Source: an uncultured Oscillibacter sp. (GTDB taxonomy: Bacteria > Bacillota > Clostridia > Oscillospirales > Oscillospiraceae). Taken from it: 44,185 bases of DNA. Below, one piece after another: positions 1-44,185 of this stretch. Under the pieces are notes generated by a model. The model made no database searches, was not told the origin of the DNA, and was given only the letters and a program-made list of their open reading frames with translations. Position 1 is the stretch's first letter, and each line of letters opens with the position of its first letter. A program made the translations under genes and the position numbers. Location: NCBI GenBank assembly GCA_947577075.1, contig CANPTW010000021.1, positions 1 to 44,185 on the forward strand. Direction: 5' to 3'.

Positions 1-2574
1 GCCCTTCTGGCTCCGGTACAGGAACGTCACGATCTGCGCCCGGGTGCAGGGCGCGCCGGGACTGAACCGCCCGTCTCCGGTGCCGCCGGTGATGTCCTGT
101 TCCGCGGCCCACCGGACCGCCTGGGCGTAATACGCGCCGGAGGGCACGTCCGTAAAGGAAGCCGCGCCGCCCGCCGCGGGAGAACCCGCCGCCCGGTAGA
201 GGAACGCCGCCGTCTGACCCCGGGTCACAACGGCTTCAGGGCCGAAGGTCTCCGCCGAGGTCCCGCCGGTGATGCCCTGCTCCACGGCCCACTGGACCGC
301 ATCGCAGTAGTACGCGCCGGACGCCACATCCTTGAAGGGCGTTTTCCCGCCGGAGGGGGCCGGAGAGCCCGCCGCCCTCCACAGGAATGTCACAATCTGG
401 GCCCGGGTGCAGGGCGCGTCGGGGCTGAACCTGCCCGCGGCGGTGCCGCCGGTGATGCCCTTCCCCACGGCCCACTGGACCGCGTCGTAGTAGTACGCGC
501 CGGACGCCACATCCGCGAAGCTCCCGGCCGGAGTCTCCGCCTGAGCTTTGGTGAAGGAGGCCCGCACCGTCACCTTGGAGCCGGGCATGGTAAACGTATA
601 CTGGCCGTCCCCGGCGTCGGTAGTCTCAACTTTCCGTCCCGACGCCGTGGTGGCCGTCAGGGTCTTCAGCTCATAGCCGTCCTCGGGGCGGACGGTAATG
701 GTCACGGTTTCTCCCTGCTTGGCGTTCCGGGGCTGGACGGACACCGTTCCGCCCGTGACGCCGGAGGGCACGGAAATATCGTAGCTGGAATTCCCGGCGG
801 GCTTGCCGGAGGAGCTTCCGCCGGAGGAGCTTCCGCCGGAGGAGCTTCCGCCGCCGGAGCTGCCGGAGGAGGAGACGGTCACCGTCAGGGGCTCGCCCTG
901 GGTGGTGCCGGGAGCGCACTCCCATTCGCCCGGCCGGACTTCCTCCTCCTGCAGCCGGATCACCTTATGCGTCCCCGTGGACCCGGCGGTGACGCGGATG
1001 ACAAGGTCGTCGTCCTCGCTTCCCTGGGCGACGGTTACGCCGCCCTCGGTCCGGATCTGGTTGACGTGTACGGGCTCGCAGTACCACCCGGCGGGCTTAT
1101 TGCCCTCCGCCTCCCCCTGGTACACCAGCAGGTACAGGCGCACATCCTTGCTGTCTCCGGTCTTCAGGGAGAGGGTATCCCGGAGGGTGGACTTGTAGGC
1201 GTCCTTCCAGGGGATGCCCCAGCCGTTGTCCGTTCCGTCCAGGGGCGCGCCGCCGCAAAGCAGAAGCTGCGCCGGCTCGAGGTAAATGCCCGTGCCGATC
1301 TCAAAGGAATCGGTCCCGTCCCGGCTGGTCACGGTCACCTCCGTCTCGACGTTGAAGTCACAGCCGCCGGCCGTAAGCTTCCAGACGCCCTCCCGGATCT
1401 TCTGGGCTGCAATGGGGGGATTCTTCAGCACCTCTTCCCCGTCCTCACGATACCGGACGCACCGGACGGTGAGGTCGGAGACCGTATAGCCCTCTTTCAT
1501 AAACCAGGCGTCCGGGCTGACGCACACGTAAAACTCGCCGGAGGACAGGGGGGAGCATTTCACGCTGCCCGTGAGGATGTTCTCCGTCGCGGCGCCGGGG
1601 GCGCTGTAGCAGCCCAGCTCCGGCAGCTGGATGAACACCCGCAGGGGGATGTAATCCTCATAGGAAATCTTGTAGGACCCTCCCCACTGGGCGCCCTTGG
1701 CGGTCAGAACCGGCTGGCCGTGGCCCTCCAGCTCTCCGTAAGACAGGGGAGACTCCAATTTGAAGCCGGCCTGGGGCACATCGAAATAGTCCCAGCGCCC
1801 GTTCTTGTAGTCGTAGACCACGAACTTTTCGATCTCGTATTCGTCATACGGCGTCATGGCGAAATTGGTGCTGTATTCCGAGCGTTCCTCGTTCCAGCAG
1901 GCCACCACCCGGGGGGCGTTGTAGTCGCAGTCCTCGATATCCCAGACTACGCTTTCATCCGCCCAGAGCTCTCCGAAGTCGTTGATCGTTGCGACGTGGA
2001 TCAGGCCGGTGACGGTCAGCTGGGCGCCCTTGCCAATGGTCAGCGTCCCGTCGTTCATGACGTACAGCATGCGCACTTCCGCAGAGCTCTCCACGGTCAC
2101 GTCGCCGTTGAGCACCGCCAGCGTCATGCCGTCTATGGCTTCGCCCACGTCCTCCGGCAGGGAGCCCAGAAGCAGGCGGTGGTCATTTCCGTCCATCAGG
2201 AACGCCGCCATGCCGTATGCGATGAGGTCCCAGGTATTCTCGGCGTCCTCATAGCCGAACTGTCCCATGGCCACGTCGCTGGTCATGGCCGCGCCGGGGT
2301 CCAGCAGCAGCCTGCCCCGCTCGGTCACCTGAATGGGCTTGTCCGCTTTCAGGGGAGCTTCCGGCGTGCCCGCAGATTCCGGGACCGTGACGGTTCCGGT
2401 AATCTTGATCTTCTCGACGCCGCCGTCGTCCAGGGCGGCTTTAAAGGCTTGGAAGTCCTCCACTTCTGCCGCTCCGTCCCAGGGGTCCTCCGCCGCCAGG
2501 GCCGCCATGGGCACAGCGCCCAGGATCAGCACCGCCGACAGCAGAGCCGCCAGCCATTTTCTCGTTTGCTTCAT
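1..2574 (-). CDS. SLH-domain surface protein, 3' end beyond window
   Basis: This is a secreted, cell-wall-anchored protein of at least 858 residues, still open at the left edge. It starts with a signal peptide (MKQTRKW, hydrophobic core, AALAA cleavage site near residue 27). A long N-terminal part resembles beta-helix-type surface proteins but is not assigned to a family. A Ser/Gly linker at about residues 566-592 is followed by a divergent InlB B-repeat (Flg_new_2-like) domain at about 596-674. Three SLH repeats follow from about 683 to the edge (FADVASGAYY..AVQWAV..GITGG..FSPDAPCTRAQ). SLH domains bind pyruvylated secondary wall polymer, so the protein probably sits on the cell surface. The start is fixed by a GGAGG about 7 bases upstream of ATG and by a strong promoter. 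The third SLH repeat is nearly complete, so the stop should lie just outside the window. The ligand is unknown. Confidence 0.9.
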   Translation of the reverse strand, partial: MKQTRKWLAALLSAVLILGAVPMAALAAEDPWDGAAEVEDFQAFKAALDDGGVEKIKITGTVTVPESAGTPEAPLKADKPIQVTERGRLLLDPGAAMTSDVAMGQFGYEDAENTWDLIAYGMAAFLMDGNDHRLLLGSLPEDVGEAIDGMTLAVLNGDVTVESSAEVRMLYVMNDGTLTIGKGAQLTVTGLIHVATINDFGELWADESVVWDIEDCDYNAPRVVACWNEERSEYSTNFAMTPYDEYEIEKFVVYDYKNGRWDYFDVPQAGFKLESPLSYGELEGHGQPVLTAKGAQWGGSYKISYEDYIPLRVFIQLPELGCYSAPGAATENILTGSVKCSPLSSGEFYVCVSPDAWFMKEGYTVSDLTVRCVRYREDGEEVLKNPPIAAQKIREGVWKLTAGGCDFNVETEVTVTSRDGTDSFEIGTGIYLEPAQLLLCGGAPLDGTDNGWGIPWKDAYKSTLRDTLSLKTGDSKDVRLYLLVYQGEAEGNKPAGWYCEPVHVNQIRTEGGVTVAQGSEDDDLVIRVTAGSTGTHKVIRLQEEEVRPGEWECAPGTTQGEPLTVTVSSSGSSGGGSSSGGSSSGGSSSGKPAGNSSYDISVPSGVTGGTVSVQPRNAKQGETVTITVRPEDGYELKTLTATTASGRKVETTDAGDGQYTFTMPGSKVTVRASFTKAQAETPAGSFADVASGAYYYDAVQWAVGKGITGGTAAGRFSPDAPCTRAQIVTFLWRAAGSPAPSGGKTPFKDVASGAYYCDAVQWAVEQGITGGTSAETFGPEAVVTRGQTAAFLYRAAGSPAAGGAASFTDVPSGAYYAQAVRWAAEQDITGGTGDGRFSPGAPCTRAQIVTFLYRSQKG

Positions 2575-2633
2575 GCTTGTTCCTCCATTTCTCCTGTGTA
2601 ATGTGCTGCCAAATTCATGCATTGCATTTATCT

Positions 2634-2662
2634 ATTATAATGCAAGGTATTGTTTTCGTCAA
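2634..2662 (-). promoter_or_regulatory. Housekeeping-sigma promoter of the SLH gene
   Basis: On the minus strand TTGACG (2657-2662) and a perfect TATAAT (2634-2639) are separated by 17 bases. The transcript would start near 2627, giving a leader of about 50 nt. The -10 overlaps a plus-strand TATAAT (2636-2641) facing the divergent XRE gene. Confidence 0.85.
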
Positions 2663-2703
2663 GCCCTGCATTGGATAAACTAGGGACGGGAGGTGATGCG
2701 GCG

Positions 2704-3042
2704 TTGCGGGAAAAAAAGGAAATCAACATTGAGGTGGGGCGCAGGGTCCGCCGGGCCCGGGAGGCCGCCGGGCTGACCCAGGAGCGCTTCGCCGAGCTGG
2801 TGGGCATTTCGCCCCAGAATGTCTCCTGCGTGGAGCGGGGGCTGGCGGGCGTATCGCTGACGGTGCTCAGGAGGATGTGTCAGATCCTCTCGGTGCCCAG
2901 CGACACGCTTCTGATGGGCGGCGATTTGGGGAACAATGAAGTGGAGTCCATCGCCGTCCGCCTGCGCCAGCTTCCCCCGGAGCAGTTCCAGGTGGTCCGG
3001 GAGGTCATAGACCGGGTCCTGGAGCTCACAACCCTCTCTTGA
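2704..3042 (+). CDS. XRE-family transcriptional regulator
   Basis: A 112-residue cytoplasmic DNA-binding protein. Residues about 8-68 form a lambda-repressor-like HTH domain (VGRRVRRAREAAGLTQERFAELVGISPQNVSCVERG). A short helical C-terminal tail (about 75-112) may dimerise. The frame is open further upstream, but a GGGAGGTGA at 2688-2696 lies 7 bases before a TTG at 2704, so I take TTG as the start; the nearby ATG at 2696 is in another frame. It is divergent from the SLH gene, with the intergenic -10 elements overlapping, so control of that gene or of itself is plausible but not shown. The plus-strand TATAAT (2636-2641) lacks a good -35, so its promoter may need an activator. A strong terminator follows. 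Confidence 0.88.
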   Translation: MREKKEINIEVGRRVRRAREAAGLTQERFAELVGISPQNVSCVERGLAGVSLTVLRRMCQILSVPSDTLLMGGDLGNNEVESIAVRLRQLPPEQFQVVREVIDRVLELTTLS

Positions 3043-3044
3043 AG

Positions 3045-3085
3045 AAAGGGACCGAAGCTGAGTGTATCACAGCTTCGGTCCCTTT
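3045..3085. terminator. Bidirectional intrinsic terminator between XRE gene and kinase gene
   Basis: A perfect 16-bp stem (3045-3060 with 3070-3085) with a 9-base loop starts with an A-run and ends with a T-run. It lies between the stop of the plus-strand XRE gene and the stop of the minus-strand kinase gene, so it can serve both converging transcripts. Confidence 0.9.
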
Positions 3086-3121
3086 TGGTGTGCAGGTCTG
3101 CACACTTTCCGTATGAAATTG

Positions 3122-4975
3122 TCAGTCATTCCGCTCCAGCCGGAAGCCGTGCCCGGGGCAGGCGGCCTCCACGGCCTCCATCCGGTCCCCGTCCACCAGG
3201 ACAACGTCCAGGGCGGGCAGCTCCGCCAGGAGGGAAAAGTCCCCGATGGGGACCTCCGTCAGGTGCAGCCAGTTCAGGTTCTCCAGCTCTTGGAGGGGCG
3301 TCAGGTCCGACACCTCGCTCTTCCCCAGCGACAGGGTGAGCAGGCGCCTCATCCCCCCGATTCCGTCCAGCCGCTCCAGGCCGGAGTAGACGCTCAGGAC
3401 CTCCAGCCGCTCCAGGCCGGAGAGGGGCGTCAGGTCCGGGCAGGTGATGTTCCCGATTTTCAGCACCCGGAGGCGGCCCAGGGAGGCGGCGGCGTCCAGC
3501 GCCGCCCTTGGCGGCTCCCAGAGGCTGAGGGTTTCCAGACCCGTCTGGACGGCCAGGGGCGACCAGTCCCCGTCCCGGGGGAGGGTGCGCCCCAGGCTCA
3601 ATTCCCGGAGGGCCAGCCCGTTTAGGAAGCCCAGGTTTTCCGGGGCGGCGGGGCCGGTAACGGAGCCGTCCAGGTTCAAAAGCCGCAGCCCGGTGAGGCC
3701 GGAGAGCGCCCCGCAGTCGGCGACGGGGTTGCCGCCCAGGTACAGGGACTCCAGCCCCGTCATGCCCGCCAGGGGAGTGAGGTCGGAAATCCGGTTTTCG
3801 CACAGGGCCAGGGCGGCGAGGGGCAGCCCCTCCAGGGGCGACAGGTCCTCGATCTCCTGGCGGCAGAGGTACAGCTCCCGCAGGTTGGGCATCCGGGAGA
3901 GCAGGGAGAGGTCCGAGAGGTCCCCCCAGGGCGCGTCGCCCTGATAGTCCCGGCCGATGTAACAGGCGATGCGGTAATCGAAGGCCTCTTCCCGGGAGAA
4001 GGGAACCGCCCCCACCACCGCCAGCCGCTCGACCTTTTCCAGGTCCCGGTAAGCGATGGGGCCGGAGGGCCGGTCCAGCTCCGCCCGCACCGCCAGCTCC
4101 AGGCTCTGGGAGGCAAAGGACACCTCCCGGCTCCCCGTGCCCCGGGTCCAGAGGGCCGCCGCCAGCAGGAGCGGAAACGCCGCCAGGAGCAGCCATTTCC
4201 CCCGGCTCCCCCGGTGGGACAGCGCCGCCGAGAAGGAGGCGGCGTCCGGATACCGGTCCTCCGGCGCGAAGGCCGCGGCCTTTTTCAGTGTCCTCCGCAG
4301 ATGGAGGGGAACCTGGGCGGCGCAGTCCAGGCTGCCGGGGTCGTACTCTCCCGTCAGCAGCCAGATCAGCGTCATGCCCAGGCCGAAGAGGTCCGTCCGG
4401 CAGTCCGTCTGGGCGTAGCCGTACTGCTCCGGCGCGGCGGTGGACCGGGTGCCCAAATGGCGGGTGTCCTGGTCCCGCTCCGGCTTGTACCGCCGGGCGA
4501 TGCCAAAGTCGATGAGCCCCACGCCGCCGTCCGGGAGAAGGATGACGTTTTCCGGCTTGACGTCCCGGTGGATAATGGGCGGGTCCAGGCCGTGGAGCGC
4601 CCCCAGCAGGGCGCAGAGCTTTCGGCCGATCTCCGCGCAGCGCTTGGCCCCGCAGCCGCCGGTCCGGCGGCGGAACTGCTCCAGGGTCTCGCCGGGCAGA
4701 TAGGACCGGAGGAGGTAGTCCGTCCCGTCCTCCCGGAAATAGTCCACGGGGGCGGGAACCGCGCCGGGCAGCTGCCGGGCCAGGCGGTTCAGGAGCCGAA
4801 ATTCCTCCGCCAGGTCCTCCGTCCCCTCCAGGGAGAGCTTCAGGACGAAGGGCTCCCCGTCGGCCCGGCGGCGCATCCGCCAGACGCTCCGCCCCTCCCG
4901 GGAGGAGAGGCAGAGCTCCGCCTCATAGGCCAGGGAGAGCCGCTCCGGCAGGCCCTCCAGGGGCGCGCCGGTCAA
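3122..4975 (-). CDS. Membrane Ser/Thr protein kinase with extracellular leucine-rich repeats
   Basis: A 617-residue Hanks-type kinase with a single membrane span. The kinase domain covers about residues 10-255: candidate ATP-binding Lys46 (FVLKLSLE), catalytic loop HRDVKPEN (136-143, Asp138), DFG at 156-158 and APEQY at 181-185. The glycine loop is poorly conserved (LSSREGRS). A basic stretch and a transmembrane helix (about 260-277) lead to an outside region with a run of leucine-rich repeats (LSPLEGLPLAALALCENRISDLTPLAGMTG type) from about 350 to the end. This is the layout of a receptor kinase with LRRs as sensor. The gene starts with TTG at 4975, which overlaps the TGA of the upstream HTH gene (TTGA), so translation is probably coupled. 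Substrate and ligand are unknown; the HTH partner is a candidate target. Confidence 0.88.
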   Translation of the reverse strand: MTGAPLEGLPERLSLAYEAELCLSSREGRSVWRMRRRADGEPFVLKLSLEGTEDLAEEFRLLNRLARQLPGAVPAPVDYFREDGTDYLLRSYLPGETLEQFRRRTGGCGAKRCAEIGRKLCALLGALHGLDPPIIHRDVKPENVILLPDGGVGLIDFGIARRYKPERDQDTRHLGTRSTAAPEQYGYAQTDCRTDLFGLGMTLIWLLTGEYDPGSLDCAAQVPLHLRRTLKKAAAFAPEDRYPDAASFSAALSHRGSRGKWLLLAAFPLLLAAALWTRGTGSREVSFASQSLELAVRAELDRPSGPIAYRDLEKVERLAVVGAVPFSREEAFDYRIACYIGRDYQGDAPWGDLSDLSLLSRMPNLRELYLCRQEIEDLSPLEGLPLAALALCENRISDLTPLAGMTGLESLYLGGNPVADCGALSGLTGLRLLNLDGSVTGPAAPENLGFLNGLALRELSLGRTLPRDGDWSPLAVQTGLETLSLWEPPRAALDAAASLGRLRVLKIGNITCPDLTPLSGLERLEVLSVYSGLERLDGIGGMRRLLTLSLGKSEVSDLTPLQELENLNWLHLTEVPIGDFSLLAELPALDVVLVDGDRMEAVEAACPGHGFRLERND

Positions 4976-5382
4976 AACAGGCCCTCCTGGCCCAAGTCCC
5001 GGAGGAGGGCGTCCGCCTTTTCCGGGGACAGGCCGCGGCTTAAGGCATAGAGCGCCGCCGCATCCCGGCGGTCCCTGGCGTAGAGGGGCGGGCGGCCCGC
5101 AATTTTCAAAAGCCGCTGGGCCTCCGGCTCCTCCAGGCCCAGGGCCAGGGAGAGCAGAAGCAGAAAGTTTCGGGTAGGGCGGCGGGTGCCGTTGAAAAGC
5201 TGGTAGGCATAGCTCCGGTCCAGGCCGCAGCGGACCACGATGTCCCCAACGCTTACGCCCCGCTCCGCCAGCAGGCCCCGGAGGTATTCCGGCAGCGGCG
5301 GCAGGCGGAATTCGTCCGCCGACAGGGACGCGGGAGAATCCGCTTCCCGGATCTCCTGCTCCAGTTCGCCGGTTGCTTTCAT
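4972..5382 (-). CDS. HTH (XRE-like) protein coupled to the LRR kinase
   Basis: A 136-residue soluble protein. Residues about 31-97 form an XRE-like HTH (LPEYLRGLLAERGVSVGDIVVRCGLD..YAYQLFNGTRRPTR), preceded by an acidic N-terminus and followed by a basic, Leu/Ala-rich helical tail. ATG at 5382 is set by AAGGAGG (5391-5398) with 8-base spacing and by a strong promoter. Its TGA overlaps the TTG start of the kinase gene, so the two proteins are probably made together. The likely role is a DNA-binding or adaptor partner of the kinase, inferred from context only. It could instead be an autoregulator of the pair. Confidence 0.85.
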   Translation of the reverse strand: MKATGELEQEIREADSPASLSADEFRLPPLPEYLRGLLAERGVSVGDIVVRCGLDRSYAYQLFNGTRRPTRNFLLLLSLALGLEEPEAQRLLKIAGRPPLYARDRRDAAALYALSRGLSPEKADALLRDLGQEGLF

Positions 5383-5424
5383 CCTGAGCGCCTCCTTTCC
5401 GTGCGGGTGGGTTTTATCGAGAAC

Positions 5425-5453
5425 ATTATGGCGAAACAGGGCGGAAATGTCAA
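5425..5453 (-). promoter_or_regulatory. Promoter of the HTH/LRR-kinase operon
   Basis: On the minus strand TTGACA (5448-5453) and CATAAT (5425-5430) are 17 bases apart, giving a leader of about 35 nt before the HTH gene. It is a near-consensus housekeeping promoter. Confidence 0.85.
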
Positions 5454-5833
5454 TGGTGAAGGACGCAAACGGCGCCGGTCATCCGGCGGCCGAGGGAAAA
5501 ATCCGAACCGCTCAGGCGTGCGGGCGCCGCTCTCTTTTTAAGAAGCTGTACCAATCGGGGGCGGCACGCAGGCTGACCCGCCATTCTGTGCCGTTTCGCC
5601 GCCCTGCGCGCCCTTCTCCTCTCCCCCTTCAGGGGAGGGAGTGCCGGGGCTGCGCCCGGCGAATGCGGACGGCGGTAAGCCTGCCCCGGCGCTTTCCCCG
5701 CCCGAGGATATGGTGCAAATGCTCCTTGCCCTTTCCGCCGTTGTATGTTAAAAATTTTCTGTGCGGCAAAATTGGGCCCTGTTTGAAGAATGTCAAAGCG
5801 CCCAAACGGCGGACCCTTTTCCGCTGCCCTGCG
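5454..5833. other. Non-coding stretch upstream of the repeat mosaic
   Basis: I see no gene here. Open frames in this stretch lack ribosome-binding sites and have unnatural composition. The segment 5760-5830 carries scraps resembling the repeat family to its right (CCTGTTTGAAGAATG), so it may be decayed repeat. Confidence 0.5.
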
Positions 5834-5999
5834 CTAGAGGGTGTCTTCAAACTCCCGAAACGCGGACCGGCGGCATCTTTTTCCGCCATGCCGCGTTGCT
5901 TCGGCTTGAAATCCGTCAGGATTCCCGCGCCAAAGCGCCTTGCCTGGCGAAAAAATCTCCCCCGGTCCGTCACGCCGGGAATTGGAAGACACCCTCTAG
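5834..5999. repeat. Interspersed repeat copy A (MITE-like, about 166 bp)
   Basis: The ends are inverted: CTAGAGGGTGTCTTC on the left, and the right end read on the other strand gives CTAGAGGGTGTCTTCC. The interior carries the core TTGAAATCCGTCAGGATTCC followed by GCCTTGCCTGGCGAAAAAATC. The same ends and core recur at 37175-37362 in reverse orientation, and the core alone recurs in the adjacent copy. No transposase is encoded. CTAG at both extremities could be a 4-bp target duplication of the kind IS5-type elements make, or part of the inverted repeat. Confidence 0.75.
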
Positions 6000-6157
6000 A
6001 GTCTGTTTGAAAACCGTCAGGACGCCGTCTTGGGGCGTCTTTTCCGCCGGGACTGCGTTGATTTGACTTGAAATCCGTCAGGATTCCTGCGTCAAATCCG
6101 CCTTGCCTGGCAAAAAATCCGTCCGAATCCGGCATTTCTCAGGTTTTAAAACAGGCT
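5999..6157. repeat. Interspersed repeat copy C, abutting copy A
   Basis: The ends are again inverted: TCTGTTTGAAAACC on the left, with the right end (GGTTTTAAAACAGG) its imperfect complement. It contains the same core as copy A (CTTGAAATCCGTCAGGATTCC, then CGCCTTGCCTGGCAAAAAATC) and a CGTCTTGGGGCGTC block also present in the copy at 37 kb. The A/C junction is repeated in decayed form at 9531-9565. Confidence 0.65.
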
Positions 6158-6166
6158 CCGGCGTTT

Positions 6167-6251
6167 CTTGCAGATAGGCGGCCCGCCTGCGAAAATCTGC
6201 CTTGTTCGGCAAAAAAGTCTCTCGCCGTTGGGCATTTTGCCTATTTGCAAG
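6167..6251. repeat. Interspersed repeat copy D, shorter and diverged
   Basis: It has inverted ends CTTGCAGATAGGC (6167-6179) and GCCTATTTGCAAG (6239-6251), enclosing TGCCTTGTTCGGCAAAAAAGTCTC, a diverged form of the family core. CTCTCGCCGTTGGGCATT also matches the reversed copy at 9.3 kb. It ends just before the ECF sigma promoter. Confidence 0.6.
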
Positions 6252-6277
6252 CAGGGCCTAAAAACTTTTTCCCGATG

Positions 6278-6306
6278 TGTAATACATCCCCCCTCCCCGC
6301 CGTTTA
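6278..6306 (+). promoter_or_regulatory. Candidate ECF-sigma promoter of the sigma gene
   Basis: TGTAAT (6278-6283), 17 bases, then CGTTTA (6301-6306), 44 bases before the sigma ATG. The identical hexamers with identical spacing occur upstream of the stalk-protein gene at 8187-8215, and both spacers contain CCCTCCCC. The CGTT-type -10 is typical of ECF promoters, and self-activation of ECF sigma genes is common, so this is probably the sigma factor's own target. Confidence 0.7.
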
Positions 6307-6350
6307 CTGAGTGAATCGGCGCCAATTCAACACAAAGGAGGCGAGCGTTT

Positions 6351-6884
6351 ATGCTTGCAATCTGCCTCGCCATGCTGGAGACTGAACAGGACCAGCGGCG
6401 GTTCACGCGGCTCTTTGAGGCTCACGAGAAAAAAATCTACGCGGTGGCCCTCCGCATCCTGGGAAACCCGGACAAGGCGGAGGACGCCGCCCAGCAAACC
6501 TGGCTCAAGCTGGTGCAGAACTGGGATCGGGTGTCCGCCTTGCCCTGGCGGGAGACGGAGGGCTACGTGGTCACAGTGGCCAAAAACTGCGCTCTGGACG
6601 TCCTTCGCTCGGAGCGGAAAACCGTCGCCTTCCCCGAGGACTGGGACCCGCCCGCCCAGGACGAGCGCCAGGAGGAGTACGACTACCTCGTCTCCCTCAT
6701 CCGCTCCCTGCCGGAGAATTACCGGCGGATTCTGGAGCTCAAACTCGTGGAAGAGGAGCCCAACCAGGAGATCGCCCGTCGGCTGGGCCTCAAGGAGTCC
6801 ACCGTGGGCGTCCGGGTGATGCGGGGCCGGGCCATGCTGAGAGAACGCCTGGAAAAGGAGGGATATACCTATGACGCAGTTTGA
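6351..6884 (+). CDS. ECF-type RNA polymerase sigma factor
   Basis: A 177-residue sigma-70 family protein of the extracytoplasmic-function type. Region 2 spans about residues 18-92 (FTRLFEAHEKKIYAVALRILGNPDKAEDAAQQTWLKL) and region 4 about 113-168 (LIRSLPENYRRILELKLVEEEPNQEIARRLGLKESTVGVRVMRGRAML). Region 3 is absent, as expected for ECF factors. The start is fixed by AAAGGAGG (6334-6341), 9 bases before ATG. The last 14 bases overlap the next gene, which encodes a membrane protein in the position of an anti-sigma factor. It probably directs transcription from its own promoter and from the stalk gene at 8281. The inducing signal is unknown. Confidence 0.92.
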   Translation: MLAICLAMLETEQDQRRFTRLFEAHEKKIYAVALRILGNPDKAEDAAQQTWLKLVQNWDRVSALPWRETEGYVVTVAKNCALDVLRSERKTVAFPEDWDPPAQDERQEEYDYLVSLIRSLPENYRRILELKLVEEEPNQEIARRLGLKESTVGVRVMRGRAMLRERLEKEGYTYDAV

Positions 6885-8157
6885 CGGCCTCTTGCGCCGG
6901 GCGCTGATGGACGCGAACCTGGCGCAGTATGAACGGGCCCTTCAAAGCGTGGAGGCCCGGGAGCCGGACTTCTCCCCCGGGTATCTCCGGGAGCGGATGC
7001 GGGTGCTGGCGGACCCCCAGGGCTGGGCGCGGCGGCGGTCCGGGGGCCGAAGGCGGCTGGACTGGCGGCTGATTGCCATTGTGGCGGCGCTGCTGCTCCT
7101 CTCCGCCTGCGCCTACGCCGTGGTCACGGGGCAGTTCTCCCAGTGGTTCCCCCGGCTGGGGGTGGACCCGAAGGCCCCGGAGGTGTCCGAGGAGGTGCTG
7201 AATCGCACGGGCACGGCCATTGAACAGAGCCAAACCGTGGGAGACGCCACGGTGACCCTCCACGCCGCCGTGTGGGACGGGAGCGACGTGTGGCTGTCCT
7301 TTGCCATCGAGAGCCCCGACATTCCGGAGGAGGTCCGGCAGTACACCCCCATCTACGGGGGAGACTGCCGCCTGCTGCTGCGGGACGACCAGTCGGAGGA
7401 GTATGCGAGAGGCATGCTGAAGGAACACTACGCCTTTACCGGCGAGGCCCCGTCTCCGGAGCAGCAGGTGGCGGACCTCCAGGACAGGCTGGAAATGGGG
7501 ATGATTATGCTGGGGATTACGCACGCCGGCGAACGGGAGGGGAACGTCCTCACCTTCCAGATCAACGCGATGCTGATTTCCCGCTGGTTCACGGAGACGA
7601 AGCGGCCGGAGCTGACCCTGCACCTGGAAAATCTCGCCACCTATGCGGACGGAAAGGGCGAGAGCATTCTCGACGAAAACGGATACGCCCAGAACCCCGG
7701 GCCGGGCACGGTCTTTCTCGAGGGGCCCTTTGACCTGACCTTTACCCTGGAGGAACCCATCCTGCCTATCAGCTACGAGGGGGCCGACGTCCGAGTGACG
7801 GTCATGGACGTCCCCCTCCACTTCACGGGGTTTAAGCTCTCCGCCCTAGAGCTGACCGCATTCTTTGACGACCCGACGGAGCCGCTGCTGCCCAAGCCCG
7901 GCGAGACCCTGACCCCGGAGCAGGAGAGCAAACTCCGAAGAATGATGGAGGATACCTTCCTCGTGTCTGGCGAGAGCGTGCGGGGCCTCTGGACGGAGGA
8001 CGGGAACTACGTGGACCTCACAAGTTCGGGATACAGCGGGGGCAGCGACGCCATAAGCCGGAACTACCCCTATCCCATCGACCCCGCCACGGTGACGGCG
8101 GTGGACATCGCCGGAATCCGGGTGGAGCTGAGCGAGCTGGAGCGTATGGACGAGTAA
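6871..8157 (+). CDS. Membrane anti-sigma-like protein (DUF4179-like)
   Basis: A 428-residue single-span membrane protein. Residues 1-65 are cytoplasmic and basic towards the membrane, a helix at about 66-86 (LIAIVAALLLLSACAYAVV) crosses it, and about 340 residues lie outside. The layout (short inside domain, one span, large outside domain) and a start inside the 3' end of the ECF sigma gene match the DUF4179-type anti-sigma families of Clostridia. No classical zinc anti-sigma motif (HxxxCxxC) is visible in the inside domain, so the assignment rests on context and topology. The ligand of the outside domain is unknown. No clear terminator follows; an AT-rich stretch leads into a second ECF-like promoter. 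Confidence 0.75.
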   Translation: MTQFDGLLRRALMDANLAQYERALQSVEAREPDFSPGYLRERMRVLADPQGWARRRSGGRRRLDWRLIAIVAALLLLSACAYAVVTGQFSQWFPRLGVDPKAPEVSEEVLNRTGTAIEQSQTVGDATVTLHAAVWDGSDVWLSFAIESPDIPEEVRQYTPIYGGDCRLLLRDDQSEEYARGMLKEHYAFTGEAPSPEQQVADLQDRLEMGMIMLGITHAGEREGNVLTFQINAMLISRWFTETKRPELTLHLENLATYADGKGESILDENGYAQNPGPGTVFLEGPFDLTFTLEEPILPISYEGADVRVTVMDVPLHFTGFKLSALELTAFFDDPTEPLLPKPGETLTPEQESKLRRMMEDTFLVSGESVRGLWTEDGNYVDLTSSGYSGGSDAISRNYPYPIDPATVTAVDIAGIRVELSELERMDE

Positions 8158-8186
8158 AAAAATATTTTCAAAATTTTTGAAAATCA

Positions 8187-8215
8187 TGTAATGCGAAGCC
8201 CTCCCCCTCCGTTTA
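8187..8215 (+). promoter_or_regulatory. Candidate ECF-sigma promoter of the stalk-protein gene
   Basis: TGTAAT (8187-8192), 17 bases, then CGTTTA (8210-8215), which is followed by C as in the copy upstream of the sigma gene. The start codon of the downstream gene is 65 bases further. This makes the stalk-protein gene a likely member of the sigma factor's regulon. Confidence 0.68.
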
Positions 8216-8280
8216 CCAGATAGAACGGGGCGGGAGGGCGTTCCCCCTCCCGCCGGAAAAACGAAAGGAAGGTCATCACC

Positions 8281-9210
8281 ATGAAAAAACGCATCGCATC
8301 CTTTGCCGGAGGCTTTATTGCCGCCCTGGCCCTGTCCCTCTGCCTGACCACCGCCCTGGCGGCCTCGGGCAAGGTGAGCTACAACTTCGCCAACGTCTCC
8401 CTGGACGGCGCGCCGAAAATCACGGCGGGACAGGATATCACCGCCGCCAACGGGCAGAAGGTCCCCGGCTCCATTCTCTACACCGACGCGGCGGGCGGGA
8501 AGACCAACTATCTGCCCATCCGCACCATCAGCGAGCTGCTGGGCACGGAGATCGGCTATGACTCCGCCACCAAGACCGTGCTTTTAGGGCAGCAGCCCGC
8601 CAAGCCGGCGCCCGAAACCCAGCCTGCCGCCGATGAGAATGTCATCGACCTCCGCACGCCGAAAACGGTGCCTGAAAACGCCCGCCGGGGCGATCCGGAG
8701 CTCATCAAGAGCCGGGGCGGCACGATCCTGCCGGACGACGACCCGGAGTCATACCGGGGCAACGACAAGATGTACAGGGACAAAAACGGGGAACTCCGTT
8801 GCGAGTATAAGGTGGGAAACGAGGAGACTATCAGCGACCTGCCCGCGAAGGAGAAGCAGCTGGCTGCTCTGGTGAACGGGGACTACCCTAAAAACAGCAA
8901 GGGAGAGAGCTATGGAAACGTCCTGTTGGCAGAGTATGTGGGCTACTGGCCGGACCTGGAGCATCTGGCCGCTTATCCGCCGGAGGGCCGTCCGGCGGGG
9001 TACATCCGCGAATCTGAGCTGCAAAAGGGCGGCGAGGCCCTGCGGGGACTGTCGAAGGAGGCGTGCCCCCATGAGTACAAAATCCCCCTGTATGACTCCG
9101 AGGGAAACGTTATCGGAGAATATAAGGTGGGCTGCCAGGGGCATTATGATACGGAAGGGCTGACCTTGGAGGAGGCCCGGGAGGTCATCATGCGGGGCCC
9201 GACCTGGTAA
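8281..9210 (+). CDS. Secreted stalk-domain (copper amine oxidase N-like) protein
   Basis: A 309-residue exported protein. Residues 1-28 form a signal peptide (MKKRIASF..LTTALAA). A domain of the copper-amine-oxidase N-terminal or stalk type follows (about residues 30-103; TNYLPIRTISELLGTEIGYDSATKTVLLG), a module common in Clostridia surface proteins and not itself enzymatic. The remainder (about 110-309) is hydrophilic and rich in Asp, Glu and Lys, with no family I recognise. It contains a repeated EYKVG motif (CEYKVGNE near 178 and EYKVGCQG near 280), suggesting an internal duplication. ATG is preceded by AAAGGAAGG. The upstream ECF-like promoter suggests it is an output of the sigma/anti-sigma pair. 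Confidence 0.8.
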   Translation: MKKRIASFAGGFIAALALSLCLTTALAASGKVSYNFANVSLDGAPKITAGQDITAANGQKVPGSILYTDAAGGKTNYLPIRTISELLGTEIGYDSATKTVLLGQQPAKPAPETQPAADENVIDLRTPKTVPENARRGDPELIKSRGGTILPDDDPESYRGNDKMYRDKNGELRCEYKVGNEETISDLPAKEKQLAALVNGDYPKNSKGESYGNVLLAEYVGYWPDLEHLAAYPPEGRPAGYIRESELQKGGEALRGLSKEACPHEYKIPLYDSEGNVIGEYKVGCQGHYDTEGLTLEEAREVIMRGPTW

Positions 9211-9598
9211 CCCATCGCCAGGCCGCCGGAGCGGGAGGATTTCAGAATTTCGGCCGCCCGGAGCGGGACGTAGGTCCTGTCTGAAAATTGTCGGAATACC
9301 CAATGGTGAGAGATTTTTTCGCCGGTTAAGACAAATTTTTTGGGCGGGCGGCCCCCCGGCAAGGAAGGAACGCGCAGGAATCCCGGCGGATTTCAAGGGT
9401 TTTTGACGCAGTCCGGGCAAACAACTTCCCGTCAAGTGCGTGCCGGCGCCGATTGGCTCGGCTTCTTAACGCATCCATATCGTTTCATGCTCCCATTTTT
9501 CTGCCGTTCCCTCTTTGCCCAGCTTTAATCGGAAGACACCCTCCAGCGCCTGCTTTCAAACCGGCCTGAATCCGGCCGCATGTATGCTCGCCCAAAAA
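9211..9598. repeat. Degenerate, reversed composite of the interspersed repeats (about 9270-9565)
   Basis: This gap holds no gene. Read on the minus strand, 9270-9385 contains TTGAAATCC.CGGGATTCCTGCGC, a CCTTGCCGG block and GGCGAAAAAATCTCTCACC.TTGGG, all matching copies A, C and D. At 9531-9565 GGAAGACACCCTC joined to CTGCTTTCAAACC copies the junction between A and C at 5.99-6.02 kb. The match is interrupted by unrelated bases, so it appears to be an old or rearranged insertion. Confidence 0.55.
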
Positions 9599-9640
9599 GA
9601 AAGCACCCACTTATGGACAACCTCCCAAGTGGGTGCTTTC
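9599..9640 (-). terminator. Intrinsic terminator after spoIVB
   Basis: A perfect 14-bp stem (9599-9612 with 9627-9640) and 14-base loop. On the minus strand it is followed by TTTTT and lies 25 bases after the spoIVB stop. Confidence 0.88.
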
Positions 9641-9664
9641 GCTGCTTAAAACTTGTTTGCGCTG

Positions 9665-10678
9665 TTAACTTTCGCAGTCCCCGGCCGCTTCCAGCATAGT
9701 TTCAATCAAAATTCCATACCCTTTGGTCGGGTCGTTGAGGAGGACATGGGTCACGGCTCCCACAATTTGGCCATTTTGCAGAATCGGACTACCCGACATT
9801 CCCTGCACGATGCCTCCGGTGGCTTCCAACAGCGCCGGGTCCGTAACGGAGAGAATCAAATCCCGTCCGTCCGCCGAGCCGGAGGCCACCCGCAGGATTT
9901 CAATCGCGTACTCCCTGACCTCGTCCCCCCGGACGTTGGCCCGGACGACGGCGGGGCCCGGCAGCGCCGTGCCTGTCGGAACCGCCTCCGCTTCTGTGGG
10001 AGCCGCTTCCAGCCGGCCGAAAATGCCGCTGCTGGTATTGGCGTACAGCGGCCCCAGGTCCCGGGTCAGGTCAAAATCTCCCCGCAGCTCTCCGGCGGCT
10101 CCCGCCTCGCCCCGCTTTACCGCCTTCACGGTGGAGGGCAGAATGGAACCGTTGGAGAAGGGCATCAGCAGCGCCGTGTCCGTGTCCGTCACGCCGTGGC
10201 CCAGAGCTCCGAAGACGCCGGTGGCGGGATCATACCAGGTCATGGTGCCGATTCCCGCCATGCTGTCCCGAACCCAGGCGCCGATGCAGTAAACGCCCTG
10301 ATCGTTCCGGGAGGGTTCCACCGACAGGGTCATATTGTCCCCGTCCCGGCTGATCTGGAGGTCCGAGGCAGTCCCGCCGCTCCTTTGCAGCAGGGACTGA
10401 AACTGCTCCGTGGAGGTCACGGCGTCGCCGCCGCATTTGATAATGACGTCCCCGGTGCGTAGGCCGCACTCCTTGGCGGGCGTTCCCCCTTCCGTCAGCT
10501 TCACCACTACAACGCCCCGGGAAAACAGCTTGATGCCCACCGTGTGGCCCACCGGGACCAGCATTCGGGGCTCTGCCGCCCTTACCGTCACGCTTCCCCC
10601 GGCGCACAGCAAAAACGCAAGCGCCAGCGCCGCCCCGGCGCCCAGCGCCCGCTTCGCGAATTTTGAAGGTCCATACAA
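9665..10678 (-). CDS. spoIVB: SpoIVB-type peptidase (S55), sporulation signalling protease
   Basis: A 337-residue forespore-secreted serine protease. In Bacillus, SpoIVB cleaves SpoIVFA and so releases pro-sigma-K processing across the forespore membranes. Residues about 8-36 form a signal/anchor segment, about 50-125 a PDZ domain (GIKLFSRGVVVVKLTEGGTPAKECGLRTGDVI), and the rest the S55 domain. His161 (GALGHG), Asp280 and Ser295 (GMSGSP) fit the known catalytic triad; the Asp-to-Ser spacing of 15 equals that of the Bacillus enzyme (363/378). The frame is open 158 codons further upstream, but AAAGGGG lies 9 bases before TTG at 10678 and the signal segment begins there. It sits alone, downstream of ftsZ, behind its own terminator. 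The gene is strong evidence for an endospore former. Confidence 0.93.
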   Translation of the reverse strand: MYGPSKFAKRALGAGAALALAFLLCAGGSVTVRAAEPRMLVPVGHTVGIKLFSRGVVVVKLTEGGTPAKECGLRTGDVIIKCGGDAVTSTEQFQSLLQRSGGTASDLQISRDGDNMTLSVEPSRNDQGVYCIGAWVRDSMAGIGTMTWYDPATGVFGALGHGVTDTDTALLMPFSNGSILPSTVKAVKRGEAGAAGELRGDFDLTRDLGPLYANTSSGIFGRLEAAPTEAEAVPTGTALPGPAVVRANVRGDEVREYAIEILRVASGSADGRDLILSVTDPALLEATGGIVQGMSGSPILQNGQIVGAVTHVLLNDPTKGYGILIETMLEAAGDCES

Positions 10679-10692
10679 AAAAATCACCCCTT

Positions 10693-10728
10693 TCCGGCCT
10701 GCCAAAAGGAGCTTTTCGGCAGGCCGGA
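10693..10728 (-). other. Long hairpin abutting the spoIVB ribosome-binding site
   Basis: An 11-bp stem (TCCGGCCTGCC at 10693-10703 with its complement 10718-10728) continues inward as AAAAG/CTTTT (10704-10708 with 10712-10716). On the minus strand it ends next to AAAGGGG, the spoIVB ribosome-binding site, which is followed by T7. It could affect translation or act as an imperfect terminator. Confidence 0.6.
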
Positions 10729-11133
10729 CAAGCTCTTCTCGTTCTGAAAAACCTGCGGCCGGGGAAAGAAGCGCCCCTTCCGGGCCCTCTTTCACGCCGG
10801 TTTCCTTCCCGTCTCCAATGCGCTTTCGGCAGACTTCTTTTCGTGTCAAACGCCGCTTCCGGCCTGACGACAGCCGGCACAGCTGAAAAGGCTCCTCCTC
10901 TTCGGCCCGGCGCCGCGAACCGCCCAAGCGGTTTTCCGCACCCGGCCTTATAAGGAAGCGCACAGGCGCTCCGCGCCCCGGCAAACCCGCGGTCCGCCGG
11001 TTGAAAAAGGGCGCCGTTTGCTTCTTTTCACCTGCGCCGACTATATCATTTGCCGAAACCGGGAATTCAGCACAAGCAAAAAGCGGCAGCGCCGCCATGG
11101 CGGCACTTCCCTGTTCCGGCGGCGCAAGGCATG
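10729..11133. other. Non-coding spacer upstream of spoIVB
   Basis: No gene is supported. A TGAATT (11064-11069) and TATAGT (11040-11045) pair on the minus strand, 18 bases apart, could be a promoter for spoIVB with a leader of about 360 nt. Its -35 resembles forespore-sigma sites, but the match is weak. Confidence 0.35.
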
Positions 11134-11164
11134 AAAAAGACCCCGGAGACAAACATCTCCAGGG
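11134..11164 (-). terminator. Intrinsic terminator after ftsZ
   Basis: A stem of CCCTGGAGA with TCTCCGGGG (minus strand, one imperfect pair) is followed by TCTTTTT. It lies about 60 bases past the ftsZ stop and separates ftsZ from spoIVB. Confidence 0.85.
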
Positions 11165-11224
11165 CCTTCCTCATTTTTCTTATGGAAATTTTTTGCCCGC
11201 CTCCGCCTCTCCGGGGAAACGGCG

Positions 11225-12346
11225 TCAGTCCCGCTTGTTGAAAATCTTGAAAATGTCCTCAAAGGGGTCGTCCTCGGGGACCTCCGGCTTGGGCACATCC
11301 TCCTCGGTCAGGGGCGCCGGCTCCTCCGTCTTGGCCTCTTCCCCCGTTCCGGCATCCTCTCCGGCCATCTTGTTGGGCAGCTGGCCCGGAGCCTTGTCAA
11401 AGCCGGTGGCAATCACGGTGACCCGGATCTCGTCGTCCAGCGTCTCGTCAAAGGTGGCGCCGAAGATGGTGTTGGCGTCCGGGTGGACGGAGGCCTGCAC
11501 CAGGCCGGCGGCCTGCTCGATCTCCTCCAGGCCGATGTCGGGCGATCCGGCCACGTTGATCAGGATGCCCCGGGCGCCGTTGATGCTGGTCTCCAGCAGG
11601 GGGCTGGAGATGGCCAGCTTGGCGGCCTCCTCCGCCTTGCCCTTTCCGGCGGCCCGGCCCACGCCCATGTGGGCAAGGCCCGCGTCCTTCATGATGGCGG
11701 TCACGTCGGCAAAGTCCAGATTGATAAAGCCCGTGTCCCGGATCAGGTCCGAGATGGACTGCACCGCCTGGCGCAGCACGTCGTCCGCGATTTCAAAGGC
11801 GTTGGCAAAGGTGATCTTCTGGTCCGTGGCATGCTTGAGGCGCTCGTTGGGGATGATGACCAGGGAATCCACCTTGGTCCGGAGCTCCTCGATGCCGCCC
11901 TCCGCCTGCTGCATCCGGCGGCGCCCCTCGAAGCCGAAGGGCTTCGTCACCACGCCCACGGTGAGGATGTCCAGCTCCTTGGCCAGCTCCGCCACAATGG
12001 GGGCCGCCCCGGTGCCGGTGCCGCCGCCCATGCCGGCGGTGATGAAGACCATGTCCGTCTCCTCCAGGGCCTTGGCAATCTGGTTGCGGCTCTCCTCGGC
12101 GGACTTGCGGCCCACCTCCGGGTCCGAGCCCGCGCCCTGTCCGTGGGTCAGCTTTTCGCCAATCTGGATCTTATACGCGGCGCTGGAGACGTTCAGCGCC
12201 TGCTTGTCCGTGTTCACGGCCACAAAGTCCACGCCCTTTGTTCCCGAGCTGACCATGCGGTTCACCACGTTATTTCCAGCGCCGCCGACGCCGATCACCT
12301 TGATGTTGACAACGGTATCGGGACTGCTTTCCAAACCAAATGCCAT
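11225..12346 (-). CDS. ftsZ: Cell division GTPase FtsZ
   Basis: A 373-residue tubulin-like GTPase that forms the division ring. GGAGNNVV (21-28) and the signature GGGTGTG (108-114) bind GTP, and the T7 loop NLDFAD (209-214) supplies the catalytic aspartates. The globular part ends near 315, followed by an acidic Glu/Pro linker and a C-terminal [14 protein letters not shown]. The usual membrane-tether-binding peptide (D/E-IPxFLR) is not recognisable there. The ATG at 12346 has GGAGG 7 bases upstream; an in-frame upstream ATG lacks one. It has its own promoter, a terminator downstream, and no ftsA before it. Confidence 0.97.
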
Positions 12347-12537
12347 AGTGCTGCCTCCTGCTATCATTTGTGCGAACGCCTCCGCCGCGAAAACCGCGGC
12401 GGGCGCAAACATTCACCGTCCTCCGCCCTGAGACGGGTAAGAAGTCTTCCTGAAAATTCCATGGGCCGGCCGCCTTCCCCCGCCGGGGAGCCCGGAGGCG
12501 TTTTTTCAATATCCTGCGCCGATGGAGCCTTTTATCT

Positions 12538-12566
12538 ATTGTAAGCCACTTTTTCGCTCCGGTCAA
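12538..12566 (-). promoter_or_regulatory. Promoter of ftsZ
   Basis: TTGACC (12561-12566) and TACAAT (12538-12543) on the minus strand, 17 bases apart, in the ftsQ-ftsZ gap. The leader would be about 185 nt. It lets ftsZ be expressed separately from the upstream cluster. Confidence 0.8.
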
Positions 12567-12620
12567 GTGCCTGTTTCACTTTCGACGCAAATTCTCAAAA
12601 AATCCTGACCCAACCTCCAC

Positions 12621-13391
12621 TCAGCGTTCGTTCGGAATGATGAACACCCGGTCGCTCTCCAGCCGGAGATCGATGGTGCCGGTCATGTTGCTCTGGATCT
12701 TTTCGCTTTCCAGCGTCTTGGCCAGCTTCTTCAGCTCCCACCCGTAATCCGCGCCGTAGGCCATCCGCACCGTAAAGCGGCCGATATAGTCCATATTCAG
12801 ACAGGCCAGGTCGTCCAGGCGGATGCCGTCCACGTTCTCCGTCAGCCCCGCCTCGTCCAGCGCCTCCAGCAGGGCCAGAAGGCTGCTCTGCTGGGCCGCG
12901 TACTCCGTGGCCAGGGCGAGGGACGTCCCCACCGAGGGCGCCAGAAGCTCACAGCCGGAGATTCGGCCGTATCCGGCCGCCTGTCCCTCCGGCAGCTGCT
13001 CCACAATCTTTCCCCCGGCGCTGATGAGCCAGGCGCTGCCGTCCTGAACCAGGGCAAAGGGCCGCCCGCTCTCGTGGACCTCAATGAGCAGGGTGTCCGG
13101 CAGCTTCCGGTTCACCCGGATATCCTCGATATAGGGGAGCGCGCCGGTGATGGCCCGCACAATGTCATACTTGTTCAAAAGATACATATTGGACCCGGGC
13201 TCCACCCCGGAGGCCTCCCGGATCTCCTCCGCCGTATAACGCCTCTGCCCGGTGACGACAATCTCCTCCACCCGGAAAAACAGCGTCATGGCCCCGATGA
13301 TGGCGGCGCAGATCAGCAAAACGGACAGCAGCTTATAGAGGAACCCAAAGCTCCCCCTTCCCCGCCGCTTCGAATGTCTCCGTCTTGCCAT
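12621..13391 (-). CDS. ftsQ: Cell division protein FtsQ/DivIB
   Basis: A 256-residue bitopic membrane protein of the divisome, which in other bacteria bridges FtsL and FtsB to the septal synthase. A basic inside segment (MARRRHSKRRGRG), one membrane helix (about 16-40) and an outside POTRA domain (about 41-112; FRVEEIVVTGQRRYTAEEIREASGVEPGSNMYLLNKYDI..LPYIEDIRVNRKLPDTLLIEVHE) are visible, followed by the FtsQ beta domain. ATG at 13391 is preceded by GTGGAG about 7 bases away. It lies between murA and ftsZ, the standard place. Confidence 0.92.
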   Translation of the reverse strand: MARRRHSKRRGRGSFGFLYKLLSVLLICAAIIGAMTLFFRVEEIVVTGQRRYTAEEIREASGVEPGSNMYLLNKYDIVRAITGALPYIEDIRVNRKLPDTLLIEVHESGRPFALVQDGSAWLISAGGKIVEQLPEGQAAGYGRISGCELLAPSVGTSLALATEYAAQQSSLLALLEALDEAGLTENVDGIRLDDLACLNMDYIGRFTVRMAYGADYGWELKKLAKTLESEKIQSNMTGTIDLRLESDRVFIIPNER

Positions 13392-13458
13392 GGCTGCGCT
13401 CCACTTCTATCTTCAGGCGGCTTCCGCAAGGACGGGAAGCCGCCGCTCCGTCTGTCGT

Positions 13459-14718
13459 TCACTCCGGGTTCCGGCCGATCTCGGCCCCCAGGGCCCGGAG
13501 GTCCCTTGCAATATCCTCATATCCCCGGTCAATGTGACCGATTTCGGAAATCCGTGTCTCCCCCTCCGCGGCCAGGGCCGCCACGCACAGGGCCGCCCCG
13601 CCCCGCAGATCCGTGCAGCGCACCGGCGCGCCCCGGAGGCTCTTCACGCCGGACACCACCGCCGCCCGTCCGGAAACCCGGATGTCGGCCCCCATGCGGG
13701 TCAGCTCATCCACATGGCGGTACCGGCTGGCAAACATATTTTCCTCGAACACGGTGGCGCCCCGGCTCTTCAGCAGCGCCGCCATCAAAATGGCCTGGGC
13801 GTCGGTGGGAAAGCCGGGATACGGCGCCGTCCGCACCGGGCGGACCGCCGAGAGGCCGCGCTCACGGGTGCAGGCGATGCCGCCCCGGTCGGAGAGGATG
13901 GAGCAGCCCGCCTCCCGCAGGACGGCGGTCACGGTGGAAAGATGCTCCTCCTTCGCCCCTCGCAGGTAAATTCCGCCCCCCGCGGAAGCCGCCGCGCAGA
14001 GGTAGGTCGCCGCCACAATCCGGTCCGGCATGACGGTGTAAGTACAGCCGTGGAGCGGCCGCCCGCCCTCTACGGACACGGTGGACGTCCCCGCGCCGGA
14101 AACCCTGGCCCCGCAGGCGTTGAGAAAGTTCTGGAGGTCCACGATCTCGGGCTCCCTGGCGGCGTTGGCAATGCTTGTGACCCCCCGGGCGCCGCAGGCC
14201 GCCAGCATCAGGTTCTCCGTGGCGCCCACGGAGGGGAGGCTCAGCACGATCTCGCATCCTTGCAGGCGGCGGGCCCTGCAGTGCAGCACGCCGCCCGCGT
14301 CGTCAATCTCCGCCCCCAGGTCCCGCAGGCCCGAGAGGTGGAGGTCGATGGGCCGGGGGCCCAGCTCACAGCCGCCGGGATAACTCAGCTCCGCCCGGCC
14401 GCACCGGGCCAGAATCGCCCCCAGGAACATGGCGGAGGACCGCATTTCCCTCATCAGCGTGTCCGAGACTGCGCAGCCGTCCAGGCTCCGGGCGTCTACC
14501 AGGAGGGTGTTTTCCCCCTCCCAGCGGGTTCCGCAGCCCAGATCCCGCAGAATATGGATTGAGGCGTCCACATCCCGCAGGCGGGGGCAGCCCCGCAGCT
14601 CCACCTGGTCCCCCGTCAGCAGCGCGGCCGCCAGAATGGGCAGGATGCTGTTTTTCGCCCCCTGGATGCTGGCCTCGCCCCGCAGGCGGCTGCCGCCTTT
14701 CACGATCAACTGGCTCAT
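13459..14718 (-). CDS. murA: UDP-N-acetylglucosamine 1-carboxyvinyltransferase
   Basis: A 419-residue cytoplasmic enzyme that transfers enolpyruvate from PEP to UDP-GlcNAc, the first committed step of peptidoglycan synthesis. Lys22-Asn23 (GAKNS) and the loop cysteine Cys117 (YPGGCELGPRPIDLHL) are present; a cysteine here usually means fosfomycin sensitivity at the target. The length is normal. It sits between murG and ftsQ as in many Clostridia. A second murA copy elsewhere is usual in Firmicutes and cannot be judged here. Confidence 0.97.
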   Translation of the reverse strand: MSQLIVKGGSRLRGEASIQGAKNSILPILAAALLTGDQVELRGCPRLRDVDASIHILRDLGCGTRWEGENTLLVDARSLDGCAVSDTLMREMRSSAMFLGAILARCGRAELSYPGGCELGPRPIDLHLSGLRDLGAEIDDAGGVLHCRARRLQGCEIVLSLPSVGATENLMLAACGARGVTSIANAAREPEIVDLQNFLNACGARVSGAGTSTVSVEGGRPLHGCTYTVMPDRIVAATYLCAAASAGGGIYLRGAKEEHLSTVTAVLREAGCSILSDRGGIACTRERGLSAVRPVRTAPYPGFPTDAQAILMAALLKSRGATVFEENMFASRYRHVDELTRMGADIRVSGRAAVVSGVKSLRGAPVRCTDLRGGAALCVAALAAEGETRISEIGHIDRGYEDIARDLRALGAEIGRNPE

Positions 14719-14780
14719 TTCCGTCCCTCCGCTCCAAGAATGGTATAACGCTCCATCCTATGGGCAAAGGGGACTTCTGG

Positions 14781-15917
14781 TTACTTTCGGATCTCCAGCA
14801 CCGTCCGGTAGATGCGCTCCGCCGCGTCCCGGATTCCCAGGGAGGCCATGGCCGCCTCCATTTCCCGGAGGCGGGCCCCGTCGTGGAGGATGGCGCACGC
14901 CGTCTGGAAAAGGGTCTGGCCGGAGCACTCCGCCTCCGTCAGGACCGCCGCGCCCCCGGCCTCCTCCAGGGCCCGGGCGTTCTTCTCCTGGTGGTTGTTG
15001 GTGACATAGGGGGAGGGCACCATCAGCGCGGGGGTCCCCAGGGCCGTCAGCTCGCTGATGGTGGAGGCCCCGGCCCGGCAGATCACCAGGTCCGCCGCCC
15101 GCATGACGGGCGCCATGTCATAGATGTACTCCCGCAGCTGCAAGGCCGGGCAGCAGCCCAGATTCACGCCCTTTTCCCCCAGGGCCTCCAGGATCATGGG
15201 GCAGCCCTGCTTCCCCGCTCCGTGGATGTGGTGAAAGGGCTGCTTCGCCGCCTCCAGGGCCAGGAAGTCCGCCATCCGGCGGTTCATGCCCGCGGCCCCC
15301 AGGGAACCCCAGAAGGAGACGACCAGGGGCCTGCCGTCGTCCACGCCCAGGGTCTTTTTGGCCTGGGCCTTGGTCATGGAAAAAAAATCGTTCCGCACCG
15401 GCGTTCCGGTGACGACCACCTTCTCCGGGCGGCGGTAATGCCTCCGGCAGGACTCAAACCCCACCATGATCCGGTCCGCGTAAGTCTCCAGCATCTGCGT
15501 CGTCAGGCCGGGGACCGCGTTGGACTCGTGAACCGCTGTGGGAATCCCCATTTTCGCCGCGGCCTTCACCAGCGGGTAGCTGGCGTACCCCCCGGTGCCC
15601 ACCACCGCGTCGGGCCGGAAGGCCCGGAGGATGGCCCGGGCCTCCCCGGGAGCCCGGATGAGATTCCCCACGGAGATGAGGTTGTGCCGGATCTCCGCGG
15701 GCTTGAAGGAGCGGTGAAAGCTGGAGATGTGAACGGTTTTAAACGCATAGCCCGCCTTGGGCACCAGGTCCTTTTCCAGTCCCCGCTCCGCGCCCACAAA
15801 CAGGATCTGCGCCTGGGGCTCCTTCTCCAGGGCCAGCTGCGCCAGGGCGATGGCCGGGTTCACATGCCCCGCCGTCCCGCCGCAGGTGAAGATGACCCGC
15901 TGTAGCGGTCTTGGCAT
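14781..15917 (-). CDS. murG: Lipid II synthase MurG
   Basis: A 378-residue peripheral membrane glycosyltransferase that adds GlcNAc to lipid I to give lipid II. The N-terminal GGTAGHVNP loop (13-21) and the C-terminal UDP-GlcNAc site (ICRAGASTISELTALGTPALMVPSPYVTNNHQEKNARALE) are intact. The ATG at 15917 has GGGAGGTG about 8 bases upstream; the frame extends further upstream but without a ribosome-binding site. It is separated from ftsW by a palindrome-rich gap. Confidence 0.97.
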   Translation of the reverse strand: MPRPLQRVIFTCGGTAGHVNPAIALAQLALEKEPQAQILFVGAERGLEKDLVPKAGYAFKTVHISSFHRSFKPAEIRHNLISVGNLIRAPGEARAILRAFRPDAVVGTGGYASYPLVKAAAKMGIPTAVHESNAVPGLTTQMLETYADRIMVGFESCRRHYRRPEKVVVTGTPVRNDFFSMTKAQAKKTLGVDDGRPLVVSFWGSLGAAGMNRRMADFLALEAAKQPFHHIHGAGKQGCPMILEALGEKGVNLGCCPALQLREYIYDMAPVMRAADLVICRAGASTISELTALGTPALMVPSPYVTNNHQEKNARALEEAGGAAVLTEAECSGQTLFQTACAILHDGARLREMEAAMASLGIRDAAERIYRTVLEIRK

Positions 15918-15971
15918 TTCCAACACCTCCCTTCCAATCATGTTTGCGGCGACACGACGGTGCGTCTCCTC

Positions 15972-16185
15972 GCGGCATAGCCGCTGGGGCCTCCGCCAAA
16001 ACCATGCCGCCGGCATGGTTTCGTAACGCTGCGGCATCACAAAAATACCTTGACCCGCGCGCCCTGGGCGCGCTCACCAGTCCGCAGGCCGGTGGGGGGA
16101 ATCTGCTGCGCAGCCGTTGGCGGCTCTGCCGCCTTACGGATGCGGCGTCCCCCCTTGCGGGGAAAGGGGGGACGAAGTCCCCTCT
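15972..16185. repeat. Cluster of short palindromes in the ftsW-murG gap
   Basis: The 274-base gap is packed with hairpins: GCGGC-ATA-GCCGC (15972-15984), AACCATGCC-GCC-GGCATGGTT (16000-16020), GCGCGCCC-T-GGGCGCGC (16057-16073), GGCGGC-TCT-GCCGCC (16119-16133), and a C6/G4/G6 pair followed by GGGGACGAAGTCCCC (about 16149-16182). None ends in a T-run, so this is not an ordinary terminator. It may be a cluster of repetitive palindromic elements or a processing region. Confidence 0.65.
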
Positions 16186-16191
16186 TTAATC

Positions 16192-17601
16192 TTATCCCGC
16201 CCTCGTGGGCTTCATCTGCCTGGACACCGACAGCACAACCCCCATCTCCGCCAGCTGGATGGACAGGGCCGTCCCCCCGTAGCTGAAGAAGGGCAGCGAG
16301 ATGCCGGTGGTGGGCAGCAGCCCCGTCACCACGCCGATGTTCAGGAAGGTCTGCATGGCGATCAGCGTGATCACGCCGATAACCATCAAACTGCCGAAGC
16401 GGTCCCGGGCATGGAGGGCGATCCAATAGCCCCGGAGGATCAGCGCCGCGAAGAGCAGCATGATGATCGTGGCCCCGATGAGGCCCAGCTCCTCGCAGAT
16501 GATGGCGAAAATGAAGTCGTTGTGCTCCTCCGGGAGGAACAGAAACTTCTGGCGGCTCTTTCCCAGGCCCACGCCCAGAAGGCCGCCGGAGCCGATGGTA
16601 ATCAGGCTTTGGGAGAGCTGGTAGCCCTTGCCCTGGGCGTCCGCCCAGGGGTTCAGCCAGAACTGAATGCGGGAGGTGTTGTAGCCCACCACAAACAGCG
16701 CGAAGTACAGCATGGCCGCCGCGCCGCCCAAGGCCCCCAGGACCCAGGCCCAGTTGATTCCCCCCACCAGCATCAGCGCCGCGCCCACGCCCAGGATCAG
16801 AATGGCGCCGGAGAGGTGGGGCTCGATGGCCACCAGGCCCGCCGTGACAATCAGCAGGGCGGCGTAGGGCAGGACGCCGTACCGGAAGGAACGCATGAGG
16901 TCCTTCTTCTTGGAAATGCTGTCGGAAAAGTAGATGACAACGGCCATCTTGGCAATCTCCGAGGGCTGGAAGCTGAACAGCTCCCCCACGCCGATCCACC
17001 GGGTAGCGCCTTTCACCGTGACGGCGAACGGGTTGCCGGGAATCGCCACGAAGATGAGCAGGAAAATGGACACATACAGCAGGGTCTTCGCCACACCCCG
17101 GAAGCGCCGGTAGTTGATCTTGCCGATGAACAGCATTCCGGCGATGCCCATGACGGCGAAAATGCCCTGGCGGACAAACCAGTAGGTGGGGTCGTTGTTT
17201 TTGGTATTGTAGTACGCGGAGGGGAAGCTGGCGGACAGCAGCATCACCAGGCCAATGGCCATCAGCAGCAGGACCAGCAAGCAGAAGGGCAGGTCGATGG
17301 GCCCTTTGGCCAGCTCTCTGCCCTCCTCCTCCAGCGCCTGCTGGCGGAGGCGCGCCTCCTGGCGGCGCTGGGCCTCCTCCCGGCTTAAGGGACGGCGGCG
17401 GGGCCGCTTCACCGGCTGCCGCTCCGGCATGGGAAAGGGGATGACCACGCTCTGCCGGGGCCGCGCCGGGGCGGGCCGCCGGCTCTGGGCCTGGACGGGC
17501 TTCCGCCGCTGCTGGGCCGGTCTCCGCTGTGGCTCCGGACGGCGCTGGGGCTCCCGCCTGGGCGGGTCCCTCCGGGCCGCCGAACTGCCGCGCTCCGCCA
17601 T
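16192..17601 (-). CDS. ftsW: Septal peptidoglycan glycosyltransferase FtsW/SpoVE (SEDS)
   Basis: A 469-residue polytopic membrane protein of the SEDS family that polymerises lipid II with its transpeptidase partner. The SEDS core (about 105-465) has about ten helices and the motifs KGATRWIGVGELFSFQPSEIAK, PEEHNDFIFAIICEELG and GISLPFFSYGGT. The first 100 residues are an unusual inside extension rich in Arg, Pro and Gln (PRREPQRRPEPQRRP..). ATG at 17601 follows GGGGGAGG closely, so the extension appears to be translated. The name SpoVE is an alternative; in an endospore former the two cannot be told apart from sequence alone. Confidence 0.94.
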   Translation of the reverse strand: MAERGSSAARRDPPRREPQRRPEPQRRPAQQRRKPVQAQSRRPAPARPRQSVVIPFPMPERQPVKRPRRRPLSREEAQRRQEARLRQQALEEEGRELAKGPIDLPFCLLVLLLMAIGLVMLLSASFPSAYYNTKNNDPTYWFVRQGIFAVMGIAGMLFIGKINYRRFRGVAKTLLYVSIFLLIFVAIPGNPFAVTVKGATRWIGVGELFSFQPSEIAKMAVVIYFSDSISKKKDLMRSFRYGVLPYAALLIVTAGLVAIEPHLSGAILILGVGAALMLVGGINWAWVLGALGGAAAMLYFALFVVGYNTSRIQFWLNPWADAQGKGYQLSQSLITIGSGGLLGVGLGKSRQKFLFLPEEHNDFIFAIICEELGLIGATIIMLLFAALILRGYWIALHARDRFGSLMVIGVITLIAMQTFLNIGVVTGLLPTTGISLPFFSYGGTALSIQLAEMGVVLSVSRQMKPTRAG

Positions 17602-17801
17602 ATTCCTCCCCCTCTCGTTTCTTGTTTATCAAGCACCTGCATTCACAGCCGCAGAGCGCCCGGCCCTCCCGGCCCGGGGTTCCCAAACGGCCCGCAAATC
17701 ACGCCTTCCCCCCGCTCCGGGGTCCGGCAGTCTGCCGGGCTCCCGCCCCGCCGGGCGGCGCTTTTTCAGAAAGCCGTGCCGACGCCTGCCGGTACAGCCT
17801 C

Positions 17802-18788
17802 TCAATACCGCCCCTGGATGCCAAGCCACGCCAGGACGCAGAACAGAACGGTCACTCCGGAAAACACCGTCACCAGCTTCGCCTCGCTCCAGCCGGAGAG
17901 CTCCAGGTGATGATGCAGGGGCGCCATCTTGAAAAACCGCTTGCCGTGGGTGGCCTTGAAGTAGACCACCTGGATGATGTCGGACAGGGTTTCCAGAATG
18001 TAGATGATGCCGACCAGGACCAAAATCAGGGGCATATCCATGGCAAAGGCCAGGGCCGCCACCGCGCCGCCCATGAACAGGCTTCCGGTGTCCCCCATGA
18101 AAACCTTGGCGGGGTGGTGGTTATAGCAGAAGAAGGCCGCCAGTCCCCCCGCCAGGGCGGCGGGAAACAACGCCAGGGGCATCAGCCCCCACTTGGCCGC
18201 GGCGGCGGTGAAGAAAACCATCACCACAAAGGTGACGCTGGAGGACTGCCCGTCGATGCCGTCCGTGAGATTCACCGCGTTGACGCAGCCCACGATGACA
18301 AAAGCGGCAAACGCCAGGTACAAAATCCAATTGATCTCCCAGGTGGCGTTGACAAAGGGAATATACAGCGCGTTGGTCAGCAACCCCTCGTAGCGCATCA
18401 GGCTGAGGAACAGCACCGCCGCCGCCAGCTGGAGGATGAACTTCTGCTTGGCCGTCAGGCCCTCGTTCTGGTGCTGGCGGACCTTGCGGTAGTCGTCCAC
18501 AAAGCCGATCAGGCCGAAAATCAGGGCGAACAGGTAGACATAGAGGTGGGCAAACTCCCCCCGCAGCATGGCCTCCCACCCCATGAGAAACGCCACGACG
18601 CCGGAACCGACGATGAACATGATGCCGCCCATGGTGGGCGTTCCCGCCTTTCCGGCGTGCCAGGCGGGCCCCTCCTTCCGGATTTCCTGTCCCGCCTTCA
18701 GCTTCCGCAGCTCCGCGATGACGAATTTTCCCAGCACCAGCGTCAGCAGGAAGCTGACGCCGGCGGCCAGCAGCAGCGTAACGATCAT
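17802..18788 (-). CDS. mraY: Phospho-MurNAc-pentapeptide transferase MraY
   Basis: A 328-residue polytopic membrane enzyme that makes lipid I from UDP-MurNAc-pentapeptide and undecaprenyl phosphate. The catalytic signatures are intact: Asp98-Asp99 (GFVDDYRK), Asp176 (NLTDGIDG), Asp233 (MGDTGS) and the HHH of APLHHHLE (292-294). It starts 42 bases after murE, where murF normally intervenes, and is followed by a 200-base gap and ftsW, where murD normally lies. Confidence 0.97.
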   Translation of the reverse strand: MIVTLLLAAGVSFLLTLVLGKFVIAELRKLKAGQEIRKEGPAWHAGKAGTPTMGGIMFIVGSGVVAFLMGWEAMLRGEFAHLYVYLFALIFGLIGFVDDYRKVRQHQNEGLTAKQKFILQLAAAVLFLSLMRYEGLLTNALYIPFVNATWEINWILYLAFAAFVIVGCVNAVNLTDGIDGQSSSVTFVVMVFFTAAAAKWGLMPLALFPAALAGGLAAFFCYNHHPAKVFMGDTGSLFMGGAVAALAFAMDMPLILVLVGIIYILETLSDIIQVVYFKATHGKRFFKMAPLHHHLELSGWSEAKLVTVFSGVTVLFCVLAWLGIQGRY

Positions 18789-18830
18789 ATTTCTCCCTCT
18801 CCTCCGCCCGGTCCCGCCGGGCAGATTTTT

Positions 18831-20273
18831 TCACTTGCGCAGATAGTCCGCGACGATCTCCCGCTCGTCCATGTGGCGCTTTTCGTGGCCTACCTCCTGG
18901 TAGGTTTCGTGCCCCTTGCCGCAGAGGACCACCACGTCCCCCGCCTCCGCGTGGTCCAGCGCCCAGCGGATGGCCTCCACCCGGTCCTCGATGACCTCAT
19001 AGGGGGTCCCGGTCCCCGCCAGCCCCGGCAGGATGTCGGCGATGATGTCCGCCGGGCGTTCCGTCCGGGGGTTGTCGGTGGTAACCACCAGGAAGTCCGC
19101 ATTCTCCGCGGCGGCCCGGCCCATCTTGGGGCGCTTGGCCTTATCCCGGTCCCCGCCGCAGCCGAAGAGGGCCACGGTCCGGCCCTTGGCAAAGCCCCGG
19201 ACGGTGGTCAGGACATTCTCCAGGCTGTCGGGGCTGTGGGCATAGTCGATCAGCACGGTGTACGCCTTTCCCGGCGTGGGCACCACCTCCACCCGGCCCT
19301 TCACATGGGGCACCCGGGCCAGGACGGCGGCGCTCTCCTCCAGGGGGATCCCCAGGGCCAGGGCTGCCCCCAGCACATCCAGGGCGTTATCCACCATGAA
19401 ATGTCCGGGAATGTTCACCCGGACGGGGACCCGCTCCTCCTTGTATACGGCGGTAAAGGCCACGTGGTCCGCCGTCAGAGTGATGTTCTCCGCCCGGAGG
19501 TCTGCCGTGCCGGTGCTGGTAAAAGAGAGCACTTTACAGCTCGCATGCTCTAAGAGGCGGGGCGTCCAGGGGTCGGCGGCGTTGACGACGCCGGTCCCGC
19601 AGTTTTGGAACAGGATGGCCTTGGCGTCGCAGTAAGCCTCCATGGTTTTGTGGAAATCCAGGTGGTCCTGGGTCAGGTTGGTGAACACGCCCACCTTGTA
19701 GTCCACGCCATAGACCCGGTCCAGAAACAGGGCGTGGGAGGATACTTCCATCACCACGTGGGTGCAGCCCGCCGCCCGCATCCGGGCAAAGAGCTTTTGA
19801 AGCTCGAAGGACTCCGGCGTCGTCCGCTCCGTGGGCAGCACCTCTTCTCCAATCATATTCTGGTTGGTGCCGATCAAGCCCACCTTTTCGCCCCTGGCCT
19901 CCAAAACGGCCTTCAGCAGATAGGTGGTGGTGGTCTTCCCGTTGGTCCCGGTGACGCCCACCATGGTCATGGCCTCCGCCGGATGGCCGAAGAAGTTGGT
20001 CCCCGCCACCGCCAGCGCCCGGCGGGAATCCGCCACCTGCACATAGGGGATTCCCTCCCCCTCCGGCGGGACCTGGCAGAGCACCGCCGCCGCTCCGGCG
20101 GCCACGGCCTGGGGAATGAATTTGTGCCCGTCCACCGTGTAGCCGCTCAGCGCCACAAAGAGGACCCCGGGCTTCGCCTGGCGGGAGTCGTAGCACACGT
20201 CCCCAATCTCCGTCTCCATATCCACGGCGGCGGAGAGGATCTCCAGCCCCGCCAGCAGTTCCTTGAGCTTCAT
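18831..20273 (-). CDS. murE: UDP-MurNAc-tripeptide synthetase MurE (meso-diaminopimelate type)
   Basis: A 480-residue cytoplasmic Mur ligase. The ATP loop GTNGKTTT is at 109-116, and the amino-acid-selecting motif DNPR at 400-403 predicts meso-diaminopimelate as the third peptide residue. The ATG at 20273 has GGAGG about 9-10 bases upstream; a longer in-frame start lacks one. The neighbours are the PASTA transpeptidase gene upstream and mraY downstream. Confidence 0.96.
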   Translation of the reverse strand: MKLKELLAGLEILSAAVDMETEIGDVCYDSRQAKPGVLFVALSGYTVDGHKFIPQAVAAGAAAVLCQVPPEGEGIPYVQVADSRRALAVAGTNFFGHPAEAMTMVGVTGTNGKTTTTYLLKAVLEARGEKVGLIGTNQNMIGEEVLPTERTTPESFELQKLFARMRAAGCTHVVMEVSSHALFLDRVYGVDYKVGVFTNLTQDHLDFHKTMEAYCDAKAILFQNCGTGVVNAADPWTPRLLEHASCKVLSFTSTGTADLRAENITLTADHVAFTAVYKEERVPVRVNIPGHFMVDNALDVLGAALALGIPLEESAAVLARVPHVKGRVEVVPTPGKAYTVLIDYAHSPDSLENVLTTVRGFAKGRTVALFGCGGDRDKAKRPKMGRAAAENADFLVVTTDNPRTERPADIIADILPGLAGTGTPYEVIEDRVEAIRWALDHAEAGDVVVLCGKGHETYQEVGHEKRHMDEREIVADYLRK

Positions 20274-20312
20274 ACTTGTAAAACCTCCATCCCGTACAAA
20301 ACGTTCAGGAAT

Positions 20313-20341
20313 ATTGTAAACCGGATAAAACGCAATGTATA
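20313..20341 (-). promoter_or_regulatory. Weak candidate promoter of murE
   Basis: TATACA (20336-20341) and TACAAT (20313-20318) on the minus strand, 17 bases apart, lie in the 198-base gap before murE. A TTGACA a few bases upstream has no -10 at the right distance. The call is tentative. Confidence 0.35.
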
Positions 20342-20471
20342 CGGCGTATCCTGTCAAAAAACAGGCAAAACCTGCTCTCGCACGACCGCTGCCTCCGCCG
20401 CGCCGGTCCCGGCGCCGGATTTTCGGAGTCCGCGCAGGCGCGCCCCGTCCCGCCGCCTCTCCCGGAGGAGG

Positions 20472-22937
20472 TTAGTCCCGCACCGAGCTGTCTCCAAAGC
20501 GGACGGTGACCACGCTGCCGGGGGCCAGCTCCGCGCCCTCCTCCCGGTCCTGGGAAATGGCCCGGACGTTGCCGGACTCCGTGCTGGTGGTGCCCGCCAC
20601 CCGCATGATCAGCCCCGCGTTGGTCAGCCGCTGGTTGGCCTCCGCGGCGGTCAGGCCCACTACATTGGGCACGGCCCGGAGGGAGTCGTTCTTCTCCTCG
20701 CCCAGATACAGGACGATGGAGGCGTTGTTCGGCACCACCGCGCCGCCCTCGGGGGTCTGGGCGGTGACCTCGGTCCCGCTGCCCACGGTGCGGAAGGCAA
20801 AGCCCGCGTTCTCCAGCCTCGCCTTGGCAGTCTCCAGATCCTGGCCCACCACGTTGGGCACGGCGGCGTCGGCTCCCGCCAGCTGGGCGGCGGTGTAGTC
20901 CGGCTCCACGCCCAGGACGGGCAGGATCTCGCTCATAATCTGGCTGGCCGTGGGGGCCACCATGTTGCCGCCGGAGGGAAAGGTCCCCGTGGTACGGCTG
21001 GGGGTGTCCATGGTGATGAGCATGATATATTGGGGATCGTCCGCCGGGGCAAAGCACATGAAGGACACCACGATGTCGCCCTTGGGGTTGGCGGGGGTCT
21101 TCGTTCCGGTTTTGTCCGCGGTGCCGGTTTTGCCGCCGATGCGGTAGCCCGTTACCTGGCCGTTCCGCCCGGTGCCGGAGGCCACCACGTATTCCAGACA
21201 CTCCCGGACCTTGGCGGAGGTCTCCTCGCTGATGACCTGCCGGATGCACTTGGTTTCATGCTGGCGGAGGATGCCGCCCTCCCCGTCCAGAACCTGCTCC
21301 ACGATATAGGGCTCGTAGAGATACCCGCCGTTCACACAGGCCGCCTGGGCCCGGATAAGCTCCAGGGGGGTGACGTTGAAGGTCTGGCCGAAGGAGTAGG
21401 AGGCCAGGGAAACCAGGTTGGAATTGAAGCTCTTCTCATTGGCAAAGATGCCCTGGACCTCGCCGATCATGTCCACGTTGGTCTTTTCCATCAGGCCGAA
21501 GGACTTTAAATACTCATAAAATTTGCTGGTACCCAGAGCCTGGCCGATCCGGATAAAGGCGGGGTTGCAGGAGTTTCCCACCGCCTCCTTCAGGATCTGG
21601 TGTCCGTGTCCCGGGGCCGCCCGGGAGCAATTGAAGGGCTTATCCCAGCCCTTGACCATGACGGAGCCGGAGCAGTCGAAGGTGGAGTTCATATTGACGA
21701 CCCCCTCCTCCAGCGCCGCCGCCAGGGTGATGGGCTTGAAGGTGGAGCCGGGCTCATAGGTGGAGTCGATGCACTTGTTCCGCCACTGGCTGTGAAGGGT
21801 GTCGGTCTTGAGCTTGCCGACGGCCTCCTCGTACTCCTCCTCCGTTTTGTAGCTCTCCCGCTTTGCCTCCAGCTCCGTCAGCTGCCTTTCCAGCTTGGCG
21901 TTCAGCTTGGCGTCATAGAGGACGCCGGACTGGTTGGAATCGTAGTTGGGGTACGAGGCCATGCCCAGGATCGCCCCGGAGTTCACATCCATGACGATTC
22001 CGGTGCCCCCGCTGGCGGCGTCAAATTTGCTGAGCATGCTCTCGATGCCCTTTTCCAGGGCAATCTGGACGTTGATGTCCAGGGTCAGCACCAGGTCGCT
22101 GCCGTTCTCCGCGTCGAAGTACTGCTCGTACTGGAACAGCAGGGGCTGGCCCCGGTTGTTCTTGGCCGAGATGGTCATGCCGGCCGTGCCGGACAGGTCC
22201 CCGTCGTACTTGGACTCCAGGCCCACGCCGCCCACGTTGTCGGCATTGACAAAGCCCAGGACGTTGGCGGCCATGGCGTTATAGGGGTAGTACCGCTTGG
22301 AGTCCGGCTCCAGAAAGACGCCGCTGACGGAGCGCCGCTGGTCCTCGGGAATCTCGTTCCCCTCCTCGTCGATCTGGCCGTTGATGAATTTCCGGACCTC
22401 GTCGGCCATCTCCTTTTCCGTCTTCTTCCGCAGGATGACGTACTCGAAATTCGTTTTCGCCATCTCCCGCTCGATTTTCTCCTGGTCGATCTCCAGGATG
22501 CGGGCCAGGCCCCGGGCGATGTAGCTCTGGTCCCGGATGGGCCGGCGGGTATAGCTCTCCCCCTTTTCCAGGGCCCGGAGGGCGGCCTCCTCCTGCTCCT
22601 TCTCCTGGTTCTTGACAAACTGGTCGATCAGCAGGGGGCTCATGAACACGGTTTCCGCCGTGGTGGAGCTGGCCAGGATGTTGTGGTTTTTGTCGTAGAT
22701 GGTCCCCCTGGAGGCGGTGACCTCGCTTTCCCGGGTCTGCTGGCTCACCGCCCGGGCCTGCATCTCCTCATGCCGGTTGATCTGGAGGTCGTAGAGCTTC
22801 CAGAACAGCAGCAAAAAGGTGCCCAGGCCCAGCACCAGCATCATCAGCAGCGTCCGCCCGCGGATGATCTGATTGGCCCGGCGGGCGGACTCGCTCTTGC
22901 GGTGAAGGGCCGGAATTTTGGGGGAACGGTTCGCCAT
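20472..22937 (-). CDS. pbpB: Class B penicillin-binding protein with two PASTA domains
   Basis: An 821-residue bitopic septal transpeptidase that cross-links the peptidoglycan made by FtsW. It has a membrane helix at about 30-46, a dimerisation domain, and a transpeptidase domain with the nucleophile Ser398 (GSTFKP), SCN (456-458) and KTGT (603-606). Two C-terminal PASTA domains begin near AVPNVVGQDLETAK and AVPNVVGLTAAEAN. Two PASTA domains resemble Bacillus PbpB (septation) more than SpoVD, which usually has one, but a SpoVD-like sporulation role is not excluded. An insertion with a coiled-coil look (LERQLTELEAKRESYKTEEEYEEAV) lies just before the active site. It is placed as expected between ftsL and murE. 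Confidence 0.95.
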   Translation of the reverse strand: MANRSPKIPALHRKSESARRANQIIRGRTLLMMLVLGLGTFLLLFWKLYDLQINRHEEMQARAVSQQTRESEVTASRGTIYDKNHNILASSTTAETVFMSPLLIDQFVKNQEKEQEEAALRALEKGESYTRRPIRDQSYIARGLARILEIDQEKIEREMAKTNFEYVILRKKTEKEMADEVRKFINGQIDEEGNEIPEDQRRSVSGVFLEPDSKRYYPYNAMAANVLGFVNADNVGGVGLESKYDGDLSGTAGMTISAKNNRGQPLLFQYEQYFDAENGSDLVLTLDINVQIALEKGIESMLSKFDAASGGTGIVMDVNSGAILGMASYPNYDSNQSGVLYDAKLNAKLERQLTELEAKRESYKTEEEYEEAVGKLKTDTLHSQWRNKCIDSTYEPGSTFKPITLAAALEEGVVNMNSTFDCSGSVMVKGWDKPFNCSRAAPGHGHQILKEAVGNSCNPAFIRIGQALGTSKFYEYLKSFGLMEKTNVDMIGEVQGIFANEKSFNSNLVSLASYSFGQTFNVTPLELIRAQAACVNGGYLYEPYIVEQVLDGEGGILRQHETKCIRQVISEETSAKVRECLEYVVASGTGRNGQVTGYRIGGKTGTADKTGTKTPANPKGDIVVSFMCFAPADDPQYIMLITMDTPSRTTGTFPSGGNMVAPTASQIMSEILPVLGVEPDYTAAQLAGADAAVPNVVGQDLETAKARLENAGFAFRTVGSGTEVTAQTPEGGAVVPNNASIVLYLGEEKNDSLRAVPNVVGLTAAEANQRLTNAGLIMRVAGTTSTESGNVRAISQDREEGAELAPGSVVTVRFGDSSVRD

Positions 22938-23090
22938 GCGTCTGCCTCCTAATCAGCAAATGGGAATGGTACGAAACAAGGGAGCAAGAAGACCTCTCTT
23001 CCTGCTCCCGCCTCATGCCGGGGCCGAAGCGCCGCCAGGGCCGCCGGGTGCGGAAGGGGCCCCTTCAGGCTGTTTGATTATAAGCCGCGG

Positions 23091-23645
23091 TCAGTCAAAA
23101 TATTCCACCACCGCGTAAACCCCCCCGTGAAGCGAGGAGAGGATGCGGCTGAACAGCCCCGGCTCCTTCTGCCGGTAGGCGACGGCGGAGTCCCCCGAGG
23201 AGAGGTCCAGATGCTCCATCTGCGTCCCGCTGGGCTTGGCCATGCCGGCGGCCTCCGCGGCGTCCTTGACCGAGGCCATGTCGAACATCTGATGGTATTG
23301 GGCGGTGAGGTTCACGTTCTCCGCTTCCAGCTCCTCCAGCTGGCTCTGGAGCTTTACCGTCTCCGAGGACAGCAGGGTCAGCTGCACATAGTTCATCAGC
23401 ACCAGCAGCGCCAGTCCCATGACCGCCGCCACGCTCAGCACCGTCAGGGGGGAGACGTACTGCCGTTCCCGGACCAGGACCCGGGGCGCGGCGTGGACCT
23501 TCGCCTTGGTCTTCTCCCGCGCCTTTCGGGCCTCGCCCGCGTGGCGCAGTTCCCGCTCCCGGACCGCGTAGTCCAGATCATAGGCCAGGCTGCCGTTCAC
23601 CGCCTGCCTTCCGCGATACCGCGTGTCCCGCACCGCCGCCGCCAT
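23091..23645 (-). CDS. ftsL: FtsL-like septum protein
   Basis: A 184-residue bitopic protein with a long basic inside segment (1-63), a membrane helix (about 66-88) and an outside heptad region (about 90-118; ETVKLQSQLEELEAENVNLTAQY). This is the topology of FtsL, which pairs with DivIC/FtsB and FtsQ. Sequence similarity within this family is low, so the name rests on topology and on its place between rsmH and the transpeptidase gene. ATG at 23645 has GAGAGGAGG 7 bases upstream. Confidence 0.82.
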   Translation of the reverse strand: MAAAVRDTRYRGRQAVNGSLAYDLDYAVRERELRHAGEARKAREKTKAKVHAAPRVLVRERQYVSPLTVLSVAAVMGLALLVLMNYVQLTLLSSETVKLQSQLEELEAENVNLTAQYHQMFDMASVKDAAEAAGMAKPSGTQMEHLDLSSGDSAVAYRQKEPGLFSRILSSLHGGVYAVVEYFD

Positions 23646-23705
23646 AGAGACGCCTCCTCTCAATCGTTAATCATGCCAGGCCGGGGGCCTGTCCGTATCC
23701 GCCCT

Positions 23706-24644
23706 TCAGACGGAAACGGGAGCCAGCTTCTCCGCCGTGCGGAGCCGGGCGCTTCTGGCCCGGGGGTTCTCCTCCACCTCCGCCGCCGGAGGCGTCACCG
23801 GCTTGTCCAGCCGCACCAGCGGCTTTTTCCCGCAGACGCAGACCGGGAACCCCGGCGGGCAGGTGCAGCCCTGGGCCAGCTCCCGCAGCGTCCGCTTGAC
23901 AATCCGGTCCTCCAGCGAGTGGAAGGTAATCACCGCCAGCCGCCCGCCGGGGCGGAGCTTGTCCACCGCCGCCCGCAGCATGGGGGGCAGCGCGTCCAGC
24001 TCGCCGTTGACGGCGATGCGTATGGCCTGAAAGCTCCGCTTGGCGGGATGCTGCTTCTCCCGCAGCGCCGCCGGAGGCATGGCGGATTTGACAACGTCCA
24101 CCAGCTCCCAGGTCGTCTCAATGGGGCGCCGCTCCCGGGCCCGGACAATGGCCCTGGCAATGGCGGGGGCATAGCGCTCCTCCCCAAAGTCGAATAAAAT
24201 GCGCCGGAGCTCTTCACAGCTCCAGGCGTTGACCACTTCCCGCGCCGTCAGCGGGGCCGTACGGTCCATCCGCATGTCCAGCGGGGCGTCTTTTTTATAG
24301 GAAAAGCCTCTGGAGGCGTCGTCCAGCTGGGGGGAGGAGACGCCCAGGTCAAACAGCAGCCCGTCCACGCCGTCTTCATCCGCCAGGACCTCGGCAAGCT
24401 CCGAGAAGTTGCGGTGCACCAGCGTCACCCGGTCCATCCAGGGGGCCAGGCGCTCCCGCGCCGCCTCGATGGCCGCCATGTCCCGGTCGATGCAGATCAG
24501 GCGGCCGGTGGTCAGGCGCTTGGCAATCTCCCGGGAGTGTCCGCCCCGGCCCAGGGTGCCGTCCACATACGTTCCCTCCGGGCGGATGCGCAGCGCCTCG
24601 ATGCACGCCTCCAGCAGCACGGGCTTATGTGTAAACTCCGTCAA
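23706..24644 (-). CDS. rsmH: 16S rRNA (cytosine1402-N4)-methyltransferase RsmH
   Basis: A 312-residue SAM-dependent enzyme that methylates C1402 in the ribosomal decoding site. The SAM motif DGTLGRGGHS (28-37), GLLFDLGVSSPQLD and the C-terminal VITFHSLEDRIVKRTLRELA are all present. It also keeps a CxC..CxC cluster (CTCPPGFPVCVCGKKP) usual in clostridial RsmH. I choose TTG at 24644 because GGGGGTGA precedes it and it begins 4 bases after the mraZ stop. A longer frame runs back into mraZ. Confidence 0.95.
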   Translation of the reverse strand: MTEFTHKPVLLEACIEALRIRPEGTYVDGTLGRGGHSREIAKRLTTGRLICIDRDMAAIEAARERLAPWMDRVTLVHRNFSELAEVLADEDGVDGLLFDLGVSSPQLDDASRGFSYKKDAPLDMRMDRTAPLTAREVVNAWSCEELRRILFDFGEERYAPAIARAIVRARERRPIETTWELVDVVKSAMPPAALREKQHPAKRSFQAIRIAVNGELDALPPMLRAAVDKLRPGGRLAVITFHSLEDRIVKRTLRELAQGCTCPPGFPVCVCGKKPLVRLDKPVTPPAAEVEENPRARSARLRTAEKLAPVSV

Positions 24645-24648
24645 GCCC

Positions 24649-25092
24649 TCACCCCCGGTTCCGCCGGGCGCGGGCCAGAGCGTCCATGGCCGCGGCCATG
24701 TCCTCTTCGTCCAGCATCCTCTGTTCCCGCTCCGTCCAGGTCTCCTCGTCCCAAATTTCGGCAAAGGTGTTCAGGCCCACGATGGTGCAGGTCTTCTTAA
24801 GCCCCGCGTATTTCCGCAACGTGGCGGGAATCAGCACGCGGCCCTGGCCGTCCGGTTCGCACTGGACGGCGTTGGCATACAGCAGGGTCAACGCCCTGGC
24901 CTCGGTATAGGGCAGCTCGTCCATCTCGTCGGACATCTGCTCCCACTTGGCCTGGGGATAGATGGTCAGGCAGTGCTCGGCGCCGATGGTGATGTAAAAT
25001 GTGTCGCCCAGGGCCTCCCGCATGGCGGAGGGAATGACCAGGCGGCCCTTGGCGTCAACGCTGTTATTCGACTTGCCCAGCAGCCTTGCCAT
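24649..25092 (-). CDS. mraZ: Transcriptional regulator MraZ
   Basis: A 147-residue DNA-binding protein with two swapped-hairpin AbrB-type halves, each with the family signature (DAKGRLVIP at 13-21 and DGQGRVLIP at 81-89). MraZ represses its own division/cell-wall operon by binding G-rich repeats in the promoter region, and matching repeats are visible upstream. The start is ATG at 25092 behind AAAGGGGG. It is the first gene of the cluster. Confidence 0.96.
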
Positions 25093-25148
25093 GGAGCCGC
25101 CCCCTTTCCCCCTTTTATGGGATGGAGTGGGGGAAAGCTCCACTTATC

Positions 25149-25174
25149 TGCCTCTATTACCCACTTCTCCCCAC
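25149..25174 (-). promoter_or_regulatory. MraZ operator repeats
   Basis: On the minus strand GTGGGG (25169-25174), GTGGGT (25159-25164) and a weaker GAGGCA (25149-25154) repeat with an exact 10-base period, just downstream of the mraZ -10. This is the TGGGN-N5 arrangement known for MraZ, and it fits autorepression. Confidence 0.8.
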
Positions 25175-25185
25175 CTATGCTATTT

Positions 25186-25214
25186 AGTATACGAAAATAC
25201 CTCCTGAAAAGCAA
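25186..25214 (-). promoter_or_regulatory. Promoter of the mraZ cluster
   Basis: TTGCTT (25209-25214) and TATACT (25186-25191) on the minus strand, 17 bases apart, directly upstream of the MraZ boxes. Confidence 0.75.
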
Positions 25215-25326
25215 GGATTTTTTTTCGACGGAAAACAGCCGTTTTTCTTTGAAATGCTCATTTTTTCGTCCAAATACTTGAAAATAAAACAGTCGTTCTA
25301 CTTTTTCCGCCCCAAATTTTGCGCAA

Positions 25327-25375
25327 AAGAAAGCGCCCCTCGGCGCAACATCTTGCGACGGGGACGCTCTTTCTC
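25327..25375 (-). terminator. Terminator after the rsmD-coaD operon
   Basis: An interrupted stem of AGAAAGCG..CCCC with GGG..CGCT..TTTCT encloses GCGCAA-CATC-TTGCG. On the minus strand it lies about 90 bases past the coiled-coil gene and is followed by TTTCTTTTG. It isolates that operon from the mraZ promoter. Confidence 0.65.
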
Positions 25376-25464
25376 TGCTTTTCTCTCCACATCTTGCGCC
25401 GCTCCCATTTGTTCCAACAAAGGGCCCGGCGTTTTGCACAAATTTTTTCGGCTTTTATGTAAAC

Positions 25465-25980
25465 TTAACCATTATCGTCTTCCTTTTTCTGCTCCAGCTT
25501 CTGCTTTTGCTCCTGCATTTTGGCGGCGGACGTGGTCCGGAAGCGGACCCGGGACTGCTTCACCTCGTCCAATGCGGCCTGCACCGCCTCCTCCGTCCGG
25601 GCCAGGGCGTCCTCGGCATAGCTGTTGGCCACCTGGTAGAGCTGGCGGGAACGCTCCTCCGCCCGGGTGACGATCTGCCGGGCCTTCTCCCGGGCGGCGT
25701 ACATGACCTCGCTCTCGGAGATCTTGGTCTTGGCCTCCAGCTCCGCCTGGCGCATCATGCGCTCCACGTCCCGCTTGGCCTCCTCCACAAATTTTTCCCG
25801 GGCGGTCAGCAGCTCCTGCGCCCGCTTGATCTCCGCCGGAAGCTGGGCCCGGAGCTCGTCCAGAAGGTCCAAAAGCTCATCCCGGTCCACAATGCTCATG
25901 CTGGGCTTCAGCGCGGGGGCCTTGGCGTCCTCGATCCGCTCATAGATCATGTCGATCAGGCGGTTGATATCATTGGCCAT
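25465..25980 (-). CDS. Coiled-coil protein, DivIVA-like/ATP-synthase-b-like
   Basis: A 171-residue, highly charged, nearly all-helical protein. Residues 1-30 (MANDINRLIDMIYERIEDAKAPALKPSMSIVDRDELLDLLDELRAQLP) form a conserved head often seen in Clostridia next to coaD. Residues about 50-168 form one long heptad coiled coil (EIKRAQELLTAREKFVEEAKRDVERMM). No membrane helix is present, so it is not an F0 b subunit despite the similarity automated methods report. The start overlaps the last 11 bases of coaD. The function is not known; a scaffold or cell-division role is a guess from its shape. Confidence 0.8.
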   Translation of the reverse strand: MANDINRLIDMIYERIEDAKAPALKPSMSIVDRDELLDLLDELRAQLPAEIKRAQELLTAREKFVEEAKRDVERMMRQAELEAKTKISESEVMYAAREKARQIVTRAEERSRQLYQVANSYAEDALARTEEAVQAALDEVKQSRVRFRTTSAAKMQEQKQKLEQKKEDDNG

Positions 25981-26476
25981 GGTTGAAACCTCCCTCTTTC
26001 TTTGTCATTTCCTCCACCAGCGGGAGAATGGATGCGGGCAGATACTTCTCCAGCGGCTGGCCGTAGCGGATCATCTCCCGGGCCATGGAGGAGCTGAAAT
26101 GCTGATAGGGCGCGCTGGCGGGCAGGAGCATCGTCTCCAGCCCCGGGCACAGCCCGCGGTTGATCAGCGCCATTTGGTACTCGTTGTCGAAGTCCGTCAC
26201 GCTGCGCACGCCCCGGACAATGGCGCAGGCCCCGTGCTCCCTGGCGTAGTCCGCCAGCAGCCCGGGCCAAAGCTCGGCCTCCACATTGGGCAGGTCCTGA
26301 ACCGCGGCCCGGACCAGTTGGAGCTTCTGTTCCGGGGTGAACATCTGGTTTTTCTTTTCGGCGTTGGGGCTGACGCAGACCCAGACCCGGTCAAAGCATC
26401 CGGCGGCCCGGCGGATTACATCCAGATGGCCCAGGGTGACGGGATCAAAGCTGCCGGAGCAGATGGCTGTTTTCAT
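25970..26476 (-). CDS. coaD: Phosphopantetheine adenylyltransferase
   Basis: A 168-residue cytoplasmic nucleotidyltransferase that makes dephospho-CoA from 4'-phosphopantetheine and ATP. The nucleotide motif SGSFDPVTLGH (8-18), the RGVRSVTDFDNEYQMA segment and the SSSMARE loop are all present. The length is normal. It starts 16 bases after rsmD, the common Firmicutes pair, and overlaps the coiled-coil gene. Confidence 0.97.
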   Translation of the reverse strand: MKTAICSGSFDPVTLGHLDVIRRAAGCFDRVWVCVSPNAEKKNQMFTPEQKLQLVRAAVQDLPNVEAELWPGLLADYAREHGACAIVRGVRSVTDFDNEYQMALINRGLCPGLETMLLPASAPYQHFSSSMAREMIRYGQPLEKYLPASILPLVEEMTKKEGGFNHGQ

Positions 26477-26492
26477 GAGCGGTTTCCTCGTT

Positions 26493-27047
26493 CTATTCGT
26501 TTCCCTCCCGGAGGAAGAGGGTGACGGCGATCTTGCCGTAGCGGTAGGTCTTCCGCAGGCGGCACCCCGCCGGGACGGCCGGACGGCGGTCCGCCGGGTG
26601 TTCCGCTACGATTATACCATAAGGATTAAGAATGTCAAATCCCGGCATGGTGATCCGCTCCAGGACCTCTTCCAGCAGGCCGGAGGCATAGGGCGGGTCC
26701 AGAAACACCAGGTCGAAGCGCTCGCCGGTCCCCTTCAGGAATTCCAGGGAGTCCCCGTTGACCACCCGGGCCCGGTCCCGGAGAGCCGTCAGGGCCAGAT
26801 TTTTCTCCACCAGGCCGGCGGCGTCCTTCCGCCGGTCCACAAAGACGGCGAAGGCGGCTCCCCGGCTCAGGCACTCAATGCCCATCTGCCCGGTGCCGGC
26901 AAACAGGTCCAGCACCCGCCGCCCCTCAATGTCAAACTGCAGGGCGCTGAACACCCCCTCCTTCACCCGGTCGGTGGTGGGGCGGGTCTCCAGCCCCTCC
27001 AGCTCCAGCAGGCGGCGGCCTCCGGCGGTGCCCGTGATCACGCGCAT
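26493..27047 (-). CDS. rsmD: 16S rRNA (guanine966-N2)-methyltransferase RsmD
   Basis: A 184-residue SAM-dependent methyltransferase. It opens with the family start MRVITGTAGGRRL, followed by the SAM loop VLDLFAGTGQMGIECLSRGA and the catalytic DPPY (FLDPPYASG). ATG at 27047 has GGAGG 6 bases upstream. It heads the rsmD-coaD-coiled-coil operon. Confidence 0.95.
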   Translation of the reverse strand: MRVITGTAGGRRLLELEGLETRPTTDRVKEGVFSALQFDIEGRRVLDLFAGTGQMGIECLSRGAAFAVFVDRRKDAAGLVEKNLALTALRDRARVVNGDSLEFLKGTGERFDLVFLDPPYASGLLEEVLERITMPGFDILNPYGIIVAEHPADRRPAVPAGCRLRKTYRYGKIAVTLFLREGNE

Positions 27048-27086
27048 GGCGTCCCTCCTAACCAAAAGACGGTTTATCCGGGGTTT

Positions 27087-27115
27087 ATTCTACGGCAAAG
27101 TTTCCCGCTTTTCAA
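27087..27115 (-). promoter_or_regulatory. Promoter of rsmD-coaD
   Basis: TTGAAA (27110-27115) and TAGAAT (27087-27092) on the minus strand, 17 bases apart, 39 bases before the rsmD start. Confidence 0.72.
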
Positions 27116-27137
27116 TAGCATTTCCAACAAAAACAGG

Positions 27138-27163
27138 AAAAAACTCCGCCGATCCGGCGGAGC
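27138..27163 (-). terminator. Terminator of the regulator/ABC operon
   Basis: CTCCGCC and GGCGGAG (27144-27150 and 27156-27162) form a stem followed on the minus strand by TTTTTT, a few bases after the ATPase stop. Confidence 0.88.
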
Positions 27164-27170
27164 CTTTCCC

Positions 27171-27737
27171 CTATTCCCTCCCCAGCCGCACCAGCGGCGC
27201 GTCCTCCAGCCCGGTCCGGTCATGGGTGGCCAGCACCACGGGCCTTCCCGCCGCCCTCTCCCGGATCAGCGCCAGGCACCGGGCCCGGTTCTCCCCGTCC
27301 AGGCCGGTGAAGGGCTCGTCCAGGGCCAGGGCCTCCCACGGGGCCAGCAGGGCCCGGGCCAGGGCCAGGCGGCGCTTCATCCCCCCGGACCAGGTCCGGA
27401 GGGGCTCAGGGTCCGAAAGCTCCAGCCCCAGGCGGGCCAGCAGGGCCGCGGCCTCCCCGGGGACCTCCCCCAGGGCGAAGCGGAGGTTGGCCCCGGCGGG
27501 CAGCTGCTCCAGCAGCCGGTCCTCCTGGAACACGGCGGCCCAGCGGCAGTCCGCGCCGCACAGGGTCCCCCCGTCGGGGCGCTCCAGGCCCAGCAGAAGG
27601 CGGAGCAGGGTGGTCTTCCCCGTCCCGGAGGGGGCGGAGACGCAGGTGATTCCCGGCCGGAAGACGGCGGTCAGGCCGGTCAGCACGGGCTTGCCGTTAT
27701 AGGACTTGCAGAGCCCTTCCACGCGGATCTCCATCAT
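27171..27737 (-). CDS. ABC transporter ATP-binding protein (SsuB/TauB-like)
   Basis: A 188-residue cytoplasmic ATPase that energises the importer formed with the next two proteins. Walker A APSGTGKT (35-42), signature WSGGMKRR (116-123), Walker B ALALDEP (Asp140-Glu141) and the switch His172 are intact. At 188 residues it is shorter than the roughly 240-260 of SsuB/TauB, lacking a C-terminal extension, but no motif is missing. ATG overlaps the permease stop by 4 bases. Confidence 0.92.
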   Translation of the reverse strand: MMEIRVEGLCKSYNGKPVLTGLTAVFRPGITCVSAPSGTGKTTLLRLLLGLERPDGGTLCGADCRWAAVFQEDRLLEQLPAGANLRFALGEVPGEAAALLARLGLELSDPEPLRTWSGGMKRRLALARALLAPWEALALDEPFTGLDGENRARCLALIRERAAGRPVVLATHDRTGLEDAPLVRLGRE

Positions 27738-28489
27738 GCTCCCACCCTTCCTGCCAAGCCGTCCACCACCGCCAGGAACAGCCGCTCGAAGGCCGCCGAC
27801 AGAATCAGGATCACGGCGGTCCAGGCGAAGAGGTCCGGGGTCTGGAGGTAGATTTTCGCGTTATACAGCCGCTCGCCCACGGTTCCCGGCGGGAGGCCGA
27901 TGACCTCCGCCGCCGCCCCCGCCTTCCAGCAGAGGCCCAGGGCCAGGGAGGCCGCGGAGCGGAAGTAGGGCAGGACCTGGGGCAGGTAGATCCCCCAGAG
28001 CCGCCGCCGGAGGGGAATCCGGTACACCCGGGCCAGCTCCAGGAGCTTGGGGTCCGTCTGCCGGAGCCCCTCCAGGACGTTGAGGTACACCGGGGGAAAC
28101 ACCACCAGCCCGGAGATGAAGAGGGACAGGGACCGGGCGTCCAGCCACACCAGGGCCAGGATGATGAAGGAGGCCACGGGCACCGCCTTTACCACCGCCA
28201 CCGGCGGGACCAGCAGCTCCCGGAGCCGGGGCCGCCCCGCCGCCAGAGCCGCCAGCAGCACCGCCAGGGCGCAGGAGAGCAGGAAGCCCCCGAAGATGCG
28301 GGCCGAGGAGTTCCCCGCCGCCTGCCAGAAGGCCGGGGAGGGCAGCAGCTCCAGAAGGCGCAGCGCCGCCTGAATGGGCGAGGCCAGCAGCAGCGCCCCG
28401 TGGGGATACGCCGCCGCCAGGGCCATGCTCCCCCCCTGCCAAGCCAGGAGCCAGAGGGCCACGGACCAGGGGCGGAGCTTAGGGGACAT
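27734..28489 (-). CDS. ABC transporter permease (SsuC/TauC-like)
   Basis: A 251-residue membrane protein with about six helices and the EAA-type coupling loop (LELARVYRIPLRRRLWGIYLPQVLPYF). It belongs to the binding-protein-dependent permeases of the nitrate/sulfonate/taurine/HMP class. The start at 28489 overlaps the end of the binding-protein gene by 11 bases; a longer in-frame extension inside that gene is a shadow. Confidence 0.9.
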   Translation of the reverse strand: MSPKLRPWSVALWLLAWQGGSMALAAAYPHGALLLASPIQAALRLLELLPSPAFWQAAGNSSARIFGGFLLSCALAVLLAALAAGRPRLRELLVPPVAVVKAVPVASFIILALVWLDARSLSLFISGLVVFPPVYLNVLEGLRQTDPKLLELARVYRIPLRRRLWGIYLPQVLPYFRSAASLALGLCWKAGAAAEVIGLPPGTVGERLYNAKIYLQTPDLFAWTAVILILSAAFERLFLAVVDGLAGRVGA

Positions 28490-29534
28490 AGTAGAAGTCG
28501 TCCCGGGGCAGCGCACCGCCCACGGACTCCGGAGCTGTCTCCGCCAGCACCTGGAGGTAGCCGGAGAGCTTTTCGAACATCTCCTGGCCGGTGAGGCAGA
28601 CGATGTTGCAGTGGGGCAGGGCCTTTTCCGCGATGGCCGGACTTTCAATAATGCCGTTGGCCGCGATAAGCTCCCCGGCTTCCTTGGGGTTGGCATTCAC
28701 CCAGTCCACGGAAGCGGCGTATTCCCTCAAAAACGCGTCCACCAGCTCCGGGCGCTCCTCCACCAGGTCCCGCCGGGCCACAGCCACGCCGGTAATCATG
28801 GCGGAGCCGTTGTCCAGGGCGTCCCACTCCGCCGTCAGGTCCAGGGCCACCCGGAGCTTTTCCAGCTTCCCCTGGGCCACGGTGACGAAGGGCTGGGGCA
28901 GCAGGGCGAGGTCCGCCGTTCCCGCCGCCAGGGCGGCGACGCACTCGGCGTGCTCGGATTTCCAATCGACGGTCACGTCCCGGTCCGGGTCCAGGCCGCT
29001 TTGCTCCAGGAGATAGCGGAGGCCGAACTCCGGCGTGGAGCCCTTCCCGGCGGCCACGAGGGTCCTGCCCTTCAGGTCCGCCATGGACCGGACCGTCTCC
29101 CCGCCGTTCTCCACGATGTAGAGGACTCCAAGGGTGTTGACGGCCAGGGTGACCACCTGGCCCTCGGTCTTGTTGTAGAGCACCGCCGCCAGGTTGGCGG
29201 GGACGCAGGCGATGTCCAGCTCCCCCTTGATGAGCTTGGGGGTCAGCTCGTCGGCGGAGCCCGCCAGGGTATAGCGGTTGACCCCGTCGTCGGAGATCAT
29301 GCGGATCAGGCCCATGGCGGTTGGCCCCTTCAGTGCGCCCACCCGGAGCGCAGCCGCTTCAACAGGCTCCTCCTCCGGCCGGGCCTCCTCCTGGGGGGGC
29401 TGTTCCGCGGGCTCCTCCGCCGGGGCGGAGCCCCCCGCCGCCTGGGTGGGGCCGTCGTCGCTGCGGATGGCGCCGCAGGCGGAAAGGGCCAGCAGCAGGG
29501 CCAGGGCAAGGGCCAGGGTCTTCAGGGTTTTCAT
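28479..29534 (-). CDS. ABC transporter substrate-binding lipoprotein (SsuA/NMT1-like)
   Basis: A 351-residue lipoprotein with signal peptide and lipobox LSAC (Cys20), then an acidic Pro/Glu linker (about 25-60) and a type-2 periplasmic-binding fold (LRVGALKGPTAMGLIRMI..DELTPKLIKGELDIACVPANLAAVLYNKT..MADLKGRTLVAAGKGSTPEFGLRYLLEQSGLDP). This class binds small organic ions such as sulfonates, nitrate or the thiamine precursor HMP, and the ligand cannot be told from sequence. ATG at 29534 follows GGGAGG. It is the second gene of an operon led by a TM1266-type protein. Confidence 0.9.
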   Translation of the reverse strand: MKTLKTLALALALLLALSACGAIRSDDGPTQAAGGSAPAEEPAEQPPQEEARPEEEPVEAAALRVGALKGPTAMGLIRMISDDGVNRYTLAGSADELTPKLIKGELDIACVPANLAAVLYNKTEGQVVTLAVNTLGVLYIVENGGETVRSMADLKGRTLVAAGKGSTPEFGLRYLLEQSGLDPDRDVTVDWKSEHAECVAALAAGTADLALLPQPFVTVAQGKLEKLRVALDLTAEWDALDNGSAMITGVAVARRDLVEERPELVDAFLREYAASVDWVNANPKEAGELIAANGIIESPAIAEKALPHCNIVCLTGQEMFEKLSGYLQVLAETAPESVGGALPRDDFYYVP

Positions 29535-29599
29535 AGTCGATTCCTCCCGTGATGTGTCTTGCAGGGCCGGGCGTTGCCCGGCCCGTTTTCCCAAAGGGG

Positions 29600-29854
29600 T
29601 TATGCCTTCTCCGGCGCGTAGACGGTCTTGGCCGTCACGCCGGGCAGGCGGCCGATCTTTCCGGACAGGGCGGAAATCACGTCCGCCGGGGCGTCCAGGG
29701 CCACGCTGATGAGCCGGATGCCCCGCTCCCGGCAGGGCACCCCCATCCGGCCGATGACGGCGCCCTCATACTGGTGCAGCAGGGCGTTCAGCGCCGCCAC
29801 GGAGTCCGCCTCCCGGACGATGACCGCCAGGACGGCGACGCGGGTTTCCATCAT
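29600..29854 (-). CDS. TM1266-type putative iron-only hydrogenase system regulator
   Basis: An 84-residue ACT/CopG-like small protein. Its pattern (METRVAVLAVIVREADSVAALNALLHQYEGAVIGRMGVPCRERGIRLISVALDAPADVISALSGKIGRLPGVTAKTVY) fits the TM1266 family, commonly named a putative regulator of the iron-only hydrogenase system because it is often found with hydE, hydF and hydG. No hydrogenase or maturase gene is in this window. ATG at 29854 follows AGGAGGG. It leads the operon with the ABC importer and follows a structured leader with a terminator. Its biochemical role is not established in the family. Confidence 0.82.
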   Translation of the reverse strand: MMETRVAVLAVIVREADSVAALNALLHQYEGAVIGRMGVPCRERGIRLISVALDAPADVISALSGKIGRLPGVTAKTVYAPEKA

Positions 29855-29868
29855 AGCTTCCCTCCTTT

Positions 29869-29908
29869 TGCGAAAAGTAAAAGCCCCTCCGCCGACTGGC
29901 AGAGGGGC
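29869..29908 (-). terminator. Terminator (attenuator) in the leader of the TM1266-type gene
   Basis: On the minus strand an 11-bp stem (29898-29908 with 29883-29893, one mismatch) with a 4-base loop is followed by TTTTACTTTT, ending a few bases before the ribosome-binding site. Because it lies between the promoter and the first gene, it would stop transcription unless the leader folds otherwise. Confidence 0.82.
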
Positions 29909-30103
29909 CGTAACAGCACGACCGGACCCGGAGGCAAATTCTCCGTGTCCCGCTCTCTCCTCTTACGGCGCGGAAACCACCTTGCCGCCAGATCGACCGA
30001 TAAGAAGTCAGGTCCTCCGGTCAGAAAACGCTTCCCGGGGACGGGCTGAAAAGGATGATACCGTCAACGCGGTTGAAACGAATCCAGGAAATTCTTTTCA
30101 GCT
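29909..30103 (-). promoter_or_regulatory. Structured leader, candidate riboswitch of unknown class
   Basis: The transcript would begin near 30103, where GCTGAAAAG pairs with CTTTTCAGC (30094-30102 with 30045-30053) and encloses 40 bases. A GACCG/CGGTC pair, a GGCGG..CCGC hairpin and a 12-bp hairpin (10 of 12 pairs, CGGGACACGGAG with CTCCGGGTCCGG) follow. CCGTAA before that hairpin can pair with TTACGG at the base of the terminator, an arrangement that could form an antiterminator. It contains AAGGTGGTTTCCGCG (29969-29983), reminiscent of a T-box core, but I see no T-box stem I. No match to TPP, cobalamin, FMN, SAM or guanidine-I consensus was found by eye. Confidence 0.5.
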
Positions 30104-30109
30104 GTGCTG

Positions 30110-30138
30110 ACTATAGCATGGAAAGGCCGGGGCGTCAA
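30110..30138 (-). promoter_or_regulatory. Promoter of the TM1266-type/ABC operon
   Basis: TTGACG (30133-30138) and TATAGT (30110-30115) on the minus strand, 17 bases apart, just past the alr stop. It gives a leader of about 250 nt. Confidence 0.82.
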
Positions 30139-30148
30139 GCCCATTTCT

Positions 30149-31321
30149 TTACTCCCTGTCCAGGTAGTCCAGGACCTCCACGGCCTCGCCGCCCCGGAGG
30201 TACACCCGGGGCACCCGGCGGGCCACGGCGCAGAGGAGCTCATAGGAGATGGTTCCCGCCTTCGAAGCCGCCCGGGCAAAGCCGTCCGCCGGAGCGGGTC
30301 CGAGGACCACCGCCTCGTCCCCGGCGGCGGCCTCCGGAACGGCGGAGACGTCCACCGTGAGCTGGTCCATGCTCACCCGGCCGATCACCGGGGCGGGTTT
30401 ACCGTGGATGGAAACCGTGCCCAGGCTGGAGAGGGCCCGGGGATAGCCGTCGGCATAGCCGCAGCAGAGGGTCGCCGCCCGAAGGGCCCGGTCCGCCGTA
30501 TAGGTCCGGCCATAGCCCACGCAGTCCCCGGGGGCCAGGTCCTTCACCTGGCTGACCACCGTCTTCAGCGTCATGACGGGCCGGAGGCCGGGGAAGGTCA
30601 CCTCGGCGCTGGGATCCTGGCCGTAGAGAATGATTCCCGCCCGCACCATGTCGCAGCTCCACTCCGGGTGGGCCGCCAATCCGGCGGAGTTCGCGCAGTG
30701 AACCGTCTCCAGCGGCCCCGCCGCCTCCAGGCGCTCCACCACCCGGCGGAAAAGCGCGTACTGCTCCTCGGTATAGCGGCGGTCCTCCTCCGCCAGGGAA
30801 TCCGCCGCGGAGAAGTGCTGGAAGGCGCCGGTAATGGAGAGTCCCTTCCGCTTCCGGCACGCCAGCAGCCCGGACACGGCGGTTTCCAGATCCCGCCGGG
30901 CCCCGAAGCCGATGCGGCCCATTCCGGTGTCGATTTTCAGGTGCCCCTTCACCGTAACGCCGGCGGACTCCGCCGCCGCCGCCAGGGCTTCGGCGTACTC
31001 CGGGCTGTAAACCGCCTGGGTGATCCCCTCCTCCGCCAGAAGGGCGGCGCACTCCGGCCGGGTCATGCCCAGGATCAGGATGGGCTGCGCAATGCCGCTG
31101 CGGCGCAGGTGCCGGGCCTCCGCCAGGGAGGAGACGGCAAACCACGCCGCCCCCTCCGCCGCCAGGGTCCGGGCCGCCATGCGGTCGCCGTGGCCGTAGG
31201 CGTCCGCCTTCACCACCGCGCAGACGGCGGCGCCCGCCCGCCGCCGGATCAGCCGGAAGTTGTGCGCCAGGGCGTCCAGATCGATTTCCGCCCAGCAGTG
31301 GGCGTCAAAGGGTATGCTCAT
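30149..31321 (-). CDS. alr: Alanine racemase
   Basis: A 390-residue PLP enzyme that makes D-alanine for peptidoglycan. The PLP lysine is Lys38 (VVKADAYGHG), and the second catalytic residue is probably Tyr270 (VGYGRTY). The C-terminal beta domain contains GRVSMDQLTVDVS. The length is normal. It is monocistronic with its own promoter. In an endospore former an Alr may serve vegetative growth or the spore coat; this one shows no feature to decide. Confidence 0.96.
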   Translation of the reverse strand: MSIPFDAHCWAEIDLDALAHNFRLIRRRAGAAVCAVVKADAYGHGDRMAARTLAAEGAAWFAVSSLAEARHLRRSGIAQPILILGMTRPECAALLAEEGITQAVYSPEYAEALAAAAESAGVTVKGHLKIDTGMGRIGFGARRDLETAVSGLLACRKRKGLSITGAFQHFSAADSLAEEDRRYTEEQYALFRRVVERLEAAGPLETVHCANSAGLAAHPEWSCDMVRAGIILYGQDPSAEVTFPGLRPVMTLKTVVSQVKDLAPGDCVGYGRTYTADRALRAATLCCGYADGYPRALSSLGTVSIHGKPAPVIGRVSMDQLTVDVSAVPEAAAGDEAVVLGPAPADGFARAASKAGTISYELLCAVARRVPRVYLRGGEAVEVLDYLDRE

Positions 31322-31385
31322 GAGGTTCCTCCTATATGCCGGCGCACTCCGGCAAAGCCCCCAGTTCCCGCTCCGCCGGGCAGGC

Positions 31386-31408
31386 GTCCGCTGTCTGCGG
31401 ACGCCCGG
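31386..31408 (-). other. Hairpin in the alr leader
   Basis: GGCGTCCGC pairs with GCGGACGCC across a 5-base loop, in the leader between the alr promoter and start. No T-run follows, so it may stabilise the transcript rather than end it. Confidence 0.55.
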
Positions 31409-31446
31409 GTGCGCCGCCTGTTTTTCCCAAAATGCCGTACCCGGAT

Positions 31447-31475
31447 ATCATACTCCCTTTTTCCCAAAAGGGCAA
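31447..31475 (-). promoter_or_regulatory. Promoter of alr
   Basis: TTGCCC (31470-31475) and TATGAT (31447-31452) on the minus strand, 17 bases apart, about 125 bases before the alr start. Confidence 0.7.
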
Positions 31476-31534
31476 CCGCATTTTGCGGCGAAGGCCCGGG
31501 AGTCCCGCGAGCCCCGGAGCGGGCGGCGCAAATC

Positions 31535-31602
31535 AGCGCTGCCCGGCGGCTTGCCGCCGCCGGACAGCGCTTTCGAATTCTACCCCCGGCCTCATGCCGG
31601 GG
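31535..31602 (-). terminator. Paired hairpins after leuB
   Basis: CCCCGGC/GCCGGGG (31584-31602) is followed on the minus strand by a 16-bp stem with a 5-base loop (31535-31550 with 31556-31571, one non-canonical pair). T-runs after them are short, so termination may be partial. Confidence 0.6.
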
Positions 31603-31617
31603 CAGCCGGGCGCGCCC

Positions 31618-32688
31618 TCAGATCCGGGCCCGGATCTCCGCGCCCATCTCCCGGCAGCCCAGGAGCTTCCCGCCCTCGTTCAGGATATCCCCGCAGCGGA
31701 AGCCCGCTTTCAGCGTCCGGTCCACGGCGGCCTCCACCGCGTCGGCCTCAGCGCTCATGTCGAAGCTGTAGCGCAGCATCATGGCCGCCGCCAGAATCGT
31801 CCCGATGGGGTTGGCCTTGTTCTGCCCGGCGATGTCCGGGGCGGAGCCGTGGATGGGCTCGTACAATCCCCTTGTCCCCTCCCCCATGCTGGAGGACGGG
31901 ATCATGCCGATGGACCCGGTGATCTGGCTGGCCTCGTCGGAGAGGATGTCCCCGAAGAGGTTCTCCGTCACGATGACGTCAAACTGGCTGGGGTCCCGGA
32001 CGAGCTGCATGGCGGCGTTGTCCACGTACATGTGGAGGAGCTCCACGTCCGGATACTCTTTCGCCACCTCCTCCACGGTCTTCCGCCACAGGCGGGAGGT
32101 GTCCAGCACGTTGGCCTTGTCGATGGAGGTGACCCGTCCCCGGCGCTTCCGGGCCATGTCGAAGGCCACCCGGGCCACCCGGCGGACCTCGTGCTCACTG
32201 TAGGAGCAGACGTCCACGGCCTTCAGCTCCCCGTCCGCCTCAGAGGTGGTGTGCTCGCCGAAGTACATGCCGCCGATGAGCTCCCGGACCACCACGAAGT
32301 CGATGCCCCTGGCCGCGATGTCCGCCCGGAGGGGGCAGGCGGCGGAGAGGTCGGAGAACATCCGGGCGGGCCGGACGTTGGTATACAAGCCCATGGCGGA
32401 GCGGAGTTTTAACAAGCCCCGCTCCGGCCGGTTGGCGGAGGGCTGCGCGTCCCACTTGGGACCCCCCACCGCCCCCAGCAGCACGCTGTCGGAATTCAGG
32501 CAGATCTCCAGGCTGGAGTCCGGCAGGGGCACGCCGAAGGCGTCGATGGCGCAGCCGCCCATGGGGGCTTCCTCGTAGGTAAAGGTATGGCCGAATTTTT
32601 CCGCCACGGCGTCCAGCACGCCGATGGCCTCTCCTACAATCTCGGGGCCGATGCCGTCGCCCCGGATGACGGCGATGGTCTTGTTCAT
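31618..32688 (-). CDS. leuB: 3-isopropylmalate dehydrogenase
   Basis: A 356-residue cytoplasmic NAD-dependent enzyme, the last step before transamination in leucine synthesis. The N-terminal [12 protein letters not shown], the substrate motif with [18 protein letters not shown], and the NAD loop [18 protein letters not shown] are intact. ATG overlaps the leuD TGA (ATGA), giving translational coupling. It is the last gene of leuACDB. Confidence 0.97.
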
Positions 32689-33182
32689 ACGTCCGCCTTT
32701 CCGGCCTTCAGGGAGGCCATGAGCCCGCCCTTCTCCATCATGTCCTTGATAAAGGGGGGAAAGGGCTCCGCCTGGTAGCGCTCGTTTTTGGTGAGGTTGG
32801 TGATGACGCCGGTGTCGAAGTCCACCGCCACCTGGTCCCCGTCGGAGATGCCGGCGCTTGCCGCGGGGCACTCCAGAATAGCCAGGCCGATGTTGATGGC
32901 GTTCCGGTAGAAGATCCGGGCGAAGGTGGCCGCGATGACGCAGCTGACCCCGCTGGCCTTGATGGCGATGGGGGCGTGCTCCCGGGAGGAGCCGCAGCCG
33001 AAGTTGACCCCGGCCACCATGACGTCCCCGGCCTTTACCTTGTGGATAAAGTCCTGGTCGATGTCCTCCATGCAGTGGGCGGCCAGCTCCTTGTGGTCCG
33101 GGGTGTTCAGGTAGCGGGCGGGGATGATGACGTCCGTGTCCACATGATCCCCGTATTTATGGACGGTTCCCTGTACGTTCAT
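32685..33182 (-). CDS. leuD: 3-isopropylmalate dehydratase small subunit
   Basis: A 165-residue swivelling domain that pairs with LeuC to isomerise 2- to 3-isopropylmalate. It carries [11 protein letters not shown] and the [11 protein letters not shown] loop typical of LeuD. I place the start at ATG 33182, 7 bases after GAGGAGG; a TTG two codons upstream is possible. Only two bases separate it from the leuC stop. Confidence 0.96.
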
Positions 33183-33184
33183 GT

Positions 33185-34444
33185 TCAAACCTCCTCAGGA
33201 TGAGCGATATGCCCGGCAATGCCGGACGCCGCGGCCACGGCGGGAGAGGCCAGATACACCTCGCTGTCCACGTGACCCATGCGGCCCACGAAGTTCCGGT
33301 TCGTGGTGGAGACGCAGCGCTCCCCGGCGGCCAGGATGCCCATATACCCCCCCAGGCAGGGCCCGCAGGTGGGGGTGGAGACGATGCAGCCCGCATCCAG
33401 GAAGATGTCGGTCAGCCCGCGCTTCATGCACTCCCGATAGATGTTCATGGTGGCGGGAATCACGATGCCCCGGACGTCCTTCGCCAAATGCTTCCCCTTC
33501 AGAATGGCGGCGGCGGCCTCCAGGTCGGGGAGCTGGCCGTTGGTGCAGGAGCCGATGACGATCTGGTCGATTTTAATGTCCTTCCCCTCCCGGGCGCTGT
33601 GGGCGTTCTCGGGGAGGTGGGGATAGGCCACGGTGCAGTCCACCCGGCTCAGGTCGATTTCCACGACGCGCTCATACTCCGCGTCCGGGTCCGCTTCATA
33701 GGCGGTCCAGGGGCGGCTGACCCGCTCCGAGACATAGGCCCGGGTCACGTCGTCCACGGGGAAGATGCCGTTTTTCGCCCCGGCCTCGATGGCCATGTTG
33801 GAGATGGTCAGCCGGTCGTAGATGGAGAGCTCCCCAACGCCCGGCCCGGCGAACTCCAGGGACTGATACCGGGCCCCGTCCACGCCGATCATGCCGATGA
33901 GGGTCAGAATCACGTCCTTGCCGGAGACGAAGGGCCGGAGCTTCCCGGTGAGGTTCACCTTGATGGCGGAGGGCACCTTGAACCAGGTCTGCCCCGCCGC
34001 CATGGCGGCGCCCATGTCCGTGGACCCCACGCCGGTGGAGAAGGCCCCCAGGGCGCCGTAGGTGCAGGTGTGGGAGTCCGCGCCGATGACGGCCTCGCCG
34101 GGGGCCACCAGGCCCTTTTCCGGGAGCAGGGCGTGCTCGATGCCCATCTCCCCCACGTCGAAGTAGTTGTCGATGTCAAACCGCCGGGCGAAGGCACGGC
34201 ACTGCTTGCACTGGGCGGCGGCCTTGATGTCCTTGTTGGGGGCGAAGTGGTCCATCACCAGGGCGATTTTGCTCTTGTCAAAGACCCGGTCGAAGCCCGC
34301 CGCCTCGAACTCGTTGACCGCCACGGGGGTGGTGATGTCGTTGCCCAGCACCAGGTCCAGCTTGGCCTGAATAAGCTGTCCCGCCCGGACGGACGGAAGC
34401 CCCGCGTGCTTGGCCAGGATCTTCTGCGTCATGGTCATTCCCAT
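33185..34444 (-). CDS. leuC: 3-isopropylmalate dehydratase large subunit
   Basis: A 419-residue aconitase-family protein that carries the 4Fe-4S cluster. The cluster cysteines are visible in GSCTNG and in [10 protein letters not shown], and [15 protein letters not shown] is the substrate motif. The length (about 420) marks the short, archaeal/clostridial type rather than the roughly 470-residue enterobacterial type. It is second in leuACDB, about 100 bases after leuA. Confidence 0.97.
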
Positions 34445-34547
34445 TTGTTGTCACGCTCCTTATTGATTCATGTATATCCGCTGTATCCGGCTGGGGGCTC
34501 CGCCCTTTTCCCGCCGGGGTTCCGCCGCAGCGCGGTCCGGCGGGCGC

Positions 34548-36233
34548 CTATGCCCGCTTGGCCCGGTTGATGGCGGACAGGATGGCCCGGAGGGGCGCCA
34601 GGTTGATGTTGTGGCTGAGGCCCACGCCCCAGTACTGCTTGCCGGTGCGCCGGTCCTGGAGCAGGATATAGGCCACGCCCTGGGAGTCGGAGCCGTCGGT
34701 GATGGCGTGGGAGGCGTAGTCCAGGAAGGTGAAGCGGTCGATTTTCTCCCCCTGGATGGCGTTGAAGAAGGCGTCGATGGGGCCGTTGCCCTCGCCGGAG
34801 ACCTCGAAGACCGTGTCCGTGTGGCGGAGCGTCCCCTGGAAGGCCACGTGGGAGTGGCCCTCGGCGTCCACAGTCTCCCGGAAGGCGTGCTTGATGAGCC
34901 GGTAGGGCTGGCGGATGTCCACATACTCCTGGTGGAACAGCTCGTTGATCCGCTCCGGGGCGACCTCCTTGCCCACCTTGTCCGTCTCCACCTGGACGAT
35001 GTGGCCGAACTCCGGCTGCATGGACTTGGGCAGGTCAAAGCCGAAGTCGTGCTCCATGATATAGGCCGCGCCGCCCTTGCCGGACTGGGAGTTGATGCGG
35101 ATGATGGGCTCGTACTCCCGGCCCACGTCGGCGGGGTCGATGGGGAGATAGGGAATCTCCCAATACTCCGTGCCGGAGCTCTTCATATACTGCACGCCCT
35201 TGTTGATGGCGTCCTGGTGGCTGCCGGAAAAGGCCGTGAAAACCAGCTTGCCCGCATAGGGCTGGCGGTCCCCCACGGGCATCTTGGTGCACCGCTCAAA
35301 CATCTCTTTAATTTTGTTGATGTTGGAGAAGTCCAGCCCCGGGTCCACGCCCTGGGTGTACATGTTCATGGCCAGGGTCACCATGTCCACGTTTCCCGTG
35401 CGCTCCCCGTTGCCAAACAAGGTGGCCTCCACCCGGTCGGCTCCGGCCAGCAGGCCCATCTCCGTGGTGGCCACGCCGCAGCCCCGGTCATTGTGGGGAT
35501 GGAGGGAGATGATGGCCCGGTCCCGGCCGGGGATCTTCCGGCAGAAGTACTCCAGCATGTCGGCAAACTGGTTGGGCATGCAGTTCTCCACCGTGGTGGG
35601 GAGGTTCAGGATGACCTTCTTCTCCGGGGTAGCGTGAAGGTGGTCCAGCACCGCCTGGCAAATCTCCACGGCGTAGTCCATCTCCGTGCCCATGAAGGAC
35701 TCGGGGGAGTACTCGTAGCGCAGGTTCATGCCCTCGGCGATGACGGGCTGGCTCATCTCATAGATCAGGTCGGCGGCGTCGGTGGCGATTTTGGTGATGC
35801 CCGCGCAGTCCATGTGGAAGACCACCTTGCGCTGGAGGGTGGAGGTGGAGTTGTAGAAATGGAGAATCACGTTCTTTGCGCCCCGGATGGCCTCAAAGGT
35901 CTTCCGGATGAGATGCTCCCGGGCCTGGACCAGCACTTGGATCGTCACGTCGTCGGGGATGTGCCCCCCCTCGATCAGCTCCCGGCAGATCTCATACTCC
36001 GTCTCGCTGGCGGAGGGGAAGCCGATCTCAATCTCCTTGACGCCGATATCCACCAGCGTGTGGAAATACTCCAGCTTTTCCGCCAGGTTCATGGGGTCGA
36101 TCAGCGCCTGGTTGCCGTCCCGCAGGTCTACGGAGCACCAGACCGGGGCCCTGGTAATCCTCCGGTCCGGCCAGGTTCGGGCCCGAATGGGCTGGGGCTG
36201 GAAGGGAATGTACTTTTCAAATCCGGGTTTCAT
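34548..36233 (-). CDS. leuA: 2-isopropylmalate synthase
   Basis: A 561-residue enzyme that condenses acetyl-CoA with 2-ketoisovalerate, the committed step of leucine synthesis. It shows VWCSVDLRDGNQAL (metal Asp and Arg), HPHNDRGCGVA (metal His pair) and the C-terminal leucine-binding LeuA dimer region (HVAFQGTLRHTD..VSGEGNGPIDAFFNAI). The MKPGFEKYIPF start marks the long leuA type. ATG at 36233 follows AAGGAGG by 8 bases. A T-box leader precedes it, so transcription should rise when uncharged leucine tRNA builds up. Confidence 0.97.
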   Translation of the reverse strand: MKPGFEKYIPFQPQPIRARTWPDRRITRAPVWCSVDLRDGNQALIDPMNLAEKLEYFHTLVDIGVKEIEIGFPSASETEYEICRELIEGGHIPDDVTIQVLVQAREHLIRKTFEAIRGAKNVILHFYNSTSTLQRKVVFHMDCAGITKIATDAADLIYEMSQPVIAEGMNLRYEYSPESFMGTEMDYAVEICQAVLDHLHATPEKKVILNLPTTVENCMPNQFADMLEYFCRKIPGRDRAIISLHPHNDRGCGVATTEMGLLAGADRVEATLFGNGERTGNVDMVTLAMNMYTQGVDPGLDFSNINKIKEMFERCTKMPVGDRQPYAGKLVFTAFSGSHQDAINKGVQYMKSSGTEYWEIPYLPIDPADVGREYEPIIRINSQSGKGGAAYIMEHDFGFDLPKSMQPEFGHIVQVETDKVGKEVAPERINELFHQEYVDIRQPYRLIKHAFRETVDAEGHSHVAFQGTLRHTDTVFEVSGEGNGPIDAFFNAIQGEKIDRFTFLDYASHAITDGSDSQGVAYILLQDRRTGKQYWGVGLSHNINLAPLRAILSAINRAKRA

Positions 36234-36281
36234 AGCGGCGTCCTCCTTGCAAAATATGGCGTCGGCTGGGTCAGGGGACAA

Positions 36282-36564
36282 GAAAACGCCCCCGACTCCT
36301 TCGAGTCAGGGGCGTGTCGATCAACACGCGGTACCACCCTGGTTTAGCCGCCGGTTGCCCAACGGCCCTCACAGCCTCTAACAAGGCTTCGGCCAATAAC
36401 GAGGCCGGCCGTCCCCGCCTAAACCGGAAAACCGATCTCAGCGGAGCCGCTCGAGGGCCAGTGACATTCCTCCCCTCCGCGCCGCCTCGCAGCATCCGGC
36501 GGCTCTCTGAAGCGTGTCTGGAAAGAATTTTCTCCCTGTCATCGCGTTTGCACATGTTCCGTTG
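36282..36564 (-). promoter_or_regulatory. T-box leader of the leucine operon
   Basis: The T-box core AGGGTGGTACCGCG is at 36327-36340 (minus strand), followed by a terminator whose stem (ACGCCCCTGACTC with its partner, about 36286-36315) ends in TTTTC. Stem I begins near ATGACAGGGAG and has an apical GCCGCC..GGCGGC hairpin. A candidate specifier CUG (36458-36460) lies just before the G-CCC helix, matching leucine. The core and terminator are clear; the specifier assignment is by eye. Confidence 0.92.
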
Positions 36565-36570
36565 GGCTTT

Positions 36571-36599
36571 AAGATACAGGATTTCCGGCGGTTTGTCAA
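36571..36599 (-). promoter_or_regulatory. Promoter of the leucine operon
   Basis: TTGACA (36594-36599) and TATCTT (36571-36576) on the minus strand, 17 bases apart, directly upstream of the T-box leader. The plus-strand stretch 36601-36764 beyond it shows no gene or clear signal. Confidence 0.78.
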
Positions 36600-36764
36600 T
36601 AGAAATTTTTGCCCCTTCTCCCCCGGCCGCGGCAAAATTCTTCGTCATTTTTGCCAAAAACGCCGGTATCAGCGGGATATGCGGCGGTTTCGGGGCTGGA
36701 TTTACCGGGATTTTTCCCGCCGCTTCGGGGCAGATTAGAGGAAACAGAGAATTTCGAAATGCTC

Positions 36765-36793
36765 TTGACAAGTTTGGGCGGAATCTGTATAAT
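36765..36793 (+). promoter_or_regulatory. Promoter of rpsU
   Basis: Perfect TTGACA (36765-36770) and TATAAT (36788-36793), 17 bases apart. The leader of about 75 nt holds two small hairpins (GCCAT/ATGGC and GTATCC/GGATAC) before GGAGGGAGGG. Confidence 0.92.
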
Positions 36794-36872
36794 AGCCATG
36801 TTAACGCCATGTGATATGGCCCTTAAAGTATCCTGGAAGTAGCCGGATACCTCGGAGGGAGGGAAAATATAG

Positions 36873-37055
36873 ATGTCTGAGATCCATGTGAAGGAAAATG
36901 AATCCATCGACAGCGCACTGAAGCGTTTTAAGCGCAGCTGCGCCAAGGCCGGCGTTCTGGCCGAGGTCCGGAAGCGGGAGCATTACGAGAGTCCCAGCGT
37001 GAAGCGGCGCAAGAAGTCTGAGGCCGCTCGCAAGAACAAGAAGCGCTATTACTAA
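36873..37055 (+). CDS. rpsU: 30S ribosomal protein S21
   Basis: A 60-residue, very basic ribosomal protein ([54 protein letters not shown]). The family signature and length are normal. A ribosome-binding site at 36854-36863, a consensus promoter and an immediate terminator show a strongly expressed single-gene unit. Confidence 0.97.
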
Positions 37056-37067
37056 GCGACGCGTTTT

Positions 37068-37099
37068 AAGCCGCCGTGCCCGTGGGCACGGCGGCTTTT
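37068..37099 (+). terminator. Terminator after rpsU
   Basis: AAGCCGCCGTGCCC pairs perfectly with GGGCACGGCGGCTT (14 bp) across a 2-base loop and is followed by TTT. It starts 12 bases past the rpsU stop. Confidence 0.93.
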
Positions 37100-37174
37100 T
37101 CCTGTCCGCCTGCAGCCCCCGGCAGGAGGCCGCCGGAGGGGCCGGGGGCTGCAAATCCATGTTTGGAGGGGTGC

Positions 37175-37362
37175 CTAGGGGGTGTCTTCAAACAGGCTCT
37201 GGGGGGTCTTCCAATTCCCGGAATACCGGATGGGGGCTGATTTTTTCGTCAGGCAAGGCGCTTCGGCGCAGGAATCCTGACGGATTTCAAGCCGAAGCAG
37301 CGCAGCATGGCGGAAAAAGACGTCCCAAGACGGGGTTTTGGGAATTGGAAGGCACCCGCTAG
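37175..37362. repeat. Interspersed repeat copy B (MITE-like, about 188 bp)
   Basis: The left end CTAGGGGGTGTCTTC and the right end (other strand CTAGCGGGTGCCTTCC) are imperfect inverted repeats matching copy A at 5834-5999. The interior, reversed relative to copy A, has GGAATCCTGACGGATTTCAAGCCGAAG.. and the AAGACG/CGTC block of copy C. CTAG occurs at both ends, as in copy A. The right-hand CTAG supplies the TAG stop of the lipoprotein gene that follows on the minus strand. The rest of the rpsU-to-lipoprotein gap (37100-37174) shows nothing else. Confidence 0.75.
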
Positions 37363-38897
37363 GCCCCTTCAAGATGAATCACGCACCGCCCCAGGGCATA
37401 GAAGGGCTCCGCCGCCGTGGGTGCCAGACCCTCCACCACCTCTGCCTCGGTCAGGACGGAGACGGATTTGAAGCACACCGGCAGAATGGGCATCTGCCCC
37501 TTGAGATGGGTGCAGAGGGCCCGCATAGCCGCCCTCCGGTCCTCCGCTCCGGCAAACTCCGCCAGCAGGCGGCTGGTCTCGGGATTGGACCAGCGCCCGT
37601 AATTCAGCGCTCCGCCGGGCTCCAGCAGACTGCTCAGGTTCCAGTCGGCGGCAAGCCGGACCTCCCCATAATACAAGTCGAAGTCCCCGGCCTCCAGGGC
37701 GGCGGCATATTCCTCCCAGGGCAGGACCCGGACCTCCACCGGCAGGCCCCCGGCGGTCCAGCTCTCCGCCAGATACCCGGCAATGGCCCGTTTGAAGCTG
37801 TTCTCCTCATTGACCAGCAGAGTCAGGGGCCTCTCGGGCACATAGCCGCTGGCGGCCAGGGCGGCGGCAAAGGCGTCCAGAGAATTCTCCTCCTCCAGGT
37901 CCGCGGGATAGAGGGACGCGGCCGGGGACACCGGGAAGCCGGCGGCGGTCCCGTGGCCCGAGAGAAACGCGCCGGCCACGTTGGCCCGGTCGATTCCCGC
38001 CGACAGCGCCCGCCGGAGGGCGGGACTGTCCAGCGGCGCCCGGGAGGCGTTGCAGCCCACATACTGCAGCACGGTGGTTTCCGCGTCCACGCAGTCCACG
38101 CTGCCGGTGGTGCTCACCGCCAGCACGCCGGTGAGGTCCGCCGTGATGAGCTGCACCTCGTGAGAGGAAAAGCGGTAGAGCATGGCGGCGGGGTCCGCCG
38201 CCTCCACCAGGGAGATCCGCTCCACGGGCTGGCTCTCCCCCCTCCACCAGGCTTGGTTCGCAATGAGGTAGGCTCCGGTTTCCTCCTCCGCGTAGAAGTA
38301 GGGCCCGGTGCCGACGGGCGCGGCGGCGTCCTGGACCCCGGCCTTCACAATGGGAATATCCAGCAGCGCGGGAAGGCCGGTGTTGGGGCGGTTTAAAACG
38401 ACGGTTACCTCGTTTCCCCTGGCGCCGACGGAGGCGATTCCGGAGAGGCGGCTGCCGTAGCGGGCGGACTCCCGGGCCCGGTCCAGCGAGGCCTTTACGT
38501 CCCGCCCCGTCAGGGGCGAGCCGTCGGAGAACTGCACCCCCTCCCGGAGGGAAAAGGTGTAGCGGACGGCGGTCTCGTCGCGGGTGTAGCCCGCACACAG
38601 GCACAGCTGGGGCTCAAAGCGTTCATCCAGGCGGAACAGCCCCTCGCAGAGCAGGGAGGCCGCCACCTGCTGCATCCCGTCGGCGCAGTCCACAGGGTCC
38701 AGGCTCTGCCCCGGCATATAGGGCAGGGCAAAGCGCTCCGGCAGGGCGGTTCCCTTCTCCTCTGCCGGCTCCTCCTCCGGCGGAAGCAGCATGCCGCCGG
38801 TCCCGTCGATCTCCTCCGGCGGCTCCTCCTGCCAGCAGCCGGCCAGAAGCAAAAGGGGCAGAAGCAGCGCCGCCAGCGCGCGCAAGCGTTTTTTCAT
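37359..38897 (-). CDS. ABC transporter family-5 solute-binding lipoprotein (OppA/DppA-like)
   Basis: A 512-residue exported lipoprotein with lipobox LAGC (Cys21), an acidic linker (about 22-50) and an extracellular peptide/nickel-type binding fold (ALPYMPGQSLDPVDCADGMQQVAASLLCEGLFRLDERFEPQLCLCAGYTRDETAVRYTFSLREGVQFSDGSPLTGRDV..). No permease or ATPase gene adjoins, so it works with a transporter encoded elsewhere or serves as a sensor or chaperone. The stop TAG lies in the end of a MITE-like repeat, so the C-terminus may have been altered by insertion. ATG is preceded by GAGGTGA. The substrate is unknown. Confidence 0.88.
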   Translation of the reverse strand: MKKRLRALAALLLPLLLLAGCWQEEPPEEIDGTGGMLLPPEEEPAEEKGTALPERFALPYMPGQSLDPVDCADGMQQVAASLLCEGLFRLDERFEPQLCLCAGYTRDETAVRYTFSLREGVQFSDGSPLTGRDVKASLDRARESARYGSRLSGIASVGARGNEVTVVLNRPNTGLPALLDIPIVKAGVQDAAAPVGTGPYFYAEEETGAYLIANQAWWRGESQPVERISLVEAADPAAMLYRFSSHEVQLITADLTGVLAVSTTGSVDCVDAETTVLQYVGCNASRAPLDSPALRRALSAGIDRANVAGAFLSGHGTAAGFPVSPAASLYPADLEEENSLDAFAAALAASGYVPERPLTLLVNEENSFKRAIAGYLAESWTAGGLPVEVRVLPWEEYAAALEAGDFDLYYGEVRLAADWNLSSLLEPGGALNYGRWSNPETSRLLAEFAGAEDRRAAMRALCTHLKGQMPILPVCFKSVSVLTEAEVVEGLAPTAAEPFYALGRCVIHLEGA

Positions 38898-38916
38898 ACG
38901 TCACCTCAACGGACAA

Positions 38917-38950
38917 GGAATCAGGGATCGAACCCGCAATCCCTGACTCC
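38917..38950 (-). other. Strong hairpin between pgeF and the lipoprotein gene
   Basis: A 12-bp stem (38917-38928 with 38939-38950, one G-U) and a 10-base loop carrying GGGTTCG lie 45 bases past the pgeF stop. T-run is absent, so it may terminate weakly. The loop imitates a tRNA T-arm, but no cloverleaf can be formed. Confidence 0.6.
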
Positions 38951-38994
38951 CCGTTTCACACGTTTCAAACCTGTAACCGGCATTCGCCGGCCCC

Positions 38995-39801
38995 TCACCT
39001 TCCCGCGGCAACGGCCCCGCACTGGACTCCCCGGGCCTCTCCCATCTTCCGGTGGGACCAGAAGAGGTCCCGGCGGCAGGCGGTGCAGAGGCCGGAAGCC
39101 TCGATGTGCTCCGGCAGGACCCCGGCCCGCAGCAGCCATTGGCGGTTCAAGCCCTCCAGGTCCACATGCCACTTCGGGCCCCGCTTTTCAAGACAGGGCT
39201 CCGCCTCTTCGCCCAGGGCCGCCCGCATGGCGGCGGGGACGTCCTCGTCGCTTTCAAAGCAGCACTGCCCGATGCAGGGCCCCAGGGCGGCCTGCAGGCG
39301 CTCCGGCCGGGAGCCGTAAAGGCGCTCCAGCTCCCGGACGGTCTTCTCCACAATGCCCCCGGCGCAGCCCCGCCACCCGGCGTGAGCCGCCCCCACGGCC
39401 CCGGTGTCCGGGTCCCGGAGAAGCACCGTCCCGCAGTCGGCGGAGAAGACGAACAGCGTCAGCCCCGGCACGTCCGTGACCAGGGCGTCGGCGCTGTCAT
39501 AGTCCCGCTCCCGGAAGAGGCCCTTTCCGGCGTCCTCTTCCGTACAAACCCGGACCGCCGTCTCATGGACCTGCCGGGAAAGGACGGTCCGCTCCAGATC
39601 CGCGCCGATGGCGGCGCAGAAGCGGCGGTAATTTTCCAGCATGGCGTCCCGGCCGTCCCCCATGCCGGGGCGGAGGTTCAGGCTGTCCCAGGGGGCGGGG
39701 GAAACCCCGCCCAGGCGGGTGGAGAAGCCGTGGCGGACGCCGCGGAAATTGGGCGCGGTGAACCACACCAGGCCGTTTTGTTCATGGGTTTCAAAGGGCA
39801 T
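38995..39801 (-). CDS. pgeF: Peptidoglycan editing factor PgeF / YlmD (laccase-domain purine nucleoside phosphorylase)
   Basis: A 268-residue cytoplasmic member of the YfiH/DUF152 family, whose members act as purine nucleoside phosphorylases or peptidoglycan editing factors. The metal-binding residues are in SRQVHETAV, FSADCGTVLL and GAAHAGWRG, and the C-terminal CTACRRDLFWSHR is present. ATG at 39801 follows AAAGGAGG. In Firmicutes this gene is often near ylm division genes; here it follows secA. Confidence 0.92.
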   Translation of the reverse strand: MPFETHEQNGLVWFTAPNFRGVRHGFSTRLGGVSPAPWDSLNLRPGMGDGRDAMLENYRRFCAAIGADLERTVLSRQVHETAVRVCTEEDAGKGLFRERDYDSADALVTDVPGLTLFVFSADCGTVLLRDPDTGAVGAAHAGWRGCAGGIVEKTVRELERLYGSRPERLQAALGPCIGQCCFESDEDVPAAMRAALGEEAEPCLEKRGPKWHVDLEGLNRQWLLRAGVLPEHIEASGLCTACRRDLFWSHRKMGEARGVQCGAVAAGR

Positions 39802-39845
39802 GGGAACCTCCTTTTCTCTTCCCCTGAAAGGGAGGGCTGATACTC

Positions 39846-39939
39846 GCCCTGACGGGCGGGGGGCAGCAGCCATGATGATGGCTGGTGCATTGCACCAGCC
39901 ATCGCTGGCATCCAAGCCCGCCCCGCCCGCAAGGGCGCG
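39846..39939. repeat. Palindromic element with inverted ends in the secA-pgeF gap
   Basis: The segment is centred on a palindrome (39877-39903, arms of 13 bases around a single T). CGCCCTGACGGGCGGGGGGC (39846-39865) on the left is mirrored by CGCCCTTGCGGGCGGGGC on the other strand at the right (to 39939). It could be a small mobile or REP-like element. It has no T-run. Confidence 0.6.
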
Positions 39940-39949
39940 AACAGGCCCA

Positions 39950-42700
39950 TCAGTTCTGATGGTATTCCGGACAAGTGCACTTCTTCCACTTCAGCCCGCT
40001 GCCGCAGGGGCAGGGGTCGTTCCGCCCGATCTTCACCACCCGGGCGGGCTGCTTCTTGGGCTTGGTGCCGTCGCCGCCCACGTTTTCCACCATGCCTTTC
40101 GCGACCCGCTCCCGCTTGACCTCCTCGTCCTTGCGCAGGCGCACGGAGTACAGCCGCCGGACAGTCTCGTCCTGGATGGCGGCGATCATCTCCTCAAACA
40201 TGTCCAGGGACTCCCGCTTGTACACGTCCACCGGGTTATTGTTGCCGTAGGACTGGAGCCGGATGCCCTGCTTCAAATCGTCCATGGCGTCGATGTGGTC
40301 CATCCAGTACTCGTCCACCACCCGGAGCATAATGACCCGCTCCAGCTCCCGCATGATGGCGGGCGTAATCTCCGCCTCCTTGTTCTCATAGAAGCGCTGG
40401 GCGGCGTCAATGAACGCCCCGCCAAAGTCCTCCTGGCTCTTTTGCGGCACCTCGGCCTCGGGGACGCTCACCGCCCCCTTGGCGAAGTACATGCCCTCCA
40501 GCCCCCGGAGCATCTCCCGGTATCCGGCGGCGTCCAGGTGCTGCTTCTCGCCGAAGGCCAGGCTGACGTGGTTCGCGATGGAGGTGTGCATCATGTTCAG
40601 CACCGTGTCCTTGATGTCCATGCCGTCCAGGACCTGGCGGCGCTGGCTGTAGATCAGCTCCCGCTGCTTGTTCATCACGTCGTCGTACTCCAGCACGGAT
40701 TTCCGGGACTGGAAGTTCCGGGACTCCACGGTGGTCTGGGCGTTCTCGATGGCGCGGGTCAGCATTTTGTTCTCAATGGGCGTGTCCTCGTCCAGGTCGA
40801 ACCGGTCCATCATGTTGGTGATCCGGTCCCCGCCGAAGAGGCGCATCAAATCGTCCTCCAGGGAGATATAGAACCGCGTCTCGCCGGGGTCCCCCTGGCG
40901 GCCCGCCCGGCCCCGGAGCTGGTTGTCGATCCGGCGGGACTCGTGGCGCTCCGTGCCGATGATGAAGAGGCCTCCGGCCTCCCGGACCTGGTCCGCCTCG
41001 CTGGCGATCTCCGCCTTGTGCTGGGCCAATTTTTCCGCGAACAGCTTCCGGGCCTCCAGAATCTCCTGGTTGTCCGTGTCGGCGTAGCCCGTGGCGTCCA
41101 CGATGACCTCCTCGGAATAGCCCGCTTTTGTCAGGTCCGCCTTGGCGAGGTATTCGGCGTTGCCCCCCAGCATGATATCGGTGCCGCGGCCCGCCATGTT
41201 GGTGGCCACGGTGACGGCCCCCAGCTTGCCCGCCTGGGCCACGATCTCCGCCTCTTTTTCGTGGTTCTTGGCGTTCAGCAGGTTGTGCTTGATGCCCTCC
41301 CGGGCCAGGAGCTTGGAGAGGAGCTCGTTCTTCTCGATGGACACCGTGCCCACCAGGACGGGCTGGCCCTTCTCATGGCACTCCTTGATCTGCTGGATCA
41401 CGGCCCGGAACTTCCCGGCCTCGGTCTTGTAGACCACATCGTGGTGGTCGTCCCGCTGGTTGGGCCGGTTGGTGGGGATTTCGATGATGTCCAGGTTGTA
41501 GATGGTCCCGAACTCCTCCTGCTCCGTCATGGCCGTTCCGGTCATGCCGGAGAGCTTGTCATAAAGCCGGAAGTAGTTCTGGAAGGTGATGGTGGCCAGG
41601 GTCCGGTTTTCGCTGTTGACGTTCACATGCTCCTTGGCCTCAATGGCCTGGTGGAGGCCGTTGGAGTACCGGCGGCCGAACATCAGGCGGCCGGTGAACT
41701 CGTCCACGATGATGACTTCCCCGTCCTTCACCACATAGTCGATGTCCCGCTTCATGGTGCCGTGGGCCTTCAGGGCCTGGTTGATATGGTGGCTCACCGT
41801 GGAGTTGGAGGGGTCGGAGAGGTTTTCCACGTGGAAGTACTCCTCCGCCTTGGCGATGCCCCGGGCGGTGAGGGTGGCGGTTTTGGCCTTTTCGTCCACC
41901 ACATAGTCCGCGTCGATGTCCGCGGCCTCCTCTTCCTTGTTGTCCACCTGGACCACCACCTGCTTTTTGAGCTTCGCCACGAACATCTCCGTCAGGTCGT
42001 ACATCTGGGTGGACTTCTCCCCCTGGCCGGAGATGATGAGGGGGGTCCGGGCCTCGTCGATGAGGATGGAGTCCACCTCGTCCACGATGGCGAAGGAGTG
42101 GCCCCGCTGGACCAGCTCCTGGGAGTAGATGCACATGTTGTCCCGGAGGTAGTCGAAGCCCATTTCGTTGTTGGTTCCATAGGTGATGTCGGCGGCATAG
42201 GCCTCCTGGCGCTGCTTGGAGGTCAGGCCGTGGACGATGAGGCCCACCTTGAGCCCCAGGAAGCGGTGGACCTTGCCCATCCACTCCGAGTCGCGCTTGG
42301 CCAGGTAGTCGTTGACCGTGACGATGTGGACCCCCTTCCCCGCCAGGGCGTTGAGGTAGGCGGGGAGGGTGGCGACCAATGTCTTGCCCTCGCCGGTCTT
42401 CATCTCGGCGATGCGCCCCTGGTGGAGGACGATGCCGCCCACCAGCTGCACCCGGTAGGGCCGGAGGCCCAGCACCCGGTCCGACGCCTCCCGGGCGGTG
42501 GCGAAGGCCTCGGGCAGAATGTCGTCCAGGGTCTCTCCGGCGGCCAGGCGGTCCTTGAACTCCTGGGTTTTCGCCTGGAGCTGGGCGTCGCTCATGGCCT
42601 TGTACTCGTCGGCCATGGCCTCGATCCTGTCCGCGATGGGGTAAATGGATTTCAGCTCCCGGGAGCTGTAGTCGCCAAAAATCTTCTGCATCAGACCCAT
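39950..42700 (-). CDS. secA: Preprotein translocase ATPase SecA
   Basis: A 916-residue motor that drives proteins through SecYEG. Walker A MKTGEGKT (100-107) and the [11 protein letters not shown]alker B are intact, together with GMTGTA, AGRGTDI and the arginine motif [12 protein letters not shown]. The C-terminus ends in the SecB/lipid-binding zinc motif in the form [19 protein letters not shown] place the start at ATG 42700 ([17 protein letters not shown]) behind AAAGGAAG, though the spacing is long (about 12). A longer frame upstream looks non-coding. It has its own promoter. Confidence 0.97.
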
Positions 42701-42777
42701 GATTGTTTGAAACTTCCTTTCTATTGTTCCGCCCCCCGGCGCGGGGGACGTAAAAAATCCCATAGGAAAACAAGCAT

Positions 42778-42806
42778 AGCTTACCACAGTTTTCCCTGGA
42801 ATGCAA
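42778..42806 (-). promoter_or_regulatory. Promoter of secA
   Basis: TTGCAT (42801-42806) and TAAGCT (42778-42783) on the minus strand, 17 bases apart, about 80 bases before the secA start. Confidence 0.6.
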
Positions 42807-42863
42807 AGGAAATTGGAAATCTATCAAAAAAGTTCACAAAACCGCCGCGGTCCCGCCTGAAAA

Positions 42864-42883
42864 CCGCCGGGGCGCCCCGGCGG
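42864..42883. other. Perfect GC palindrome in the secA-RNase divergent gap
   Basis: Ten bases, CCGCCGGGGC, followed at once by their exact reverse complement. It lies between two divergent promoters, in a 338-base gap with no gene. It could be a protein-binding site or a repeat scrap. Confidence 0.55.
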
Positions 42884-42976
42884 CCTCTCCCCCTGCCCGC
42901 TCCCCGCAGGCCCTCCCGCCCCGGCGGGCAGGCATGGACATTTTCTCTAAACCAGGCAAAATCGGCGGATTGTTCC

Positions 42977-43005
42977 TTGTATATTCCGTCAAAACATGTT
43001 ACAAT
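42977..43005 (+). promoter_or_regulatory. Promoter of the beta-CASP gene
   Basis: TTGTAT (42977-42982) and TACAAT (43000-43005) 17 bases apart, 33 bases before the start codon. Confidence 0.72.
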
Positions 43006-43038
43006 GATTTTTACTAAGAGATAAGGAGGGCCTCCATT

Positions 43039-44185
43039 ATGAAGCTCAGCTTTTACGGCGCGGATCAATGCGTCACCGGGAGCTGCCACTGTCTGGAGAT
43101 CAACGACACCCGCATCCTCATTGACTGCGGGCTCCAGCAGGGCCGGGACGAGGTTTCCAACGGCGAATTCCCCTTCGCCGCCAACACCATTGACTATGTC
43201 CTGGTGACCCACGCCCACATCGACCACTCCGGCCGGATTCCCATGCTCATCAAGCAGGGCTTCCAGGGCCGCATCCTCACCACCCGCCTCACCGCCCAGC
43301 TGCTGGAGATCATGCTGCTGGACTCCGCCCACATTCAGGAGCAGGACGCGGAGTGGAAGAACCGCAAGGGCGAGCGCTCCGGCGCCCCCCGGACCGAGCC
43401 CCTCTACACCGTGGAGGACGCGGAGCGGGTCAAGGACTATTTAGTCGTCTGTGAGTACGGCGAGCTCATCAACCTCTGCGAGGGCGTGGACATCGAGTTT
43501 ACCGACGCGGGGCACCTGCTGGGCTCCGCCTTCGTGGCTATGGACCTGCGGGAAAACGGGGTGAAAAAGAGCATCGTCTTTTCCGGGGACATCGGCAACA
43601 TCAACCAGCCCGTCATCCGGGATCCGGTGCAGCTGGCCGGGGCGGACTACGTGGTGATGGAGTCCACCTACGGCGACCGGAACCACCCGGAGAGCTGGGG
43701 CTATACCGACGAGCTGGCCCGGATCATCGACGAGACCATGGCCCGGGGGGGCAACGTCATTATCCCCTCCTTCGCCGTGGGCCGGACTCAGGAGCTCCTC
43801 TACTTCATCAGGGAGATCAAGGAGCAGCACATGGTGCATTCCTGCCCGGACTTCCCGGTGTACATCGACTCCCCCCTGGCGAAGAAGGCTACGTCCATCT
43901 TCGACGGGGACCTGCGGGGCTACATGGACCACGACGCCGTGTGGCTGGTCCGGAAGGGCAAGAACATGTTCCGCTTCCCCAACCTCCACGCCACGGAGTC
44001 CAGCGAGGAGTCCAAGGCCCTCAACGAGGACCGGACCCCCAAGGTGATCATCTCCGCCTCCGGCATGTGCGACGCGGGCCGCATCCGGCACCACCTGAAG
44101 CACAACCTCTGGCGTCCGGAGTGCACCGTCCTCTTCGTGGGCTTCCAGGGGGAGGGCACCCTGGGCCGCCAGCTCCTGGAGGGGG
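43039..44185 (+). CDS. Beta-CASP metallo-beta-lactamase RNase-like protein, 3' end beyond window
   Basis: At least 382 residues, still open at the right edge; family members are usually about 530. The metallo-beta-lactamase motif HAHIDH (58-63) binds two zinc ions. The beta-CASP region has MESTYGDR, PSFAVGRTQELL, DSPLA and SASGMCDAGRIRHHL. These are features of COG1236-type RNA-processing exonucleases rather than RNase J, which lacks this layout. AAGGAGGG at 43023-43030 sets the ATG. It is cytoplasmic, with RNA substrate inferred from family. Confidence 0.9.
   Translation, partial: MKLSFYGADQCVTGSCHCLEINDTRILIDCGLQQGRDEVSNGEFPFAANTIDYVLVTHAHIDHSGRIPMLIKQGFQGRILTTRLTAQLLEIMLLDSAHIQEQDAEWKNRKGERSGAPRTEPLYTVEDAERVKDYLVVCEYGELINLCEGVDIEFTDAGHLLGSAFVAMDLRENGVKKSIVFSGDIGNINQPVIRDPVQLAGADYVVMESTYGDRNHPESWGYTDELARIIDETMARGGNVIIPSFAVGRTQELLYFIREIKEQHMVHSCPDFPVYIDSPLAKKATSIFDGDLRGYMDHDAVWLVRKGKNMFRFPNLHATESSEESKALNEDRTPKVIISASGMCDAGRIRHHLKHNLWRPECTVLFVGFQGEGTLGRQLLEG

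Follow-up and report, generated by a model that had tools for sequence, protein, structure and literature searches.

Does an ECF-type sigma factor of an uncultured Oscillibacter sp. activate its own gene together with that of a single exported protein? The question is raised by a three-gene locus on the + strand of contig CANPTW010000021.1 (positions 1 to 44,185; this whole stretch of 44,185 nt is called the window), which encodes an ECF-type sigma factor, a DUF4179 membrane anti-sigma factor and an exported stalk-like protein. The sequence TGTAAT-N17-CGTTTA stands before the first and before the third gene, and the predicted promoters and the genes are arranged as follows.

6278-6283, + strand: -35 hexamer TGTAAT of the sigma operon promoter, kept in relatives
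6284-6300, + strand: C-rich 17-nt spacer ACATCCCCCCTCCCCGC of the sigma promoter
6301-6306, + strand: -10 hexamer CGTTTA of the sigma operon promoter
6351-6884, + strand: ECF-type sigma factor, 177 aa (Pfam, Sigma70 region 2 and region 4_2, both above the cut-off)
6871-8157, + strand: anti-sigma factor, 428 aa, one membrane helix, DUF4179 ectodomain (Pfam), overlapping the sigma gene by 14 nt
8187-8192, + strand: -35 hexamer TGTAAT of the target promoter
8193-8209, + strand: spacer GCGAAGCCCTCCCCCTC of the target promoter, better conserved than the -35 over 20 target promoters
8210-8215, + strand: -10 hexamer CGTTTA of the target promoter
8281-9210, + strand: exported stalk-like protein, 309 aa, signal peptide (sub-threshold PF07833 and homologues)

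The two sites were found at 6278-6306 and 8187-8215 with an equal spacing of 17 nt, exactly where a preliminary description of this DNA had placed them, and the sequence that it had noticed in both spacers is indeed shared (CCCTCCCC). Its wording of two identical ECF-type promoters has to be narrowed. The hexamers are identical, but the spacers differ (ACATCCCCCCTCCCCGC versus GCGAAGCCCTCCCCCTC). Similarly, the CGT expected in an ECF -10 element is present at both sites (CGTTTA), but the -35 element, TGTAAT in both cases, lacks the canonical AAC that was an early ECF hallmark (PMC8103513). According to the same source, the definition was later narrowed to the domain layout, and therefore an AAC-free -35 does not exclude ECF membership. 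The distance from the end of the motif is 44 nt to the sigma gene and 65 nt to the stalk-like gene.

The sigma protein has the layout of the ECF group (group IV), with the sigma2 and sigma4 domains only. PF04542 was found at residues 21-90 and PF08281 at residues 112-163 of 177, both above the Pfam cut-off, and the linker between them comprises about 21 residues by the Pfam borders, well within the limit of fewer than 50 residues that is described as an ECF hallmark (PMC8103513). With regard to a place in the ECF30 group, 25 of 75 NCBIfam matches were inspected, among which the superfamily model TIGR02937 alone exceeded its cut-off. The 14-nt overlap suggests that the sigma and anti-sigma genes are carried on one mRNA.

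For the anti-sigma protein, PF13786 (DUF4179) was barely above the cut-off (30.2 versus 30.1 bits), and the protein was assigned to the fold of a solved DUF4179 member, 3fbq, the anti-sigma factor BAS1627 of Bacillus anthracis, with which it shares 9% identity over the aligned part. A search for solved-structure relatives by sequence gave none that was convincing, neither for the anti-sigma protein (best E 0.59) nor for the stalk-like protein (0.07). RsiV is cleaved by signal peptidase once it has bound its signal; in the window's protein, the membrane helix is followed by A-C-A and then by Q-F-S-Q-W-F. At its outer end, LSAC resembles a lipobox (7099-7110, residues 77-80). A lipobox pattern occurs at that place in 101 of 104 homologues with a QFxxWF-type motif, among 120 homologues listed, and anti-sigma proteins of another ectodomain type, e.g., at locus L124, are devoid of the cysteine. 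The LSAC of the anti-sigma protein might point to lipoprotein-type processing.

The upstream flank of the three genes contains an imperfect inverted repeat with arms of 58 nt (5834-5999), and further imperfect inverted pairs between 5538-6091 and 9372-9469 flank the locus; together they are possibly a mobile or repeat element around it. A SpoIVB-type S55 peptidase with a PDZ domain adjoins the locus (9668-11152, - strand; NCBIfam 297.0, just under the cut-off of 305.25), and a protein kinase domain followed by leucine-rich repeats is encoded in one protein at 3125-4975 (- strand). Rfam yielded no match at the locus at the gathering threshold; a T-box leader above the gathering score is present at 36305-36551 (- strand).

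The frequency of the motif was quantified in the window and in the genome from which it comes. The exact form occurs twice in the window and in none of 100 dinucleotide-preserving shuffles. With up to three mismatches, 10 sites were found compared to 5.05 expected, and 3 of the 100 shuffles reached 10; this loose form is weak, so that the exact form carries the signal. In the whole assembly (2,792,091 bases in 94 contigs, 83% complete), the exact motif is restricted to the two places at this locus. One mismatch added five places, compared to four control matches for the reversed pattern, and by eye the leader, ribosome site and signal peptide of a real site were absent at all five, which resembled chance matches. 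The proposal that the motif could be used to find the rest of the regulon was therefore not borne out in this genome, as the exact scan returned no further member from the 83% that is covered. A promoter of the TTGACA/TATAAT type was not found within 5700-9700, which says little, because shuffles give only 0.9. The same genome contains three more DUF4179 matches (on contigs C18, C39 and C41 of G000), one of them above the Pfam cut-off, and each adjoins a sigma region-4 match; the TGTAAT/CGTTTA promoter was not seen in the regions upstream at these three loci.

A scan of genome contigs with the sigma protein yielded 41 loci, 33 of which (L117-L149) are close relatives, labeled Oscillibacter or Oscillospiraceae with the one exception of L147 (Lachnospiraceae). 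Together with the window, and without L146, they gave 33 readable regions upstream of sigma genes. The exact motif preceded 14 of these genes, L128 had a version with a 16-nt spacer, and C/T/A-GTTTA was present at the expected place in 30 regions, the exceptions being L138, L145, and L147. Across 61 genomes of the genus, the exact motif was matched 18 times in 12 genomes (reversed control: 4), 11 times before the sigma gene, six times before the downstream output gene, and once elsewhere, within a frame on the opposite strand (G198:C22). Many matches in coding sequence had been named beforehand as a result that would speak against promoters, but 17 of the 18 matches in these genomes fell at this locus.

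For the second site, a target-type pattern was used that included the C-rich spacer and allowed up to two mismatches. It gave 36 matches in 19 of 86 genomes and none for the reversed control. Eleven matches lay at sigma genes (including the broken one of L148), 20 at sigma-linked outputs, and five elsewhere. Four of these five precede exported DUF4179/DUF4367-like proteins and have the same kind of leader, and the fifth, in G214, is apparently due to chance. The view that all stray output promoters are unlinked turned out to be partly wrong: the site on G203:C1 comes after an anti-sigma gene that looks intact, and the 6.8-kb contig yielded no sigma gene, and the site at G196:C1:50364 follows an anti-sigma remnant. 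Among the relatives, only G230 has output-type promoters without a sigma or anti-sigma gene in about 3 kb around them (two sites on G230:C60 and one on G230:C32), and these are flanked by DUF4367-like genes. The presence of promoters without a nearby sigma gene makes it likely that, in at least one relative, the regulon extends beyond the sigma locus. Conversely, 8 of 29 loci had no convincing target promoter, with weak rule matches at L127, L138, and L144 not counted. At L148 (G196:C1) and L149, the reading of the sigma gene ends early, yet a TGTGGT-type promoter is found upstream; in G196, another TGTGGT promoter lies about 28 kb from L148, after an anti-sigma remnant and before an exported DUF4179-like gene.

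Outside the genus, G078 has a sigma gene, a DUF4179 anti-sigma gene and then genes for two proteins, and the promoter pair is absent, which indicates that the neighborhood is older than the promoter. No TGTAAT...CGTTTA was found in 11 upstream regions of sigma relatives from other genera (L054-L058, L063 twice, L066, L069-L071), and a loose scan of these regions with TG[T/A]AA-N15-18-CGT gave one match, at L071. Promoters were possibly missed here, because the open frame, and no proven start, served as the reference for cutting out the regions. By eye, several of the upstream regions from other genera show a TATAAT-like sequence instead.

Paralogous systems have other -35 classes, namely C/T-GGGAT, TGCAAT, and TGTGGT, all combined with the same CGTTTA. 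The pattern GGGATAY-N15-CGTTTA gave 25 matches in 17 of 86 genomes (reversed control: 5), 17 at sigma genes or linked outputs, three in G230 (two before DUF4367-like genes and one at a contig end), and five elsewhere. At the more distant paralogues L195-L197 and L199, judged by eye, an upstream palindrome that resembles a terminator seems to include the GGGAT -35 in its 3′ arm.

Within one locus, the -35 hexamers tend to be alike at both promoters. Between the two members of each of 21 pairs, agreement was found at 50 of the 63 bases from -34 to -32 (shuffle mean 34.9, p 5.5e-5), and 11 hexamers were identical (4.09 after shuffling, p 2.5e-5). These p values are a guide only, because the shuffling of pairs leaves kinship in, and in many cases the hexamers and the -34 bases had to be called manually. 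With the same reservation, the 14 pairs of the T-34 (TGTAAT) clade alone gave p values of 0.032 (bases) and 0.039 (hexamers), and the 12 distinct combinations gave 0.0083 and 0.0019. The 21 pairs include misfits; 18 hand-picked pairs had given a stronger result. TGTAAT at the self promoter is combined with TGAAAT at the target promoter at L118, L119, L125, and L129 (the latter with an 18-nt spacer), the reverse holds for L139, and the hexamers are mismatched at L126 and L140; an altered -10, TGTTTA, is common to both sites of L126. At L117 and L133, both promoters share an unusual hexamer, yet the self-type and target-type spacers are kept, which argues against recent copying of the whole promoter. 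Overall, the -35 class follows the sigma clade, and paralogous loci of one assembly (e.g., L124 and L131, on JAAVYM contigs) have different, internally matched pairs.

Next, we considered which part of the sigma factor could read the variable -35 base, and one codon was singled out.

6810-6812, + strand: codon of V154, opposite S172 of sigmaE and T171 of SigW (placed from the T-x-x-x-R-x-x-R spacing and by aligning the protein without gaps to another ECF sigma factor of solved structure)

In SigW and sigmaE, the residue equivalent to V154 contacts base -34, and the residue equivalent to G153 contacts G'-31, which is base paired with -31 (PMC6713349); the spacing of the recognition-helix residues is the same in the window's sigma factor. 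These two sigma factors have S/T and K/R at the two positions and a purine at -34, whereas the window's sigma factor has V and G and its promoters have T-34 and T-31. The residue expected to face -34 is likewise S/T in the GGGAT systems. For 38 of 40 sigma factors, with manually called -34 bases, residue and base agreed: 20 of the 21 with S/T have a purine at -34, and 18 of the 19 with a different residue have a pyrimidine, the exceptions being L117 (S with C-34) and L139 (V with A-34). To place these changes, a tree of 44 sigma rows was built without the helix columns; it omits L146 (contig end), L148 and L149 (sigma reading ends early), and L122b (lacking a promoter of its own), and it includes L138, L143, L147, and L173b without a -34 base. 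L203-L205 had escaped the search pattern. On the tree, the correlation is mainly one switch (two changes each for residue and base), with possible additional co-changes at L117, L123b, and L133, and it is thus weak as independent evidence. A test for co-evolution of residue and base had at most two independent pairs and yielded no significance. From the structural comparison, we hypothesize that the residue at the V154 position sets the preference for base -34.

The matched promoter classes bear on the possibility that both sites are promoters of another ECF sigma factor of the cell, so that the genes would be co-regulated without self-activation. The genome offers candidates, as it has 33 matches to the sigma region-4 family, often in frames of ECF size, and overlap between ECF regulons is possible, as described for SigM, SigW, and SigX of B. 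subtilis in a section of PMC6056542. On the other side, 11 of the 12 genomes with the exact motif hold a sigma factor that matches that of the window at E 1e-91 or better, and the twelfth, G198, has one stray match. In addition, the -35 classes track the sigma clade, down to the differing pairs within one assembly. Control by another sigma factor is therefore improbable.

The anatomy of the promoters and leaders was compared in an alignment of 26 self promoters and 20 target promoters, which adds three features to the window.

6260-6270, + strand: A/T tract AAAAACTTTTT upstream of the sigma promoter, possibly acting like an UP element (26 aligned self promoters are A/T-rich in the equally distant columns)
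8158-8186, + strand: A/T-rich stretch upstream of the target promoter (A/T-rich columns in 20 aligned target promoters)
8229-8254, + strand: leader hairpin GGCGGGAGGG-CGTTCC-CCCTCCCGCC close to where the target mRNA is predicted to begin (fold prediction)

The mean information per column was 1.38 (self) and 1.35 bits (target) for the -35, 1.13 and 1.55 bits for the spacer, and 1.92 and 1.95 bits for the -10, and A/T-rich columns lie upstream in both alignments. Features common to the target promoters are the richness of the spacer in C, the A/T tracts and the hairpin in the leader, and the target leaders show the consensus CAGAACGG 5 nt past the -10. According to the fold predictions, most target leaders form a GC-rich hairpin upstream of the ribosome site. 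The leader in the window folds with -23.9 kcal/mol (z -2.6), and the z values of single leaders ranged from -3.7 to -0.1 (25 of 26 leaders; L140 was not extractable), with L126, L144, and L145 folding poorly. Covariation in the hairpin is modest, with 3 of 7 consensus pairs changed on both sides in 21 leaders. L127 and L141 have retained the hairpin without the promoter, and thus, the predicted structure probably protects the output message.

The high conservation of the target spacer, which exceeds that of the -35, would also be expected if the shared sequence served not as a sigma promoter but as the binding site of a regulator (repressor or activator), whose operator would comprise the C-rich spacer and the inverted repeat downstream. 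By eye, the target spacer is partly complementary to the first arm of the leader. At L139, however, both leader arms have changed together and the spacer is unchanged, so that spacer and leader seem to be conserved for different reasons. This also speaks against the idea that the spacer is one arm of a conserved DNA inverted repeat, which is disfavored as the main cause of its conservation. The nearly fixed spacing of 17 nt, the CGTTTA -10, and the upstream A/T tracts fit a promoter, and an operator is very unlikely. A chance resemblance of two 12-base matches is hardly credible: loose matching is not far above the chance rate, but the exact form never arose in the shuffles and is conserved across relatives.

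A self-activating sigma factor with one exported output, as first proposed from the window, is thus the best reading of the locus, because the promoter pair is kept in relatives and its -35 hexamers co-vary. As judged from comparative sequence analysis, we assign a probability of about 0.86 to a self-activating ECF sigma/membrane anti-sigma pair with one adjacent output gene.

The output itself is less uniform than the promoters. PF07833 scored 19.1 bits on the window's protein, below the cut-off of 24.2, and precomputed PF07833 annotations exist for many of the 120 homologues listed, so that "stalk-like" denotes a resemblance only. Residues of about 191-284 recur as repeats in two proteins of G078, from another genus. 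After 29 anti-sigma genes, types being assigned partly by eye, the next exported product was stalk-like in 12 cases (the window included), DUF4179-type in eight, DUF4367-type in four, and distantly stalk-like in two (L144 and L145; phmmer 1e-5 and 3e-9), and three had none adjacent (L128, L135, and L138). DUF4367 was above the cut-off at L124 and L139 and in the stalk-like fusion of L143, and L126 and L142 were assigned by resemblance; the DUF4179-type is defined by BLAST to anti-sigma ectodomains, with Pfam below the cut-off in the three proteins tested. Both types are devoid of the sigma-binding N-terminus and have a signal peptide (by eye). Their identity to anti-sigma ectodomains reaches 70%, and the better match is often to the ectodomain of another locus than to that of their own. 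The stalk protein had been put forward as the best clue to what the anti-sigma protein senses. This does not hold in general, because the output slot of relatives often contains DUF4179- or DUF4367-type domains related to the anti-sigma sensors. In the open-licence literature, we found no published work on ECF sigma factors in Oscillibacter, on a link between DUF4367 and anti-sigma factors, or on decoy ectodomains.

The self-activating circuit could operate as follows. In the resting state, the DUF4179 protein would hold the sigma factor by its cytoplasmic N-terminus, as suggested by the gene order and by characterized DUF4179 anti-sigma factors. A signal at the ectodomain would lead to loss of the anti-sigma factor, probably by membrane-side proteolysis in analogy to RsiV. 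The free sigma factor would then read the site at 6278 to yield more sigma and anti-sigma factor and the site at 8187 to yield the exported stalk-like protein. The target mRNA would start with the predicted GC-rich hairpin, probably a stabilizing element.

In being an ECF system with apparent autoregulation, the locus belongs to a known kind. SigV-RsiV of B. subtilis also comprises an ECF sigma factor and a membrane anti-sigma factor with DUF4179 next to the membrane (the relevant parts of PMC6066255 and PMC8844934), but there the signal is lysozyme, whereas the window's locus has a -35 without AAC and a stalk-like output. The SigI-RsgI systems of cellulolytic clostridia, as far as they are described in the same section of PMC6056542, likewise comprise several similar, autoregulated sigma factors per genome with the specificity in the -35, and their promoters were sought upstream of the sigma genes; in contrast, SigI has sigmaI-C instead of sigma4, and the outputs are cellulosome genes. 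What makes the present system a worthwhile variant is the -35 without AAC, the matching of promoter classes, and the outputs built from sensor-type domains.

Oscillibacter-type bacteria are common gut bacteria. More tentatively, and with the odds against the full picture, they may contain mutually insulated ECF switches, in which the -35 co-evolves with one recognition-helix residue, and the outputs may be either released DUF4179/DUF4367 sensor domains without the sigma-binding part or a stalk-like protein; the shed protein could buffer or compete for the signal. The results suggest that a conserved ECF promoter can do without AAC in its -35. With several systems per genome and one candidate residue, these bacteria offer a compact natural collection in which to test how cross-talk among paralogous ECF sigma factors is avoided, and the tendency of the two promoters of each system to have the same -35 variant is useful for such a study. 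The results also suggest that sensor domains of anti-sigma factors have been reused as exported outputs and, if so, the signals of DUF4179 and DUF4367 would be easier to seek.
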